Source: Stygiolobus caldivivus (GTDB lineage Archaea > Thermoproteota > Thermoprotei_A > Sulfolobales > Sulfolobaceae). From it: 64,000 nucleotides of DNA. The notes beneath the pieces were generated by a model that saw nothing but the letters and a program-made list of their open reading frames with translations, made no database searches and was not told the origin of the DNA. The position numbers were made by a program, and so were the translations under genes. Positions within the stretch are counted from its first letter, which is position 1, and the number at the start of each line of letters is the position of its first letter. The stretch covers positions 1,178,001-1,242,000 of the forward strand of contig NZ_AP024597.1 of assembly GCF_019704315.1 (NCBI RefSeq), written 5' to 3'. Positions 1-64,000 of this stretch are shown in pieces.

Positions 1-180
1 TTCTGATGCTTGTACCGGGTCACCTCCTTTTAAATACTTGTCACATTCAGCCATATACTTCCTAGCTACCTCAAGCCTTAGCCTGACCTCTTCTTTTGGA
101 TCATTTTTGCTTATAAGGCCTATCAGTACATCTTCCACGTTTATCCCCATCTCTTCAGCCCTTCTTATTAGCTCTTCCAT
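1..180 (-). CDS. PaREP1 family protein, N-terminal part (runs off the window)
   Basis: The minus strand is open for 60 codons from an ATG at 180 to the first base of the window. The translation is helical and charged, with the stretch RLRLEVARKYMAECDKYLKG then GDPVQASE, which resembles the helical repeat of crenarchaeal PaREP1 proteins (small, HEPN-like, often near toxin-antitoxin or defence genes). No function is established for the family. Only the first 60 residues are present, so integrity of the gene cannot be judged. Confidence 0.6.
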   Translation of the reverse strand, partial: MEELIRRAEEMGINVEDVLIGLISKNDPKEEVRLRLEVARKYMAECDKYLKGGDPVQASE

Positions 181-748
181 AAATGATCCTTAATTGAGGG
201 GGAATAAAAGTTAATTGCGTTGTACCCTTTGTGAGGTTTACGCAAAGCCCCTTGCCTCTAATATCAGTGTAGAAAAGCCTTAGGACGTATAGTGGCTCAG
301 TCCTAAGTCAAAGTTATGAACACGTTAAAGGCACCTACGTTTTTTCTTTCGAAACACCTCTCGTTAAACACGTTCCCGTAAAGGTTCTTATACTCGGTCA
401 TGGACTAGAGGACAGTGTCAACCCCCTTACTTAGCAAATTTTTCCCTAAATATAATAACAGAACTGTTCCCCCTTATTGGCCTGCCGGGTATAGAGCCTT
501 ATCATAATACGTATACGGCAATTAGGACAGCGTCTACAAAGTAGGGCCTAACGAAACAGAAACATGTTTGACACCGTACTACATTGAAAAGGTACAACAC
601 TCACGCCTAATCAAATAACGTAAATACTCGACACCGAGAGACACCTTAGGATCTAATCTGTACACGCAGACTGTAAACTACGGTCTTAGTGGACTTACTG
701 GGCTAGAAGTCTCTGATCACGCTTATCGCACTGGAGACTTCATAGCCA
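181..748. other. Gene-free gap holding one MITE-2 copy
   Basis: No convincing reading frame. The one recognisable item is the inverted-repeat element at 389-493; the rest is stop-rich and looks like decayed sequence. Confidence 0.5.
389..493 (-). repeat. MITE-2 copy (about 104 bp, reverse orientation)
   Basis: Ends are TATACTCGGTCA on the left and GCCTGCCGGGTATA on the right, matching the terminal inverted repeats of the copies at 29567, 50557 and 56691 read backwards. The inner stretch CTTAGCAAATTTTTCCC matches the conserved core of those copies. Several mismatches show it is an older copy. Confidence 0.6.
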
Positions 749-1762
749 TCAGACCGACGGTATAGAATAGACCCAGGGCACCGGCCTCTTAAAGGTCAGG
801 TTTATTATCACGCTGAGGTCGTCCTTTTGTCCTACTAACACGGCAGGGTCTTCTTTATACTGTAACTTCCCGTTAATGATGTAGTAGTCCCACATGTAGC
901 CGTGCTGGGAAGACGGTGCTAGTATTAGCGTGATATAGGGTTTAGTGGACTTCTCGTCGGGCGTTATTATCCCGTTTACAGCATAAGCAAACACCACTTC
1001 GGGGTATTGGTTATATATAGGTGGCAAGGGGACGTCATAGGGAGAGTAATAGACCAGTGAGAGGTTATACACGGACAGCGTCTCGTTAGGGAACTTCTGT
1101 AATGTACCGGGTTGGACTATGACTATCAGGTTACCGTCTACGGTCACTCCCCCGTCACTACCGTTGATCTCAAATGACTTAGCACTTATGGGGGTCAGGT
1201 TACCGTAGTCTGATACCGGGACGTTTACCTCCTTAGGCGGTGAACCGAAAGGTTTTTGTGACGTCACGAACTCCCACACACCGGTCGAAGTCACGTTCAA
1301 GAGGGCTAACACACCGTCGCCGTATAAGACGTGCTGTAATTGCCCCGGGTTGACGCCGACGAACGCGTCCCCGTTAAAACCGCCGTAACTCACGTTTTCT
1401 ACCGATAGAGTGGTGGGGCCGAAGACCACGAAAAACGGCTTTACACCCTTACTGAACAACTTCACCCCTTGTGTGTGACCGTCAACACTTAACGCAAAGC
1501 CTTTTGTACCTAACAACATAAGCGTGACGTTAAACGTAGTGTAGTTCTTCCCGTCTATCTGTGCGACAGTATTGGGGGGTATGACACATATTACGTTACC
1601 CAGCCATAGCACCGCGTAACCGTAAGGGTAGACGTACTTTGTCTCCTGAGCGGTCACGTCTAAATTACTTGTAGAGTTTACTTTAAAGGAGACTATGACA
1701 ACTAGTTCTAAAACTACTATGACTAACAAAATTATGGTAAGTATTGACGTTTTCTTAAACAT
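749..1762 (-). CDS. Exported or membrane-anchored protein of unknown function
   Basis: This 337-residue protein starts with KK and a hydrophobic segment at about residues 6-28 (signal peptide or N-terminal anchor), followed by a beta-rich, Asn/Thr-rich domain with several N-glycosylation sequons, typical of proteins outside the Sulfolobales membrane. Short motifs such as DGVLALLNVTSTG and GGVTVDGNLIVIV suggest two similar beta-sandwich halves, but I recognise no family. It is monocistronic. A TTTTATA-like box lies shortly upstream of the ATG at 1762. No catalytic motif is visible. Confidence 0.75.
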   Translation of the reverse strand: MFKKTSILTIILLVIVVLELVVIVSFKVNSTSNLDVTAQETKYVYPYGYAVLWLGNVICVIPPNTVAQIDGKNYTTFNVTLMLLGTKGFALSVDGHTQGVKLFSKGVKPFFVVFGPTTLSVENVSYGGFNGDAFVGVNPGQLQHVLYGDGVLALLNVTSTGVWEFVTSQKPFGSPPKEVNVPVSDYGNLTPISAKSFEINGSDGGVTVDGNLIVIVQPGTLQKFPNETLSVYNLSLVYYSPYDVPLPPIYNQYPEVVFAYAVNGIITPDEKSTKPYITLILAPSSQHGYMWDYYIINGKLQYKEDPAVLVGQKDDLSVIINLTFKRPVPWVYSIPSV

Positions 1763-2081
1763 ATATTAATTATAAAATAACTTGTTATTAAGTTTTATAC
1801 ATAAGTTTCACGCTATATCAGGCTTAGCGGGCGAGACACATGTCGACTTTACCCCCTGACTCCCGAGATAATGTATTATCTGGCCTCCGCAGTACTTGCC
1901 CATCAACCCAGTTACGGTGACTCCATTAACACCCTGACTGTAGCCAATGCCCTCCAGCTTTTTTCTCACTTAACAAGTTGGGTGATGGCGATGAGCGACT
2001 ACATGCCCTAAACCCGAACCCTATTATATTCTCTACCTAGGAACAGAAAAGTTTATTATACGAATAGGAGTAGTATAGCAT
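1763..2081. other. Divergent intergenic region
   Basis: This holds the upstream regions of the two divergent genes. A TTTATTATA box at about 2050-2059 sits some 25-30 bases before the ATG at 2082. No gene or repeat is recognised in between. Confidence 0.5.
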
Positions 2082-2798
2082 ATGAAGAGGTGCCCCCGGT
2101 GTGGCTCACAAAACCCCGATGAATCAGCCTATTGCTGTAAATGCGGTACGCCACTTAGCGCGTCTCCCCCCGACAGTTCTAAAAAGCCGTCTCATCTATC
2201 CCTCATCGCCGGGGTCATCTTCGGGGTGTCCCTCCTATCACTCATAAGCTTATCTGTGCTTTCTTATTATATGTCCCCCAATGAGGTATTGGTCACCCCG
2301 TCGCAGGTCTCAGCGGTTCTAGGAGGTAAGTGGGAGGTAAAGATGGTAGGGTCGACTGGGTTCAAGATATTAGGCCTCAGTATAAGGGACCCTGTTGTGA
2401 TAGTCCTCGGCACTAACTATTCGGTGGTCCAGTTAGTCGGTGGCCCCACTATACAGACTTTGGGGGCCCAAGGCCCTACAGAGAGCTTGACCGGCGTCAT
2501 AAACGGGAGCGTATATAACGTTACCTTTAGCCTGCAATACTTTAACAATTCTTATGACGCACTGGTCTACTTTAACATGAAGGGGTTTACGGGCATGAGG
2601 TGTACACTCCCCCAGCACCAACTATCTGTAGTTATAATATCGAGTCACGAGTTCATAAAGTACTACGTCAGCCCTTTCTTCCACTCCTATGTATCGGAGG
2701 TAATGGTACTGAACGGTAGTGTGATAAAGGAAGTGCAGGTATTCGGGCCTTCTAAAATACCACAAAACCAGCTGATAAGGTTAGCCAGTCTGTTCTAA
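2082..2798 (+). CDS. Zinc-ribbon membrane protein with external beta domain
   Basis: The 238-residue protein opens with a zinc ribbon, CPRCG at residues 4-8 and CCKCG at 18-22, then a Ser/Pro/Lys linker, one membrane segment at about 38-64, and a beta-rich domain of about 170 residues. The inferred topology is zinc ribbon in the cytoplasm and C-terminal domain outside. The same plan recurs in this window in the genes at 44527 and, with variations, 6846 and 49489. The role of the ribbon (protein contact or regulation) is unknown. A TATA-like box at about 2050 fits the chosen start. Confidence 0.8.
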   Translation: MKRCPRCGSQNPDESAYCCKCGTPLSASPPDSSKKPSHLSLIAGVIFGVSLLSLISLSVLSYYMSPNEVLVTPSQVSAVLGGKWEVKMVGSTGFKILGLSIRDPVVIVLGTNYSVVQLVGGPTIQTLGAQGPTESLTGVINGSVYNVTFSLQYFNNSYDALVYFNMKGFTGMRCTLPQHQLSVVIISSHEFIKYYVSPFFHSYVSEVMVLNGSVIKEVQVFGPSKIPQNQLIRLASLF

Positions 2799-2934
2799 CC
2801 TACCTCGCTTCGGAGAAGGCCGGGTAATAGGTAACGTTTTGCTTTTCTGTACGACGTTTTTATTGAAGAGTGTAAGGTACAATATGACGTTTTTATAATT
2901 GATACCTTATTTCTTTAGACCTTAACGTAAAACT

Positions 2935-2975
2935 GAGTATAAGTATTGACGTAAGTGTTTAGGGTAATATCCGCC
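2935..2975 (+). repeat. MITE-4-like short repeat
   Basis: TATAAGTATTGACGTAAGTG followed by TTTAGGGTAATA recurs with few changes at 16450 and more loosely at 20025 and, inverted, 12205. The full length and ends of this family are not clear. Confidence 0.45.
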
Positions 2976-3061
2976 CTCGGCACTTAGTGAACGGCACTCC
3001 CACCCGCGTAGTAAGGACACGCGAAATGCATATTAATGTTTTTGCGTTCTGTACCTTAGAG

Positions 3062-3883
3062 ATGGAGAGTAGCAGAAGGTTAGTCAAAGGCCTCGGCACC
3101 ACCGGCATTATAGGTATAACTGTAGCCGTAGTAGCAATAGTCATCATCGCGGTCTTGGCGGTCGTGTTGCTTTCAGGTAAGGGCGCGAGTACCTCTGTTA
3201 CACCTACGGTGTCGAGTAGTAACTATACCATGCCGCCCGGAGGGTTATCAAGTAGCACCTCTGTTAAACCGATAGGAGTGGGACAAATGGAGTGTATTAA
3301 CGGGGAGTACCAAGTGACAGTAGACCTCAACTCGAGTATTTACACTAAAGTACTGTCCGCATACATATACGGGACTAACGTAAAGGACACGGCGATCTAT
3401 GACCCAAGCTTAAACCCCGGGGGGAATCTCGTGACGATCTGCTTCCCGGTCAACAACCCGTTTACCCCGATCCCGGGGCACACATATGATATCGTGCTAG
3501 AGTTGAGCAACGGGCAGAGCGTAATAGTGCCGGTGAAGTACCAAGGGTCGGCCCCCGGTGGGATCCCTACGGTGACCCAAGTAGGTACGGGGACACTTTT
3601 CTATAACAGTACTTCGGGAGAATACGTCGCTACAATTGTGCTCCACTCCACCGCCACCGTATCGATAGAGAGTGCTAATATAGTAGGTACTACAGCCTCA
3701 GCTACAAGTGTCTCTAATTATACCCTCACTGCAGGCTATAATACCATAACACTATACTTCCCACCTTCCAACAGTTTCACGCCGCAGCCAGGCTCGACCT
3801 ACCAAGTATCGATTGGACTGTCAGACGGTGCGGTAGTACAAGTTGCGGTAAGCTACGTAGGGAATAGCACGGCTGCGTCGTAG
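3062..3883 (+). CDS. Membrane-anchored protein with two Ig-like repeats
   Basis: Starting at the ATG at 3062 the protein has 273 residues; an upstream in-frame start at 2987 would overlap repeat sequence and is less likely. A short basic leader (SSRRLVKG) and a membrane segment at about 15-40 are followed by a Ser/Thr-rich linker and two tandem beta-sandwich repeats of about 90 residues, each ending in a pattern like PGxTYxxxLxLSNGQxVxVxVxY. The same repeat forms the C-terminal domain of the protein at 55639. Probably surface-exposed; function unknown. A T-rich stretch at 3898-3910 may terminate transcription. Confidence 0.75.
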   Translation: MESSRRLVKGLGTTGIIGITVAVVAIVIIAVLAVVLLSGKGASTSVTPTVSSSNYTMPPGGLSSSTSVKPIGVGQMECINGEYQVTVDLNSSIYTKVLSAYIYGTNVKDTAIYDPSLNPGGNLVTICFPVNNPFTPIPGHTYDIVLELSNGQSVIVPVKYQGSAPGGIPTVTQVGTGTLFYNSTSGEYVATIVLHSTATVSIESANIVGTTASATSVSNYTLTAGYNTITLYFPPSNSFTPQPGSTYQVSIGLSDGAVVQVAVSYVGNSTAAS

Positions 3884-5195
3884 TAAAAGTCAGACTATAA
3901 AATTTTTTTCCTTTAGTAATTTTACCCTACTACGTTTTTCAAAGGTGTTTTTTATCCCTCTTTGTCTAGGGCTTTTTCTAACTAAGAGGTGACATTATAC
4001 GGCTAATGAAACACGTTATCTAATTGAATAAATTTTTATTGTTATTATAGTCTATATCTCATTGTTTGTATATGTTATGTATATTGTGTGTATATAATTA
4101 TTAATTAAAAAATCGTCATATATTATAGTCCGGTACAGTTGCGGCTAAGGACTATCAAGGCTAATATGTGAATACCTCTTCACGGTCTAAAGACTAACTA
4201 TTAAGAGGCACAGATAACGGCCTTATCGGTCGCCTTAACTATACTCCGATATGGCTTAGTTATGGGCTGGGAAAGAATATTTTAGAAAAACTCCGCTTTA
4301 GTCTTCTGATGTAATGGTTAAGTTATTACAGCAATATTTCTAGATTGGCTTGCAATAAAGAGACCATTACTAGTAGTCACCGTGATTATTGTAATCTTCA
4401 ATAATCATTTTTAATCCGACGCGAGCTCTAGACATGTTCTCAGGACATCTTCTCGCTGTACAGTCTTACAAGCACTTTTTACACGAGGAAACGCTCAGCT
4501 AGGTTTCAGGTTCGTAAATATGGCAAAATACGTGTGTATCCTTTAGCCATGTACTAGGTCTGCGGTCAGACCGTTAGGGCAAAGAACTAAGAAAGGCCGG
4601 TAAAGACGCGGCACTTAGTCCCCGTCACCGGTACCCAGCCCCTAACTTTATCGACGGGTCTTCTAGTCTATCCTATCATAAAACGTTTGCACAAAACCCT
4701 CCACGTTTGACATGTTTTTACTAATTTGACGTGCGTCACTAAATACTTCACGGCTAGGCCCAAAACCTTATGTACTCACCATGAGACGGAGTATATAAGC
4801 GCTGACGTAAATGTTATGGTAATACTAATAAGTTATACATTATTATTTTAATTTAATTAAATACTCCTAGGGTAGCCATAGTGCCTTCTAAGAGGTATAA
4901 TTTTTAATTAGTGAAAATCTTTACACAAAAAGAATATGCTGAGAGGAGGTTTTATAAGTCCTAATGCGAATAGGGGAATACTAATACCTAGCGGTAACAC
5001 TACTAGGTTGGTTTTCAAGACAATATATAGCGACCGGTTCCTACAGCCTTTCACGCGTACTTTGTGGATTATGATTTTGTCCGTAATAGAGGAAACGGCA
5101 TTTAATATAACTTTTTTTCACACTAACTAAATTGTTGTCCGCTCTCTGGTTTTACGGCCAGTGGCCTCTATTCCCTAACTTACCGTGCACGGGGT
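3884..5195. other. Long gene-free region with an IS end fragment
   Basis: About 1.3 kb with no supported gene. It is A+T-rich at 4000-4120 and stop-rich throughout. It contains a weak MITE-4-like match near 4790-4830 and a fragment of an IS6-type end at 5101-5140. A 64-codon frame at 4936-5130 runs into that IS end and is probably fortuitous. Confidence 0.5.
5101..5140 (+). mobile_element. Remnant right end of an IS6-type element
   Basis: TTTAATATAACTTTTTTTCA and then CACTAACTAAATTGTTGTCC align with one gap to the right terminal repeat of the element at 29926-30803 (30761-30800). No transposase remnant lies next to it, so this is a solo end left by a deletion or an old excision. Confidence 0.6.
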
Positions 5196-5588
5196 TTACG
5201 TAAGCAGGAGTAGGTACTGGAGTAGTAGTGTTAAGTCTTCCGTCCTGTCCCCACCTTTAGACGCGATAATATAAAATTCCCCCTCGTCCTTCAGTATTTC
5301 GGCTATCTTCTCGACTTTTTCGTCTGGGACCCCTTGGTACCTAAACCACACCCCGTTTATTGTCCTCTCCTTATAGCCTTGTAACGCTTTATCGGTGATC
5401 ACGTACCTCCCGTCCGAAGTCTTCTGTAGGTACCCCTCCTTTACGAGCTCGTTAAGTGCCTTGGAAAGCCCCGCGTCTGACATACCCGTAGACTTCTTTA
5501 GTTCGGTAAAGGACTTGGGAGTCTTACACTGTTCAAGGATTAGGTCCCTCTTCGCGGCATGAGGCCTACGGGAGTTACTCGCGTTCAT
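5196..5588 (-). CDS. Winged-helix DNA-binding protein (ArsR/MarR-like)
   Basis: The 130-residue protein reads as a winged helix: helices at about 14-45 and a recognition-helix region GMSDAGLSKALNELVKEGYL followed by a wing, TSDGRYVITDKA. The last 60 residues are helical and may dimerise. Its ATG overlaps the stop of the upstream gene by 4 bases (ATGA), so the two are co-transcribed and translationally coupled. The family suggests a transcriptional regulator, perhaps of its own operon; ligand and targets are unknown. Confidence 0.75.
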   Translation of the reverse strand: MNASNSRRPHAAKRDLILEQCKTPKSFTELKKSTGMSDAGLSKALNELVKEGYLQKTSDGRYVITDKALQGYKERTINGVWFRYQGVPDEKVEKIAEILKDEGEFYIIASKGGDRTEDLTLLLQYLLLLT

Positions 5589-6019
5589 TGTAGCTCCCTG
5601 CTCTCGTTCTTTAAGACCTTAAAGGACTTTATCGCGTCGAACCCCGTCCTGCCCTTCCATAGTTCCACTTCACCTTCAGTGTAGGTTACCCTACGGTTTT
5701 CATAGTCCAGTATCAGCCCGCTATTTCGCTTCTTCACTGTCTGGTCAGTCTCTTCCATTACTATAGCCCCGTTCAATATCACGCGCTTCAGTTTCCCCTC
5801 CTTGGAAACGCTTATAGCTACCGACTTGTCCCCGAGGTAAATCCCGTATAGCTCGTATACTGCCTCCTCGCCGTTATTTTTCTTTATTTTCGTCTCTATG
5901 ACCCTCACCCTCCAGCCGTCCCCGGTGACTTCTTTGACCACTTGGTTTTGGAGGTCAACCCTGTTAAGCATATCCCTTACCCTATTGAACGCGTTGTCGA
6001 ACGGGTTTTCTCCACTCAT
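5585..6019 (-). CDS. Small soluble protein of unknown function, operon with a regulator
   Basis: This 144-residue protein has a helical N-terminus (residues 1-30) and then alternating beta strands (RVRVIETKIKK, YELYGIYLG, KRVILNGAIVME). There is no signal peptide, membrane segment or motif I recognise. It is the first gene of a two-gene operon whose second gene is a winged-helix regulator; the 4-base overlap suggests a fixed stoichiometry. A ligand-sensing or partner role for the regulator is possible but is inference only. Confidence 0.65.
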   Translation of the reverse strand: MSGENPFDNAFNRVRDMLNRVDLQNQVVKEVTGDGWRVRVIETKIKKNNGEEAVYELYGIYLGDKSVAISVSKEGKLKRVILNGAIVMEETDQTVKKRNSGLILDYENRRVTYTEGEVELWKGRTGFDAIKSFKVLKNESRELQ

Positions 6020-6249
6020 TTTTACTTCACTTAACTTTAGTTTAGTAAAGTTAATATTAAAACTTTTCGGTTCAACCGGGTCTGGGTCAAAGGCGTTACA
6101 TACCCAGATTTCTGCCTACACTTTACCTGACTCCCCTACCTTAACGGTCAGTCTAAGACCTAACTAGCAAAAATAATTACCAAAAGGACAATATTGGACT
6201 CATATGGGACAACAGGACTTATAACGCTTTCTGGATGGGAACACATATA

Positions 6250-6495
6250 GGTTTATTACTTAACGACCTCACCCTTCCAAGGTGGGGAAGAAGTCAGTAT
6301 TACACCAATAACGGGACTTACGCGGAGTTCGTAGACGTAACTGAGCCCCACACCGTAGTCGTAATAAACTACTCTGCTAGGTGTAATGACATCGTATATT
6401 ATTATCAAGACCCCGTCAACGTCCTGCCACAATTAACATATAACGTATGCAATTACATGGAAAAAGAGCCTAATAACGGGCCATCGAATTCTTAG
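6250..6495 (+). pseudogene. Broken copy of the 3' end of the gene at 7984-8742
   Basis: Translated from about 6295, this reads NNGTYAEFVDV, then VVVINYSA, YYYQDPVNVLPQLTYNV and ends PSNS, matching the last 70 residues of the protein at 7984-8742. At DNA level a run of more than 30 bases is shared exactly between 6309 and 6342 and the counterpart near 8550. Upstream of about 6290 the match decays and frames are lost. It is a truncated paralogue left by a local duplication, about 2.2 kb from the intact copy and in the same direction. Confidence 0.8.
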
Positions 6496-6673
6496 AAAAA
6501 AGACCTGGAACTAAAACTCTGTCAGTTATATTTGTCAAGTACTAAAGGGTAACGATCATTCTCCTGTTCATAATGTCGCCACTATGTATTTATATTTCCG
6601 TTCTCGCGATATAGCGTATAAAGCCTTTTCTCAGCGTCCTCTCTATGTAGAGGTTTTTATCAATTAATAAATT

Positions 6674-6766
6674 TATACCCTGCTGAACACACTATCCTCT
6701 TGTTTAACATGTTTTTTGGCCTTACATAATGGTGCTGTTGCCCTTTATTAACTGACTAGGACAATG
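6674..6766 (+). repeat. MITE-2 copy, left half degenerate
   Basis: The right end GTTGCCCTTTATTAACTGAC (6737-6756) is an excellent match to the family's inverted repeat; the left end TATACCCTGCTGAA is weak. Lies in the 350-base gap before the zinc-ribbon gene at 6846, of which the remainder is A+T-rich promoter sequence. Confidence 0.5.
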
Positions 6767-6845
6767 GAATTGTTGACCTCACTTGCGTTATTTATGTGAA
6801 CCTTTATATTTAATCTTTATATTTTAGTAATAAAATAAGTTAATT

Positions 6846-7967
6846 ATGGTAAAATATTGTACTGTGTGTGGGTCTGCGAACGCAGATAACGCTAATTTTT
6901 GCACGAATTGTGGTAATAAACTCCCTTCAGTCCCGAATACGGCCCTCCTAGCCGATTATAAGAGTAGAGTTATGTTTGAGTCACAAGCTAGGCGTGCTAT
7001 CTCGATATATTCCTTATCATCAATACCCCCGCTGTATAAGAGTTGGTATGAAAAGACGAGTGCCGGTTTACTGACTAAGACCCTAGTGACTTTGTTCTAC
7101 CCGATATTGTTTTTAGGGTCACTAGGCGTTATATCGCCTTTTGTCCCGTTCCAGATAGTTTTCCTCTTAATGTTTTTTATTATTAGTTATTATTTTGGTT
7201 TAGTGGTAGATAACTCTAAACTGATTCTTTCCTTATATTTGGTCTTATTTTTTGTCCTGGGCCCAGCGGTGGCAATAATTGGCTATAATAACGTGAATTT
7301 TTGGGTATTCTACGTTATAGGCTTTATAGGTGGCTTTATTTCAATAAGTGTCGGGAGGTCTAGGAGGCCCAAGGTATGGGTGAGCATATTTTGTGAGAAA
7401 AAAATCCCCCAAGTTATACTTTCTTGGAGGCATTACAGTCACGGGGAGCTGGGCCAATATTTTCTCCCTATGAGGTGTGGCCTGCTCAGTGAGGACAGTT
7501 TTAAGAAGGTAAATAAACGGGGGAGAGGGATGGGTGCACTAAGAGTCCCAATTATTAACCACGGAGGGGGACATGGTGGCGGTGGGCACGGGGGCCATCA
7601 CGGTGGTGCCCACGGTGGCAGTCATGGTGGTGGCGGTGGGACTGGAGGCCCTGCAGTTTTATTAGGAGGGGGGATGTCGGGTAGGCGGCGCAGGGGGTAC
7701 GGTTACGTCAAGAAACCATTACTTAAGGTAAATACAGACCCATACGAAGCAGTAGCAGGCTTTGTCCTTGGATCCGAAGGTGTAACAGCACTCCTTGTAT
7801 TAAAAATATACTATTTAGGGCAAGAGTTTAATCAGTATAACGTGGGGGTTATATATGACATCTATTTACCTAGGAGTAGAAAACTCGCAAAGACTGACTT
7901 CATGCTCGACTTTATTAACAGTATTATAAAAGGGGCTGATAACTTTATCTTTGTTAATACGAGTTAG
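6846..7967 (+). CDS. Zinc-ribbon membrane protein with Gly/His-rich loop
   Basis: The 373-residue protein begins with a zinc ribbon (CTVCG at 5-9, CTNCG at 19-23), then a linker helix, a block of three or four membrane segments between about residues 80 and 165, a cytoplasmic basic stretch, and at about 238-265 a remarkable loop of alternating Gly and His (HGGGHGGGGHGGHHGG) that could bind metal. The C-terminal 90 residues are a mixed alpha/beta domain. The gene's last bases run into the next gene's region, so the pair is probably an operon. No family name is known to me; metal sensing or storage at the membrane is speculation. Confidence 0.7.
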   Translation: MVKYCTVCGSANADNANFCTNCGNKLPSVPNTALLADYKSRVMFESQARRAISIYSLSSIPPLYKSWYEKTSAGLLTKTLVTLFYPILFLGSLGVISPFVPFQIVFLLMFFIISYYFGLVVDNSKLILSLYLVLFFVLGPAVAIIGYNNVNFWVFYVIGFIGGFISISVGRSRRPKVWVSIFCEKKIPQVILSWRHYSHGELGQYFLPMRCGLLSEDSFKKVNKRGRGMGALRVPIINHGGGHGGGGHGGHHGGAHGGSHGGGGGTGGPAVLLGGGMSGRRRRGYGYVKKPLLKVNTDPYEAVAGFVLGSEGVTALLVLKIYYLGQEFNQYNVGVIYDIYLPRSRKLAKTDFMLDFINSIIKGADNFIFVNTS

Positions 7968-7983
7968 CAATGGGGTAGTCTGG

Positions 7984-8742
7984 ATGTACGGTAAGGCCCT
8001 GATAGCGGTCTTGTTCGCGGTAATACTAATAGCGTTATCTCAAATAGTAGCCCCTTCAGGGCTAATGTACCCCTTGGTGACTCTGCCGAATAACGTCATA
8101 GACCTCCCAGCAATTAATTTTACAAGTGGACTTGGGACCAATAGCTATGTCACCGTAAAGCCACAGTGGCAAATATCTCTTGTGGGGTCCGGAGAGTTTA
8201 CCTACGACGTCTTAGGTTACTGCGTCATATACTTCTACAACGGCTCTGCCACAGTGTTACCTTATAACTCGTTTAACATAACGTTCCTGTCACACATGGA
8301 CCCAAGGCAAATAAGTAAAGCCTATTATTGGACTTACTACTACCCTGGCTACGAGTATAGTAGTTACGAGGTCGTAAACATAACTTCGGTGTACGGTATC
8401 CATATTGACGTCCCGGCTCAGACACTGGTTATTTGCTATTACACTACACGTCTCACGCAGAGTGAGTTAAAAGACGTGATCCTAGCGACTTTTAAGGACG
8501 CTAGTGTAGCAGTTCTAAACTCGGGAAAAGTTTATTACTATTACGCCAATAACGGGACTTACGCGGAGTTCGTAGACGTAATCGGTTCCCACATCATAGT
8601 CGTAATAAACTACCCCAGTAAGGACAAGGGGAACGATATCATGTATTACTACAAAGACCCCGTCAATATACTGTTACAACTAACCTATGATGTGAACAAT
8701 TATATGAAAGGCGCATCTAATAGTGGACCGTTAAATTTCTAG
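7984..8742 (+). CDS. Membrane-anchored exported protein, partner of the zinc-ribbon gene
   Basis: I take the ATG at 7984 (252 residues); a TTG at 7951 overlaps the previous gene by 17 bases and is possible. One membrane segment (about residues 4-24) leads to a beta-rich, Tyr-rich extracytoplasmic domain with several N-x-S/T sites. The C-terminal 70 residues are duplicated as the fragment at 6250-6495. Co-directional and only 16 bases from the zinc-ribbon gene, so probably the same transcript. Function unknown. Confidence 0.75.
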   Translation: MYGKALIAVLFAVILIALSQIVAPSGLMYPLVTLPNNVIDLPAINFTSGLGTNSYVTVKPQWQISLVGSGEFTYDVLGYCVIYFYNGSATVLPYNSFNITFLSHMDPRQISKAYYWTYYYPGYEYSSYEVVNITSVYGIHIDVPAQTLVICYYTTRLTQSELKDVILATFKDASVAVLNSGKVYYYYANNGTYAEFVDVIGSHIIVVINYPSKDKGNDIMYYYKDPVNILLQLTYDVNNYMKGASNSGPLNF

Positions 8743-8785
8743 AACGGGTTTTGGTGCCCCGCTAACCTCGCTCCATGTTAGAGCC

Positions 8786-8953
8786 GGTCACCTAAGGAGA
8801 GCTTTCTTAGAGCTTCGCAAATATTAGGGTTATTCACAGGTCCATTGCAATTTCTATTCGCCTTATTGAAGTGGTATTTTAACTGTTAATTATACATGGT
8901 ACTAATTTGGCAGAGGATCTCACAATTCGCAAAAGACACATGAAAGACCCTAA
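8786..8953. repeat. MITE-3 copy (partial match)
   Basis: The right end, ATTCGCAAAAGACACATGAA with AGACCC following, is a close match to the MITE-3 terminal repeat in the copies at 49047 and 55336. The left end near 8786 is only loosely conserved. The element overlaps the 3' part of the small gene at 8879. Confidence 0.45.
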
Positions 8954-9166
8954 CCAGTCCGATGAGAGCAAATGTTGCATAAAAAATTCTAGAACAAAAC
9001 TATCTGAATTAATAATTTCAGTCTTAAGCAATTCTATCAATAGAGGCTGGTTAACCAATAGCCCCTTTGTAGAAATATAGATTAGGTCTTTTCCATTAGA
9101 AGCGATAAGTGTAGACTGATATTTACTCTTTGTATTGCTAATAACGAAACTGTAATTATATCCCAT
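8879..9166 (-). CDS. Small hypothetical protein, 3' end formed by a MITE
   Basis: From the ATG at 9166 (preceded by GGAGGT seven bases upstream, one of the few clear Shine-Dalgarno sites in this window) the frame encodes 95 residues, beginning GYNYSFVISNTKSKYQSTLI. The last 20-25 codons lie inside a MITE-3 end, so the gene may be truncated and finishing in mobile DNA. A TTTTTATATG box at about 9218-9230 lies upstream. No family recognised. It could be a decayed gene. Confidence 0.35.
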   Translation of the reverse strand: MGYNYSFVISNTKSKYQSTLIASNGKDLIYISTKGLLVNQPLLIELLKTEIINSDSFVLEFFMQHLLSSDWLGSFMCLLRIVRSSAKLVPCIINS

Positions 9167-9181
9167 TATGTTACCTCCCAT

Positions 9182-9710
9182 ATTACCAACGGTAGGGTAT
9201 TTTACTGCGTTAGACCGGTTATAAACATATAAAAACGTAAAAACTTGGGCGGAATTCCCGTTAACATTATCGTCTATAAATTTACTGATGATCTTTCTTC
9301 ATAAGCAGTATAAATATTGAGTATATTTACATTTTGCCAAAAATTTTTGGAAGTGTAAATAGCTCTATAACTACACTATGGGAGTGGACACAGTGTGGTC
9401 ACTGAGCTATAAAGACCGTTCACTGAACTTAAGGCGTCTTGAGTCCTTATCACACACCGTTACTACAGGACAGGGTCCCTCTCGTGTGCAATTTATAGTT
9501 TAATAACGACGCTATGACCCCTCTGGAGCACACTATAATTTAGACCCGTTAGAGGCATTACTACTGTTATCCGGTTAACTTGGAAGGGGTGTAAGACGGG
9601 TGTTCGGAAAGCTGACCGAGGCTAAAGGGATTGATCGGACCGGTAGGTAAACCGAGGGTATTAGAAGAGCTTCGGAAAAAACTTAAAAACCCTAAAAAAC
9701 ATAGCCCCAT
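9182..9710. other. Gap with a MITE-1 copy
   Basis: Holds the element at 9389-9516, an A+T-rich stretch at 9290-9360, and the promoter of the ABC ATPase gene (ACTTAAAAACC at about 9681-9691, 25-30 bases before the ATG at 9711). Confidence 0.5.
9389..9516 (+). repeat. MITE-1 copy (128 bp)
   Basis: The left end CACAGTGTGGTCACTGAGCT and right end AATAACGACGCTATG form the imperfect inverted repeat that defines the family; the length equals that of the copy at 29795. The flanks GGAGTGGA and ACCCCTCT do not match, so any target duplication has decayed. Confidence 0.65.
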
Positions 9711-10604
9711 ATGATAAGCATAGAAAATGTCACGAAAAGATTTGGTAAAAGACAAGTCCTCCAAGACGTCTCTTTTGACGTCAAGGACGGCGAGATAGTG
9801 GGCTTTGTGGGCTTAAACGGTGCGGGGAAGACCACGACAATAAGGATAGCCGCGGGCACGATACAGCCCAACTCAGGGGACGTATTAATAAACGGTCACA
9901 GCGTCACAAAGGAAAAGAGGGTCGCCTCAAAGTACTTGGGCTGGGTGCCCGAACTGCCCATCTTTGAACAGGACGTGAAGGCACTGGACTACTTCGTTTA
10001 TATTGCTGGCTATTACGGTATACCGGGCGGAGAGGCGAGGGAAATGGGTAAGAGGCTCTTTGAAGAAGTAGGACTGTCGGGCAGGGAAAAGGACAAGCTC
10101 AGGAACTACTCGCAGGGCATGAAGAAGAGGTTCGCCCTCGCTGTGTCCCTCATTTCAAACCCGAATAACTTCTTATTTGACGAAGTGCTTAACGGCCTGG
10201 ACCCCCAAGGTATACAGTTCTTCAGGGAAGTCGCACTGAAGATGAAAAAGGAGAAAAAGGCGATCCTCTTCTCCTCCCACATACTGTCTGAGGTAGAGGC
10301 GATCGCAGACAAGGTAGTGTTCATCCACAAAGGTAGGGTCGTTAAAATAGCGACAATGGACGAGATAAGGAACAGTATATCGACCCGTAACTTAAGGGTA
10401 GTCCTCGGTAAAGTGACGAAAGAGGCCATCTCGGAAGCCGAGAAGTTCGGTACTGTAGAGGTAAACGGTAACACGCTCGTGATCAGGGACTGTAAGGCTG
10501 ACCTACAGGCTGTATCTATGGCACTCAGTAACTTCCAAGTCCTCGAAATAGGGTGGGTGACCGGGGGCTTGGAGGACTACTTCTTTAAACTCACTTCAGG
10601 GTGA
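9711..10604 (+). CDS. ABC transporter ATP-binding protein (ABC-2 exporter type)
   Basis: This 297-residue ATPase has Walker A GLNGAGKTTT at about 34-43, a Q-loop region near WVPELPIFEQ, signature NYSQGMKKR at about 130, Walker B NFLFDEVLNGLDPQG at about 153-167, and the switch His in LFSSHILSE near 190. The C-terminal 70 residues are the extension usual in ABC-2/DrrA-type exporters. It is followed directly by a permease gene and powers export of an unknown substrate (lipid, drug or surface component). The signature serine is preceded by Tyr as in many ABC-2 systems. A leaderless promoter box lies at about -27. Confidence 0.92.
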   Translation: MISIENVTKRFGKRQVLQDVSFDVKDGEIVGFVGLNGAGKTTTIRIAAGTIQPNSGDVLINGHSVTKEKRVASKYLGWVPELPIFEQDVKALDYFVYIAGYYGIPGGEAREMGKRLFEEVGLSGREKDKLRNYSQGMKKRFALAVSLISNPNNFLFDEVLNGLDPQGIQFFREVALKMKKEKKAILFSSHILSEVEAIADKVVFIHKGRVVKIATMDEIRNSISTRNLRVVLGKVTKEAISEAEKFGTVEVNGNTLVIRDCKADLQAVSMALSNFQVLEIGWVTGGLEDYFFKLTSG

Positions 10605-10655
10605 CCTGAGACGGTTTCAGTAATACTCTACGACTTTAAGAGGAGTTTTATAAGG

Positions 10656-11975
10656 TTGAGCGTACTCCTCACGCTCATACTGTTCACCGCGGGAGGGGTC
10701 GCCTTTAGCTTCTTCACACTCCAGTTCTTAGGGGTCTCGAGCGGGTCTTACATTGACCTCAACTTTATGGGCTATTATTACGTCGTCAACGGCTCAGCCA
10801 CGATCACCGGTGTAGTGTTCAACAACCAAGGGCAACCTATCCCGGGCGCTACGGTCACTGTCTCTAACGGGGGCCAGACGGTCGCCTCTACGACCTCAGG
10901 TAGTAACGGAGCAGTGTTGGTCCACATAACCCGTCCTTCAGTGCGTCTTACCGGTAAGGTAGAGTACGGCGGGGTCTCTAGGGAGTTCCACCTCAGACTA
11001 CCGCCCTCATTTAACACGGGGTTTTCATCTATCGATAGTATCAGCAACCTCTACTACTTTTTTAGCCTATCGAGCCTGGGGGCTTTAGCCCAATTCGGAG
11101 ACCACTTGGTGATAGTCCCCATGGAGAACGCGACAGTGCACTTAGAGTACTACTCGGCTTCGGGGCTCCTCGCCAACCGCACTGTCGAGGTCACGGCCTT
11201 AAAGCCCGAGGTGCTCACACTACCCGTCCCGCATAACACAAAATACGTGACGTGCTCCGTCACTTTGCCGGACGGGAAGCCGGGTATGGCATATAACATC
11301 ACAGTTTACCCCTACACGCTGTTAGGGGACTACGTAGTGCGCGAGTACCCTACTGCGTTGGGCCTCTTCTCGTCGTTCTTCCCGTTTGTAGTAGCATATT
11401 TGGGCTATTCAATGTTTTCTACCCCGAGGAATAACGGCTCCCTTGAGTTCCTCCTAGCGAGGCCTATAACGAAAAGGGAACTGTACTTCAACCGCTACTT
11501 GTCTAACTTACTCACTGTAGTTATAGCCTCCTTGTTAGTCAACTTGGCGGCACTACTGGTGTTTACGTCTTTCATTGGCCTACCTCCCCTTTATACGGTC
11601 ATGACACTGGAGGTGGTGAGCTTGTCAGCGTATATGGCGGCTTTCCTCAGTTTGACATACATGGGAGGAGGGATATCTAGGTATAAACAGCTAAGTATAG
11701 CTATCCCTATAGCGATGTATTTCGTGTCCGTGTCGATAGGGGCAGTGACCGCTTTTAACCCTTCCCTGTTTTGGCTGATTTACTTGACACCTTCAGCATT
11801 AGGGGAATACATATCCAGTTACTTATTGACTAGTGTGCCGGTCTTCAGTTTAGGCCAAGGCGTCCCTATCAGTATACCGACTGTAAGTTTACCGTTAAGT
11901 ATAGCCTCGTCGGTGTTGTGGGTAGTGGTACCTCTGCTCATAGGGTATTTGGCTTTCAAGAAGGAGGACATTTAA
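10656..11975 (+). CDS. ABC-2 type permease with inserted carboxypeptidase-regulatory-like domain
   Basis: Annotated from a TTG at 10656 (439 residues). The first membrane segment is followed, at about 45-110, by an extracytoplasmic beta domain of the carboxypeptidase-regulatory type (GVVFNNQGQPIPGATVTVSN), a further beta region to about 225, then five membrane segments with the ABC-2 motif NNGSLEFLLARPITKRELY near 255. The in-frame codons just upstream of the TTG (10617-10655) read SVILYDFKRSFIR, exactly what the cytoplasmic N-terminus of an ABC-2 permease should look like, but no ATG, GTG or TTG lies between the ATPase stop (10602) and 10656. The true start may therefore be non-canonical. 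Confidence 0.85.
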   Translation: MSVLLTLILFTAGGVAFSFFTLQFLGVSSGSYIDLNFMGYYYVVNGSATITGVVFNNQGQPIPGATVTVSNGGQTVASTTSGSNGAVLVHITRPSVRLTGKVEYGGVSREFHLRLPPSFNTGFSSIDSISNLYYFFSLSSLGALAQFGDHLVIVPMENATVHLEYYSASGLLANRTVEVTALKPEVLTLPVPHNTKYVTCSVTLPDGKPGMAYNITVYPYTLLGDYVVREYPTALGLFSSFFPFVVAYLGYSMFSTPRNNGSLEFLLARPITKRELYFNRYLSNLLTVVIASLLVNLAALLVFTSFIGLPPLYTVMTLEVVSLSAYMAAFLSLTYMGGGISRYKQLSIAIPIAMYFVSVSIGAVTAFNPSLFWLIYLTPSALGEYISSYLLTSVPVFSLGQGVPISIPTVSLPLSIASSVLWVVVPLLIGYLAFKKEDI

Positions 11976-12432
11976 CAGAACAAGGTGAGGTGGAGTCCCT
12001 CCCGTGAGGGGTAACCCCACTTTATAAGATATTTTCTTTTGTGACCTAGGGCATAAGGTCGTCATGTAGTTAGGTGAGTAATAAAGCTTGTAGAGGGAAA
12101 ACCCCCAAATCCAAGGTAGTGGCCAGAAAAGTTAAAGGACGAGTACTACGCTAAACTATCACCCCCGTGCCCATGTCATATTAGCGTTTGTTGAAAAACC
12201 GTGGTAACTGAGTATTAGAATAAACATTTACGTAAGGACTTATGCTTAACTCATGTTAAATACTCTATAGCCCTTCACTTTTAGTGGTGAGACATGCAAT
12301 TTACGCATCTAATTAATAAAAACGTGTAGGCAAAAGGTTTTACGTAAAACACTGTAGGTATATGTCACGTATTTACAAATTAATATGGTTTCGGTTAAAA
12401 AATATTGGCGTAAGGCCTTTTCGGACATCACG
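11976..12432. other. Gene-free gap
   Basis: Between the ends of two converging genes. Contains an inverted MITE-4-like match at about 12205-12245 (AAACATTTACGTAAGGACTT). Nothing else recognised. Confidence 0.45.
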
Positions 12433-13731
12433 TTAATCGAATACCTCCCTTATAGCACCGAATACCTTACCGGTGTCGTCTAATATCTCTAACTCACCGC
12501 AGTTCACATCAATGTATTCAGCCTTATACACATATTTGTTCTCTATGACAGCCATCCCGAAGATAGAGAGGAAAAAGGTAAGTAGTGTTAATAACCCTAA
12601 GTTCATGTCGTTTAGTAATATCCCCAGCAACACTGGGCTGAACAGCCCCAATGGGAGTAGCGGCACGGCCATAGCTACCTTCAACTTGTCCATCACATTC
12701 ACGTCCGTCGTATAGACCCGCTCAGGTACTGCGCTCTTCACGTCACCGCTTCCCTTTTCTACCACTATGACCCTCTTATTCATGACCCCCACTATTTGTG
12801 GCCCTAACACAATACCCTTTACTAAGTCCTCGTCCTCGTCGAGTCCTACCCCTGCAAAGTACCTAAGCCTCAAGGGGTACTCTTCAGTGATCACGTCAGC
12901 ACTGTCAATAAAGGGCTTGCCTTCGGTAGCTTGGTAGAGGAAGTAACGGTTGACGAACTTCAGCCCCTCCGGTAACGATGTAGGGAAAAGCCGGTTTAAG
13001 GAGGCTAACACTAAGGCGCGGTCTGACCCCGTATAGGGTAGCCTGACGTGGTAGGCTGAAGTGTAAGGGAACACCTTTGAGACCGTAACGTAAACCCTCC
13101 GGGCCTCCTCGGAACCGTGTTCTCCCGCCACCGTGACGAACGCTTTATTTACCCTGCTCCTCACAAGCTCGTAAAATGAGAGTGTAAAGAGGTGGAGTGC
13201 GTTGAAGTCGTAACTGGGGTCTATGACGTCTACGATTATGACGTCAAACGTCCGGTTTTGCTTCATGAGGAATTCCCTCCCGTCACCTACTACCTTTCGT
13301 ACCCTCCTGTCGTGTAGTGACCGGTCGTTAAGGGAAAGCTCCTTACCTATACGTATTACGCACTTGTCTGTGTCCACCAAGTAAACTAACTTGACGCTGT
13401 CCCACTTCAGGACTTCTCTGAGTGCCAGCCCGTCCCCTCCGCCTATTATGAGTACTGTTTTGGGCTCTCTAGCGATTGACATGGCGGGGTGTACCAGCGC
13501 TTCATGGTAGACATACTCGTCTCGCTCCGTAAACTTCGTAAAGCCGTCAATTATTAAGGCGAGCCCGCGGTCGGTACTTTCCAGTCCTACACGTGCATGG
13601 GTGCAGGGGGTCCTTTTATGCCACCCCACTTTGGGTCTTGAGTTATCGTCACAGCCGTCCCTTTTATCTCCCGTCGTATTGACTTCACTACCGCCTTTTT
13701 CCCCACGGTCGTCTTTTCCTGAGTCGTCCAT
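12433..13731 (-). CDS. Spermidine-synthase-like protein with C-terminal membrane hairpin
   Basis: The central part (about residues 45-260) is a Rossmann methyltransferase fold of the polyamine aminopropyltransferase family: a G-D-G motif in VLIIGGGDGLALRE, an acidic residue in YLVDTDK, and VVGDGREF followed by DVIIVDVIDP. The N-terminal 40 residues are hydrophilic and charged. After about residue 345 come two membrane segments (LKVAMAVPLLPLGLFSPVLL and LLTLLTFFLSIFGMAVI) and a short soluble tail. True spermidine synthases of archaea are soluble and about 300 residues, so this is a membrane-tethered variant whose substrate need not be a polyamine. AAGGAG lies about nine bases before the ATG. 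Confidence 0.75.
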   Translation of the reverse strand: MDDSGKDDRGEKGGSEVNTTGDKRDGCDDNSRPKVGWHKRTPCTHARVGLESTDRGLALIIDGFTKFTERDEYVYHEALVHPAMSIAREPKTVLIIGGGDGLALREVLKWDSVKLVYLVDTDKCVIRIGKELSLNDRSLHDRRVRKVVGDGREFLMKQNRTFDVIIVDVIDPSYDFNALHLFTLSFYELVRSRVNKAFVTVAGEHGSEEARRVYVTVSKVFPYTSAYHVRLPYTGSDRALVLASLNRLFPTSLPEGLKFVNRYFLYQATEGKPFIDSADVITEEYPLRLRYFAGVGLDEDEDLVKGIVLGPQIVGVMNKRVIVVEKGSGDVKSAVPERVYTTDVNVMDKLKVAMAVPLLPLGLFSPVLLGILLNDMNLGLLTLLTFFLSIFGMAVIENKYVYKAEYIDVNCGELEILDDTGKVFGAIREVFD

Positions 13732-13790
13732 TATTGTCTCCTTTGTGATATAATCTGCATAAAATGTTAAAAATTTTTAGCGAGTAAAGG

Positions 13791-13976
13791 TGGTCGGTTA
13801 CGTCTACGTTGCGATTTATATTTGTCTAAACAAAGTGAGGTTATCACATTAAATTTACACTAAGTAATATTAATACGTAGTACGTGTAAAGACGTAAAGT
13901 GACGTGTTAATAACTAGGTTAATGCAGAATAGCCTTTGTATATTGTATATAACGTGTAAATGGGCCGTGAAAACCC
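13791..13976 (+). repeat. MITE-3 copy (about 186 bp, internally shorter)
   Basis: The left end GGTCGGTTACGTCTACGTTG matches the family's GGGTC-TTTCACGACTCTTTTGCG end; the core ACGTAGTACGTGTAAAGACG matches the copies at 46075, 49140, 55420 and 57225; the right end runs to GTGAAAACCC. Confidence 0.6.
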
Positions 13977-14360
13977 AATACCCGCTTTTCTCATTTTTTA
14001 TAAACCGCACGTTATAAAATTGGCTTTTTTGACCAGGGCTTTGAGGTCTAAAGCACTTAACATGGGGCCTTCCCAGATGTAAAGGTAAATGTGCAGGATA
14101 ACACCTAGCTATCAAAGGTTTTTACCAAACGTTAACGGGTATAGCAGTGCCTCCGCTCAGGTGGAAAGTTTCTCGTCTTTAGACGTGATATGTCCTCATT
14201 ATAGCCTTAGCCTTAACTCAATGTCACTTTCTAACTCGAATTTACACGTATAATACCAATAAACGGTATTTTTACACCCTAAACATATTTACCTCTCAGA
14301 CGTGTTGCATCACCACACTCGGTTAGTGCTTAGGGCCCCTATCCCGTTATTTGGACAAGA

Positions 14361-14369
14361 TTTTTAAAC
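14361..14369 (+). promoter_or_regulatory. TATA box for the gene at 14390
   Basis: TTTTTAAAC centred 25 bases before the ATG, the spacing of Sulfolobales leaderless promoters. Confidence 0.55.
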
Positions 14370-14389
14370 TACGTCAATAACATCTTTTT

Positions 14390-16204
14390 ATGAAAAAATA
14401 CACACCTATTGCTCTGCTGCTCTTCTCCCTATTTTTCCTGAGTATAATAGTAACTACTGCACAATCAACTCCTCAGGTCAAACAGGTAGCGTCAACGACA
14501 ATCGACACACCTAGGTTGAATATAAATAGCGTGACTTATTACGACCATGGAGTAGTAGTAGCGATGAGTTACATTAACTTTTCCTTCTCCCTAGGGAATT
14601 TCAATACCAAGCCTTCATCTACACTGTACATCTACTTCTTCAACAGCACCACTAGCACTATCTTATATAAGTCAACACTGACGAGTATATCACAAGTTTA
14701 CGCACTTGTTGAAAACGGGGACCTCTACGTGATAGTTGATACCGTGTCATTTCCATCTTATGCCATGCAACCGTTGGCAGTTACCCCATCGTACGAGGCT
14801 TACGTATACGTGTTCAGCGGTCTGAGGTTGGTGAACACGTACACAGTCAACGGCTTACTGGTAAGTGCTAATGAAGACGGACACGCCCCACCTATGAACT
14901 TGTCAGCACTGGAAATTGAGAGAGTGAGTTTTTCAGCACCTACATCGTCAATGCCTACGGCACTTGGCCTTTCTTATAATTTCACGATCATGCTTAACAA
15001 CACGAACATCACTCTGGTGGACGCAATACCGGTGATCCAGCTACAGCTACCACAAGGTGACCTAATAGGGGTAGAAAACATTTCTAATATATCCATGTCT
15101 CCATCTGCCGTACCTTTCAATTTCACCTTGTATAGCAACGACGGTAAAATAGTCTGGAGTAAAGTTTACCCCTTGCTTAATTACTTAGAATTAGGCTTTA
15201 TACCCGGTGCATTTGTTGGCATGTCTAATGGCCTCAGTTCTTTGACGCTATATTTACAAGGGTCTGCCTCAGTAGTGGGTGACCAGCTTTTCGTAGTCAA
15301 TACTACACCGTTACCGTTAACTTCGCTTTCACAACAGCCCGCACAGAGCCTTACGGTCAACGCGACATTGTTGGGGATAGACTTGTCTAACGGTGAAGTA
15401 ACTACTACCATACACTTGTCAAATGTCTCGCCCGAAATACTGGTACAGAACATAGGGGGCCAGTTATACGTTACTATAATGGGTAGTAAGGAAGTAACGG
15501 TAGAGAGATATAACGGTAGTAGTCTGACACCGGTAGCTAAAATACCGTTAACCGTACAAGTAAAGCAGATAACCATACCCGGCCCGGTAAATATCACAAG
15601 GAACCTAACGAAAGTAGAGACTGACTTCTTCTACACTTACGGGAAATACTTCTTAGTGGCTAACCCTACTGTAAAGGGAATTAATGTGACAGACATATAC
15701 GCTGGGGGGGTTACGACTTATACCCTGAGCGGTAACCTTACCGACTTCGATGTCACGCCTGAAAACTACGCCTTATTAGTAAATGACAGTAACAGTTACG
15801 CCTTAGTGTTCCTAAACGATAACGGCACGGTCAGGGGTAATGTGAGTATAGGGCAAATAGGCGTGTCTTCGGTGTTTAGCCTCATAACGTCGCCTAACGT
15901 GTACGTGGTAGAGGAAGACCCCTACACGTATTATGTAGTTAAAGCCCACTCAAACTTCAGTGTTTCTAGCACGACGAGTACTAACATAGTACAGCCCACA
16001 CAAGGTGAGACTCAGGTACAAGTCTATGAAGTAAACTTCCCCAAGCCGGCAGTACCTACAACTACTACCGCTCCGAGCAAAACGTCTACTCCAACGGTAC
16101 CTCCTACCACCTCGGGTATCCCCACTACTATGTTGGCCGTAGTAGCGGTCGTTATAGTGGTAGTAATAGCTGTAGGAGTTTTCGTTTTAAGGAAGAGGAA
16201 GTAA
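14390..16204 (+). CDS. Large C-terminally anchored surface protein
   Basis: The 604-residue protein has a signal peptide (KKYTPIALLLFSLFFL then TTAQS), about 520 residues of beta-rich, Asn/Ser/Thr-rich sequence with more than 25 N-x-S/T sequons, a Pro/Thr stalk at about 555-577, a C-terminal membrane segment (TMLAVVAVVIVVVIAVGVFV) and a basic stop-transfer tail LRKRK. The plan matches Sulfolobales solute-binding or S-layer-associated proteins, but no catalytic or ligand-binding motif is seen. The proteins at 30849 and 51258 share the architecture. A run of eight T at 16224-16231 is a probable terminator. Confidence 0.8.
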   Translation: MKKYTPIALLLFSLFFLSIIVTTAQSTPQVKQVASTTIDTPRLNINSVTYYDHGVVVAMSYINFSFSLGNFNTKPSSTLYIYFFNSTTSTILYKSTLTSISQVYALVENGDLYVIVDTVSFPSYAMQPLAVTPSYEAYVYVFSGLRLVNTYTVNGLLVSANEDGHAPPMNLSALEIERVSFSAPTSSMPTALGLSYNFTIMLNNTNITLVDAIPVIQLQLPQGDLIGVENISNISMSPSAVPFNFTLYSNDGKIVWSKVYPLLNYLELGFIPGAFVGMSNGLSSLTLYLQGSASVVGDQLFVVNTTPLPLTSLSQQPAQSLTVNATLLGIDLSNGEVTTTIHLSNVSPEILVQNIGGQLYVTIMGSKEVTVERYNGSSLTPVAKIPLTVQVKQITIPGPVNITRNLTKVETDFFYTYGKYFLVANPTVKGINVTDIYAGGVTTYTLSGNLTDFDVTPENYALLVNDSNSYALVFLNDNGTVRGNVSIGQIGVSSVFSLITSPNVYVVEEDPYTYYVVKAHSNFSVSSTTSTNIVQPTQGETQVQVYEVNFPKPAVPTTTTAPSKTSTPTVPPTTSGIPTTMLAVVAVVIVVVIAVGVFVLRKRK

Positions 16205-16223
16205 CTCCTTTACGCCAAACCGC

Positions 16224-16231
16224 TTTTTTTT
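16224..16231 (+). terminator. Poly-T terminator after the surface protein gene
   Basis: Eight consecutive T residues 20 bases after the stop codon at 16204; archaeal polymerase terminates at such runs without needing a hairpin. Confidence 0.5.
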
Positions 16232-16447
16232 AAACTTAAAAGGTATCAGTCTCTATGAAAATAGTCGCTCTTTAAGGTCGTTTCCTCCTTTTAAAATAAC
16301 CGTCAGAAAGGGGTGACATTAAATACCGTACTCATTACTGGGTAAGGCCCCCCACTACTCTACATGGCTACATTTTTTATCATGACTCGATTGGGGAAAC
16401 CTTTAAGCGATTCGGGTCTCAGATATGATTAACGTTCATTGAAGGTT

Positions 16448-16495
16448 GTGTATAAGTATTCACGTAAATGTTTAGGGTAATACCCAGCTGTCACG
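16448..16495 (+). repeat. MITE-4-like short repeat
   Basis: TATAAGTATTCACGTAAATG followed by TTTAGGGTAATACCC, almost the same as 2935-2975; the following GCTGTCACGATTTTTCC is shared with the looser copy at 20025-20080. Confidence 0.5.
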
Positions 16496-16624
16496 ATTTT
16501 TCCAATGAATACTATCCTTGTTATTATAGCTGCGCTCCACTTTATTTTACTCAAAACCTGGAGCCTCGATCGTAAATAATGTAAAATTATGCGTCTAGTT
16601 TATAGAAGCTTGTGAGAGAGGGCA

Positions 16625-17015
16625 TATGGTGTCGTCACCGGGCTACAAAGTCTCTTTATATTACTTGAGCAACAGTTATTCTACCTTTCCTTGGTAATAC
16701 CAAACTACCGGTATTGCTGATAAAATTTTTAGATCCACATCGGTTTTATTAAAAAATGTGAAGTACTAAAAGGAGCTGGATACTGCAAAGGGCGAGTTCA
16801 GCATTGGGGAGCTCACTAACCTGAAGAGCGTGTAGGAGCTTCTCTAGTTTGTTGAAAATTGTTTATAAGATGCACGGGCTCTGATAAAAATTTTTAAGTC
16901 ACGATAAAGCGGAATAGACTGCTAACTTGGGACACGTTAAGTCCTTATCTCTCACCGTAGCGTCGGGGTAGAGGCCCCTATCACGTTTACTTTATAGCTT
17001 AGTAACGGTACTGTG
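16625..17015 (+). repeat. Enlarged MITE-1 copy (391 bp)
   Basis: The left end GGTGTCGTCACCGGGCTACA and right end TTTATAGCTTAGTAACGGTA are the MITE-1 inverted repeats. The inner right part (ACACGTTAAGTCCTTATCTC) aligns with the 29795 copy, but about 260 extra bases lie between about 16672 and 16930. So another sequence has been inserted, or this is a longer ancestor. The insert contains two near-identical TGATAAAATTTTTA motifs (about 16718 and 16883) but no usable frame. Confidence 0.6.
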
Positions 17016-17223
17016 TCCGCCCTCAAACGTGTATACGCAACGGTTTTGGGTAAAAGGCTCTACGACATTGACGTCAGTCCTTGGGGCGTTTAAGTACTTT
17101 TCTCGTAGAGGAGCCTGCATATGTATACCCTTTTTCTTTATAGAACTATTAAAAAATAGGTGCTTATACTACCTAAGTGTTATTATAAATTGCGAATATT
17201 ACTTTCAAACTACCAAGTATTAT

Positions 17224-18891
17224 ATGCCATCAGTAGCTGAAGTAATAGTAAAAGTATTAGAAGATGAAGGGATAGAAAGGGTATACGGGATACCGGGGGA
17301 CTCAATAGACCCGTTAGTAGACGCAATAAGGAAGTCTAAGAGCGTAAAGTACGTCCAGAGCAGACATGAGGAAGGGTCGGCTTTTGAAGCGTCAGTCGAG
17401 GCCAAGCTCTCTCACAAGCCATCAGCGTGTATGGGTACATCGGGCCCAGGGTCGATACACCTACTGAACGGCTTATACGACGCCAAGATGGACCACGCAC
17501 CGGTCATCGCTTTTACCGGCCAAGTGGAAAGCGATATGTTAGGGAGGGACTACTTTCAGGAGGTCGACCTAGTTAGGCTCTTCGACGACGTCGCAGTCTT
17601 TAACAAAGTCCTGGTGAACCCTGAAAGTGCTGAGTATTTAGTAAGGAGGGCTATCAGGGAAGCGAGGGCTAAGCGGGGAGTAGCCCACATTAACTTACCC
17701 GTGGACGTCCTGAGAAAAGACGCTAAATATGAGGGTAGGAAAGAGACTTTCACTCCCCCAATAGACTATTTACCTGATTTCTCTAAAGCTATAGAGTTAA
17801 TAAACCAGAGTAAGAAGCCAGTCATAATGATAGGTGGAGGAGCTAGGGGGGTAGCTAAGGAGCTCAACGACTTCGCAGAGAAGATAGGCGCACCGGTGAT
17901 ATACGCACTAAACGGTAAGGGCGTCTTACCCGACGAAGACCCAAAGGTCATGGGCGGGCTGGGACTATTAGGCAGTAAGCCCTCAGTAAAGGCTATAGAC
18001 GACGCAGACTTGTTAATCCTTTTAGGCACTTCTTTCCCTTACGTCAGTTTTCTACCTAAAGACACAAAAGTGATCCAGGTGGATACCGACCCTTCAAATA
18101 TAGGTAAAAGAGTCCAAGTGGACGTGGCCTTCCCGGTACCGATCAAGGACTTCCTAAAGATAAGGTCTAAAGTTAATGAGAAGGCTGAAAAGTACTACGA
18201 TAAGATGAGGGGTAGTAAGGAAGACTGGTTAAAAGAATTATCAGAGCAGGAGAACGATTTGTCTAAGCCCATGAGGCCCCAAAGGGTAGCATATTTAGTG
18301 TCCCAAAAGTGCGACGACGACGCTACTATAGTCACCGATGTGGGCAACGTCACCATGTGGACTGCGAGGCATTTCAGGGCTAGCGGTAGGCAAGCGTTCG
18401 TGTTTTCGTCATGGCTAGGTTCAATGGGTATCGGGGTACCGGGCGGGATAGGTGCCTATTTCGCTAGAGGTAAACAGACTATAGTGTTCGCAGGCGACGG
18501 GGGCTTTACCATGACAATGATGGAGTTAATAACCGCAAAGAAGTACGGTGTACCCATCAAAGTGGTCGTGTATAACAACTCAAAACTGGGTATGATAAAG
18601 TTCGAGCAGGAAGTGATGGGGTACCCTGAATGGGGTGTGGACCTCTATAACCCGGACTTCGTGAAAATAGCTGAAGCCGTAGGGTTTAAAGGGTACAGGA
18701 TGGAAGACCCTAGAGACGAAAGCGTGATAGAAGAGTTCCTTAGTACAGAAGGTGGGGCAGTCCTCGATGCAGTGGTCAACCCCGATGAGAGACCGATGCC
18801 ACCGAAGCTTACGTTCAAACAGGCTGAAGGGTACGTGATATCGATCTTCAGGGAGAAATGGCAGGAAATAACAGAGGGCGATAATAAATGA
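17224..18891 (+). CDS. Thiamine-pyrophosphate enzyme, probable pyruvate oxidase
   Basis: The 555-residue protein from the ATG at 17224 has all three domains of the POX/acetolactate-synthase superfamily: the N-terminal pyrimidine-binding domain with the cofactor-activating Glu in QSRHEEGSAFEAS (about 49), the central domain with IGGGARG, and the C-terminal diphosphate-binding domain with GDGG at about 425 and the closing VYNNSKLGM about 27 residues later. Length is typical. It overlaps an FAD oxidoreductase gene by 4 bases, which favours a pyruvate:quinone oxidase (pyruvate to acetate or acetyl-phosphate plus CO2, electrons to flavin) over acetolactate synthase. The C-terminal membrane-binding helix of bacterial PoxB is not obvious. 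Acetolactate synthase remains possible. Confidence 0.88.
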   Translation: MPSVAEVIVKVLEDEGIERVYGIPGDSIDPLVDAIRKSKSVKYVQSRHEEGSAFEASVEAKLSHKPSACMGTSGPGSIHLLNGLYDAKMDHAPVIAFTGQVESDMLGRDYFQEVDLVRLFDDVAVFNKVLVNPESAEYLVRRAIREARAKRGVAHINLPVDVLRKDAKYEGRKETFTPPIDYLPDFSKAIELINQSKKPVIMIGGGARGVAKELNDFAEKIGAPVIYALNGKGVLPDEDPKVMGGLGLLGSKPSVKAIDDADLLILLGTSFPYVSFLPKDTKVIQVDTDPSNIGKRVQVDVAFPVPIKDFLKIRSKVNEKAEKYYDKMRGSKEDWLKELSEQENDLSKPMRPQRVAYLVSQKCDDDATIVTDVGNVTMWTARHFRASGRQAFVFSSWLGSMGIGVPGGIGAYFARGKQTIVFAGDGGFTMTMMELITAKKYGVPIKVVVYNNSKLGMIKFEQEVMGYPEWGVDLYNPDFVKIAEAVGFKGYRMEDPRDESVIEEFLSTEGGAVLDAVVNPDERPMPPKLTFKQAEGYVISIFREKWQEITEGDNK

Positions 18892-19889
18892 TCGTCGTGC
18901 TGGGCGGGGGGTTTGCGGGCTTATCAGCCTTGTCTCAGTTCCCGTCAGCTGTAGTCCTCGATAGGAAAGAGTATTTTACTTTAACACCTTGGATAATTGA
19001 CTATGCCTGCGGTAGTGTGGGTGAGGACTACGTGATAAGGAGGTATAACGCGGTGAAAATTAACTGGGTAAAACCCGACTTTAAGGACAAGGTAATACTG
19101 ACGGATAAAGGGAAATTTAACTACGACAAGCTCCTGATCTGCTTGGGCCATAGGCAGAACTTACCTAGGGTTAAAGGGGCTAAAGACTACGCGTTAAAGA
19201 TAGAGACCTTTGAAGACGCTAAGAAGATCAGAGAAGAAGTCACGAAAGTCAAGGACGTGGTGGTCATCGGTGGGGGAGCTACGGGTGTAGAGCTGGCGGG
19301 TAACCTAAAGCTCAACAGGGGCGTAAATGTGACCTTAGTCCAGAGGAGGAATAGGCTATTACCTACTATGACCACTTCCTCGTCAGAAAAGGCTAAGAAG
19401 GTACTCGAGGAGGTAGGTGTTAACGTGATGCTCGAGACTGAAGCACAAGAGGTGAAGGCTAGGTCAGTGGTGACTAACCGTGGTGAAGTGCCCTCAGAAC
19501 TCACAATTTTTGCTGGAGGTCTTAAAGGTCCCGAAATTATAGACGAGTTCGGCCATTCTAATAAAAACCACAGGATGATAGTGGACAAGGAGTTGAGGTC
19601 TATTGACCATAAGGACGTGTACGGGGCAGGTGACTGTGCCACTTTTGAAGACGGCGAGGTCCCCATGTCCGCTGACGTTGCGATCAATATGGGCAAGACG
19701 GCGATGAAGAACGCCTTGGGTGACAGCGTCAAGTTTGAACCGAAGAGGATAGCGACAATACTGAGGATAGGTAGCGAATACTTCGGGGACTTGGGAGACA
19801 GTTATGTAGAAGGTGATCTAGCTAAGCTGCTTAAGGGTCTGGCCTATGTCCACAGCAGGACTTTAATCGCCCCGACGATCCTGGTATAA
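18888..19889 (+). CDS. FAD-dependent pyridine-nucleotide oxidoreductase (NDH-2-like)
   Basis: The 333-residue protein has an N-terminal FAD-binding GGGFAGLSAL (about 6-15), a second dinucleotide site VVVIGGGATGVELAG (about 122-136), and the second FAD contact YGAGDCATF near 245, followed by the ADVAINMGK helix of NDH-2-type enzymes. It lacks the cysteine pair that defines sulfide:quinone reductases, and at 333 residues is shorter than usual NDH-2 (about 400), the C-terminal membrane part being reduced. It is translationally coupled to the TPP enzyme (ATGA overlap), so it probably takes electrons from NADH or from the TPP enzyme and feeds the quinone pool. Confidence 0.88.
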   Translation: MIVVLGGGFAGLSALSQFPSAVVLDRKEYFTLTPWIIDYACGSVGEDYVIRRYNAVKINWVKPDFKDKVILTDKGKFNYDKLLICLGHRQNLPRVKGAKDYALKIETFEDAKKIREEVTKVKDVVVIGGGATGVELAGNLKLNRGVNVTLVQRRNRLLPTMTTSSSEKAKKVLEEVGVNVMLETEAQEVKARSVVTNRGEVPSELTIFAGGLKGPEIIDEFGHSNKNHRMIVDKELRSIDHKDVYGAGDCATFEDGEVPMSADVAINMGKTAMKNALGDSVKFEPKRIATILRIGSEYFGDLGDSYVEGDLAKLLKGLAYVHSRTLIAPTILV

Positions 19890-20221
19890 GAGAGCCGGAG
19901 CCCCGACACCGTTTTACCCAAAACCTCGTATCGGCGTGTTTTTACCGGTTTAGGCGTGTCGTGTGTTATTACATATCACAATTAAAGGCTTAGGGCTCAA
20001 AAACTTAGCGTGAAACGAAACGTGAGTGTGCGTAAGCATTTGCGGTAATCCTAACTGTCACGGTTTTTTCCGTAGACACTGACGTTTTATGCTATATACC
20101 ACGCTACTCTGGTACAAGGGGTTAAGGGTTAATATGAAGTATTATGAAGCCCTATGAAGTCTGGACCCCTTCTTCCTGACTGAGGAAAAAAATATTAGAA
20201 GTCTCCCCATTATTATTAGTA
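19890..20221. other. Gap with a loose MITE-4-like repeat
   Basis: CGTAAGCATTTGCGGTAATC with CTAACTGTCACGGTTTTTTCC (about 20030-20072) resembles the repeats at 2935 and 16448. Nothing else is recognised. AAAAAAATATTAG at 20186-20199 may be the promoter of the gene at 20222. Confidence 0.4.
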
Positions 20222-20818
20222 ATGGAAGCTAATGAGGTAGTCAGACGAGCTGAGGAAGGGCTTACGAGGTTGTACTCCCTGAAAATGAGGAAATATTTAG
20301 GGGCTATATACTTGGCGGTGGGGGTATATTTCCCGATAGTGATCATTTTGTCACTATCCGACCTCAGTTTTTTGGACACCGGGTTAACTACAAACACACT
20401 GTTCCTCTCCATAGTGCTGTTCTGCGTCTATGCGGAACTGAAACTCAGTAAGGCGTCGGTACTATTACGTAGGCTACACAGTATAACGTCTGGTGACGTG
20501 CCTAAATACCCGTTCTACTTGACGGTCGGGGGTTACCCTGTTGACCTCATGGTGCTGTCCATTGTGATAATAACGGTCGCCGTGATAGAGGTCGCCGTAG
20601 ACTCCATTATCGTCTTTATACTACCGACGGTGTTCTTGGAGTATTACCTCTACCGTGTATTCGTGTATAATAGGGTGCGAATGGGCCCTGAAGACAGGTT
20701 AGCCGTCATTTCCGTACTGAGCATACCTTTCATACCCTTTTTCGACTTGGCAGCCATATACTTTAGTGCGAATTGGATAGTCGCGGGGGTAATTTCGCTG
20801 GTGAGGGCATATGAGTGA
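20222..20818 (+). CDS. Multi-spanning membrane protein, operon with a regulator
   Basis: The 198-residue protein has a short cytoplasmic helix and about five hydrophobic segments (for example LGAIYLAVGVYFPIVIILSL, NTLFLSIVLFCVYAEL, VDLMVLSIVIITVAVIEVAV and a C-terminal pair). No transporter motif is visible. It overlaps the next gene, a winged-helix regulator, by 8 bases. Such pairs of small membrane protein and HTH_34-type regulator are common in archaea; the membrane protein may act as sensor or effector, which I infer only from context. Confidence 0.75.
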   Translation: MEANEVVRRAEEGLTRLYSLKMRKYLGAIYLAVGVYFPIVIILSLSDLSFLDTGLTTNTLFLSIVLFCVYAELKLSKASVLLRRLHSITSGDVPKYPFYLTVGGYPVDLMVLSIVIITVAVIEVAVDSIIVFILPTVFLEYYLYRVFVYNRVRMGPEDRLAVISVLSIPFIPFFDLAAIYFSANWIVAGVISLVRAYE

Positions 20819-21152
20819 GGGGGAAATAACGAAAGAGTTAAGCGAAATACTAAAGTTAGCGTACTCGAGTTCTACCTTCTCCTCACCAGTCAGGTTGACT
20901 ATACTCTTGGCGTTGATGGGGTTTAAAGAAGTTAACTTTACAGAGCTACAGAAGGCATTGGATATAAAAAAGTCGACGCTCTCGGTGAACCTAAAAACGT
21001 TAGAAGCTGAAGGCCTGATAGAAATAAAATACAAATTAGACAAGCACAGGCCTAAACAAATGATAATGATAACCGATAAGGGCAGGGAAATAGTAGAAAA
21101 ATACTTGTCTGCCTTAGAAAAATATAAGAAGTCGTTGGGTAAGGAACATTAA
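20811..21152 (+). CDS. Winged-helix transcriptional regulator (HTH_34/MarR-like)
   Basis: The 113-residue protein has the order typical of archaeal HTH_34 winged-helix regulators: SSPVRLTILLALMGFKEVNF, recognition helix KALDIKKSTLSVNLKTLEAE, then the wing IKYKLDKHRPKQMIMITDKG and a C-terminal dimerisation helix. It binds DNA as a dimer. Co-translated with the upstream membrane protein gene; its target is probably its own operon, though no palindrome stands out before 20222. Confidence 0.85.
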   Translation: MSEGEITKELSEILKLAYSSSTFSSPVRLTILLALMGFKEVNFTELQKALDIKKSTLSVNLKTLEAEGLIEIKYKLDKHRPKQMIMITDKGREIVEKYLSALEKYKKSLGKEH

Positions 21153-21405
21153 CTGCGTATTGAAACCCCTTGTCATACACTGTGAGGTACTAAAGGGAAA
21201 GCTTATTGCCAGAAAGTTTATTCTCACATGGCCAAGGGACGTATCCGCTAAGTTACTGTTGTTCTTCCCAGACTGACCTAGTATAACTTTACTTTCTTAA
21301 TATAAAACCTACTTATTTGGACAAATAGGGCTCACACAAGGGCCGTGAAGGCCCAAAAAAGCTTGGTCACTTTCTCAGTTCAGATAAAAGTAGTATTAGG
21401 AAAAA

Positions 21406-22797
21406 TTACTCTGGGTTTTCTACTCCGAAGAACATGAACTCTTCCGAAGATTCTTCTAACGGCTTTTGTTTCGTCTCCTTGACCAGCAACAGTGTAGCGA
21501 TGACCGCAATGACGCCCATCATACCCCCTACACCCACTGCCACACCGAGGCCGAAATTAGTGAAAAGGAACGGGAATATGGCGGAGTTAACTAACGCACC
21601 GCTTCTGTCTATGGCCACTACTATAGCAGACCCTATACCCCTGATCTTCGTGGGGATTAGCTCTACGTTAAATACACCGGCCGCACTAACGTTAGCGGGG
21701 CCCACGTTGTGCCAGAAGTGGTACATTAAGATCAGCAGGAAACCCAAGGAGTCCAAAAGCGAGGTGGGGAAGTTACCTATCTTGAAGAAGTAGGCAAAGA
21801 GTATCAGGGACCCGGCCATACCTAAGAAACCAACGGACTCTAAAGGCTTCCTCCCCCACCTGTCTATCAGCAGTAACGCCACTATCCCGCCCGGTATGGA
21901 GGCAACTAAGGTGATCAGGAGGCTGAATATCGCACCGTTAGTAAAGCCTAATGCCCTACCTATCAAGTCTACTTCGAATACCCCACCGGGGTTCACCATG
22001 TGGTCCAGGAACCAGAGAAGACCTGCAATAAATATCGCGAAACTGTACTTCTTCAGGTACTTCATTACCGGGAAGTTGTCCTTTGCGTTGACGTTAACGT
22101 TCTCTTCCTTCCCCGTTACCGTCTTTACAACTTGCGAATACTCCTTTGTGTCCCCCTTAATCCTCAATAAGTACCTCGGTGACTCGGGCACTTTCCTCCT
22201 CAGGTACACTACTGACAAGGGTATTATTGAGCCTAACGCTAACACCAACCTCCATTGCAATGACCCGGTAATACCAACCGCGTCTAAGCCTAAGAAAGTC
22301 AGGGCACTGGCTATTGAACCTAAAGGCCCCGTAACTCCTACAGCAAACGCCAGCAGTTTCCCCCTGTCTTTAGCGTTAGAGAACTCGCCTAGGACTATAG
22401 GTGACAGGACGAAGTCCCCGCCTATCCCTACGCCGAAGATCATCTGGGTGAGGATCAGCCAGTAAACGTTGGGGGCAAACGCACCTAACAGTGAGCCTAT
22501 CCCCAATAGGAGGCATTCATACCCGTATACTGACTTCCTACCCTTGAAGTTAGCTGTTATGCCGAAAAACAGTGCACCAGCTACCGCTGTCCAGAGGGAC
22601 GCTGTACCTAAGAGGTCGAATAGTAGTGACCCTACCGGGATGTGGAACTGCTTTGACAGTGTATGCAGTGCTATGGACACGAAGGTAGTGTTGTAGCTTA
22701 TTGTAAACATTCCCAGAGTAGTTATCAGCAAGCTCCTTGCATGGTATATGTTAAATTTAGAATAGTCTAGGGGTTTGAACAAGTCCCTTAAGTCCAT
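21406..22797 (-). CDS. MFS transporter, phosphate/metabolite:H+ symporter-like
   Basis: The 463-residue protein has 12 predicted membrane segments and the MFS signatures NFKGRKSVYGYE (loop 2-3) and DRWGRKPLESVG (loop 8-9), plus GVGIGGDFVLSP in segment 4-5, typical of the sugar-porter-like phosphate:proton symporter branch that is numerous in Sulfolobales. The central loop carries RKVPESPRYLLRIKGD, also seen in the paralogue at 63094, with which it shares most of its length including LKDVFKP/LRDLFKPL at the N-terminus. The substrate could be phosphate, an organic acid or a sugar. The upstream region has a TATAGTCTA inverted repeat. Confidence 0.88.
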   Translation of the reverse strand: MDLRDLFKPLDYSKFNIYHARSLLITTLGMFTISYNTTFVSIALHTLSKQFHIPVGSLLFDLLGTASLWTAVAGALFFGITANFKGRKSVYGYECLLLGIGSLLGAFAPNVYWLILTQMIFGVGIGGDFVLSPIVLGEFSNAKDRGKLLAFAVGVTGPLGSIASALTFLGLDAVGITGSLQWRLVLALGSIIPLSVVYLRRKVPESPRYLLRIKGDTKEYSQVVKTVTGKEENVNVNAKDNFPVMKYLKKYSFAIFIAGLLWFLDHMVNPGGVFEVDLIGRALGFTNGAIFSLLITLVASIPGGIVALLLIDRWGRKPLESVGFLGMAGSLILFAYFFKIGNFPTSLLDSLGFLLILMYHFWHNVGPANVSAAGVFNVELIPTKIRGIGSAIVVAIDRSGALVNSAIFPFLFTNFGLGVAVGVGGMMGVIAVIATLLLVKETKQKPLEESSEEFMFFGVENPE

Positions 22798-23323
22798 GTT
22801 TACCCGCTTACATAATGCGAGATTCTTTTTAAAAATATAACGTATATAGTCTATTTAATGAACAATAAAAATAATAGACATATAGAGGATATATAGTACA
22901 AGCCGTGAGCGCCCCGGCTTTTTCCTTAGGGATCAAACCCGCATTGGGAGCAGCGGAGAGAGGGAGGACATAGGCGGAGACTTTGTATAGTGTTCGTGGA
23001 AAACCGTTAAGTCGTCAAGTATACCTCATACGCTTAAGCCCACACATTTGTCAACCCACATATTTATTAATAAGGGCTAAAGGGGTCTGACACACCGACC
23101 TCCGTGGGAACTGTGGCCCTGATCGGGTTCTTTTTTATCCGCTCCCCCTCCACCCCAGCCGTTGGGCTACCGTTAGAAAGGGTAATTTAAATGTTGATCT
23201 CCGCCTTAAAAAGGGTGAGAACCTCGACCTTATGTAAAATGTGGTTTACGGGGTTAAACGTGGAGGGCAGGCTCACTGTCCATATAGTCAACTTTTTTCT
23301 TGTTTGCTACGATATATACTCTT
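22798..23323. other. Divergent intergenic region
   Basis: Contains the operator-like inverted repeat near 22843 and, at 23310-23318, an ATATATACT box just upstream of the ATG at 23324. I see no gene in between. Confidence 0.45.
22843..22887 (-). promoter_or_regulatory. Candidate operator before the MFS gene at 22797
   Basis: TATATAGTCTATT (22843-22855) and ATAATAGACATATAG (22871-22885) form an imperfect inverted repeat upstream of the TTTTTAAAAA box at 22827-22836 that precedes the gene. The same TATATAGTCTA word occurs twice upstream of the paralogous transporter at 63094. Confidence 0.45.
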
Positions 23324-24334
23324 ATGTCAGTGATAGGGCAGGTGGTAAGTCTAGCGTCAGGCCTAAGCTCGTTAGTCTCTACGGTAGCATTAGTGTGGAC
23401 TATATATTATTACAGAAAACAGACTGAGTTATTAAAGACGCAGATTGATGAAATGAAACGACAGTCCTCAGTCCAAGAGTGTCTACAGCTGAGGGACTCG
23501 ACGATAAGGCTACACGAGGTCTTAACTCCGTTGATGGTCGATGAGGTAAACGAAATAGACAACTTCAGGGAAGAGATAAATAAGTTATGTTCCTCACCTA
23601 TATCCTGCATGACTTACGTCCACAACTTGTTCTCTAAACCCGAGGAGTTCAGTGACTTCAGGGAGAAGGTACAAAGGCTGTTAAGGGACTTAAAGAGCCT
23701 GAGGGTGAACGAGGAGCGGTTTAGGAACTACGAGGCGTTCCTTGAAGATATAATTAAGGCTTTGTGTGACCTCCCTTACTCCCCAAACACCGGTAGTGAC
23801 TGTGAAGTTTTAGAAGAGACGGACAAGATAAGGAAAGAGTATACTGAAATAATAAAGTTGGTAGACGTACTGTTGGCGGAGGACGTAAAGGGGAACTTGA
23901 TGATGGAAGACGGGCTGGTCAAGGAGGTCGAGTCGCTCGGGGTAGAAGGCCTGATCGATGTAATGGATAAGGTATCGTTCATCATCGACGGTGACTGTGG
24001 CGGGAGGAGCTGTAAAGACGTGTTCCCCTTTAAGGCGTTAATAGGGGGCGAAGTAAACCCCCTAAGGGAAATGGTAGAAGACCCTAAAGGGTTCTGCAGT
24101 AAATACGGGCTTAAGTTAGTATGTGAGGAGTACGGCGACATACTGGACAAGGTAAAGGGCATAGTAGCTGAAGAGGACAAGTCCAAGGTATTTTACTCCC
24201 TCCTCTACCTTAACTGGATAACTTCTAGGTTTAAGACCCTTATAAATACCCTCCAGTTACCCTCCGAGATCGATATAAGGGTTAGGATGAAGGCTGAACT
24301 GGAAAGGATCACCTGCATAACCGGTAAGGCTTAA
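23324..24334 (+). CDS. Membrane-anchored coiled-coil protein of unknown function
   Basis: From the ATG at 23324 the protein has 336 residues: one N-terminal membrane segment (VVSLASGLSSLVSTVALVWT), immediately a basic YYYRKQ and a coiled coil (TELLKTQIDEMKRQ), then about 280 residues of charged, helical sequence with scattered cysteines (several C-x-D and CGGRSC). An earlier in-frame start at 23300 lies on the TATA-like box and is rejected. It converges on a restriction-modification gene. No family recognised; an anchored cytoplasmic scaffold is the simplest description. Confidence 0.7.
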   Translation: MSVIGQVVSLASGLSSLVSTVALVWTIYYYRKQTELLKTQIDEMKRQSSVQECLQLRDSTIRLHEVLTPLMVDEVNEIDNFREEINKLCSSPISCMTYVHNLFSKPEEFSDFREKVQRLLRDLKSLRVNEERFRNYEAFLEDIIKALCDLPYSPNTGSDCEVLEETDKIRKEYTEIIKLVDVLLAEDVKGNLMMEDGLVKEVESLGVEGLIDVMDKVSFIIDGDCGGRSCKDVFPFKALIGGEVNPLREMVEDPKGFCSKYGLKLVCEEYGDILDKVKGIVAEEDKSKVFYSLLYLNWITSRFKTLINTLQLPSEIDIRVRMKAELERITCITGKA

Positions 24335-24578
24335 GGGGTTTTTGGGAAATCGCGATGTGTTGAAAGCCGTGGGGGGGGGGGAAGGGTATTACACTAAACG
24401 CTTAAGTCCTATTTACACCCCGTTTTATATTAAGTGCCTTAGAGTTGGGGGCCCACAAACGAGGGTAACACCAGCCATAACTTGAAGTATAACCGTCTGC
24501 CCGTGGCTACAGACTAGCCCTCCTTCTCTTGTCGACGGCGTTGTAGGCTAGCCCGTTAATTACACCGCGCCAATTATT

Positions 24579-27500
24579 TCAACCCCTCCTGCTTTCAATA
24601 ACGTTCCTGGACAACACTTCCCTGACATTACCTGAAACCTTGGTGTCGAGCTCCTTGACGATTTCCGTGAACTCCTTTAACAGCCTCAGGTCTTCCAAGA
24701 CTTTCTCCACCTTAAGGCCTAAAGCCTCGTTTACGACCTCGTCCCGCCCCATGTCTACGACCTCGTATACGGGTAAGTTAGGGTTAAGCTTCATCTTTAC
24801 TAACACTTTCTCCCTGAAGTTCGACGAAATTGACTTTGAGAGCTCCGAGACCTTCTTCTGCCACTCTTCTCCTCTCCACTCCAGCCCCAGTTCTAACACC
24901 GCCTTTATAGGCCTCCCGAACTGGTCCCTGTTAAACCCGCCTAACTCCAACTCCTTTACCTTATGTACCATGTAGTTCAGCACTGCCGAATAATAGTACA
25001 CGACGTCACTGTCCTTACTCTCCAGGACAACTACGTGGTGGTCGATAAACACCCCGTCGGATTTTTTACACATGTCCTCGAGTACCTCCTGCGTTATGAC
25101 GGCAGAGACGAAAGTCCTCTGGTTCCTGTACAGTAGTAGGTTAGCCTTTTCCTCACAGCTTATAGTTGGCTTCTTAGGTATTTTCAGTACACGGAGGGTA
25201 TCGTTAAGCCCCTCCCACCCTTTATATAGCTCTTCTAGGGTCTCCCTCCTAGTTATGAGCTTAAAGGCCCTTATGATAGCAAAGGGGTAGATCACTTTCA
25301 ACGGGATATACCAAGAGGTGACCCACTCTACCTTACCGAAATAGGTCACCGAACCCTTGAACCCTAAGGGAGAGATCGCTGCCCTCCTGGTGGTCTCGTC
25401 GTACCCCCTGACCGTAACGGTCAGCGGGATAACGTCCTTCTTAGTGGAGCCGGTAGGGCCACCGGAAAAGGTAGGAGAAATCACGTCACCTTCTAACCGG
25501 ATATTTTCTACCCCGTTGAGGCGTATTTCCCTGCTCTTTTCTAAGTACTCGTCCACGTTTAATACGTGGTCCTCAATAGATATGCCGTCGTCTTTCAAGT
25601 TGGGGTCTTGGTCTAAGTGTGAGTCCTTGTCTAACCTGACCGAGACGCTCTTACACCTGACGTCGAAGCCCTCCCCCTTCTTCAGGACTGCGAGGCTGGC
25701 GGGGACCCCGTGGCCGAATACGTCTCCTAGATAGACTATTTCGCCCTTAGTGTCCCACCTCTTCATTACCCTAAATGTCAGGAGTTTTCCGGCACCGTGC
25801 GACGTGGAAAACCCGCTGTAAGATTGCCCCGCAGGTAAGACTATACCTACATACCCCCCGCCCGACATTAAGGAAAGTATTACGTCCAAGAAGACCGCTG
25901 ACACGTCACCCTTTGAGATTGCCGTACCCGGGATCTTAATACCGCTTAACATGCTCTTCTTCACGTAGTCCTTTACGCCTTCAGCCCACTTAGACCCCTT
26001 AGGTAGGGTGTTTATGACTATCCAAGGGGGGTTTGTGACCACCACCTCCGGCTGTATAGCGGGTAGAAAGACGTCAATAAACAGGCTGGAGGTTATCGGG
26101 ATCCCCCACACGTGGTCGCCGTACTTCTCTACTAGCTCCTTCAAGTAGTTTGAGACCTTACCTGAAGTGAAGTTTGACGCTATTTCACAAGCTGTAGCCA
26201 ACGGCTTATCTCCCTCTTCTACCTTTTTACAAGCCCTTAACTCGCCCTTACTCAGGTACTCGGAAATCACCATCTCAAAGAGCATCACCGCCTTTAGCGC
26301 GTCGCTCTTCTTCAATTTCCTCACCTTGTCAATAAGGGCAGTCCTCAACAGGGGGTTTGTAACCGATGACATGATCTGTTTTAATTCCTTGACTACCTCT
26401 GTATAACTCTTTACTACCGGCCCTATGAAGTCCCCCCAGAATATTAAGGGAGTACCGGGCGGTAATTTGGGCTGAGAGAACTTAAAGATACCTTCCTTCT
26501 CCCTCTGTAAGTAGATGTACGATATGATAAGCTCAGCCCTAGCTAGGGCTACTGCTAAAGGGTTTATGTCTATACCAACTATCTCGTAATAAGCTTCGTC
26601 AGGGTCTTTACCCTCCTCTTTCACTTTCTTATAAAAAGCTGAGACCAGGAACCTACCGCTACCGCAAGAGGGGTCTAAGACTATCCCGCCCCTTATGGGG
26701 GCACCCATCTCCTTAAGCTCTTTTAGGGCTAACTCCGTCAACCACCAAGGAGTATAGTATTCCCCCACTTTATACCTGAGGGACTTCTCCACAAAGTCCT
26801 CGTAGAGGTGGCTGAAGACGTCTATACTGGGCTTACTCCCCCAGTTAAATATGTAGAGGTAGGAGACTATCTCGTCGCAGACAGGTTTTACCAGTTCCTT
26901 GGTCTCCCCGTAGTTCCACCAGACCAGTTGGGGGAGTGAGGTCTCATATGGCTGGAGTAGTTCTCCCGAACAGACTTTTAAAGTGTCTGTTATGTCTTTG
27001 TTTAAAGTCTTGGACAAGACGGAGTTAACTACCATTTGGAGGAGTGTGTGTATAGCGTAGAGTTTAGTCACCTCTTCCTCTTTCAGCCCGGAGTATAACC
27101 TCAGCATTATGTCCTTATATGACAAGTAGAGGGGGTGGTCCTTATACCCCTCAAGGAGACGGGCTATAAAGTCAGTGTAGCCTAGGACGGGCGAAAAGAC
27201 TTTACTTATTGAAGGCGGGTCTATTTCGACACCTAAGTCTATTTCGCTGAAGGCTTTCGTTAGGACTCCCCTTAACTCCTCCGATGACGCTATGGCTTCT
27301 TCAAGCGCGCCGGCCTCGTAAGCTTTCTCGTCCACCTTTACAAACGCTACCCTCTCCAGGTTTGCGTCCCTTATGTCCCAGTTGAGCCCGTCTGTAATTA
27401 TACAGTACCTCGCAGTCTCTCTAAAGAACTGTTGGACGTATTTCCTCAGCTGGGCCAGGGCTTGTTCGAACTCGGCTTGACTGGTCTTTACTTCAACTAT

Positions 27501-27707
27501 GACCTGCCCGTTAAAGTACCATATATCGGGCCTGTCTAAGCTGGTGTCTTTCTTGGGAGATACGTTAACCCTCCTCACCAGTTCGTATCTCTTCTGCTTT
27601 AACAGTACTTTAATTTCCGTCGACTTGTCTTCGTCTATTACCTCTTCAAGGACTTTTAACAAAGCCCTATCCACATGGATGAGTACCTCATCGTGACTAT
27701 ACCTCAT
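24579..27707 (-). CDS. Type IIG-like restriction-modification enzyme (nuclease plus N6-adenine methyltransferase)
   Basis: One 1042-residue chain. The N-terminus carries a PD-(D/E)xK nuclease site: D61 in RPDIWYF, then VIVEVKTSQ with E72 and K74. The methyltransferase has motif I DPSCGSGRFL at about 343-352 and motif IV NPPW at about 558, separated by an unusually long insert of about 200 residues with helical character. The C-terminal 450 residues should be the target-recognition part and end in a coiled coil. It modifies adenine N6 and cuts unmodified DNA. No separate S, M or R subunit lies nearby, so it is probably a stand-alone Eco57I-like system. TTAATAA at about -28 is a plausible TATA box. 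Confidence 0.85.
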   Translation of the reverse strand: MRYSHDEVLIHVDRALLKVLEEVIDEDKSTEIKVLLKQKRYELVRRVNVSPKKDTSLDRPDIWYFNGQVIVEVKTSQAEFEQALAQLRKYVQQFFRETARYCIITDGLNWDIRDANLERVAFVKVDEKAYEAGALEEAIASSEELRGVLTKAFSEIDLGVEIDPPSISKVFSPVLGYTDFIARLLEGYKDHPLYLSYKDIMLRLYSGLKEEEVTKLYAIHTLLQMVVNSVLSKTLNKDITDTLKVCSGELLQPYETSLPQLVWWNYGETKELVKPVCDEIVSYLYIFNWGSKPSIDVFSHLYEDFVEKSLRYKVGEYYTPWWLTELALKELKEMGAPIRGGIVLDPSCGSGRFLVSAFYKKVKEEGKDPDEAYYEIVGIDINPLAVALARAELIISYIYLQREKEGIFKFSQPKLPPGTPLIFWGDFIGPVVKSYTEVVKELKQIMSSVTNPLLRTALIDKVRKLKKSDALKAVMLFEMVISEYLSKGELRACKKVEEGDKPLATACEIASNFTSGKVSNYLKELVEKYGDHVWGIPITSSLFIDVFLPAIQPEVVVTNPPWIVINTLPKGSKWAEGVKDYVKKSMLSGIKIPGTAISKGDVSAVFLDVILSLMSGGGYVGIVLPAGQSYSGFSTSHGAGKLLTFRVMKRWDTKGEIVYLGDVFGHGVPASLAVLKKGEGFDVRCKSVSVRLDKDSHLDQDPNLKDDGISIEDHVLNVDEYLEKSREIRLNGVENIRLEGDVISPTFSGGPTGSTKKDVIPLTVTVRGYDETTRRAAISPLGFKGSVTYFGKVEWVTSWYIPLKVIYPFAIIRAFKLITRRETLEELYKGWEGLNDTLRVLKIPKKPTISCEEKANLLLYRNQRTFVSAVITQEVLEDMCKKSDGVFIDHHVVVLESKDSDVVYYYSAVLNYMVHKVKELELGGFNRDQFGRPIKAVLELGLEWRGEEWQKKVSELSKSISSNFREKVLVKMKLNPNLPVYEVVDMGRDEVVNEALGLKVEKVLEDLRLLKEFTEIVKELDTKVSGNVREVLSRNVIESRRG

Positions 27708-28180
27708 AAGTTATAATGAGTTATTAAGACAAATAAGCACGTCATCGTATGTGAAGGTATCTCCCCGACCGAATTTATCTGCGTCTTACCGTTTGTCTCT
27801 ACGCTCTCGCTCCAACCGCCTTGTGTGAACCGAGTAAAGGTATACACGGGCTGAGGGAGCGTCACGGTTCTCCCTCAGAGGTTGGCTGGTGGTAGCACAC
27901 ACCCCGTCACCTCCACTCTTATGGGCATAGCCCGTTACTCCGCGTATGTCCCCCGTTAGTGCCTCAGGGAACGTCACAAAGGCCTTTCAGTGATTTCCCT
28001 AGGGGAACAAGTTATCACAGTAAAGTTGTTAATAGTGGTACTTCGTCAGGTATTAAAGGGCAAAGGTCTTCCCATTGGTCTTCTCGTAAATATAACTGAT
28101 ATTCTTGAGCTACCTTGCCTTATAAACTTTGACCGGGTATAATAGCACGTTAAATCTTTCTAAATATAAAAAGATAACAT
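27708..28180. other. Gene-free gap, possibly decayed IS sequence
   Basis: A 63-codon minus-strand frame at 27786-27977 has G+C-rich, low-hydrophobicity sequence (GVTGYAHKSGGDGVCATTSQ) of a kind seen beyond the ends of decayed transposon genes, but I cannot identify it. No other feature. Confidence 0.3.
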
Positions 28181-29422
28181 TTATTTAGTTATTACTTTAA
28201 TATTCCTAGCCTTCACGAACAACATTGTATAAATTATTACACCTAAAATTCCTATATATCTTAAAATGTTTAATATTCCAATTTCTGAGCCTATTTCCGA
28301 AACAGTGATTACTGCTATCGAATATACTAGTGAGAAAATAAACTCCATAAATGGTATTATGGTGCGTATCTTCTCCTTTTCGATGAGCGTAATTAAAAAG
28401 GAGTTTAGATAAATAAACGAGGAATTCTCTAATGTAAGTATTGTAAATACTCCTATCATGAATATGGGGAAGACAGAGATAACTAAAGATAATAATATAA
28501 ATAATATAGATATACTAATTCTGTAAAATAATATATATTCGCTAAATGTCTTAACGTTTAATATATTGGAAATATATGTAGCTAAAATCATTGATATGGA
28601 TAAGAATATAAGATAGATAGAATAGCTAAAATTGAACATATTTGTAATACCCAATAGATAGAAAATGATAGGAGATACTGAAGTTATAACAGGATATACT
28701 ATATAATCGCTCACAAGGAAAAGTTTTTCAGTATTGTTCATCTTCTGTAGTGACTTAAACTGGCTTATAAATGAAGAAATAATAGTGGAACTTTCTACAG
28801 TAGGATAACGTAACTTTAATTTAAAGAAAAGAGTAATTATCATAAAAATTAGTAATAATGCAAATCCCACGCTAAAAATTAATAACCCGTATATATTCTC
28901 TAGCAAAATTATAGTTATAACTATTATAGCCTGGTTTATTTGGCGTAAGGAGCTTAAGATTCCCTCAAGATTTCTTAGTTTATCAAAATTAATATTTGTA
29001 CTTTTTAATAAATATAAGTTGACCGGTTCTCTAAGTATAAATAGGGAAGCAAATATTCCTTGAAGTATTGCATAAATAGGAGCAAAAATATAATTAGCCA
29101 TAACTAGGCCTACAACAAATGCCAAAGTAATAATTTGTAATAAAATTACTGTAAGATCGTATTTCTTCAAATTTTTTACAGAATTATTTATTGCAGAGGA
29201 AAATGGGAGTAAAAAAGATGGAATTCCACTTAATGAGGTAACAACAATTAACCCTATATCTACTAAACTCTTAGAAGAAAGATAGATATAGCCTACCAGC
29301 AAATAATAAAGTATTAAATTAACGGGTAATAGTTGAGTTATAAAAAGAACCTTTACTGTATCGTTTTGTTTTAGCACTTCAAGAGCCTTAATAATTTCTC
29401 TAATCTTTCCCATATTTTTCAT
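28181..29422 (-). CDS. A+T-rich MFS-type exporter, probably acquired by transfer
   Basis: The 413-residue protein consists almost wholly of 10-12 hydrophobic segments separated by short Lys/Asn-rich loops (for example KNLKKYDLTV, KSTNINFDKLRNLEG), like MFS permeases of the drug or peptide efflux type, though the canonical GxxxDRxGRR loop is not conserved. The DNA is far more A+T-rich than flanking genes, with Ile/Ser/Asn codons ending in A or T, which points to recent transfer. A 39-codon ORF overlaps its start. The chosen start, ATG 29422, is followed by a second ATG at 29413. Substrate unknown. Confidence 0.75.
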   Translation of the reverse strand: MKNMGKIREIIKALEVLKQNDTVKVLFITQLLPVNLILYYLLVGYIYLSSKSLVDIGLIVVTSLSGIPSFLLPFSSAINNSVKNLKKYDLTVILLQIITLAFVVGLVMANYIFAPIYAILQGIFASLFILREPVNLYLLKSTNINFDKLRNLEGILSSLRQINQAIIVITIILLENIYGLLIFSVGFALLLIFMIITLFFKLKLRYPTVESSTIISSFISQFKSLQKMNNTEKLFLVSDYIVYPVITSVSPIIFYLLGITNMFNFSYSIYLIFLSISMILATYISNILNVKTFSEYILFYRISISILFILLSLVISVFPIFMIGVFTILTLENSSFIYLNSFLITLIEKEKIRTIIPFMEFIFSLVYSIAVITVSEIGSEIGILNILRYIGILGVIIYTMLFVKARNIKVITK

Positions 29423-29519
29423 ATATCACCATCCCTAGACTAATAATATTTTCATTATTTCTAGCAGCTTCATACGGGCATAATAGTTCGGCAGGAAGAT
29501 TATCTATTTTCACTACCAT
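29400..29519 (-). CDS. 39-residue ORF overlapping the start of the exporter
   Basis: ATG at 29519 to TAG at 29400-29402, in a different frame and overlapping the exporter's first 23 bases, giving MVVKIDNLPAELLCPYEAAR and then NNENIISLGMVIYEKYGKD. It shares the A+T-rich composition of the exporter and is preceded by an A+T-rich region (TAAATTATTATAGAC) usable as promoter. It could be a small peptide substrate or precursor exported by the neighbouring permease, or a leader that couples translation. It is too short to test for coding by eye. Confidence 0.4.
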   Translation of the reverse strand: MVVKIDNLPAELLCPYEAARNNENIISLGMVIYEKYGKD

Positions 29520-29566
29520 ATTACATCACTTAAATTATTATAGACTATAAACAGCTTTTATTTTTT

Positions 29567-29670
29567 AATACCCCGTCAGTTAATGAAGGGCAACAGTGCC
29601 GTTAGTGTAAAGGTAAAAATTTGCTGAGCGAGTGAAATTGACGTTGCCCTTTGGCTCCTGACAAAGTATA
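29567..29670 (+). repeat. MITE-2 copy (104 bp)
   Basis: Core 29575-29662 runs from GTCAGTTAATGAAGGGCAAC to GTTGCCCTTTGGCTCCTGAC, an inverted repeat of about 20 bases extending outward to AATACC / AAGTATA. The inner GTAAAGGTAAAAATTTGCT is conserved with the copies at 50557 and 56691. No gene inside. Confidence 0.8.
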
Positions 29671-29786
29671 AAACATAATACATAAAAACTTTTTAGTATA
29701 GTGCAAAAATTCTCTCATAAAAGGACATAAACATAAAACAAATATTCATTATAGAGTCATATTACAATATTTAGTTATTTATAATG

Positions 29787-29930
29787 AGCGTGGAGATAGT
29801 GTCGTCACTGAGCTATAAAGTCTCTTTATACTGCTTAAGGCGTGTTAAGTCCCTGTCCCGCATCGCAGGTCCTGGATGAGGTCCATTTCATGCTTAGTTT
29901 ATAGCTTAATAACGACACTATCAGCGTGGA
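29787..29930 (+). repeat. MITE-1 copy (128 bp) with perfect 8-bp target duplication
   Basis: The element proper is 29795-29922, from GATAGTGTCGTCACTGAGCT to TTAATAACGACACTATC, flanked on both sides by AGCGTGGA (29787-29794 and 29923-29930). The right copy of the duplication overlaps the first bases (GTGGATAACAATTTC) of the IS6-type element, so the MITE moved into the end of that element. This is the youngest copy of the family here. Confidence 0.85.
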
Positions 29931-30803
29931 TAACAATTTCATTAATTTGAAATATTTACATTTATCATCACCCCCTTGCCTAACAAATACACAGGAGCGT
30001 AAAGCACATTATACACCATGAAAAACACAGACAACCACCTCACCAACGTGTACTTATTTGCGTCCCAAGGGAAGTGGGAGTCCATGGGCGACAACCTATG
30101 CTTCAAACTCCTGAACCCTTGTTCCGCATAATCCCTTTCCCCGAACTTCACCCTCTTGTGCTCCACATTAAGCCACGAGAAAGCGTTATATACCGTGGCA
30201 CCGTCGTGCAGGTAGACGACCTTGTCGACCCTCACGTTAAATACCCTCCTCGCCTCCTCTTCGACCCCACCCATGCTTGCGAGCACAACGAGTACGTGTA
30301 CACCGCTCCTCAAGCTAGTGACCATGAAGAAGGGTATAGCCTTGGTATTAACGTCCCTACCTTGGTATTAACGTCCCTCACCACCCACACGTAATAGTAT
30401 TCGCCCTTCACGGTTCTCACCTCAGTCTCGTCAATCGCATATTTCCCGCTCAAGGGGACGACGTACTTCACGTAGCTCAACCTCCTGAAATAGTAGAGCA
30501 GTGTCGAGTGGGGTAGGTGTGTCCTCCATGAGGAGAGCCCTGCTAAGTACTCGGCAAGGGCGTGAGCTATTGTCTCTCTTGAGAAAAACCTCGGGTTAAG
30601 GTTAATATACTCCATTCAATATCATTTGGGTGAGCACTGGGACTTTCCACCTAGTCCCCATGTCCTCACCTCGAGTATTACTCCCGTGTTCACCCTAAAA
30701 AAGTATTATGTAGTTTCTCCTCAAGAAGAATTTTCCTCTTCTTCAAGAAGAGAAACCACGTTTAATATAATTTATTTCAGATTAACTAAATTGTTGTCCA
30801 CAC
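29926..30803 (-). mobile_element. Inactive IS6-type insertion sequence (ISC774-like)
   Basis: The terminal inverted repeats are GTGGATAACAATTTCATTAA on the left (29926) and, reading inward from 30802, GTGGACAACAATTTAGTTAA on the right, continuing as TTTGAAATA versus TCTGAAATA. About 878 bp with one transposase gene on the minus strand, disrupted by a 20-bp tandem duplication. Target duplications are not clear, because a MITE has inserted at the left end; ACTATCAGC versus ACTCTTAGC at the two sides is only a partial match. Confidence 0.85.
29942..30615 (-). pseudogene. Frameshifted DDE transposase of IS6 type
   Basis: Two frames join into one protein of about 217 residues, the usual size. The upstream half (from ATG 30615) ends ...VVRDVNTK with the first catalytic Asp in YAIDETEVRT; the downstream half begins in PFFMVTSLRSG and holds the second Asp in YLHDGATVYN and the Glu in YAEQGFRSLKHR. 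The break is a 20-base tandem duplication at 30341-30380 (CTTGGTATTAACGTCCCT in both units), which shifts the frame by two. Removing one unit restores VNTKAIPFFMVTS exactly. All DDE residues are otherwise intact, so inactivation is recent. Confidence 0.9.
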
Positions 30804-30809
30804 TCTTAG

Positions 30810-30825
30810 CGAAAAACTTATAAAG
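30810..30825 (+). promoter_or_regulatory. TATA box for the propeller gene at 30849
   Basis: AACTTATAAAGC lies about 30 bases before the ATG, only a few bases beyond the right end of the insertion sequence, so the gene has kept its own promoter. Confidence 0.5.
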
Positions 30826-30848
30826 CTTACCAAGTTATATAGCTTAAG

Positions 30849-32951
30849 ATGAGGAATACTATATTATCTATATTATTGTTGCTCTCTGTATTGGCACCGT
30901 CTACGATCGAAGTAACTTCCCAGACTATGCAGACTGTTCCAGTACAAGTTATCAAGCTCTACGCGGGCCCAGAAATTAGTTCATTAGTTTCGGCCGCGGT
31001 TGACCCAAGCAACGGCTTCATTTACGCCGTTAATCCAAGCCAGAACGACGTGGTGATATTCGACCCTTATAACAACTCATTTGTAGGCGCAATAACTGTG
31101 GGCGTCAACCCAGCAAACATTACGTACTTCAACGGTTACTTCTACGTAGTTAATAAGGGCTCAGGGACGATTAGCGTGATAGACCCAGGTACTAACAAGG
31201 TGGTGAAGACGATTTACGTTGGCGGTTCCCCGATAAAAGTATTCTTATCTAAGTACGGCTACATATACGTTGTCTATAGTTGTAATGTAGAGGTACTCAA
31301 CCAGAATTGGCAGAAAATCGGGACGCTGTTTAATGGTTCCACTATTTGCTCCATAGTTTATGACCCTAGTACTGGGCTACTATACACGATATGGTACTCA
31401 TCAGACGCTGGTATATTAGTGTCGGCTGTGAACGGCACAAGTATTGTTGAGAACGGTACGTGTTACATACTCCCTTATAATCCCGATATGTTAGTGGTAG
31501 GCAAAAACTATATTTATGGTCTATTATATCATGCTGTATATGAGTACAATCCCTATAATCTCTCTTCCTCTAACATTGTACATTTGGTTCAAGCACCCTT
31601 TGAGACGATTGTACTCGTTGGCACAGTATACGCTGACGGCGAGATCTATGGTTACGATCAGTTTACTAATTCTATTTGGGTAGTTAATATAACAAATAAG
31701 AGTTGTAGCCTCTTAACGGGCTTACCCGTTTCATTAGGCGAGCACATTAACGACTTAATCTACGACCCTAATACGAGTATGCTATATGCCCTAGCAGGAC
31801 TTCCGAACCCCATAATCGCGGTTAACCCCAAGACAGGCAGTTACATAGCTGTCGGGACACAGATACCGCCAGACTACATATTATACAATAACGTCACTGG
31901 GTTGCTTTACGTTGCAGATTGTCAGTCAAACGTAATATATATCGTGAAAGGGGACGAAGTCGCTGGGTTTATCCCAACAGTGCTTTACCCAGCTGCGTTG
32001 GCTTACAACACTCATAACGGCGTAATTTACGCGATTTCCGGGAACGAATTGGTCGCGGAGAACCCGTATAACGGCAGCGTCATATGGAAGGGGACTGCAG
32101 GGGAGGGTGCAGTCGCGCTCCTTTACGACAGCGTTAACAACGTGCTATACGTGGCAGATAATAGCTCTAACTTGGTCCTAGCAATAAGCCCGGAGAACGG
32201 GTCAGTAATTTCCGCAATACCCGTCAGCAATAGCCCAACAGCCCTCACTTACGACCCGCAGAACGGGCTAGTATACGTTGCTAATTATAATAACAACTCC
32301 GTATCAGTAATCAACGGTACGCAAGTCGTAAACAACATAGTGTTACCCTTCAAGCCCACTGAACTTGCCTTCGGTAATGAGGAGCTGTTCGTGGGCGGGG
32401 GCAACGGGAGCGTGAACTACGTGGCTATAGTAGAGGGCAACAAGGTGGTCAGCACTATTAAGGCCGACATAACGCCATTACAAGTCGCCTACTATGACGG
32501 CTATGTGTTTGTTTACGGTATTACTATCAACAACCACATGATCTGCGGCACATCCAAGATTATCGCCATTAACGCTAACACCGGAAAGGTTGTTAAGGAG
32601 GTCTCGATAAACGTGACCAGCGTAGAGGCATCAGTCACGGTGGTCAATGGGGTTATGTACGTCGCCTCACCGACCTATATCGTCAATGAACCAGTCAATT
32701 ACAACATGATATACGAGATACCGATGAACGAGCTCATACCGACCATAGCAGTTACCGCTACCGCTACCACTACGCCAACAACGACTATCACCACAACAAC
32801 GACGCCCGTGACTACCCCGCAGACCTTACCGACGCCGTCAAGCAGCGTGCCCACTACCAGCAGTTCCGGCCTCCCGTTGCTGGTAATAGTAGGGGTCATA
32901 GTAGTAATAGCGATTATTATAGGTGTAATGCTCGCGTTAAGGAGAAGGTAA
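30849..32951 (+). CDS. YVTN-type beta-propeller surface protein with C-terminal anchor
   Basis: The 700-residue protein has a signal peptide (residues 1-25), then repeated 40-45-residue blades of the pattern GFIYAVNPSQNDVVIFDPYN, GYFYVVNKGSGTISVIDPGT and LVYVANYNNNSVSVINGT, i.e. YVTN/NHL-like propeller repeats that make one or two seven-bladed domains. A Thr/Pro stalk at about 635-670 and a membrane segment (LPLLVIVGVIVVIAIIIGVM) with tail LALRRR follow. It is displayed on the cell surface; propellers of this type bind proteins or sugars, and no catalytic role is evident. Confidence 0.85.
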   Translation: MRNTILSILLLLSVLAPSTIEVTSQTMQTVPVQVIKLYAGPEISSLVSAAVDPSNGFIYAVNPSQNDVVIFDPYNNSFVGAITVGVNPANITYFNGYFYVVNKGSGTISVIDPGTNKVVKTIYVGGSPIKVFLSKYGYIYVVYSCNVEVLNQNWQKIGTLFNGSTICSIVYDPSTGLLYTIWYSSDAGILVSAVNGTSIVENGTCYILPYNPDMLVVGKNYIYGLLYHAVYEYNPYNLSSSNIVHLVQAPFETIVLVGTVYADGEIYGYDQFTNSIWVVNITNKSCSLLTGLPVSLGEHINDLIYDPNTSMLYALAGLPNPIIAVNPKTGSYIAVGTQIPPDYILYNNVTGLLYVADCQSNVIYIVKGDEVAGFIPTVLYPAALAYNTHNGVIYAISGNELVAENPYNGSVIWKGTAGEGAVALLYDSVNNVLYVADNSSNLVLAISPENGSVISAIPVSNSPTALTYDPQNGLVYVANYNNNSVSVINGTQVVNNIVLPFKPTELAFGNEELFVGGGNGSVNYVAIVEGNKVVSTIKADITPLQVAYYDGYVFVYGITINNHMICGTSKIIAINANTGKVVKEVSINVTSVEASVTVVNGVMYVASPTYIVNEPVNYNMIYEIPMNELIPTIAVTATATTTPTTTITTTTTPVTTPQTLPTPSSSVPTTSSSGLPLLVIVGVIVVIAIIIGVMLALRRR

Positions 32952-33591
32952 ATATTTCTTTATTTATTCTTTATTTAATTCCTAATTTTTTATTAAGCAT
33001 ATATTAAGTCACGTGCCGTTTATATTTGGCTTGTTAAGGGGCGCGAATAACGTAAAGGGGCCATTCAGTTGAAAGCCTGACAATGTGGTGCCGTAGGTGG
33101 GAGTATTCTCAAACAGTCATGAAATTCGATAAGTATTTGTAAAAATATTGAAATATTCGTAAAAAATCTTTTTTCTAATGTAATTAGCTAAAAAGGACTA
33201 GAAATATAAAGAACATGTTTAACATGTGTGTAAAGATCGTGATATACTCAAGGTAGCATAACAAGTACAAGTTGTTTATCTCCGTACCTTCTGGATAGAG
33301 ATAACACCCTTAATGAGGCTATTGTGTTAACTTGATATAATATTACAAATGGTTTTCGAATTTCATGGCTGCATGAGAACAGTCCCTACTGGACAGAAGT
33401 TATTTTTATAAAACGGTTTTGGGTCTACCGTAAAGGGCGAGGCTTTCTATCTTTTGTAATTAAAAAATTGAAAGCATAAATAAAACGCGATGAGTAAACA
33501 CAGCCCACGTCGCCTGTGTCAGCCGACAAACTGAGGATCCTCTCTAAGCCTAAATTTATTTAATAACGACGAGGAAATATCCCGAGAGGGC
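32952..33591. other. Gene-free gap
   Basis: A+T-rich, with short direct words but no frame. A stretch near 33488 (GCGATGAGTAAACAC ... AAACTGAGG) faintly resembles a C/D-box RNA but lacks clear inner boxes. TTTATTTAATA at 33552-33562 may be the promoter of the next gene. Confidence 0.4.
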
Positions 33592-34464
33592 ATGAAAGTA
33601 ACTGTAAGGGGGATAGGCCCCATAAAGCACATAAGTTTTACGCTCGATAAGAGCATTGCTGTAGTCGGCCCTAACGGGTCCGGTAAGACCACTCTACTCC
33701 TAACACTCTACGGGGTAATAAACGCTTGGGCTAAAGGAGTAAGACTGAAGAGCCCCCAAGTAGGTGAAGAATTTGTTAAAGCACTTGGGGTAGTGTTCAA
33801 GAAAAGTTTAGAGGACACGTTTAGGTGTGATGTGAGGGAACTAGTTAACGGGAACGGCGAGGTCACTTTTCAAAACGGACTGGGAGACCTCTCGTTAAAC
33901 ATCGACGGGGGTGGGGTCAGCGTAAACTTAAAACTCAATAAGGAAGTCCGATTTCAGGTCAGAGAAATAGAGGACAATAACCTACCGGTAGGGGAGGTAC
34001 AAGTTAACACTTCGGGGACATCTGTAGAGGTAATATACGGCGTCAAGGGAAAAGAAAAGTGGCAGTATTTTGACTTACTTAGGGACCTCCTGAAGGAAGT
34101 AGAGGGCAGTGCAATAGTCAACGCTTTTTTAGACTTTTATTTTTACGGCTTCAGGCCGGTAACAGCGGTAGGGGAAGTTAAGGGCGAAGTCGTAGTTGAC
34201 GGTAAGAAGGTGGCTATCACAGATTTCGGGGTGTTCATTGACGGGAAAAAGTACCCGGTCACGTCCCGCGGGGTGAGGAGGTTAGCCGAGATCTTACTGT
34301 CGAGCAGAGGAGGCGAGCTGGTATTGATAGACGACGCTGAGGCGTATTTGGACGAGAGGCTGAGGTACACACTAATGGAAGAGGTCGTAAAAAGGAAAAA
34401 AGTTGTCGTGACTACTAGGGACAAAGCCTTCGCTAACGCGTTCGATAACGTGGTACAGTTATAG
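33592..34464 (+). CDS. AAA/SMC-like ATPase of unknown role
   Basis: This 290-residue protein has an ABC/SMC-type head: Walker A VVGPNGSGKTTLL at about 24-36 and Walker B ELVLIDDAEAYLDE at about 242-255, with TTRDKAFANAF after it as the switch region. Between them lies about 200 residues that are mostly beta strands (VEVIYGVKGK, EVVVDGKKVAITDFGVFIDGKKYPV) instead of the long coiled coil of Rad50 or RecF. It carries no transmembrane partner. Proteins of this shape occur as OLD-like or stand-alone ATPases in defence and repair; here it precedes a genomic-island-like stretch, but a specific role cannot be given. Confidence 0.75.
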   Translation: MKVTVRGIGPIKHISFTLDKSIAVVGPNGSGKTTLLLTLYGVINAWAKGVRLKSPQVGEEFVKALGVVFKKSLEDTFRCDVRELVNGNGEVTFQNGLGDLSLNIDGGGVSVNLKLNKEVRFQVREIEDNNLPVGEVQVNTSGTSVEVIYGVKGKEKWQYFDLLRDLLKEVEGSAIVNAFLDFYFYGFRPVTAVGEVKGEVVVDGKKVAITDFGVFIDGKKYPVTSRGVRRLAEILLSSRGGELVLIDDAEAYLDERLRYTLMEEVVKRKKVVVTTRDKAFANAFDNVVQL

Positions 34465-34553
34465 TAAGCGGTAGTTTTGAAGTCCGGTCTCAATGTCCTA
34501 TCAAACAGCTATAAAACGGGGGATAAAGCCTCGCTGAGAGGGTTAGCCAGGTT

Positions 34554-34703
34554 TCACAACTCTTTATCTGAGCGTCTTTTGGCGACGTTAATGACGCTCT
34601 CCCCGGCTCCATTGGGGCCTGATGACGGGGGAAGGACACCCCCAGACACGACCCGGAGGTGCCCTATGATGGAGTTACCGTTCTCCAAAGCCAGGTCTCT
34701 CAC
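34554..34703 (-). pseudogene. Remnant of an ABC transporter ATPase (BtuD-like) downstream of cbiZ
   Basis: A 49-codon minus-strand fragment reads VRDLALENGNSIIG ... VSGGVL ... GPNGAGESVIN, clearly a Walker A region in which the invariant GKS/T has become GES, with frame breaks on both sides. It lies directly after cbiZ on the same strand. It is most easily read as the relic of the ATPase of a corrinoid uptake ABC transporter, since cbiZ and btuCDF are often neighbours. Confidence 0.65.
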
Positions 34704-34787
34704 TCACTTAACTACCCGTCAAATGTAGCCACGACCTGACGGTGTGGACGGTAAGCCTACTAGGGCCCTTCCGGGGCGTGGAGGGAG

Positions 34788-35321
34788 TCAGGCACCTTCA
34801 TATAGTAATCGTTCTAATGTGCCCCTTACGTCCTTAGCCACCTTCTTACCTAACTCCGTGCCGGGGCCGGCAAAGTACTCCTCTCCCGGTAGACTACCTA
34901 CTGCTATCGCGTCGCTTACAGTCCCCGTGAGGTTTAGCTTCCTCAGGGCCCCGCTCTTAGCTTCCGTCACGGTCCTCACTAAATCTACAAGCCCGTTTAA
35001 GTTCAGACGGGCGTTCACGAACACCCCTATATTTATGGTGCACCCTGCGTCTTCACCACTCTTATCTACCCCGGCTGACATAAACATATCACCCCACTCT
35101 GTTTTAGTAAAAGTGAACTTTTGGGCTGCGGTCATGAACACTACGGTACCTTCCTCTTTCACCCTTTCAACGTCTTCAAACGCGTCCTTACAGTAGTCCT
35201 TACCTACTATTATTAACTTTAACTTATCCACGTAAGTGACACCTTCAGGGTAAAGTGCTGAAGTTATGGTCAAATATTTTCTGGATAGAGGGAATGAGTG
35301 GACTCGATAAGGGTAATCCAT
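34788..35321 (-). CDS. cbiZ: Adenosylcobinamide amidohydrolase
   Basis: The 177-residue protein shows the CbiZ core: FMTAAQKF, then AGCTINIGVFVNARLNLNGL and VRTVTEAKSGALRKLNL followed by TGTVSDAIAVG and a C-terminal FAGPGTELGKKVAKDV. CbiZ removes the aminopropanol side chain of adenosylcobinamide, giving adenosylcobyric acid so that salvaged corrinoids can re-enter B12 synthesis. The family is usually about 220 residues; here the N-terminus is short. The neighbouring transporter ATPase is a wreck, so the enzyme may now serve corrinoids taken up by another system, or be on the way to loss. Confidence 0.85.
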   Translation of the reverse strand: MDYPYRVHSFPLSRKYLTITSALYPEGVTYVDKLKLIIVGKDYCKDAFEDVERVKEEGTVVFMTAAQKFTFTKTEWGDMFMSAGVDKSGEDAGCTINIGVFVNARLNLNGLVDLVRTVTEAKSGALRKLNLTGTVSDAIAVGSLPGEEYFAGPGTELGKKVAKDVRGTLERLLYEGA

Positions 35322-35742
35322 ATTATTTTAACCTCTAAGCGGAATAAAGCTTAAACTCCAAATAATTTAACCCCCTATTAGGCCCCTTATCCTTGGGGGT
35401 AATTCGCGGAAGTGGTCTTTCACCGCAGGCGGTCTCAGATGTTAAGCACTCTAAGTAATCTGATGGGCCCCTCTCCCTTAATTCTTCGTTCGTCTTTCAC
35501 ATCAAAGGCTGCTGTGAAAGGGCCTTCCCCTTCATCTGCCCCGGTTTAACACCAGAGCTCTGGGGTTGTCCCCTTCATCTGCCCCGGTTTAACACCAGAG
35601 CTCCGAGGTATATTGAAATATTGGTTACCTTAAGATAAAAGCTTTACCCTGGTGCTGAAGTAGGCTTAACACGGGGCTATCGCGGCCTAATCTGTAAGGG
35701 CCTGACGGAGGTTATTTAAATTAGCCCTTGACTTGATAACTA
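35322..35742. other. Gap with hairpins and a 34-bp direct repeat
   Basis: Contains the perfect hairpin CTTTCACA ... TGTGAAAG at 35494-35520 and the tandem-like repeat at 35527-35603. A minus-strand frame through 35440-35550 reads as coding-like sequence (FTAAFDVKDERRIKGEG) without a start, suggesting decayed gene or IS sequence. The promoter of the gene at 35743 is TTATTTAAAT at 35712-35721. Confidence 0.45.
35527..35603 (+). repeat. 34-bp direct repeat, period 43
   Basis: CCCCTTCATCTGCCCCGGTT followed by TAACACCAGAGCTC occurs at 35527-35560 and again, without mismatch, at 35570-35603. The first copy runs into the palindrome CCAGAGCTCTGG. Only two units, so this is not a CRISPR array; a duplicated IS or ncRNA end is more likely. 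Confidence 0.8.
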
Positions 35743-36400
35743 ATGCGTATAATGTTCATAGACGAGCACATCGAAACTAATAAGACGTTCATCGGCGGAG
35801 TTTATCTAAACTTAGACGAACTTGATAATAAAGAGTGTAAACGACGCTTGGGACGAGCTCGGTACGGAGTGGGACTTCCATTACGTTAAGGACAAGAAAA
35901 TAAAGAGAGGAGGAGGAACCGTGGCAGAAGTATTCCTTAATAGTTTACGGTCTCACATAAGTATGGGACACACGTTAATAGTAGTGCACCCTACCGGGGA
36001 CGCCTTAAAGAAGCACGATGAAGACCTCTACCCCGCAGTCATATTTAACCTCTACTCCTTTCCGGTGTTTTTGACCCGGTCTGACTATGCCTTAATAGAT
36101 AAAAACCCCCAAGTCACTGTAATGAAAAGTATAACTGAGAAGATAAACTACCCTAAGGTCTCCTATGACGTAGACGCGTTAGTCAATAACATGAGTACCG
36201 ATACTAAAAGCCGTATTTTGAGGAACATTAAAAACGTCGTTAGAGCCAATAAGGGTATCGCGGTGAAGTCCTTAGAGAGGGCCCTCGAGCTGAAGGAAGC
36301 GATTAAGCGGGTCATGAAGTGGGGGTTGCTCTGTGCGGACTACGTCGTCTCCTCAACGGGTTGGAGGACGGTAGACGTTTACGGAAAGGAGGCCCAATAG
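35743..36400 (+). CDS. DUF3800-like protein, frame interrupted near its N-terminus
   Basis: Two overlapping frames make one protein of about 218 residues. The first, ATG 35743, encodes MRIMFIDEHIETNKTFIGGV and YLNLDEL, the expected start of a DUF3800 protein (FIDE and a GG-containing second strand), but stops at 35887. The second, open from 35816, continues with NDAWDELGTEWDFHYVKD and ends with LLCADYVVSS, resembling the family's C-terminal LADxxA helix. A +1 shift is needed between 35816 and 35889. DUF3800 has an RNase H-like fold with acidic residues and is common on mobile elements and near defence genes. The break could be mutation, sequencing error or programmed frameshifting. A TATA box at about -26 fits the 35743 start. 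Confidence 0.6.
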
Positions 36401-36478
36401 TCGGCCCTTTTATGACTGCTTACCCAAAAGGGCTTGACTTGTTATTTCTACAAGGAGAGATGAACAGTCGACCCTTTT

Positions 36479-37312
36479 TTATGACTGCCCGTCCTCCCTA
36501 ACTTTCGTCTGGTCACTATCGCCTCCCCTCACTGACGGCCTTACCACTACTTCCCCGAACCCTATGGCCCTGCTCTTCCCCACCCCGTAATAATTAGCAT
36601 AGCTCAATAGCCTCAAGACGTTTTCCCTAAGTTTGCTCCCCCTCCTCGCCGTGAACTCGTATATTACCCAGCCCACAAACCCTTTTACGGGCTTACCGTC
36701 ATATATCGCTTTTACCGGAGTGAGGTTGTACGCCGTCTCCCTCAGATAGTACAGAGTCCTCAGCCCCGTCACTCCCTTTATTACTTCGCCCTCGTTCTTC
36801 AGCCAGTGCTGGTATATGGAGTTTAAGAGGAGCGGTACGTAAGGGAAGAGGACGTACCGGTTCTTCCTCTTCTTGAAGGGGGGTTTAGGGGGCTGGAGCA
36901 TCGTAGGGGTCATGAACCTGACGTAATAGTACCTGCTGTCCTCCATACCGTATTCTCCCACCGCTTTAAAGTCCGCTACTTCAGCCCTGAACTTAGTACT
37001 CCATAACTCTACCGACGTCGACGGGGAACTTATAACCTCGCTGAGGATATTGTCGTCACGGAAGGTAAAACTGAACGTGTACTGTTCATTTCCTTTAAGC
37101 GTAGACTTTTTGTCCCACCGGGAGAAGACGGGTCTACCTTGGTGGTCCTTCAAGGTCGTGACCCTTACGGGTTTGTGGGGTCGGTCATCCTCCATGACCT
37201 GCTTATAACTGGGAGAGATGAAAGCGAGTATACTCCTCGCCAGTTTAGACGAAAAGGGAGGGACTACCACATCATGTTCAGGGATGACATTGAAAGTGAT
37301 CACGAAAGTCAT
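36479..37312 (-). CDS. cas6: CRISPR RNA-processing endoribonuclease Cas6
   Basis: The 277-residue protein has two RAMP (ferredoxin-like) domains. The N-terminal part has the Cas6 hallmark VPPFSSKLARSILAFISPSY and then KPVRVTTL; the C-terminus has the glycine-rich loop YGVGKSRAIGFGEVVV (about 243-258). Cas6 cuts pre-crRNA within repeats; Sulfolobales members often lack a conserved catalytic His, and I see no obvious one here. No array or cas operon is nearby, so it is a stand-alone copy that would act on arrays elsewhere. It is divergent from a CARF-PIN gene, with 192 bases between the starts. CTTATTAATT at about -28 is a plausible TATA box. Confidence 0.85.
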   Translation of the reverse strand: MTFVITFNVIPEHDVVVPPFSSKLARSILAFISPSYKQVMEDDRPHKPVRVTTLKDHQGRPVFSRWDKKSTLKGNEQYTFSFTFRDDNILSEVISSPSTSVELWSTKFRAEVADFKAVGEYGMEDSRYYYVRFMTPTMLQPPKPPFKKRKNRYVLFPYVPLLLNSIYQHWLKNEGEVIKGVTGLRTLYYLRETAYNLTPVKAIYDGKPVKGFVGWVIYEFTARRGSKLRENVLRLLSYANYYGVGKSRAIGFGEVVVRPSVRGGDSDQTKVREDGQS

Positions 37313-37504
37313 AGTAATAGATTTCTAATAGAAAATTAATAAGTATTGAGTTCCCGCGATAAGTCAAAAAAGACTGAAAGCCTACCGTCCTGGCCAAAAG
37401 GGAGTTAAAGGGCAAACGACTAACGGTTAAGGTGTAGTAAGGGGGACGGCTTGATAGGGAAGGGGATAGTTTAAAATATTTTTTCACGTACTGTATTTGT
37501 AAAT

Positions 37505-38845
37505 ATGGACTGTGCTGTAATACCCATAAACCGTTCAGACGACTCCTATGACAGTGCCGTGTCTTCAATAGTCAGGACTTACGAGATCTTCCACCCCGAC
37601 ACCTTTTACATCATTTATGCACCCTTTAACAAGCCCGTGCTAAAGAAGCTGGAAGGGCTCTTTAACTCCATGCAGAAATACGTAAAGGTAGAGTTGGTCG
37701 ATATAGGGCGTTACGAAGAGGCTGAAGGCGAGACTAACCTCTGGAGGTTCATCGAGTTTGTAAAGGGCTTAACTAAGGAATGCAAAAAGGTTTATCTGGT
37801 ACCGACAGCTGGGGCCAGCGTTGTGGCCGCGTCACTGGGGATGTTATATATGACGGACATGAACAGGTACAGCATAGTGAGTTACATCTTCAGCTTTGGC
37901 CCTTGGAAGGCATACTACTACCCCTTTACTCCTAGGGCTACGGAGACGGTATTGGTGGAACCTACTCCGCCTTTTAACACTGTCCATGACCAGATAGACA
38001 GGCTCACACAACTCGACGATTATTTTAAGGGAGTGATCAGCTCACAGCAGAACATTTACATGAGGGACATGTACGAGCTCGTATACCACCTGAATAAGAG
38101 CGTGGGGGAGTTCACCGGGGTCGAAGTAGCAATAGGAGAAGGGGATAAGAAGCAGAAGGCCACACTGCTTATGGAAGACATAGATAAAGGGCAGGGGAAT
38201 GCCGAAGAACTCAGGAAAAAGCTGGAAAAAATACTGGAGGGTGTTGACGAAGACGCAAAAAACGTGGTCAACGAGGTATTAAACTTATCGGGCCTTTACG
38301 AGATATACGTCTTAGAAGAGGACGGGAGTAAGAAGAAGGTCGAAGACGTGGTAACTGACTACTCCAGTGTAGTCATAGACACGAACCTCCTCTATTACGG
38401 TATACATTCAAGGGAGATTAAGGGGCTTACCATACCGTATTGTGTAGAATTTGAAATGGAGAGTAAAGTCTTCACAGCGGGGAGTAGTAGGAGGTCTACA
38501 AAGCGGGGCTTTGAAAGGGGCAGGTTTTTCGATGTACTTTATTCAATCTATGACGCCTTGGCGAGACGGTCTAGGATAATCCCGTCGTGCAGGTATTATT
38601 GCGACCACGCAATACCCCGGATAGACCCCATCCTATTAGACGGCTCCTTGGTGTTAACATCAGATAAAAAAGCCTACAACGTATGGGCGAACTCCCCGCT
38701 GGGGAAATACGCTACGGTGAGGCTGACAAGGGTAGAACCGAAGGAAGTAAAAAAGGAGAGATATGAGAGGACGTTCTCGTTACTCACCGTCGGTGTAATC
38801 CTCAAAGAGACACTTAACGCGGAAGTGAGGCCCCTCACTAAATAG
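37505..38845 (+). CDS. CARF-PIN fusion protein (candidate cyclic-oligoadenylate-activated RNase)
   Basis: This 446-residue protein has an N-terminal Rossmann-like CARF domain (about 1-155) with strand 1 CAVIPINRSDDS and the ligand-loop motif VYLVPTAGASVVAASLG at about 97-112. A helical linker (about 160-285) has a charged coiled coil at 232-262. The C-terminal PIN domain (about 286-430) has acidic residues at D292 (VVIDTNLLYYG), E315/E317 (PYCVEFEME), D374 (RIDPILLDGS) and D387 (LVLTSDKKAYN). CARF domains bind cyclic oligoadenylate made by Cas10 of type III systems and switch on an effector; PIN domains cut RNA. CARF-PIN fusions are a known minor class. Divergent from cas6. Activity here is inferred. 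Confidence 0.75.
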   Translation: MDCAVIPINRSDDSYDSAVSSIVRTYEIFHPDTFYIIYAPFNKPVLKKLEGLFNSMQKYVKVELVDIGRYEEAEGETNLWRFIEFVKGLTKECKKVYLVPTAGASVVAASLGMLYMTDMNRYSIVSYIFSFGPWKAYYYPFTPRATETVLVEPTPPFNTVHDQIDRLTQLDDYFKGVISSQQNIYMRDMYELVYHLNKSVGEFTGVEVAIGEGDKKQKATLLMEDIDKGQGNAEELRKKLEKILEGVDEDAKNVVNEVLNLSGLYEIYVLEEDGSKKKVEDVVTDYSSVVIDTNLLYYGIHSREIKGLTIPYCVEFEMESKVFTAGSSRRSTKRGFERGRFFDVLYSIYDALARRSRIIPSCRYYCDHAIPRIDPILLDGSLVLTSDKKAYNVWANSPLGKYATVRLTRVEPKEVKKERYERTFSLLTVGVILKETLNAEVRPLTK

Positions 38846-38917
38846 TGCAGTGAGGGTGTATTTTAGCCTGAACCAGACCAAAAGGTATTAAAACCTCTTT
38901 TTGCCTACTAACTCACT

Positions 38918-39232
38918 ATGTTACCTGTTGTGACCGTCAAAGGGTACCCCGTATTAGTGTTTGAGAAGGACGGTAAGAAGTATTATTGGCTAGCGGGCTG
39001 CCCGCATAAGAAAAGGCCCTTGAACGAAGGTAAAGTAATTGAGGACAAGATAGAGTGCCCGTTCCACCACGCGGTCTTCGACTTGATAACCGGGAGGCTC
39101 GTAAGGGAGCCCCAGTCTAAGACCCCCTGCACGGACTGCAGGTTGATCAGGGTGAAGTTTGACGAAAAGACCGGAGACGCGGAGTTCGAGGGACAGCCTT
39201 TCATACCCGAATTACCCGGGAGTAAGGTGTGA
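38918..39232 (+). CDS. Rieske-type [2Fe-2S] ferredoxin-like protein
   Basis: The 104-residue soluble protein has the Rieske ligand set: C28-P-H30 in AGCPHKKRPL and C47-P-F-H50 in IECPFHHAVFDLITG. The surrounding beta structure and length fit stand-alone Rieske ferredoxins that pass electrons to oxygenases or other redox enzymes. The second box lacks the disulphide cysteines of the high-potential respiratory Rieske proteins (a CTDC pair lies later, at about 81-84). No oxygenase is adjacent, so the partner is unknown. TATTAAAACC at about -30 is the likely promoter. Confidence 0.9.
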   Translation: MLPVVTVKGYPVLVFEKDGKKYYWLAGCPHKKRPLNEGKVIEDKIECPFHHAVFDLITGRLVREPQSKTPCTDCRLIRVKFDEKTGDAEFEGQPFIPELPGSKV

Positions 39233-39381
39233 AGGCCCATAGTGTTTATTGACGTGACAACTGGTCATATTACACTGTACGTTACCCTTACCTACCCCCT
39301 GCCTTACCTTAAATACTTAAGTTTGTAATTTGAGGAATTTCCGTTACGGGGAAGACACGTTTATTCTTGAGAGCTGGTAGT

Positions 39382-40233
39382 TCACCCGGTATTCCCCCCT
39401 TTAACGTATTCGATAAACTCCCTTAAGTCCCTCCCCTCTATTTCAAAAGCGTTAAACCCGCTTACGGGGACGTACTCTAATGCGTTGACCCCCTTGACTT
39501 CGATCAGTTTCTCCTTCCACGGTATCCCCGACACCCTCCCTATCGTGGAGTTAAAATTCTTGCTATCGGAAAAAGCCTTCCCTATGGAATATAACTTCCT
39601 GAATGCTTCGTTATCTTTAACGTCCTCTTTGTACACATGTAAGTGATAACCGCGTCTAGTCTCAACTACTAACCTCACGGGTATACCCTCTAGGAGGGAC
39701 AGTACACCGGGTGCCTTAGAATCGACGTCCACCATTATCACGTGTTTTTCAGTAGCCTTAGCCATCTTGGAGAAAGCGACCGAAAATATGTCTTGAGAGG
39801 CCAACTGTTTCCTGACACTTTCATAGTCCTTTCCTCTCAAGTTCATTATTAGGTTGAGCTTATCTTGGATAAACGAAGAGACTACAGTATACGAGAGCTT
39901 TAAGAAATCTATCGGGTTTACGTAGTACATCACCTTAAGCAAGTCCTTGGGTATTACCTTGTCACCTACGCGGAACTCAGTCCCTTCTCTCACTGCTATA
40001 GCCTCGTTAGCTGCTTGTAAAAAGTCCTTAGACCAATACCTCCTCAGCACTGCGTGCCTCCTCACCCCGGGTATGTCTTTACTACCCTGCCCCTTAACCA
40101 CTATTGCCACTACATAGTAATCGTCCTCAGCGGGCTTAGGTAACTTTGAGCTAAATTCCTCTAAGGTTAACTTCCTTACCACGAGTAGTCTTACGGGAGG
40201 GACAATAAATCTGTAACGGGGGAAGGGGCGCAT
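39382..40233 (-). CDS. Primase-polymerase (AEP)-like protein
   Basis: The 283-residue protein has motifs in the order of archaeo-eukaryotic primases: a D-x-D in HVIMVDVDSK (D169, D171), an R-G-Y-H in VVETRRGYHLHVYKE (about 189-203), and the sugar-binding-like GRVSGIPWK (about 232-240, compare RxPGTxHxK of Prim-Pol proteins), then strands LIEVKG and ALEYVP that could supply the third acidic motif. No zinc ribbon or helicase domain is seen. AEPs of this small size are known from archaeal plasmids, viruses and CRISPR-associated contexts. The assignment rests on short motifs only. No partner gene is adjacent. Confidence 0.45.
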   Translation of the reverse strand: MRPFPRYRFIVPPVRLLVVRKLTLEEFSSKLPKPAEDDYYVVAIVVKGQGSKDIPGVRRHAVLRRYWSKDFLQAANEAIAVREGTEFRVGDKVIPKDLLKVMYYVNPIDFLKLSYTVVSSFIQDKLNLIMNLRGKDYESVRKQLASQDIFSVAFSKMAKATEKHVIMVDVDSKAPGVLSLLEGIPVRLVVETRRGYHLHVYKEDVKDNEAFRKLYSIGKAFSDSKNFNSTIGRVSGIPWKEKLIEVKGVNALEYVPVSGFNAFEIEGRDLREFIEYVKGGNTG

Positions 40234-40760
40234 TCATTACAACTGCTGGAGTCAAATGGCCGAGAATGAATCTGCGGTCACTATCACACCTCCTTATAAG
40301 CTGAAATATTCTGGAGTAGTTACGTTAAAAACATTGTGATAGATTACCAAGGCCGAGAAGGGGAGAGAAGGAGAAAGGAGATAGAAAGAGGGTAAATGAA
40401 CACTTACGAGAGCACTATAAGGTGAAACCCTCAAATATTTATAGAGGACATAGTGTTTTAAGCTGAAACTATTGTAGCCCTTTATAAAGGGCCAAGTCGA
40501 CGTGAAGGAGCGGTGTTAAGTTGTCAGACTCCGACCAAGTATCCCGTACACCGTAAAGCCGTCCGCACTTAGCGCGAGTAAGCTCGGCTCCAGACTGAAA
40601 TAAGGTGAGTTTTACAGCTTGTAGGTAGTAACAGTAGCTTTAGCCTTCATGGCTACAGCAGCCCTTTATTGCTCAACGAAATGCAAATTAGAGTGTGTGG
40701 GTGCGAACTGGTTCTCTAACGTTGATAAAGCATTTAACTTTGTTATTTAATAAATAGGTA
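40234..40760. other. Gap with one arm of a purine-rich inverted repeat
   Basis: GAGAAGGGGAGAGAAGGAGA and AAGGAGATAGAAAGAGGGTAA at about 40354-40395 recur, inverted, near 43168-43212. Otherwise no gene. TTATTTAATAAATAGG at 40742-40757 precedes the next start. Confidence 0.45.
40351..40396 (+). repeat. Purine-rich repeat, left arm
   Basis: A 46-base all-purine-like tract that aligns over its length with the reverse complement of 43168-43213 with a handful of differences and short flanking agreement (TTACCAAGG versus TAACTAAGG). Confidence 0.5.
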
Positions 40761-41876
40761 ATGTGTGACGCATATAAGGACGTCTGTGAAAATTTCCCGA
40801 GGCTCTGCCCGCGGTTAACACCCCAGCCCCTCTCTTACTATACACTGAAGAGCTTTTCCAAGCTGAACCCGTACGTATCGACCGTGATATGTGAGGACTG
40901 TGACGATACCGTAAGGAGGTTGAACTACTTCTGGTTGGGCCAGAGGGGAGACACTTGTGAAGTCTGTGGGAGTAAAGGGGAAGAAATAGACGAAGAGTGG
41001 GAGTACTGCTTAGACGGGGACAAGGGGTTAGCTAGGCTCGTAGGGTTGAGGACTCTGTGCAGGAAATGTTACTCAGCCAAGTATAGGGCCATGGAAAACC
41101 GCCCAGAGGCTTTAACACATTTAGCTGAAGTCAACGGCGTAAATGACGTCGAGGAGGGCCTGAGGAGGGCCTTTGAAGTGCAAAAAAGGCTCAGTAGTAT
41201 CGAGGACTGGGCTTTTGAATTAGAGGCCCTTGAAGGTGAGCTAAGGGATAAGGCAGAGCGTTTAATGAACACGGCTTTCAAGGGAGGACTTTCTTATGAG
41301 GACGGGTGGCTCTATTATACCGGTAAAAACTCTAAGGTGTTAGTGACGACATCGTTAGAGAAGACGTTGAATATAATAAAGAGCTATGAAGACCTATATT
41401 CCTTAGCAGTCAGCTCACTGGACGGCGAAGCCCAAGTACTTGAGAAGGAGTTCAAGTTCTTCCTCGACATGGTAAAAATACCGATAAGGATAGTGTTGGA
41501 CGTCGATGATAGGGACTTCGCGTTACGCTCCCTGAAAGAGAGCGTTTCGGGTAAGTGGATGGTCTTTGTGAGACAGGAGGTGTACGTCCAGTTTTTCAAA
41601 AGGGTTATAGGGCTGTTGGGGGATGACGGATATAGGGCGAAGATAACGTGTAACCTGGACAAGGACGAACTCCCGGTGATAGTTTATGTCCCTTCGGCGT
41701 TTGACTTCGAAAACGTGCTTAGGGTAAAAGGGGTATTAACGGAAGTAATGGAAGAGTTCGATGTAAACAAAAATATCCTCTTTAAACCTGACGTGTTCTC
41801 TGCTAACGAAATCTACAGCGGTAGGAGTGACATAAAACCCTACATCTACGTCGCATTAAGTCCGCGTCAAGTTTGA
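40761..41876 (+). CDS. Degenerate HNH-like zinc domain fused to a DUF1917/Bles03-like domain
   Basis: This 371-residue protein has an N-terminal zinc-binding region: CEDC (44-47), CEVCG (66-70), and LVGLRTLCRKC (93-103). The spacing and wording match the HNH-like family that reads CxxCG..HEVWxY...LVGLxxLCxxCHxxKH, but here the HEVW histidine is Asp (EIDEEWEY, 75-82) and the last His is Tyr (RKCYSAKY), so nuclease activity is unlikely. A helical middle part follows. Residues about 262-362 (GKWMVFVR, YRAKITC, VIVYVPSAFDFENVLRVKGV, ILFKPDVFSANEIYSG) match the DUF1917/UPF0696 (Bles03) fold. Function unknown; possibly a nucleic-acid-binding adaptor. Confidence 0.6.
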   Translation: MCDAYKDVCENFPRLCPRLTPQPLSYYTLKSFSKLNPYVSTVICEDCDDTVRRLNYFWLGQRGDTCEVCGSKGEEIDEEWEYCLDGDKGLARLVGLRTLCRKCYSAKYRAMENRPEALTHLAEVNGVNDVEEGLRRAFEVQKRLSSIEDWAFELEALEGELRDKAERLMNTAFKGGLSYEDGWLYYTGKNSKVLVTTSLEKTLNIIKSYEDLYSLAVSSLDGEAQVLEKEFKFFLDMVKIPIRIVLDVDDRDFALRSLKESVSGKWMVFVRQEVYVQFFKRVIGLLGDDGYRAKITCNLDKDELPVIVYVPSAFDFENVLRVKGVLTEVMEEFDVNKNILFKPDVFSANEIYSGRSDIKPYIYVALSPRQV

Positions 41877-41881
41877 GGCGA

Positions 41882-42409
41882 CTACACGGGTATAGGGCCA
41901 GTAGGTGGGTAGAATTCGGCAGTAGGGTTAAGCGGTGAGGTCAGGACTTTTACCGGTAGTGTAAGGGTCTGAGGTGACCCGTTAACGTATATGACGACTT
42001 GGACTTGGTTTAATACCTTAACCTCTTGGGCTAAAGACGGGCTATTAATAACCGCTATAAAGCCTTGGTCGTTTTGAGCTGGCACCATCATTGGGCCTCC
42101 CCTTACGAAAGTGTGGTTTAGTACCCTTATCGAAGAGAAAGGCTGAGACGTGACTACATACACGCTGTAGTTATATACTCCTACATAAGCATAGGATACG
42201 ATAGGTATTGAGCTATTAGCAGGTGTTGAGCTCATGTCCTCGGTACTCGTGTTGGGAGTGGGTGTGTTGAGAGTGGAGTTCGTGGTTTGTTGGGTAGTTA
42301 GTTTTTCGGAGTGAGTTTGAGTTAAGTGCCCCTCCAAAAAGCCAGCCGTTAATACGGCTGAGAGCACTATTGCCACTGCTATTATTAAAGAAATAATTTT
42401 GACACTCAT
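41882..42409 (-). CDS. Membrane-anchored exported protein of unknown function
   Basis: The 175-residue protein has an N-terminal membrane segment (IISLIIAVAIVLSAVLTAGF), a Thr/Asn/Ser-rich linker with several sequons (about 30-70), and a C-terminal beta-sandwich of about 100 residues (VGVYNYSVYVVTSQPFSSIR, QVVIYVNGSPQTLTLPVKVL). The stop codon of the gene at 40761 lies only a few bases away on the opposite strand. TTTATTTATT about 25 bases upstream is a suitable promoter. Confidence 0.7.
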   Translation of the reverse strand: MSVKIISLIIAVAIVLSAVLTAGFLEGHLTQTHSEKLTTQQTTNSTLNTPTPNTSTEDMSSTPANSSIPIVSYAYVGVYNYSVYVVTSQPFSSIRVLNHTFVRGGPMMVPAQNDQGFIAVINSPSLAQEVKVLNQVQVVIYVNGSPQTLTLPVKVLTSPLNPTAEFYPPTGPIPV

Positions 42410-42460
42410 TAATACGACGATCGGAAGAGCAATAAATAAACTTTTTCAAAACAAAAGGTG

Positions 42461-42883
42461 TCAGAGCAAGGAGCTTATCAGGGAAAACAGGGAGGACTCA
42501 GGGACCAGCCCGCTGTAAGGGCTGAGGCCTCCCGCCATCCCGAGGGCCGAAAGCAGCGAATTGTGCAGGCCGAAATCGTCGAACACCGACCCCCCTAACA
42601 GTGAGCTCAGTAAACCCGCATGCCCCGTTTCTACACCCAAGAAATTAGGCCCTTGACACATCCTTACAGTGTACGCGACATTAGGGTACATCCCGAACAA
42701 GGAGGGGTGTATAGCTTGGAGTATCCCCAAGTTTTGTCCCATAAACGGGTAGGTCTGAAAACCGAAATTACCCAAAAACGAACTTAACGGGTTCATTAAT
42801 GACCCCAGTGAACCGCTAAAGGGGAAGGTCTGGAATGACCCCCCAAGCCCTATAGGGTTACAACACATTAAGTTAAACGCCAT
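42461..42883 (-). CDS. Lysine-free, Gly/Leu/Phe/Ser-rich protein of unknown function
   Basis: This 140-residue sequence has no Lys, one Arg, four acidic residues and a very high content of Gly, Leu, Ser and Phe, with repeated short blocks such as GGSFQTFPFSGSLGSL, NFGFQTYPFMGQNLG and LLSSLLGGSVF. There is no signal peptide, and hydrophobicity is spread without clear membrane segments, so it may self-assemble or coat something. Two or three imperfect repeats of F-Q-T-[FY]-P-F are visible. TTTAAAATTC at about -28 supports expression. I know no family with this composition. Confidence 0.55.
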   Translation of the reverse strand: MAFNLMCCNPIGLGGSFQTFPFSGSLGSLMNPLSSFLGNFGFQTYPFMGQNLGILQAIHPSLFGMYPNVAYTVRMCQGPNFLGVETGHAGLLSSLLGGSVFDDFGLHNSLLSALGMAGGLSPYSGLVPESSLFSLISSLL

Positions 42884-43550
42884 AGTTTAATCTTTATAGA
42901 TCAAGAATTTTAAACTTTTTCGTACTTAACAGTGTAAGGACTGGAAGTCGTTCAACCTCATGCCTTTCTTCTGTTATGTCCGCTCAGGCCTTAAAAGTTA
43001 TTCAGTTTACATGTACAGCACATTCAGGCTATGACAATTTTGAAGACTTAAGGGCGTCGAACACTGTGAGAAATTTATCCTCGACCTCCAAGGCCTGACC
43101 GATACATTATCCATTACCCTGCGTAAAGTAACTCGACCCGTTAGATGTATCGGTTCGCTTTTTAACTTACCCCTCTTTCTGTCTTCCTTCTTCCTCTCTC
43201 CCCTTCTCTGCCTTAGTTAAGTTTTACCCGTGGGTTCAAACGACGAGGGTTCAACGGCTTGCAGGAGGATGAGTGTTCCCCTCGACTAGCCTATAAGTTG
43301 AGGGTAGCTGTGTCTCCTGAGGGACACCGCACGCTAACGCTTCTTACATGCGACGGGGGGGGGGCTAATAAGGACCCAGGTTCGTAACCGTGGAAGAGGT
43401 GCTCGTGGAATCGGGTAATTGGTACCTGACATAAGCCGACCCACGAGTAGGTGCTTTATACTTACGGTCAGGAGGGGTCGTAGAGCAGGTGAGTGAACGA
43501 CTTATATCGACCTATACTTTTTTAACAACTTAGCACAGAATATCCATAAC
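42884..43550. other. Gap with the right arm of the purine-rich inverted repeat
   Basis: The pyrimidine-rich tract CTCTTTCTGTCTTCCTTCTT at about 43171 is the inverted partner of 40351-40396. An eight-G run lies near 43361. TTTTTTAAC at 43519-43527 is 24-32 bases before the next start. No gene seen. Confidence 0.45.
43168..43213 (-). repeat. Purine-rich repeat, right arm (inverted)
   Basis: Reverse complement of this tract aligns with 40351-40396, including AGAAAGAGGGGTAA versus AGAAAGAGGGTAA at the inner edge and GGCAGAGAAGGGGAGAGA at the outer edge. Confidence 0.5.
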
Positions 43551-44306
43551 ATGGACAGAAAACTACTCATCACCACCGTAGTCATAATAGCAGTTGTGAT
43601 TTTAGTCCTAGCTTTCCTGTTCTTTAACCACAACTCCAAGGCCCCGGTAAAGCCTCCGGTCACTACGACTCCTACGGGTGTGAACCAGACAGTGGAAGTC
43701 TCCACTTCAGTCTATTCCACGTCTACCTCAGCGGTGACAGTCCAGAGTTATACTACCTCGACCAGTGTGTCCAGTTCAGTCTCAGCCTCCACTTCACTGG
43801 TGTTGATCAATGACACTTACTATATTAAAGTAAGCCTCTCGTCACCCGCCTCGGGCAACGCAACGCTCTACTACTTAGCTAACAACACTTTAACCCCGAT
43901 AGGTCATTACAACCTCACGGGCCAGGGGTTATCGATCCCGTTAAATGCGGTAAATGGGTCTTCGCCTTTTAAGCCCGGTAACTACGAGTTATTAGTCGCT
44001 GGTAACGGCTACCACACCTCTTTCCCTTTCAGGCTGGACACTTACACGGGTGACATAGTCTACAGTAACGGTAGTTGTTCGGTGATAGTCTTACCCGAAC
44101 TACCTTCCAAAATAGTTATCGGGAACGTCACTCTCGTCCCGGAGGAGTTTAATGGTGTGTACAACGGTGTAATACTGGTGAAAGCACCTGTTCCGGAGGT
44201 CTCTTCTATAGGGGTATATGTGGGCGGGCAACTGGAGACCGTAAAAGTGGTCTACCAACCGTATATCCCTAATCTACCCTATAGTGAAGTGTTTGTGGAA
44301 AAGTAG
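43551..44306 (+). CDS. Membrane-anchored protein with Ser/Thr stalk
   Basis: The 251-residue protein has an N-terminal signal anchor (LLITTVVIIAVVILVLAFLFF), a long Ser/Thr/Val linker (about 30-85; STSVYSTSTSAVTV), then a beta-rich outer domain of about 160 residues with sequons (NATLYYLANNTLTPIGHYNL and later GNVTLVPEEF). It probably faces outward on the surface. No family recognised. It is a monocistronic gene with a clear TTTTTTAAC promoter. Confidence 0.75.
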   Translation: MDRKLLITTVVIIAVVILVLAFLFFNHNSKAPVKPPVTTTPTGVNQTVEVSTSVYSTSTSAVTVQSYTTSTSVSSSVSASTSLVLINDTYYIKVSLSSPASGNATLYYLANNTLTPIGHYNLTGQGLSIPLNAVNGSSPFKPGNYELLVAGNGYHTSFPFRLDTYTGDIVYSNGSCSVIVLPELPSKIVIGNVTLVPEEFNGVYNGVILVKAPVPEVSSIGVYVGGQLETVKVVYQPYIPNLPYSEVFVEK

Positions 44307-44526
44307 TGAAAGCCAGAGGCCTTTTTTAACACTACCTAATAAAGGTAAGCCCTTAGTCTTTTTCATTGTAAATATGAAAACTATGAAAACAATGTAGCCT
44401 TTGAGGTCGCCTACATTATTCGCTCCCCGACACAGATCAACTCGGGACAGAACCCCTCATCCATTGCAACTATCGTGAAAAATAACAATGAAAAAGGGGA
44501 CTCTATATAAAAAATATATATGCTTA

Positions 44527-45786
44527 TTATTCTGTAATTAGGTGCGAGTCTCCTCTACCCGTCAATTCTAACTGCGGGTTATTATATGCCTGCCATGTCC
44601 CGGTAGCTTGGTTGTACCACTTACTCGAGGCCGTGAAGAGGGCGAAATAGCCTCCGGGGGCGGTGTTGTTGGACAGTTGGGCTATCTGTGAGTGGTTGAG
44701 CACATACGGGTAGACAACTATACTGTTTATTGAACCGTTGAAGGGGCACCAGGAGGGGAACTGGTCATTCGTCATGGGCCAGAATTCAGTGTACCCAGTC
44801 CCTATTAAGCTGAACTCGATTGGGCAACGAGTATTGTAAGGCGGGGAGCAACCGAAAAGTGTTGAAGCATTTGCCGCTTGTGCATATAACTCAGCTATGA
44901 GTTGCCCGTTGATATACCCCGCAAAGTACGTGCTGTTATTATTAGTCCACTCTTCCAACACTACCCAGTAGAAACCCGGACTGGTTATACTTACATTCAT
45001 TCCATACGTAACTTGCCCATTTACCGGACTACCTACGCCTACTTTAAATAATTGATACTTTGCATAACTGTATTCAGCCATTATCAGTTCCCCATGGCTC
45101 ATATATACCAACGATGCCCAGCCATAATGTGGAGAAGAAGGAGGTAATGTGTTCGCAGATAGTCCTATCAGTACCCCACTGGTGTTTGGCGTCAGGTAGG
45201 CCCTTACAGCTATCGTCTCCTCGTGGTACTTCATGGCTATATAACTGAACATACCTAAACTAGTGTTTTTGCCGTTAAGGATCGTAGTAAAGATGGGGGC
45301 AATGAAGTACTGGTCTTTACCGTTAAACGAGACCGCACAGTTTAGGTCCTCAAGGGTGACTGGCGGAGAGGTAGAAGTGGGCGTAGGTTGTACGGTAGTG
45401 GTGGTGGAAGTCGTAGGCTGCACTGTGGTGGAAGTCTGTGTAGGCTGCACTGTGGTGGTGGAAGTCGTAGGCTGTACGGTAGTAGTCATTATAGAAGTGT
45501 ACGTGCTCACGACTGTCGAAGGGGCTACAGGTGCCCTAGCGGGGGTGAACACGCCTTTATAATAGAGGTACCCCCCTATCGCCAAGACCAGTATCACCAA
45601 GACCACTACAGCGACAATTGGCGTACTCTTCTTTTTCTTACCGAAAGGGGGAGGAGTATAACCTGCAGGGGGTACATACGGTGGGGGGTTATAACCCGTC
45701 GGCGGGGGGAACTGGTACCCGCACCTAACACACATTGGGCTGAAGTCGTTGTTCGGTGTCCCGCATCTAGGACATATTTTTACCAT
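44527..45786 (-). CDS. Zinc-ribbon membrane protein with LamG/concanavalin-like outer domain
   Basis: From the ATG at 45786 (419 residues). The zinc ribbon CPRCG (5-9) and CVRCG (20-24) is followed by a Pro/Tyr/Gly-rich segment, one membrane segment (STPIVAVVVLVILVLAIGGYLYY), a Thr/Val/Gln stalk built from repeated TTVQPT units, and a C-terminal domain of about 260 residues with the feel of a laminin-G/concanavalin A lectin fold (GMFSYIAMKYHEETIAVRAY, FYWVVLEEWTNNNSTYFAGYINGQLIAEL, GSINSIVVYPYVLNHSQIAQL). LamG domains bind carbohydrate. Start 45786 is preferred over 45822 because a TTTAATATA box lies about 30 bases before it and because other zinc-ribbon genes start the same way. Confidence 0.75.
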   Translation of the reverse strand: MVKICPRCGTPNNDFSPMCVRCGYQFPPPTGYNPPPYVPPAGYTPPPFGKKKKSTPIVAVVVLVILVLAIGGYLYYKGVFTPARAPVAPSTVVSTYTSIMTTTVQPTTSTTTVQPTQTSTTVQPTTSTTTTVQPTPTSTSPPVTLEDLNCAVSFNGKDQYFIAPIFTTILNGKNTSLGMFSYIAMKYHEETIAVRAYLTPNTSGVLIGLSANTLPPSSPHYGWASLVYMSHGELIMAEYSYAKYQLFKVGVGSPVNGQVTYGMNVSITSPGFYWVVLEEWTNNNSTYFAGYINGQLIAELYAQAANASTLFGCSPPYNTRCPIEFSLIGTGYTEFWPMTNDQFPSWCPFNGSINSIVVYPYVLNHSQIAQLSNNTAPGGYFALFTASSKWYNQATGTWQAYNNPQLELTGRGDSHLITE

Positions 45787-46432
45787 GTCTAGTAATAATT
45801 CGCTTAAAGTTATATTAAACATTTTCGTAATAACCAGTGAGTGTCATAAGTTATTTAGTTAATTAGATATAAATTATTTAAAGTATAAATTCAGTCTTTA
45901 TTCCATAAAAATATTGTCTTTTAGAGGCGTAAAGCTGAGGCATTTTTTACTTTTTATTAAAATTTTTATTAACATAATTAAACTAAGGGCAATTCATGTC
46001 CCTTTATGATTTCTATTTTTCTAATTATGGTGATTACAACCACTAATTGAGCACATGATAATATTAATGTATAGTACGTGTAAAGACGTAAGAGGTGAGA
46101 TTATAACTAAGTTTATACAGGGCGACTTTCCACATAAGAGAGCGTTTATATTCATAACGATCACCTCAGTGACCCCCTTATTTATGGAGATAGGTATGGT
46201 GCCGTGATTAAGTCACAAATTCTGGAATCAACTTTCTCTCCTATAAGCATAAATGTGCTTACCCTTTAGGACTTATCTGATAAAGCTATGACGGTTAATT
46301 TAGGGAAAGATATAGATCAGCTCATTGACACATACGGAGTAACAGAAATTTTCTAGATATTAAGAGAACTAAATATAGTAACTGATAATCTAAAATAAAA
46401 GGATAGAAAAGAGAAAAAAAGAATATCTAACT
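45787..46432. other. A+T-rich gap with a MITE-3 copy
   Basis: Contains the element at about 45987-46264. No gene seen; the remainder is A+T-rich. Confidence 0.45.
45987..46264 (+). repeat. MITE-3 copy, diverged
   Basis: The left end GGGCAATTCATGTCCCTTTA with TTTCTATTTTTCTA aligns to the family end at 55336. The core TATAGTACGTGTAAAGACGT is shared; the right part AAGTCACAAATT matches 55499 onward. Ends approximate. Confidence 0.5.
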
Positions 46433-47239
46433 TTAAGACATGAAAGATATGTTCATCTGGGAACCTGCAGCCTCTTCAATAACGTTTTCTATTACTTGTA
46501 CTCCCTGCCATATATAAGGTACGGCCTTCTTATTGTACAAGTTCTGCATTATATATGTACCGTTAGCGTTTTTGAGGGGTAGAATATTGTAGAGTGGGCC
46601 ATATGCCATGTATGTACCTTTAGGCCCGGTTATTATTAGAACCGTGACTATGTGCCCCTTCAGTATAGCTAGAGGCTCTGACGTGTTATCGAACACAGCG
46701 TCCATTTGATAGTGCATGACTAGCTGGTATAACGGTGTTGGTAAGAAGTGCTCTAATTCTTCAGCCCCCACTGTCTGTAATTCTCCCTTAGGTATTGGTG
46801 TCCCGTTAGGTGTAGCATTTAGCCATTTATTATACATATAGATATAATAGAAGTGGACTGGTTCGTCGGGTTCGTAAGGAGTGTAGTTGAGGAATATCAG
46901 ACCGGTAGTGTTAGGGAATGGTCTGTACGGGTTCGAGCTGGCAAACGTATAGCTCAGGTTTCCATACGCTGACATTATAATATACAGAGGCCATGCATCT
47001 GATAGTGCTACATGGCAACCTTCCCATCCAACTAGATAGACGTCTACCTGGTGAGGTGGCGCAAAGTCTTCTGGGGAAGCATAGAAGAACTTTCCTGAAG
47101 GCACCATCTCGTATAGTGGAGGGACGGCATTATTTTGCACTTGGTTTACTTGTGCCCTTAGATATATTGGTATTGCTGAGGCTATTATGAAGACTAAAAT
47201 TGCAGTTACTAATACCTTGCTCTTTATGGGTTCTTTCAT
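46433..47239 (-). CDS. DUF929-like exported protein
   Basis: The 268-residue protein has an N-terminal membrane segment (VLVTAILVFIIASAIPIYL) and an extracytoplasmic domain resembling the DUF929 family of Sulfolobales: VDVYLVGWEGCHVALSDAWP, then LYIIMSAYGNLSYTFASSNP and a later helical half. DUF929 is thioredoxin-like, usually with two close cysteines in this first loop; here a single Cys (WEGCH) remains, so disulphide exchange is unlikely in the usual form. It is divergent from a PQQ-propeller gene, with 100 bases between starts, suggesting shared control. Function unknown. Confidence 0.65.
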   Translation of the reverse strand: MKEPIKSKVLVTAILVFIIASAIPIYLRAQVNQVQNNAVPPLYEMVPSGKFFYASPEDFAPPHQVDVYLVGWEGCHVALSDAWPLYIIMSAYGNLSYTFASSNPYRPFPNTTGLIFLNYTPYEPDEPVHFYYIYMYNKWLNATPNGTPIPKGELQTVGAEELEHFLPTPLYQLVMHYQMDAVFDNTSEPLAILKGHIVTVLIITGPKGTYMAYGPLYNILPLKNANGTYIMQNLYNKKAVPYIWQGVQVIENVIEEAAGSQMNISFMS

Positions 47240-47339
47240 GTCTTTCGTAGATTAGTTGTAATAAAACTAAAATAAGATTTTTCTTTGTTTACTCATTATA
47301 GGTAAATTTATAAATATAAACAATTGTCTTAAGTAATCG

Positions 47340-48887
47340 GTGAAAGACGTGAAAGGAAGTATAATGGTCTTAATTTTAATCGTCCTTATAATATTTGCAG
47401 GGGTTGCAGGGTATTTAGCGGGGAAGTCCAATAGCTCAAGCACAGTGACCACATCGACTATTACCACAACTACAACTAAGACTGTTATTCAGTCCAACTT
47501 TACGACGTACCAAGTATACCTAGACGGTATAGAGTTTACCGACATATTCTACCCACAGAACTTACCCAATGTATCTATAGGGCCTTCAAATTATACAATG
47601 TTCGGTATGACCCCCAATAGAGACCCGGTAATACACGCTAACCTAACAGCCCGGTGGACGACTCCGTTAATAGGGAATTTTGAACAGAACATGACCTTGT
47701 GGAACCAAATAGTGAAAGAACTAGGTAAGTCTTTCGGCTCTGCCTACAGACAAGCTACGGGCATAGCAGTGGGCCCTACAGAGGCTAACGGGATTGTCTA
47801 TGTTGCCAGTGACGCAGGCTGGGTGTACGGTATCAACGTATTTAACGGTAAGATAATATTCGAGCTTAACACCCCGGGTACTCTGAGCATGTGGGAACCA
47901 CTGGTATGGAAGGGAATAGGCTTAGTGGGCCTCGGTGGGGCAATGTTCGACTACCAACAAGGTGCACTAAACGGGTTCGGAGGTGGACACAGAGGACAAT
48001 ACACCGGTATTAACGGGCTTCTGGCGTTTAACGCTACATCAGGTAAACCACTGTGGCTGGTCTTGACCAGAGCACAAGCAATGCCTACCGGTGTGATAGC
48101 CAATGGTGTAGTCTATTGGGATACCGGTGACGGGAGCATTTATGCTACCAATATCTCAAACGGTAAGACCCTCTGGGTATATCATTATGACGGTAGCGGT
48201 AATATGGCGTCTCTAGATTACTATAACGGAATAGTAATAGCAGGGTTTTCACAGACTTACCCCACTAATATGTCAGCCATAGTAGGTGTTTATGCCGAAA
48301 ACGGAAGCCCGGCATACATCATCAAACTACCGTTTGCGACTACGTCTTCTGCAGGAGATGCTGTAATGGCCGTATGGAACGGCTACATAGTAGACGGTAT
48401 ATTGGGCTTCCAAAACGGACATTCACCCCTATTATCTCATATTTCGTCAAGAGAAGTGATGATAGTAGCTAATGCAACTACAGGGCAGATAATCTACATG
48501 ATGAATATTACTAATATTACTACTCACCCTTCAGATACAAATAACGGGTTTAACCCTGCAATAATTAACGGTATTATTTATCAGCCTACAATTGCAGGCA
48601 ACTTGATGGCTATTAATATCACTAATGGAAAAATATTATGGGAATCTCCTCAACTTACAAAGGGCTGGCTCCAACCTCAGCCTACTTACTATAACGGAAT
48701 GCTGTTTGTGCCTGCCGGAAATGCAATAGCAGTCCTAAATGCCAGTAACGGGCAAATAATAGCATTATATCATACACAACTTATAATGAGACAGCAGTTA
48801 ATAATCGTGGGTAACACGGTCATAGAGACCTCAGGTACTAATTGGGTTTTTGCAATTCCGATATCCCAGATACTGGAGAATAGATAG
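47340..48887 (+). CDS. PQQ-type beta-propeller protein, membrane anchored
   Basis: From the GTG at 47340 (515 residues). The N-terminal membrane segment (SIMVLILIVLIIFAGVAGYLAG) and Thr linker are followed by about eight blades with the quinoprotein tryptophan-docking pattern, for example GWVYGINVFNGKIIFELNT, GSIYATNISNGKTLWVYHYD and GNLMAINITNGKILWE. Proteins of this type are either PQQ dehydrogenases or PQQ-like propellers without cofactor (BamB/YVTN-like). The catalytic Asp and calcium-site residues cannot be placed with certainty, so cofactor use is open. Divergent from the DUF929-like gene. T6 runs at 48909-48922 may terminate it. Confidence 0.85.
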   Translation: MKDVKGSIMVLILIVLIIFAGVAGYLAGKSNSSSTVTTSTITTTTTKTVIQSNFTTYQVYLDGIEFTDIFYPQNLPNVSIGPSNYTMFGMTPNRDPVIHANLTARWTTPLIGNFEQNMTLWNQIVKELGKSFGSAYRQATGIAVGPTEANGIVYVASDAGWVYGINVFNGKIIFELNTPGTLSMWEPLVWKGIGLVGLGGAMFDYQQGALNGFGGGHRGQYTGINGLLAFNATSGKPLWLVLTRAQAMPTGVIANGVVYWDTGDGSIYATNISNGKTLWVYHYDGSGNMASLDYYNGIVIAGFSQTYPTNMSAIVGVYAENGSPAYIIKLPFATTSSAGDAVMAVWNGYIVDGILGFQNGHSPLLSHISSREVMIVANATTGQIIYMMNITNITTHPSDTNNGFNPAIINGIIYQPTIAGNLMAINITNGKILWESPQLTKGWLQPQPTYYNGMLFVPAGNAIAVLNASNGQIIALYHTQLIMRQQLIIVGNTVIETSGTNWVFAIPISQILENR

Positions 48888-48908
48888 GAAATGAACAAAA
48901 AACAACAC

Positions 48909-48922
48909 TTTTTTAATTTTTT
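48909..48922 (+). terminator. Poly-T terminator after the propeller gene
   Basis: TTTTTT AA TTTTTT about 20-35 bases after the stop codon at 48887. Confidence 0.45.
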
Positions 48923-49046
48923 CCTCCTCTCCATTTTCCAAGTCAAGTATATAGAGGACATGTTTTATCATCTAGACTAGGTGAATAGGTCTCGGTTACC
49001 GGGTGAAGAAGATTCATAACGAGTTCTAGGCACTAAAGGAAGGGTA

Positions 49047-49279
49047 GGTTCTTTCACTGCTCTTTAGAGGATTAGAAATCACAAATAGAACTGAAGATAT
49101 AACTAAAATAAATTTACACATGACAACATAATAAATACGTAGTACGTATAAAACGTGTTATAATGGGCTTATAATTTATGCTACCTGGAATGATTTTACG
49201 TACACTGTATTATATGTTCCTTGAATTATACTAATTTAATGGAAAATATTACATTTCGCAAAGGACGCGTGAAAGACTC
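49047..49279 (+). repeat. MITE-3 copy (about 233 bp)
   Basis: Left end GGTTCTTTCACTGCTCTTTA and right end TTTCGCAAAGGACGCGTGAA with AGACTC form an inverted repeat; the core TAATAAATACGTAGTACGTA is shared with the other copies. No frame inside. Confidence 0.65.
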
Positions 49280-49488
49280 AGGGAGGGATGACGTTGAAAA
49301 TTTTTACTAATTCTTAAGATATTATTTGTCACATACGACTCTTGTCAGTATTATTTTATTGACTATCCAAGCTTTCCTCACTTTTCTCCTATGTCGTACA
49401 CGAATAAATGTTAACTTCCCGCTGTGCCTATTTGCGAAAAGGCTTATACTTTGGTCGGATTATAGTAGAAAAAAATCCTGACCTTAAA

Positions 49489-50154
49489 TTAACGATAAGG
49501 GACAGAACCTCCCATACCCCAGTTTAGATACCTCTTTTTCAAATATTCCACCAGTCTAGCCGGGTAAGGGACTTGTGATACGTCGACCTCCTTACTGCGT
49601 CCGCTCCGCAAAATGAACTTAATACTCCCCATATTATTGGGACCTCCCATATTAGTCACCTGGACGTCCGCTACGTTATCCCACTTACTAAGCAGTCGCC
49701 GGTTTATATAGATCCCTTGATCGTTAAAGCTGATTACTGAGCCCCTCCGCTTACCGAACGATATTGATCCCGTTGGGAACCTACTGCTTATAATAAAAGC
49801 CCTACCTATCCTGATCACGATTACACCAAGCACGCCAAGAGTCACGCCCGCCAAATTAAAGAGAGCACCTATGAAGGCTAACACAACAGTTAAGATTATC
49901 CCGACAAGTTCGAGCATAACCCCTTTCCTTCTTCGTGCAATTTGTCCCTCCTGTAACTGTTTACTATAGGACAAAAATACACCGTCGAGTCCCTCACCAT
50001 ACGGCTGTGTTGGTATGTAAGGGGGTTGAGGGCTGGGTGGCTGAGGAGTAGACAATTGCTGGCCATAAGGCTGCTGCATCAGCGGGTAATTACACCTGCT
50101 GCAGTATGGTACATTGTCTGGGTTACTGAAACCACACCTAGGACAAATAATCAT
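49489..50154 (-). CDS. Zinc-ribbon membrane protein with PH-like domain
   Basis: The 221-residue protein has the zinc ribbon CPRCG (4-8) and CSRCN (18-22), a Pro/Gln/Tyr-rich spacer (QPPSPQPPYIPTQPY), two membrane segments between about residues 77 and 122 (VGIILTVVLAFIGALFNL, LGVLGVIVIRIGRAFII), and a C-terminal beta-rich domain (SVISFNDQGIYINRRLLSKW, VADVQVTNMGG, IKFILRSGRSKEVDV) that looks like a bacterial PH (bPH2-like) domain. With two segments both ends should be cytoplasmic. The role is unknown. A TTTTTATAA box lies about 18-22 bases upstream. Confidence 0.7.
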   Translation of the reverse strand: MIICPRCGFSNPDNVPYCSRCNYPLMQQPYGQQLSTPQPPSPQPPYIPTQPYGEGLDGVFLSYSKQLQEGQIARRRKGVMLELVGIILTVVLAFIGALFNLAGVTLGVLGVIVIRIGRAFIISSRFPTGSISFGKRRGSVISFNDQGIYINRRLLSKWDNVADVQVTNMGGPNNMGSIKFILRSGRSKEVDVSQVPYPARLVEYLKKRYLNWGMGGSVPYR

Positions 50155-50556
50155 TAATTATAATTATAAAAAGGCCATTTAATAAGGCTTTTGGTAGTAT
50201 GTATTTAAAAATCTTGGAAGCTTAGAATTACACTTGACCATTACCTTAATACTTATACCCTACCTTAGGTGGGAGGCTTAAGTATCTTAAATACTGACTG
50301 GAAAGTTATCTCCTAATAACATCACTAAGTTTATTTAGTAAGAAAGATATTAGACGTAAAATTTTGGGTAAAAACGTTTTATTCCAAGACCAGTAAGGCA
50401 TCCGTTACAAACGAATTAGTATAATTCGTGGGCAAACAACAAAGTACGAGCAAACCATTCTGTATAAACTTAGTTATAGGGTCACCCCTTGTACTTTTAC
50501 ACGTAATACGTATTAACATTATTATATGTGTATATTTATACTAAATATATATTATT

Positions 50557-50659
50557 TATACCAAGTCAGTCAATAAAGGGCAACTGTGCAGTCAGTGTAG
50601 GGGTAAAAATTTGCTAAGTAGGAGAGTTGACGTCGCCCTTTAGTACTCGGCAAAGTATA
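50557..50659 (+). repeat. MITE-2 copy (103 bp)
   Basis: TATACCAAGTCAGTCAATAA with AGGGCAAC on the left and CGTCGCCCTTTAGTACTCGG with CAAAGTATA on the right; inner GGGTAAAAATTTGCTAAGTA. Equal in length to the copy at 29567 to one base. Confidence 0.75.
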
Positions 50660-50836
50660 ATTAATAACAATTGTCATAATCTCACCACACTTGGACAAAC
50701 AAAACAGCAAAAGAAAAAAGAGTTGCCCTTGTTCGATGACGTTATCGTAAAGTGCTGTATCCCGCACACCGCAACGGACACCTTATTTAGAGCGCGATGA
50801 ATAAACCAACTCTGCCTTAACTGTTACTGAGAAAGG

Positions 50837-50844
50837 GTTTTTAA
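50837..50844 (+). promoter_or_regulatory. TATA box for the gene at 50868
   Basis: TTTTTAAC centred about 27 bases before the ATG. Confidence 0.5.
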
Positions 50845-50867
50845 CTGACAACTTGTCATAATTTTTT

Positions 50868-51182
50868 ATGTATAGGAGGTTAGAAGTCAGGAAAGACGGG
50901 TTCGGTTTCTGCTATCAGGGGTCGTGGATAGCAATTACAGTAAATGACGAAGCGGTCATAATAGCTGAAGAGGTATCCTATGAAGTAGCAGTAGGGAGCC
51001 AGTTCTCTAAAATCAGGCTTATAATAAAGGGGGGCAAAGTTTTCGTAGAGTCACCCCTAGGGAGCTCAGAACTCGCAGACCCATCGCAAATAATCGATAA
51101 CATCAAAAAGGTCAATGAGGAAAGCATAAAAGACAAGAATAAAGAGCTCTACGAGAAGATCAAGAAACACTTAAAGTATTAG
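50868..51182 (+). CDS. Small soluble protein of unknown function
   Basis: The 104-residue protein has five or six beta strands in the first 65 residues (VRKDGFGFCYQGSWIAITVN, IRLIIKGGKVFVESP) and a charged C-terminal helix (DKNKELYEKIKKHL). It has no membrane segment or motif I recognise. A leaderless promoter at -27 supports it being a real gene. Confidence 0.65.
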   Translation: MYRRLEVRKDGFGFCYQGSWIAITVNDEAVIIAEEVSYEVAVGSQFSKIRLIIKGGKVFVESPLGSSELADPSQIIDNIKKVNEESIKDKNKELYEKIKKHLKY

Positions 51183-51257
51183 CTTAACCCTTAAATACGC
51201 TCTACACAAGGTTTTAAGGTAAAAAACAAAAAAGAGTACCTTAACTCAGACCGTAGC

Positions 51258-53768
51258 TTACCTCTTTTTAACGACCAACAGAGCAGCGATCACAGCTACC
51301 ACTATGATAACTACTATAACGACGAGAACTGTGGGGAACGTAGACGTCGTGGACGTGGGGGGAGGAGACGGGGGAGGTGGCATATAGGTGGAGCTGGTAG
51401 AGGTCACTGAGGTCGTATGGGTCACACTGCTGGTATAGCTACTCGTTGGAGGTGTAGTAGTACTGGGGGGTACTGTAGTAGAGGTAGGAGGTGTAGTGGA
51501 GGTAGGAGGTGTGGTCGTCACGGTGGTCTGTTTGACGTGGACTATAAAGGTCATCTGCGGGTCCCCGTAGACTAGGGTTAGGTTATAGGTACCGGGCTGA
51601 GTAAAGTGGATATACACCTCATACCGGGGGCCGACCTCCACGACCTTTAGGGGACTCCCGTTTAAGTAAGCCGTCAAGTTCTCTACTCCTACTGTAAGGT
51701 TTAGCACCTCTCCCTGCTCCACGTTTATGGAAAACACGCCTTGAGAGGTCTGAGTCGCACTGGTCGCTTGCCCGTTTAAGGATAACTGGAAAGGTACGGG
51801 TGTCAGGTAAATGACTAGGGTACCGTTAGCCCTTAACGTCACTGACGTGGTGTTGGGTAGGTAACCGTTAGCCTCTGCTGTAATGGTCAAACTACCTGCA
51901 GACAGCCCGGATAAAGTGTAACCGTTAACCCCTACCCCTATTTCCTCCCCGTTAACGCGAATTATGCCTTGTAACGGTACACCGCTAGTTGACACCAGTA
52001 AAACTTTCAAGCTTAACTTCGGGAGCGGTGGGGTGGGCGGACTCACCGGTTGTACTTTCACGTTTTGGACAATCGGGATCTCTGATACCTGAAGGCCGTA
52101 GTCCGTCTCATTAAACACGTAAATTGTGCTACCGTTAAGGACGTTGTAAGTATTTTTATTAAGGTAGACGATAGAGTAAGGTAGGCCTGACACAGAGAAC
52201 AGCATCACCTTCACAGTACCGTTATGGAAATTACCGTTATGGAAATAGTTGCATTGCAGCGCTGAAAAGGACGAGTTAAACTCGTTTAAGTAAACGCTAT
52301 ATCCCAAGTTCTGGTTGAAGTGGTAATTATAGTACGCTACACTACAGTTATTGTAAATGACTTCGTTGGTCCCGTTAGTGAACAGCACTTCGAGGAAGTC
52401 GGAGAAGGTTATTGTATTCATGAGACTGAATACTTCATTGGAGAATGTGATGTTCTTAATACTACCCCTTTGTACCGTGTAGACGTAGGTCGACCCGTCA
52501 ACTACTGCGTAAAAGTAAGTACGGTTTCCCGCGATGATGGGGTATGAGCAGAGCACGGGTAAGGTTGTCTTCTGACCGTTAGTGGTGTTTATGGCGTATT
52601 CGGAGTCTAGTTTAAAGCCCTGACCAGTAACGGTAAAGGAATAGTTGTAGTTTAACAAGTAGAAGGGGCTAAGCTCGTATGAAGCTAACCTGGAACCTAA
52701 AAGTTCTAATACGTGTACCTTGCTTACCCCTTGACCGTTCACCGGGTTCGGGACATATATCAGTGTAGTGTTCACGGGAGTGAGCTTACCGTGTGATAAC
52801 CTTACCACGGTGACGTTAGTTTCGAATAGCGAATTAACGACAGTAGGGGAAGTGCTCTTTGTGCCTAGTGTTAAGCCTTTTTCCTCCTCTTCAACTGCGT
52901 ATATCCCGTTTGGCAATACCTTGTAAGGTAATACATACAGTACAGACGAGTTAGTCAGTGTCAGGTCACACACTACTTTACCGCCCTCTATACCGATAAG
53001 CTTATCCACACACGGGTATGACATCATGGTTTCTATACTTGTACCGTTAATGATCACTTGTGATTGGGAATGTGTAACACCGTAATCAACACTAATGAAC
53101 GTAATGCCCCCTACCTCAGTTTCAGCAGGGTAAATAATAGCTTTTTCTACGACTTGCTCTAGGTACTGGAATAATACGTATGGATACAAGAGTTTAAAAC
53201 TATAGACTGTATTGGAGTAACTATACTTGTTATATAAGTCCAAACCTTTCACAGAGAAGGCGCAGACGTTGTGGTCTTCAGTATACGTCCCGGAAGAGTT
53301 CTGTAGTGAAGTCCACGCCATTAGGAACCCTGCACTCCCGTTAAATAAATTCAGCTCTATAGCTAGATAAGGGAAACTAGGCGAGGTGTGGTTCTCAACC
53401 CCTCCCCCTAAGTACAAGACGTTATCTACCTCTTTAGTGAAGAGCAGCTGATAGGAAGAGAGGTCGGTGTAGTATACACTGACGTTAACGTCCGCGGTCA
53501 GGTTATAGCTAAAACTGGTATCGGGAACGGCTATACCTTGGACTTCGTCGACTCTGTATCCGGCTATGAGGAAGCCGTTATCGTAAGGGACTATCTTCAC
53601 TATTTTAAACGGGTACGGTACCGGAACCGTATAGATAGGCGTTTGGGGAGAACTAGGTGTTTGGGAAGACACCGGGACTCCTACCAAAAGTTGGAGGAAC
53701 AGCAGTACTAGCACTAACTGTAGGACTACTCTCTTTGTCACTCCGTCTATATTTTTCAATTTTATCAC
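51258..53768 (-). CDS. Very large C-terminally anchored surface protein
   Basis: From the GTG at 53768 (836 residues). Signal peptide (VVLQLVLVLLFLQLLVG), then about 520 residues of beta-rich Asn/Ser/Tyr-rich sequence, a carboxypeptidase-regulatory-like domain at about 585-660 (LKVLLVSTSGVPLQGIIRVN, GEEIGVGVNGYTLSGLSAGS), a second Ig-like domain, a Thr/Pro/Ser stalk (TTPPTSTTPPTS) and a C-terminal membrane segment (PTVLVVIVVIIVVAVIAALL) with tail VVKKR. Same overall plan as the proteins at 14390 and 30849. Surface layer or solute contact is likely; no enzyme motif. TTTTATATATA at about -27 is the promoter. Confidence 0.8.
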   Translation of the reverse strand: MIKLKNIDGVTKRVVLQLVLVLLFLQLLVGVPVSSQTPSSPQTPIYTVPVPYPFKIVKIVPYDNGFLIAGYRVDEVQGIAVPDTSFSYNLTADVNVSVYYTDLSSYQLLFTKEVDNVLYLGGGVENHTSPSFPYLAIELNLFNGSAGFLMAWTSLQNSSGTYTEDHNVCAFSVKGLDLYNKYSYSNTVYSFKLLYPYVLFQYLEQVVEKAIIYPAETEVGGITFISVDYGVTHSQSQVIINGTSIETMMSYPCVDKLIGIEGGKVVCDLTLTNSSVLYVLPYKVLPNGIYAVEEEEKGLTLGTKSTSPTVVNSLFETNVTVVRLSHGKLTPVNTTLIYVPNPVNGQGVSKVHVLELLGSRLASYELSPFYLLNYNYSFTVTGQGFKLDSEYAINTTNGQKTTLPVLCSYPIIAGNRTYFYAVVDGSTYVYTVQRGSIKNITFSNEVFSLMNTITFSDFLEVLFTNGTNEVIYNNCSVAYYNYHFNQNLGYSVYLNEFNSSFSALQCNYFHNGNFHNGTVKVMLFSVSGLPYSIVYLNKNTYNVLNGSTIYVFNETDYGLQVSEIPIVQNVKVQPVSPPTPPLPKLSLKVLLVSTSGVPLQGIIRVNGEEIGVGVNGYTLSGLSAGSLTITAEANGYLPNTTSVTLRANGTLVIYLTPVPFQLSLNGQATSATQTSQGVFSINVEQGEVLNLTVGVENLTAYLNGSPLKVVEVGPRYEVYIHFTQPGTYNLTLVYGDPQMTFIVHVKQTTVTTTPPTSTTPPTSTTVPPSTTTPPTSSYTSSVTHTTSVTSTSSTYMPPPPSPPPTSTTSTFPTVLVVIVVIIVVAVIAALLVVKKR

Positions 53769-54549
53769 GTTCTATAACTAATGTACGCTATATATAAAAT
53801 TAACCCAATGAGCGGTAGCAGTGCCGTATAGGTGGCATTAAGCTTTTGGCCCTATTGAGCTACACGTGTCATGAAAGTCTGGGGGGAACCCGATACCATA
53901 AGTTATTAAAGACCGTCACAGCTGGTATTTTCCCCAAGGCGGTACCTCGATACTTATGCTCTATTTTATGTCGAGGTTTTGGCCCGCCATTACATGGTGC
54001 CAAGCGTCTAACTAGTAAGCTTAAGGGCTATAAGGTAAAGAGGTGCGAGGGCCCGATGAATAGGGTCACTTCTCTCCTTGAAGACATTTAAGGGGGCTTC
54101 AGGAAAGTCGTATCGGGACTAAATAAAGGGTATTTATATCGTTAGTGTTAAGCGACTGAGGTCGGTGTGGGTAGGTATTTCGTAGTCGGTTCATCTTTAT
54201 GCAGTTTATCTCCTTATCGAGAGTCTAAAGTATAGACACCTTTTGACTTCAATTTTAGCGGTTACTACAACCTCATTTAATAAGGGAGTAGAATATAAAA
54301 GGTATTGTGACCAGAACTTATCCACAATTAAGATTGTCGAAGTATGGACTTACTACTATATTGTATATGTTATACACATCAAATACTATATTGTATATAC
54401 TTATAATATATCGTACATATATGAACCGGAATATATAATACATAAATAAAAAGGGCTATTTTACTAAGGATTTTTGCTAAGACTACTTTTTGTAACAAAC
54501 TTATTGTAATAAACTTATCAGGGCTTTTCCGCAGTAATAGAAATGACAG
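53769..54549. other. Gene-free gap
   Basis: Frames at 53846-54091 and 54243-54449 have no start context or composition of genes; the second is an A+T-rich TATA-like tract (54355-54445). A faint MITE-2-like piece lies near 53803-53860. Nothing else. Confidence 0.4.
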
Positions 54550-54891
54550 CTATGCTCTGGCTACAGTTACCGCTGTGCCGTAAGCTATTATTTCGTCCAT
54601 GTTTTGGGCTATCTCATTGGAGTCAAACCTGACATTAATGACAGCATTAGCTCCGAGAGTTTTAGCGTTATCTATCATCCTTTGTAGGGCTTGTAACCTA
54701 GCTTGCTCTGCCATTTCTACGTATTCCTTGATCTCCCCTCCCTTTAGGCTCCTCAGTGACGCGAGTACGTTGCCCCCTAAACCCCTAGACCTCACTGTTA
54801 TCCCTATTACCAGTCCTTTAACTTCGACTATTTTGTACCCCGGTATTTCTCCTCCGGTGGTAATTAGGATTTGTCCTTCTGCGAAACTCAT
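54550..54891 (-). CDS. YbjQ/UPF0145 family protein
   Basis: This 113-residue protein shows the family pattern: ILITTGGEIPGYKIVEVKGLVIGITVRS followed by LKGGEIKEYVEMAEQARLQALQRMIDNAKTLGANAVINVRFDSNEI and MDEIIAYGTAV. UPF0145 proteins form pentamers and are often annotated as heavy-metal binding, though the function is unproved. Length is normal. GTTTTATAT about 30 bases upstream fits a leaderless start. It has no obvious operon partner. Confidence 0.9.
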   Translation of the reverse strand: MSFAEGQILITTGGEIPGYKIVEVKGLVIGITVRSRGLGGNVLASLRSLKGGEIKEYVEMAEQARLQALQRMIDNAKTLGANAVINVRFDSNEIAQNMDEIIAYGTAVTVARA

Positions 54892-55638
54892 GCCTATCCA
54901 CAGCTAGTTAGGGCATGTAGGATATAAAACTAATCGGAAATGCCCTCGATTATTTATGTTATCCCGTCAATGGGCTTCTCCTAACTTCAAGTTTAATCTG
55001 TTGAAAATTCTGTACCTAGCGTATTTTGTAGAGGGCATCAGTACCAGTGTAAAATGTCTGCTTTTAACGTAAACGTGTAAAGTTGCACTATTAGTATTTG
55101 ACTGAGAATAAAAAATAGTTTCCAAATTTTATTGTACAGGTTCAGTGAATAAAAAGTGCTGAACTTCTAATAGGACATCCCACATTTCCTCTACAATTTC
55201 CAATTAGCTAAGTTAGCTAGATTATAACTATATAAATATATATACATATGTATGTATATATATATATATACGTAACATTTAACAATAATTATTGGCATTA
55301 CTTTAAGGCCTAAGATAACGATAGGTCTGTAATTTGGGTCTTTCACGACTCTTTTGCGAATTCTATTTATCTAGGTAGAGTGAGATTAAAACAATTAAAT
55401 TGCACACAGATATTAATAAATAGTACGTGCAAAAGCGTGAGGTAATGGTTAATAACTTAAGTTTACCGAGGGTCATATTATACGTAAATTGTATTATTAG
55501 TCACAAATTATACCGAATCGAGAGAAAATATTTCAATTCGTAATGGATACCTTACTGACCCACACAGAGGTTTAACAATACTTAGTATATCTCATTATGT
55601 CGAAAACTCTTTTTAACTAGTAAATTCAATACTCTATT
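54892..55638. other. Gap with a MITE-3 copy and TA-rich tract
   Basis: Contains a (TA)n-like tract at 55230-55272, the element at 55336-55561, and TTTTTAAC at 55609-55616 as promoter for the next gene. Confidence 0.5.
55336..55561 (+). repeat. MITE-3 copy (226 bp), best preserved
   Basis: The left end GGGTCTTTCACGACTCTTTT with GCGAATT pairs with the right end, whose reverse complement begins GGGTCAGTAAGGTATCCATT and ACGAATT. The inner TAATAAATAGTACGTGCAAA and AGCGTGAGGTAATGG are nearly identical to the copy at 57145. Confidence 0.7.
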
Positions 55639-56634
55639 ATGAGCACTGGTAACATAGACGCGCAAGCACTCCAACAGTTAAAGGACGCAGCCCTGTGGTT
55701 CATAATAATTTCCCTTCTCGGTGATATAGGGATTTTTTACAGCCTAGGAGCAATTATATCTATTGTGGGGCTGATCCTTCTATTCGTAATGGGGATACCC
55801 AAATTAAGGACGGCCTTCCAGTCATTCGCGAGTACCGGTAAGGACGTAGGGTACGGGTTCACCGGACTAAAGATACTACCAATAGCCATAATAGTAGAGT
55901 TCGTGGGAGGGTTGTTAGCGGTAATAGGTTTTTTACTGGCTACAACGAGCTCGGGATTCGTGTCGCCGACGGGTGTTGGGGCAGGCTTAGCGGTCGCGAT
56001 AGCAGGAGGTGTTATAGTGGTCATAGGCGGTATAATAGTGGTCATAGGCGGTATATTAGCCTTTATAGCCGGGCTACTGATAGGGATAACATTATATAGG
56101 CTAGGGAGCTTCTACAACAATGACCTCTTCAAGATAGGTGGTATACTGGAGATTATACCCGTTATATCGTTCATAGGTTGGATACTGGTTTACGTAAGCA
56201 TTGACGAAATTGTCAGGAGGTTAATGGGTATGTTTGTCCCTTACGGTGGGGCACCTGCACAACCCTACGGCCCTGCCCCCGGACAAGCACCTCAGCAGTA
56301 CCCCCCACAGCCCTATCAACCTTACCCATCAAGTCAACCTTACGGACAACCAATGATAAACGTCTACCAAATGGGTGCAGGTGTTATAAGGCCTAACGGT
56401 GAGGCTAAGTTCACGCTCTACAGTAGCGGTAGTATAAGTATAGTAAGTGCAACACTCGAGAACACCACATACACCTCAAACATGGTAACGCCATCAACAC
56501 TTAACCCGGGGAATAACGATGTCACAGTAATGTTCCCTTCACCCTCAGGCCTCATGCCGGGCGGGAACTACAATATAGTCCTGACACTGTCTAACGGACA
56601 GAACATCAAGGTAATGGTGACGTATCAGTCTTAG
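55639..56634 (+). CDS. DUF996-like membrane protein with Pro-rich linker and Ig-like tail
   Basis: This 331-residue protein has about five membrane segments (residues 15-205) with DUF996 features (IGIFYSLGAIISIVGLILLF, ITLYRLGSFYNNDLFKIGGI), a Pro/Gln/Tyr/Gly linker (about 210-248; QPYGPAPGQAPQQYPPQPYQ), and a C-terminal beta-sandwich of about 80 residues matching the two repeats of the protein at 3062 (SIVSATLENTTY ... LNPGNNDVTVMFPSP ... NIVLTLSNGQNIKVMVTY). Within a membrane segment a 21-base unit is repeated in tandem (56014-56055), giving IVVIGGI twice. Function unknown. The promoter box is at about -27. Confidence 0.75.
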   Translation: MSTGNIDAQALQQLKDAALWFIIISLLGDIGIFYSLGAIISIVGLILLFVMGIPKLRTAFQSFASTGKDVGYGFTGLKILPIAIIVEFVGGLLAVIGFLLATTSSGFVSPTGVGAGLAVAIAGGVIVVIGGIIVVIGGILAFIAGLLIGITLYRLGSFYNNDLFKIGGILEIIPVISFIGWILVYVSIDEIVRRLMGMFVPYGGAPAQPYGPAPGQAPQQYPPQPYQPYPSSQPYGQPMINVYQMGAGVIRPNGEAKFTLYSSGSISIVSATLENTTYTSNMVTPSTLNPGNNDVTVMFPSPSGLMPGGNYNIVLTLSNGQNIKVMVTYQS

Positions 56635-56690
56635 GGGCTGGTAAGACAAACTGTTTTTTATCTGACGTTTTTGTAGCCTTTTTTAAGTGT

Positions 56691-56794
56691 TATACCCGGA
56701 CAGTTAATAAAGGACAACAATGCAGTCGGTGTAGAGGTAAAAATTTGTTAAGCAGGAGATTAAGGCGTTGCCCTTTATTCCCTGACAAGGCATA
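56691..56794 (+). repeat. MITE-2 copy (104 bp)
   Basis: Core 56699-56786 from GACAGTTAATAAAGGACAAC to GCGTTGCCCTTTATTCCCTG; outer TATACC and GGCATA complete the inverted repeat; inner GAGGTAAAAATTTGTTAAGC. Confidence 0.75.
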
Positions 56795-57144
56795 GGAAGG
56801 TCTAAAATTCACCTTATGTGAAACAATATTGGTCAGGTGGATAATACAGTACCGGTCGGGGTTTGGGTTCTGCACGTCCCTGTAGAGGTAAAGCCTTGGA
56901 TTAACTGAGTCAGACTTGGTCAGCTAGCTTAGTTTATTAACCCGGCGTGAACAGGTTGTCCTCAGTTCTTCACGATTCTAATGAAAAAGGCCGTTAATAC
57001 TTTACCGAGCAATAAAGGAGAAGAGCCCCTATTAAACGACGTTGAAGCTCCTGACAAATGGGACGATACCTTGCTCTTTTGACCCTAACCAAGTAAATAT
57101 TGACCTTATAGGCTGGACAAGGGGTTATTCGTGTTTCTTCTGAG

Positions 57145-57357
57145 GGGTGTTTCTGTTTACCTAAGTTATGACGAGGTTTATACTATTATCAAATATATAC
57201 ACATAACGATATTAATAAATAGTACGTGCAAAAGCGTAAGGTGATGGGTTAATAACTTAGTTTAGTCGGAATGGCTTGGGTTTACTCCATTATTAGTCAT
57301 AAACGGTACCACTTAGAGAGGAGTTATTTCAATTCTAGGGGAACGCCTTAGCGACCT
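57145..57357 (+). repeat. MITE-3 copy (213 bp)
   Basis: Shares GATATTAATAAATAGTACGT and GCAAAAGCGTAAGG with 55336-55561, and the right part ATTATTAGTCATAAACGGTACC is the counterpart of ATTATTAGTCACAAATTATACC. The right end GCCTTAGCGACCT is weaker. Confidence 0.65.
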
Positions 57358-57408
57358 AAACTAAGTATAATTAGAAGTTTTTTAACCTCTTTTAACATAG
57401 TTGTCTTT

Positions 57409-57834
57409 ATGGTACACGTATTCAGGCACCAGTTAGATAAGGACACAAGTATTTCATTACCCGCTAGCGGTAAGTCAGGGCCTACATTAGTCCTCGGCCT
57501 AGGGCCGGTGTTCCTACACATACCATTAAATGGTAACGCGAAGTCACCTTATATATCGTTCCCCGGAAGCAGTGTACAAGTCGAAAATAATTTCAACCTT
57601 GAACACCACGTAATCACATACCCGAGGAAAGGGGGCTACGAGAAAAAACGGGCTAGATATGGCTACCGGCCCACACAGGGACAAGGTGCTAAGGAAAAAG
57701 GTGCACAAGGTAGTAAGCAAGGTAGTAAGAAAAGTCAAGAAGGGCCTAGGAGCACTCACAAAGCAAGGAGCGGGGTGTACCACGTCCCAGGTGTCCCGGG
57801 AGTGGGTAGAAAGCCCAGACACACGGGTAAGTAG
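57409..57834 (+). CDS. Protein with strongly basic, low-complexity C-terminus, unknown function
   Basis: The first 75 residues look folded and beta-rich (SISLPASGKSGPTLVLGLGP, VFLHIPLNGNAKSPYISFPG). The rest (to 141) is basic and Gly/Ser/Gln-rich (QGQGAKEKGAQGSKQGSKKS). In the +1 frame, 57659-57841, the same DNA encodes an amphipathic basic helix (VHKVVSKVVRKVKKGLGALT), which reads more like protein than the annotated tail. A frameshift near 57640-57700 is therefore possible. A TTTTTTAAC promoter at about -28 supports the ATG at 57409. No family recognised. Confidence 0.5.
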   Translation: MVHVFRHQLDKDTSISLPASGKSGPTLVLGLGPVFLHIPLNGNAKSPYISFPGSSVQVENNFNLEHHVITYPRKGGYEKKRARYGYRPTQGQGAKEKGAQGSKQGSKKSQEGPRSTHKARSGVYHVPGVPGVGRKPRHTGK

Positions 57835-58021
57835 TTATTAGGGGATGGTGTTAACCTAATAGCCTGCTGCGGGCCTAAATGAGGACTAAAACGGTACTGG
57901 TATATGTCAGTCGATAATCCTTGTCTGAAAGGTAGGGCATATACTATATAAAAAACGCATACGATTTGACCCGTCCCACGGTAATATTTCACGACCCGTC
58001 AGGGGAGGGGTGGGAGGGGCC

Positions 58022-58834
58022 TTACTGCCCCCTGAACTCTATTACCCTCTTAGCCAACTTGTAGTGTACATAGTCTATCAGTTTATCGTCAAGCCTTATA
58101 GCACCTTTACCCTCTTTCCTCGCTTTTTCATAGGCTTCAACTACCCTTGACGCCCACTCGAGTTCTTCCCTGCTTGGTGAAAAGACCTCGTTGGCTATCA
58201 TTACCTGAGAGGGGTGGATAACTTGTTTACCCACATACCCCAGCTTTTTAGCCTCTTCGCACTCCCTCCTGAACCCGTCTGTGTCTTTCAAGTCGAAGAA
58301 CACCTTATCGATAGGGTCTACGTCATAAGCCCTAGCCACCGATACTATTAACGTCTTTATGTACTGGTTCCCCTCATACCACTTATAGTCCCCACCCAAC
58401 GACAACGCCAAGTCGGCTATACCGTAACTTATACCGATTACCCCTTCAGACCTTACTATTTCCTCTATCTTGGTGAGCCCCTTTGCGGTCTCGATCAGCG
58501 GGAGTACCCCCTTACCTGTAGCCTTATGTAGGAACGACAAGTCGTTCTCAGCCTTAGGGACTACTAAGCAGTCCACTTTCTCTTCATTGAATAGGGCTGC
58601 TAAGTCGGCGAAAGAATCAGGGCTTTGTAATGGGTTTATCCTGACACAGAGCTCTCTGTCCCCCCAGTCCAGTTCCTTTAGGAACTTCAATAACGTCTTC
58701 CGTGCGGTGTCTTTTTCCTCGGGTGGGACGGCGTCTTCCAGGTCGAAGATGATGGAGTCGGCGTTTAGCTCTACGGACTTCTTCACCATCTTTTCCGAGA
58801 CTGACGGTACATATAACTGCGTCCTCCTTATCAT
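58022..58834 (-). CDS. HpcH/HpaI aldolase/citrate lyase (CitE-like) family lyase
   Basis: From the ATG at 58834 (270 residues), about 27 bases after a TTTTATTT box; a second start at 58855 is possible. The family motifs are present: RRTQLYVPSVSEKM, SIIFDLEDAVPPEEK (acidic metal region), the Arg in ELCVRINPLQS, LVVPKAEND, LPLIETAKGL with metal-binding Glu, GISYGIADLALSLGGD, and the C-terminal GKQVIHPSQV. These enzymes cleave or form C-C bonds of CoA esters such as malyl-, citramalyl- or beta-methylmalyl-CoA. Which substrate is used cannot be told from sequence alone. It stands alone, not with citDF genes, so classic citrate lyase is unlikely. Confidence 0.9.
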   Translation of the reverse strand: MIRRTQLYVPSVSEKMVKKSVELNADSIIFDLEDAVPPEEKDTARKTLLKFLKELDWGDRELCVRINPLQSPDSFADLAALFNEEKVDCLVVPKAENDLSFLHKATGKGVLPLIETAKGLTKIEEIVRSEGVIGISYGIADLALSLGGDYKWYEGNQYIKTLIVSVARAYDVDPIDKVFFDLKDTDGFRRECEEAKKLGYVGKQVIHPSQVMIANEVFSPSREELEWASRVVEAYEKARKEGKGAIRLDDKLIDYVHYKLAKRVIEFRGQ

Positions 58835-58855
58835 AACTCTTATTACGTCACACAT

Positions 58856-59342
58856 AAAAATAAAACTTTTTTGTTAGTTATTTTCATTATATTTGTATTT
58901 TGAGCGTAAATAGACCTAAGAGTGTAGGGCGAGTGATCGCTAGGAGATACTCCATGTCGGTAACGTTGTCGTAATTAACGGTCAGATAGACCGTGAAACC
59001 TCACTTTATGCGCAGAGTATATGGTTTTGCTACCAGCTGGGGACGGGTGATTTACCCTTTTGCGAATTTCACTTTGTCCGAGTGAGTGGGACAATGACCA
59101 CGTAAATGTACACTAAGGAATAACTGTTATTTGATACCGTGTAAAAGTGCAGGACGACGGGTTAATGACTCGGTTTACCCAGAATAATCTCGTGTGATGC
59201 ATTATTTGTACACTGAATGTTCTAACTTGGCAGAGAAAACTAGTTTGCAACGGCGCTTGTTTAACCACGGGGATTATTCCCCCGAGAAGTAGCAAGCTGT
59301 TCTGTAATGTGGGGTTCCTTTATACCCGTGGAGTGCTAAGGT
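58856..59342. other. Gap with a MITE-3 copy
   Basis: Contains the element at about 59045-59266. No gene seen. Confidence 0.45.
59045..59266. repeat. MITE-3 copy (about 222 bp), diverged
   Basis: The left end GGGTGATTTACCCTTTTGCG with AATTT matches the family terminal repeat closely; the right end AGTTTGCAACGGCGCTTGTT is its loose inverse. Inner TTAATGACTCGGTTTACCCA resembles the 13791 and 57145 copies. Confidence 0.5.
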
Positions 59343-59861
59343 TTATTTGTCGTCCGCTTTCACTAACGAAAAGAATAATTTCTTTGAAATTTCTAGTAGC
59401 TCTCTGATTTCCTCTTCTTTCTCTAGGACGACCTCTAAGTTAGCTATGACGTCGAGTAATACCGAGTAGTCGATCGGGTCTACGCCCGGGGGGATAGTGT
59501 TATATTTCCCGATCAGGCCATAGATCTCTGTTAAGATCTTTGTAAACCTCTCATAAATTTCCTTTACCTTTTCGTCCTTAGGTGAGACCTTAAAGGTTAT
59601 GGGGAAAGAGTAATATACAGCCTTAGCTCTATAGAATTTGCTTCTAATATTGTTTAGCCTTGTTACCTTAACTACTTCTATTAATCCTCCCTTTTCAAGT
59701 TTATTAAGCCTCCTCCACACAGTGGGGATCGGTATGTCGAGCTTTTGTGATATCTGCGTGGGATTTAGCTCTTCATTTATCAGGAGTTCCAAGATCTTAT
59801 AATTTAAAGGGTCTAGTATTAACTTAATTTGTTCTTCCTTGAGGAACATCATCCTTTGCAT
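59343..59861 (-). CDS. ArsR-like winged-helix transcriptional regulator
   Basis: I choose the ATG at 59861 (172 residues) because TTTATATTC lies about 25 bases upstream; a GTG at 59873 is an alternative. The N-terminal half is a winged helix: LILDPLNYKILELLINEELN, then TQISQKLDIPIPTVWRRLNKLEKGGLIEVV and a wing with LNNIRSKFYRAK. The C-terminal half (about 85-172) is helical with a coiled coil (VVLEKEEEIRELLEISKKLF) likely for dimerisation or ligand sensing. Target unknown; the gene is isolated by 450-800-base gaps on both sides. Confidence 0.85.
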   Translation of the reverse strand: MQRMMFLKEEQIKLILDPLNYKILELLINEELNPTQISQKLDIPIPTVWRRLNKLEKGGLIEVVKVTRLNNIRSKFYRAKAVYYSFPITFKVSPKDEKVKEIYERFTKILTEIYGLIGKYNTIPPGVDPIDYSVLLDVIANLEVVLEKEEEIRELLEISKKLFFSLVKADDK

Positions 59862-59873
59862 AATAGAAACCAC

Positions 59874-60675
59874 TCGTTCCAGAATATAAATTAACGGGGA
59901 CCACTGTGAACATGAGAGTGGACACGAGGTAATCAGCTCGGTCGCGGTACAACAGTGATAAAAGGTAAGAAGTGTGGTTTAAGGAGTGGAGTACTAGTTA
60001 GGACTTCATAAACCAGAGACAACCTAAAAATTAAACAATAGTACCTTATTATGTAGTGGACTTGAGGACTACTAGTAGAGTCGTCTTTCTTCTTTTTAAC
60101 AGTTACAAAGGTATGAAAGGGCTGGACCTAGCCTTAATGGAGACGTTTAGGTGACGCCACTATACCGCAGTACAATAAACCTTAGTAAGTATACACATTT
60201 ATCACGAGAAGAACCACAGGGTTCTCGGCCTTGACTCAATGAGAGGATAACCGACTTAACGGAGTTCTCTCCAAGTAGGCTTCTGGACTAGGCGTCACCT
60301 CAGCTAGTAATCGGGTTTTTTCAAGGGTTTAAATGGAGTACCTGAGAAGCAGACTCAATTAAACTTAGAGGGCAAGCTTCTGGTCTCCCGTCCCATAGGT
60401 GCGCCCACCTTGTAATGATGTTGCCCTTTATCAACTGACCGAGCATAATGAGACATTACTTAAAACTTATTACCGTTATTCTTCACGCTTTCTGCGAGAC
60501 TTATACCTAATTAGCTTAAACTGAGTAAAATCACAGTAAAAATAATCTCTAACATGGATACCCATAATACTGCTCTGACACATACTGAAATTTTAAATAT
60601 TGTTTATCCAAATTACAAAAATTATCAATGTCTTCAGGTTAGTTTTAAATAAGCGGCCCGTTCATTGAAAATGCA
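59874..60675. other. 0.8-kb gap with a degenerate MITE-2 copy
   Basis: Contains the element at about 60344-60447. I see no gene or conserved RNA in the rest. Confidence 0.45.
60344..60447 (+). repeat. MITE-2 copy, left end degenerate
   Basis: The right end GTTGCCCTTTATCAACTGAC with CGAGCATA is a clear match; at the proper distance on the left, CAATTAAACTTAGAGGGCAA is a weak match. Confidence 0.5.
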
Positions 60676-61837
60676 ATGTGGGCCAAGATCCTGCCCTACT
60701 GGTTTTTGATATTCACAATAGGTTTCGGGTGGTTCATATTAGCCCCCCCTAGTACCGTCTTTAGTGAGTGCTTTTTCCGTACCCCTAAGCTCAGTCCTCT
60801 TCATAATATCGGCTTATGGATATACGATGGCCATATTAGGTCTCCTAGCCGGCTATATATCGGCCAAATTTAAAGTCCAGACCGTATTATACCTCTCTGC
60901 TGTATTGTCCTTCGTAGGTCTGTTAGGTAGGGCGCTATTGCTGGACTTTCAGGAGTTCCTCTTCTCCGCAATACTTGCAGCGGTCTCGTATCCTTTAGCA
61001 GTAGCACCAGTAGGGAGCATAGCTGAATCCCTTTTTAAGGGGAGGTCGCAGACTGTCGTAGGGATAACCGTGGGACTACTCTTCCTAGGCATGTCGTTAG
61101 GGTCCTTTCTAGGCCCCCTTATATATTCGCATGTCGGACTATCAGGCACACTGTGGATAACTGCTGTCCTTGCCTTATTTGCCTTAGTCTGGATTTTGAC
61201 CGGCACCAAAGGCTACCCTATCCACTATACTAGGTCCCTAAAAGGGAGTTTCAACATAGGTATGGTAAAGAACTGGTATGTAGGGCTTGCTGTGGCTTCA
61301 GTCTCAGTGCTCTTTGGGAGCGTTGCGTCCACAGTGCTCCTATTACATGGTTTTCCTGAGGGTGCGGCCATAAGCTTGGGAGGACTTTTAGGTGGTCTGA
61401 CGTTCTTAGGTTCGGCACTAGGTGCCATGGTCTTGCCCCCTCTGTTTGAAATATATGGGAAGAGAAGGTTGGGGTTAATAACTTCGGGTATGCTTACCAC
61501 ACTTTCCGCAGTGATAATGGTCGTCAGTATGGTTTACATTACCGACCAGTTCCTAATGTTTGCCGGCTACTTCCTTTTCGGTTTCTTTGGGAACGCCTAT
61601 TGGTCAATGGCGTTAGCCTCGACTACGTATTATGTGAACGACCCGGCAGAGGCCGGTCTGGCGACGTCGATGTACAGCGTTACAGCAAATGTAGGTGTAG
61701 CCCTCATACCGGTGTTCTTGGGGAGCCTTTTCGGGAGCACCAGTACTATAGGTATAGGTGCTGTTATAGTGATAATAATGGAAGTGATAGCTGGGCTCAT
61801 GTCATTTTCACTGAGGACTGTAAAAGTTAATAACTGA
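60676..61837 (+). CDS. MFS transporter split by a 4-base duplication
   Basis: The frame from ATG 60676 encodes the first membrane segment (ILPYWFLIFTIGFGWFILAP followed by PSTVFS), then goes out of frame; the frame from 60764 carries the remaining 11 segments, including TM2 onward (SSVLFIISAYGYTMAILGLL) and the loop AESLFKGRSQ. At the junction AGTG is repeated (60763-60770). Removing one unit restores ...PPSTVFSAFSVPLSS and a 385-residue protein of usual MFS length. Either the gene is recently inactivated, the duplication reverts (phase variation), or translation starts at GTG 60764 without TM1. Substrate unknown; the lineage differs from the PHS-like transporters at 21406 and 63094. Confidence 0.75.
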
Positions 61838-62049
61838 AGTGTTTACGTTAACCGACACTATTACAAAATGGGGTTAAGGGGTGTAAAGTGCCGCCCGGGG
61901 TATTTAATAATAAACCTTTTTGTCGGACTTCAGACATAGTGCCAGCTAAGGTCGCCTATATGAGTCCCCCCATCGGCTCGGGTTTAACCTTGGGAGGTAG
62001 TTGAGAGGCCCAGAGAACCCCCTTTCAGGGGCGGGTTCCTAACCTACTT

Positions 62050-62439
62050 CTATAAGTCCAATGTGAAATTACAAGGGTCTATTCTTTCTTTGAAGTCCTT
62101 ATCTGCTGATATTATCTTAGCGTTATATTTCTTCGAAATTACATAATGTAACGAATCATAAGGCGAGAGTGAGAGGTCTCTTGTAGCCTCTATTACGTCT
62201 TCTTGCTTAAAATCTATCACCCTTATAGGTAACGATAGTATTGCCAAGACCTCGTCTTGTATGTCCCTAACTCCCAATTTCCTCAACGCATTTGCTACTT
62301 CCAGTAGGATTACATTATCTATAATCACTTCGACCTCCTTTTCATAAATTTTCTTTATTATATTTTGGCAACAAATACCATACTTTTTATCATTTATTTT
62401 AGCGTAAACGAAAACGTTACTATCTACAAAATAGTTCAT
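62050..62439 (-). CDS. vapC: VapC-type PIN-domain toxin
   Basis: The 129-residue protein has the PIN acidic residues D6 (YFVDSNVFVYA), E46 region (NVILLEVANALRKLG), D94 (SPYDSLHYV) and D112 (IISADKDF). VapC toxins are metal-dependent RNases that often cut tRNA or rRNA. Its ATG overlaps the antitoxin stop by 4 bases. Length is typical. The pair is more A+T-rich than neighbouring genes, as usual for mobile toxin-antitoxin modules. Confidence 0.92.
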   Translation of the reverse strand: MNYFVDSNVFVYAKINDKKYGICCQNIIKKIYEKEVEVIIDNVILLEVANALRKLGVRDIQDEVLAILSLPIRVIDFKQEDVIEATRDLSLSPYDSLHYVISKKYNAKIISADKDFKERIDPCNFTLDL

Positions 62440-62663
62440 TCCTCACCTAACTCGTCTATTTTCTCTGGCGGGATTTCTTCTTTCATTTCCCCCTTACCGA
62501 TAAGGACTTCCAATGGGTCCTTTACCCTTTTAACCTTCCTCCTCAATAGGATCTCGTTGTCGTTTAGCGCGATAACTTCAAATTCTTCATTAGGCTTTAA
62601 ATTAATCTTCTCCCTAACATCTTTCGGTATAGTCACTTGGAATTTCTCTGTTACCTTAACCAT
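62436..62663 (-). CDS. vapB: VapB antitoxin, AbrB/SpoVT type
   Basis: The 75-residue protein has the swapped-hairpin DNA-binding motif VTEKFQVTIPKDVREKINLK followed by NEEFEVIALNDNEILLRRK. Its C-terminal tail (EEIPPEKIDELGEE) should wrap the toxin. It neutralises VapC and represses the operon. The short acidic C-terminus and 4-base overlap with vapC are typical. TATACGTATACG just upstream (62671-62682) is palindromic and could be the operator. Confidence 0.92.
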   Translation of the reverse strand: MVKVTEKFQVTIPKDVREKINLKPNEEFEVIALNDNEILLRRKVKRVKDPLEVLIGKGEMKEEIPPEKIDELGEE

Positions 62664-63093
62664 GAAAGGGTATACGTATACGTAATATTTAAACCTTCCG
62701 TATAAGTACCGTCTTTATGGGGTATTGTTGTAAACCTACATAAATATGCCCACTTACGCTAGTATCTCGAGTAAATCTACATCATAACATAGGAGTGAAA
62801 ATTCAAATTTTCTCGTGTGTTTTTCTTTTGGGTATTTTTCTTTCCACTTAAACGTAAATTTATTCAATTTTTTTGCACTTAAGGCACTCTCTATAGCCCC
62901 CTAACAATATGGTTAAACCCTTGTCTGATCTTGAAATTACTTTTGTTCGCGTGTTTGCGTTTTTTCGTTTTACCGCAAACGACGAGGTCAACCATATATA
63001 GTCTACATATCACTATATAGTCTATAACACGAACTATAGTACTGTATAAAATATTTACGTCATTTTTTTAAGAGATAAGCAAAATTGTATCAT
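62664..63093. other. Divergent intergenic region with operator-like repeats
   Basis: GTTTGCG / CGCAAAC inverted repeat at 62953-62980; TATATAGTCTA direct repeats at 62995-63005 and 63015-63025; TATAAAATA at 63045-63053 as the likely core promoter for 63094. No gene. Confidence 0.5.
62994..63026 (+). promoter_or_regulatory. Candidate operator of the second PHS-like transporter
   Basis: ATATATAGTCTA and CTATATAGTCTATA, two direct copies spaced 20 bases apart, 20-50 bases upstream of the TATAAAATA box. The word is shared with the region before the paralogue at 22797. Confidence 0.45.
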
Positions 63094-64000
63094 ATGAATT
63101 TAAAAGATGTATTTAAACCCTTAGACCAGAGGAGTTTTGACGTATGGCACGTAAAGTCTCTGATAACGACGGGGATGGGCGTATTCACCGACGGGTACGA
63201 CTTGTCATCTATCGGGTTGGTGTTGACGACAGTGCTAGCGTATTTCGGGATAAGCAGTAGTTCCCCTGACTATAAACTTTGGGACTCCCTCCTAGCAGGG
63301 TCTGCACTGGCAGGGGCCGCTATAGGTGCTTTGATCTTCGGCTACTTGGCCAATAAGGGAAGGAAAAAGTTCTACGGCGTCGACGTGACCCTTATGACAA
63401 TAGGTGCCCTGTTACAAGCCGTAGTGACATCTCCCTTACAGTTAGTACTGGTAAGGGGGCTCCTAGGGCTAGGAGTGGGTGCCGACTACGTTTTATCGCC
63501 CATGATAATGGCGGAGCACTCGAACGCTAAGGACAGGGGGAAATTAATAGCCTTCGGCTTCGGTATGATGTGGGGGTTCGGTTACGTAGTAGCGTCTGTA
63601 TTAGACTTAGCACTGACGAGCTTAGGTGTGAGCCCCGACATAGTGTGGAGGGTAGTCCTCGCAGCAGGTGCGATACCAGCAGTAGCCGTAGTATACCTGA
63701 GGAGGAAGATACCTGAAACCCCGAGGTACTTACTCAGGATACAAGGGGACACCAATACGTTCCGAAAAGTAGTACAGACGTTAGCTAAGACCGACGTTAA
63801 CGTCGACGGCCAATACAAGGACGTTAATACTTTCAGGGACTACTTTATGAAGTTCTACAAAGTGTTCATAACAGCAGCCGTCCTATGGTTCCTGTTCGAT
63901 ATAGTGGCTTACTCGGGGATTTTGTTCGGGCCCTCAAAGATAGCCCCTGCTGTTGGTATCACAAACGGTGCGATATTTAACCTACTAATAGAGTTCGTTT
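63094..64000 (+). CDS. MFS transporter, phosphate/metabolite:H+ symporter-like (cut by window end)
   Basis: The frame is open from ATG 63094 to the window end (302 residues seen of about 460 expected). It begins LKDVFKPLDQRSFDVWHVKS, has a TM1 motif TTGMGVFTDGYD, the loop NKGRKKFYGVD, GLLGLGVGADYVLSPMIMAEH in segment 4-5, DRGKLIAF, and the central RRKIPETPRYLLRIQGDT. These pieces align with the protein at 21406-22797 along its whole visible length. D in TDGYD and D in GADYVLSP are the acidic membrane residues of the phosphate:proton symporter family. It may carry phosphate or a related acid. The C-terminal six segments lie mostly beyond the window. Confidence 0.88.
   Translation, partial: MNLKDVFKPLDQRSFDVWHVKSLITTGMGVFTDGYDLSSIGLVLTTVLAYFGISSSSPDYKLWDSLLAGSALAGAAIGALIFGYLANKGRKKFYGVDVTLMTIGALLQAVVTSPLQLVLVRGLLGLGVGADYVLSPMIMAEHSNAKDRGKLIAFGFGMMWGFGYVVASVLDLALTSLGVSPDIVWRVVLAAGAIPAVAVVYLRRKIPETPRYLLRIQGDTNTFRKVVQTLAKTDVNVDGQYKDVNTFRDYFMKFYKVFITAAVLWFLFDIVAYSGILFGPSKIAPAVGITNGAIFNLLIEFV

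What the first reader, a model, noticed from the sequence alone, without database searches (positions are those of the whole stretch)
29787..29930. 128-bp MITE with a perfect 8-bp target duplication inserted in the end of an IS6-type element
AGCGTGGA flanks the element on both sides and the right copy belongs to the terminal repeat of the IS. The order of events is therefore readable: IS first, MITE later. Related copies at 9389 and 16625 lack visible duplications and are older. The autonomous parent of this 8-bp-duplicating family is not in the window.
Basis: seen in the sequence. Interest (0 to 1): 0.55.

Follow-up and report, generated by a model that had tools for sequence, protein, structure and literature searches.

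The report
MITE lodged in an IS6 end
A 128-base parasitic DNA element sits in the tip of another mobile element in an archaeal genome, and its larger relatives have hit the same spot in that kind of tip again and again, which suggests that one transposon family uses the end of another as a preferred landing site.

Summary
A 128-bp MITE (29795-29922) lies between perfect 8-bp copies of AGCGTGGA inside the end of an ISC774-type IS6 element. An unbroken IS6 relative in the same genome shows the empty site.

The missing parent was found: an IS1-family element of about 796 bp with the same ends. In this genome I found only decayed copies; intact ones (242-244 aa transposase) occur in other genera of the family.

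The unexpected part is the target. In three related genomes, 12 of 28 recent IS1-type copies (12 of all 42 read) sit in an IS6-type end, 11 at exactly the window's position and one a base away. The 12 host sequences are at most 91% alike, so these look like separate events. Seventeen ordinary sites have exact 8-9-bp duplications, 10 of them with TGTTR directly beside (background 0.4%). The IS6 end carries that motif in register but attracts far more insertions than the motif predicts.

The duplication re-creates the IS6 end except its first base. Many old copies carry IS6 tips on both sides, suggesting later loss of the IS6 body. Bacterial precedents exist (IS4321/IS5075 in Tn21); I found none for IS1-family elements in archaea.

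The parts
29795..29922 (.). 128-bp MITE with IS1-family ends, no ORF of 50 aa or more
29795..29819 (+). left terminal inverted repeat of the MITE
   Evidence: matches ends of the IS1-type element
29898..29922 (-). right terminal inverted repeat of the MITE
29787..29794 (+). left copy of the 8-bp target duplication AGCGTGGA
29923..29930 (+). right copy of the 8-bp target duplication; rebuilds the IS6 terminal repeat except its first base
29786..29794 (+). severed outer 9 nt of the IS6 end (GAGCGTGGA)
29931..29935 (-). TGTTA (complement of TAACA), the target motif directly beside the duplicated 8 bp
   Evidence: motif statistics
29923..30805 (-). body of the IS6/ISC774-type element, 92% identical to an uninterrupted copy (L038)
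30788..30805 (-). other terminal repeat of the IS6 element, exact GAGTGTGGACAACAATTT
30310..30615 (-). IS6 transposase, N-terminal fragment
   Evidence: NF033588, E 1e-39
29942..30325 (-). IS6 transposase, C-terminal fragment
   Evidence: NF033588, E 3.1e-42
30340..30378 (.). tandem duplication (period 20, 2.0 copies, 100% match) in the transposase frame, near the border of the two fragments
9384..9515 (+). older MITE copy (71% identical to the window MITE)
16626..17007 (+). older MITE copy split by 266 bp of other DNA (matching halves 16626-16669 and 16936-17007)

Best explanation
The element is a non-autonomous derivative (MITE) of an IS1-family insertion sequence. Shown: it shares the outermost 20-29 bp with that IS, is flanked by an 8-bp duplication, and lies at one position of an IS6/ISC774-type terminal repeat. 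Inferred: the IS1-type transposase bound both MITE ends and joined them to a target it prefers, 8 bp adjoining a TGTTR motif. The IS6 end (read outward AATTGTTG|TCCACACT|C) offers that motif in the right register, and has a further attraction not explained by the motif. Because the duplicated 8 bp are positions 2-9 of the IS6 repeat, the insertion leaves the IS6 with its end restored but for the first base, while the MITE keeps a 9-nt IS6 tip on its other side. The transposase probably came from an IS1-type copy that has since decayed in this lineage.
For: Ends: blastn of the MITE against four IS1-type copies matches only the ends (20-29 nt, 83-95%) apart from exact 10-mers. Parent: about 796 bp, intact 242-244-aa transposases above the curated IS1-family cut-off (107.3, 105, 110.8 bits; cut-off 100). 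Duplications: exact 8-9 bp at 17 ordinary sites of 42 copies read. Motif: TGTTR exactly beside the duplication at 10 of these 17, background 33 of 7452 positions, P about 5e-20. Hot spot: clean insertion in an IS6-type end in 5 of 8 (G013), 4 of 15 (G014) and 3 of 5 (G030) recent copies; expected under 0.03 each even if only TGTTR sites count. Independence: IS6 sequence beside the 12 insertions is 41-91% identical pairwise, IS1 gene in both orientations (9 and 3); among the outer flanks the only match at E 0.01 is one 18-nt stretch (L147/L153, two genomes, E 0.005, both strands searched). Empty paralogous site L038. Two MITEs of another genus (L193, L196 of G030) sit at the same position. The junction 'element end + IS6 repeat' gives 22 matches in 7 of 31 genomes, the reversed control 0; at least two of the 22 (L198, L199) show no element end there.
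Against: No orthologous empty site: the one other genome held of the genus gave only a weak match to the neighbouring gene (E 9.9e-5). The window IS6 has no visible 8-bp duplication at its outer edges, so its history is disturbed. No intact transposase of this IS1 group was seen in this genome (L042: 188-aa frame; others with stops), but more distant IS1-family proteins (36-39% identical) do have open frames of 257-331 aa there, so which enzyme moved the MITE is inferred. The exact motif is absent at 7 of 17 ordinary sites. Many old copies have GAGTGTGGA-like sequence on both sides, which could be read as part of the element. The 28 'recent' copies were grouped after I had seen most flanks; over all 42 copies the share is 12.
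Confidence: 0.85

Rival explanations
1. AGCGTGGA on the left is the element's own outer end (GAGTGTGGAGATAGTG is an extended terminal repeat), and its match with the IS6 end on the right is coincidence of two elements that share a tip.
For: Six of the seven full-length IS1-type copies of this genome carry GAGTGTGGA-like tips inverted on both sides, one (L042) as part of a perfect 30-bp inverted repeat.
Against: At 17 ordinary sites the exact duplication abuts the element ends directly and the flanks are unrelated to the tip. The window repeat is direct, not inverted, and has the same unusual C on both sides. 7 of 21 MITE copies keep a recognisable 8-bp duplication directly at their ends.
Confidence: 0.07
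2. The hot spot is an illusion: one IS6::IS1 composite was copied many times by the IS6 transposase.
For: IS6-type ends are multicopy in these genomes and two nested examples keep a whole IS6 transposase frame (244 and 235 aa).
Against: The 12 nested IS6 sequences differ pairwise by at least 9%, outer flanks are different, both IS1 orientations occur, while the 15 recent IS1 copies of G014 are 99-100% identical.
Confidence: 0.04
3. The clustering in IS6 ends is survival, not choice: insertions elsewhere are harmful and lost, IS6 ends are harmless.
For: IS6 copies are dispensable DNA (inference). PMC2246112 (passages) reports transposase genes enriched beside recently active IS in S. solfataricus and proposes safe landing regions.
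Against: Survival would spread insertions over the IS6 body and all intergenic DNA; here the 12 insertions are at the tip (11 at the same base, L164 one base further out). A sevenfold intergenic bonus (assumed, not measured) would leave expected counts under 0.2 per genome. I did not search IS6 bodies for insertions.
Confidence: 0.1
4. The IS6 element arrived second, next to a MITE already present.
For: The window IS6 lacks its own target duplication.
Against: It would require the MITE's left flank to hold by chance the outermost 9 nt of the same IS6 variant; the uninterrupted paralogue L038 explains the arrangement directly.
Confidence: 0.03

Closest known systems
IS4321/IS5075 (IS1111 group) in the ends of Tn21-family transposons
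   Same: An IS that targets the terminal inverted repeats of another transposon again and again.
   Different: Different transposase class (DEDD, RNA-guided); here an IS1-family element and its MITEs, an IS6-type target, 8-bp duplications, archaea. Seen as a reference title and a passage on the IS4321 target in PMC11187229.
IS231A in the ends of Tn4430
   Same: DDE element with a hot spot in another transposon's terminal repeats.
   Different: IS4-family element of Bacillus. Recalled; one search shows only a reference title on IS231A target consensus and DNA bending.
Sulfolobus MITEs SM1-SM4, SM3A, SMN1
   Same: Short multi-copy non-autonomous elements of Sulfolobales moved in trans by an IS (PMC3718332 and PMC10969869, passages).
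   Different: SM3A is assigned to ISC1058 and SMN1 to ISC1733; this family has IS1-type ends. Sequences of SM1-SM4 were not compared directly.
ISSte1 of plasmid pTC1 (IS6 family)
   Same: IS6-type element of 762 bp with 16-bp ends GTGTGTGTCCAACAAT and an 8-bp duplication (PMC4390865, passages), close to the IS6 ends here.
   Different: In the passages seen it is not a landing site for an IS1-type element.
ISC774 / NF033588 group
   Same: The interrupted element's transposase matches this model (144.3 and 136.1 bits for two fragments; 294.5 and 314.8 for two intact relatives).
   Different: The window copy is frameshifted and its end interrupted. PMC6807381 (passages) lists ISC774 with duplication not determined and argues that archaeal members do not belong in IS6/IS26; PMC7986276 (passages) keeps one family.

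Membership tests
MITE | short, no coding capacity, terminal inverted repeats | tested here: met
   128 bp, 25-nt arms at 88%, no ORF of 50 aa
MITE | multi-copy in the genome | tested here: met
   32 matches, about 20 near full length, 68-93% identical
MITE | target duplication of the parent's size | tested here: met
   8/8 here; at least 6/8 in 7 of 21 copies, 0.8 by shuffling
MITE | ends shared with an autonomous element | tested here: met
   blastn matches at the ends, 20-29 nt
IS1 family (parent) | transposase matches the curated family model above cut-off | tested here: met
   three intact proteins of related genomes 105-110.8 bits, cut-off 100; the decayed copy of this genome 92.9, below it
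IS1 family (parent) | about 700-800 bp and 8-9-bp duplications (range recalled) | tested here: met
   790-796 bp in 28 recent copies; exact 8-9 bp at 17 ordinary sites of 42 copies
IS1 family (parent) | catalytic activity of the transposase | not testable with these tools
   no experiment
IS6 family, ISC774 type (target) | transposase matches family model | tested here: met
   window fragments 144.3 and 136.1 bits, each below the cut-off of 200; intact relatives 294.5 and 314.8. Membership of archaeal elements in IS6 is disputed in PMC6807381 (passages)
IS6 family, ISC774 type (target) | 8-bp duplication | tested here: inconclusive
   present in L038 (GTTCAAAT both sides), not visible for the window copy
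SM3A of Sulfolobus | moved by ISC1058, i.e. shares its ends | tested here: inconclusive
   ends match an IS1-type element; ISC1058 assignment of SM3A from PMC3718332; SM3A itself was not compared

The most novel reading that the evidence does not exclude
The IS1-type element is a specialised rider on IS6 elements. Its transposase recognises the IS6 terminal repeat as a site, lands so that the 8-bp duplication rebuilds the IS6 end (the carrier may stay mobile), and then, by an adjacent deletion into the equivalent site at the other IS6 end, removes the IS6 body and remains bounded by the two IS6 tips at the old IS6 site. Copies with tips on both sides and an outer 8-bp duplication (L155 8/8, L167 7/8, L200 7/8, L048 6/8; 4 of 12, shuffles reach this with p 0.0004) would be the end products.
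Probability: 0.3. Interest if true: 0.65.

Novelty: new variant of a known kind. Interest (0 to 1): 0.5.

Why it matters
Where a transposon lands decides how much harm it does. Here one family lands in the tip of another, a site where it may harm neither the cell nor its carrier, and the same spot was hit in 12 apparently separate events in three genomes. That gives a defined, short target (an 18-bp terminal repeat with TGTTG in register) on which IS1-family target choice could be tested. It helps to order events in archaeal genomes, and is a warning for annotation: the GAGTGTGGA tip can make one element look like part of the other.

Tried and rejected
Rfam scan of 29000-31500: nothing at gathering score. 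MITE against phage and plasmid records, distant mode: no match. One named-genome scan with the transposase: 12 relatives; the best full-length one, from Metallosphaera yellowstonensis (81%, L071), showed no exact duplication. Same-genus genome for an orthologous empty site: only a weak match to the neighbouring gene.

Idea that the extended tip belongs to the IS1-type element: rejected for the recent copies because ordinary sites lack it. Idea that nested copies are one event copied by IS6: rejected (one search compared outer flanks on one strand only; one search repeated it on both). A weight matrix from the 17 ordinary sites puts 11 of the 12 IS6 targets in the top 0.05-2.2% of background positions and L164 (junction shifted by one base) at 39%: the motif helps but does not account for the preference. 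The first permutation test of outer duplications had a wrong boundary for L042; one search corrects it, same conclusion. In one search the boundaries of seven of the 12 two-tip copies were set by hand, the set of 12 was chosen by eye, and for L004 (92 bp, clearly wrong), L008 and L030 (doubtful) the automatic MITE boundaries were kept in the 21.

The genome searches score a part of their candidates (for example 27 of 63 for G013, 40 of 62 for G014) and some lists were cut, so copy counts are lower bounds.

Papers: nine searches listed no report, by title or abstract, of an IS1-family element or MITE targeting IS6 ends in archaea; of the listed papers I saw only passages of some. Filee 2007 was asked for and not held; Redder 2001 and Blount and Grogan 2005 were seen only as references. 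Absence from print is not shown.

Full report
What is there. The window lies at 1,178,001-1,242,000 of a single 2.958-Mb contig; 31 genomes of its family are held. At 29795-29922 there is a 128-bp element with 25-nt inverted arms, flanked by AGCGTGGA on both sides, the only two occurrences of that octamer in the window. To its right lies an IS6 element of the ISC774 type whose frame is split near a tandem duplication of 20 bp. Its terminal repeat is exact at the other end, 30788-30805. An uninterrupted relative, L038, 92% identical, has GAGTGTGGTCAACAATTTCATTAATTTGAAATATTTAC where the window has GAGCGTGGA-[MITE]-AGCGTGGATAACAATTTCATTAATTTGAAATATTTAC. So the MITE entered between bases 9 and 10 of the IS6 end and duplicated bases 2-9.

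The family. The MITE has 32 matches in its own genome, about 20 near full length at 68-93% identity. Among the candidates scored in 31 family genomes, one near full-length match lies outside (G015, 71%); the others are short matches to the ends. 7 of 21 copies, the window copy included, keep at least 6 of 8 matching flank bases directly at the ends, against 0.8 when flanks are shuffled between copies (0 of 5000 shuffles). The octamer is therefore best read as a target duplication.

The parent. Searching with the ends led to an IS1-type element. In this genome it survives in seven full-length copies (the other six 65-85% identical to the best one); the frames I saw are broken or shortened. More distant IS1-family proteins with open frames of 257-331 aa are also present (36-39% identical). 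In the family, relatives at E up to 1e-20 occur in 19 of 31 genomes and 7 of 11 genera (this includes the distant ones). Intact proteins of 242-244 aa from G013, G014 and G030 score above the curated IS1-family cut-off. The MITE shares only the ends with it, 20-29 nt.

Where the parent lands. I read the flanks of 42 full-length copies: the 19 of G014, 12 of G013 and 8 of G030 that span both ends, plus one each of G019, G009 and G028 (L170 of G028 was dropped because its second end was not found). I recent: in G014 the 15 copies at 99% or more, in G013 and G030 the 8 and 5 with an undamaged frame; the grouping was made after most flanks had been seen. Of these 28, 12 sit in an IS6-type end with a duplication exact in 11 and 7/8 in L153; 10 are at ordinary sites with exact duplications; 4 have an IS6 tip on one side only; 1 (L155) has inverted tips on both sides; 1 (L145) has neither tip nor duplication. 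Of the other 14, 7 have exact duplications at ordinary sites and none a clean IS6-end insertion. The 12 targets differ: 160 nt of IS6 sequence beside them are 41-91% identical pairwise and the IS1 gene lies in both orientations, 9 and 3; among their outer flanks the only match at E 0.01 is 18 nt between L147 and L153, from two genomes. Two of the three nested IS6 hosts whose frames I listed keep whole frames (244 and 235 aa), one a shorter one (156 aa). A pattern for the junction gave 22 matches in 7 of 31 genomes and 0 for its reversed control; at least two of these (L198, L199) are not junctions, and some are MITEs, such as L193 and L196 of G030 at the same position as the window's.

Target motif. 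The IS6 end suggested the test: TGTTG directly beside the duplicated 8 bp. At 17 ordinary sites TGTTR occurs in exactly that register on one strand in 10, while 33 of 7452 flank positions do so (P about 5e-20). A looser version formed after looking at the same sites gives 13 of 17 against 8.7% and is partly circular; even the exact test was run after I had seen the sites. Seven sites lack the exact motif. The window site has it (TAACA at 29931-29935). The motif does not account for the IS6 preference: if all TGTTR sites were equal, 0.03, 0.02 and 0.01 recent insertions in G013, G014 and G030 should lie in IS6 ends; 5, 4 and 3 do (the IS6-end counts 46, 16 and 32 come and include interrupted ends; the G014 genome size was rounded up). 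What else attracts the element (a longer sequence, bending, bound IS6 transposase) is unknown.

Consequence for the target. The duplication restores bases 2-18 of the IS6 repeat; only the first G becomes the C that ends the MITE or IS. That such IS6 ends still work is not shown.

Tips without a body. Twelve copies, chosen by eye, carry IS6-like tips inverted on both sides with no IS6 in between, some of them degraded; six of the seven full-length IS1-type copies of this genome are like that, and the seventh (L043) has one tip. Outside the tips 4 of 12 keep at least 6/8 matching bases (p 0.0004 by shuffling), so these were probably IS6 insertion sites; of the other eight, seven match in only 1 or 2 of 8 and L046 in 5. 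Two readings remain: the IS1-type element deleted the IS6 body by an adjacent deletion into the equivalent site of the other end, or two IS1 copies, in the two ends or at different places, recombined. A third, that the tip-bounded unit moves as such, fits the copies with outer duplications but not the others.

Comparison. Targeting of transposon ends by another IS is known in bacteria: IS4321 and IS5075 in Tn21-type ends (reference title and a passage in PMC11187229) and IS231A in Tn4430 (recalled; one search shows only a reference title). A Sulfolobus IS6 element with similar ends and an 8-bp duplication is described (ISSte1, PMC4390865, passages); whether archaeal members belong to IS6 at all is disputed (PMC6807381, passages). 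Sulfolobus MITEs SM3A and SMN1 are assigned to ISC1058 and ISC1733 (PMC3718332, passages). Nine paper searches listed no description of this pairing, but main older papers on Sulfolobus IS were not available to me.

Verdict. The finding itself is an ordinary, well-read nested MITE. Its context is more interesting: repeated landing at one position in another transposon's end.

Noticed in passing
window 16626-17007: MITE copy split by 266 bp of other sequence; its outer flanks look by eye like degraded IS6 tips on both sides.
   Followed up: partly
window 5129-5146 (-): Relic of another IS6-type end (2 mismatches); one search found only 56 nt of similarity there.
   Followed up: no
window 46196-46247 (-): Fragment resembling an IS1-type element end (79% over 52 nt, E 5e-5).
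   Followed up: no
L153, L143, L154 (G013, G014): The IS6-type targets here look like ~210-bp IS6-derived MITEs (paired ends about 190 bp apart), so one element's parent sits in the other's MITE.
   Followed up: partly
L163 and L205 (G030): A recent and an old IS1-type copy at different places share a 34-nt flank with one mismatch on the side without an IS6 tip, possibly another repeated element.
   Followed up: no
L161 (G030): IS1-type copy inserted into an element with ATAGTGTCGTCATTAGGG ends, i.e. close to a relative of itself.
   Followed up: no
window 24579-27707 (-): 1042-aa ORF with an NPPW motif as in DNA methylases, perhaps a restriction-modification protein (by eye and recall, not searched).
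   Followed up: no
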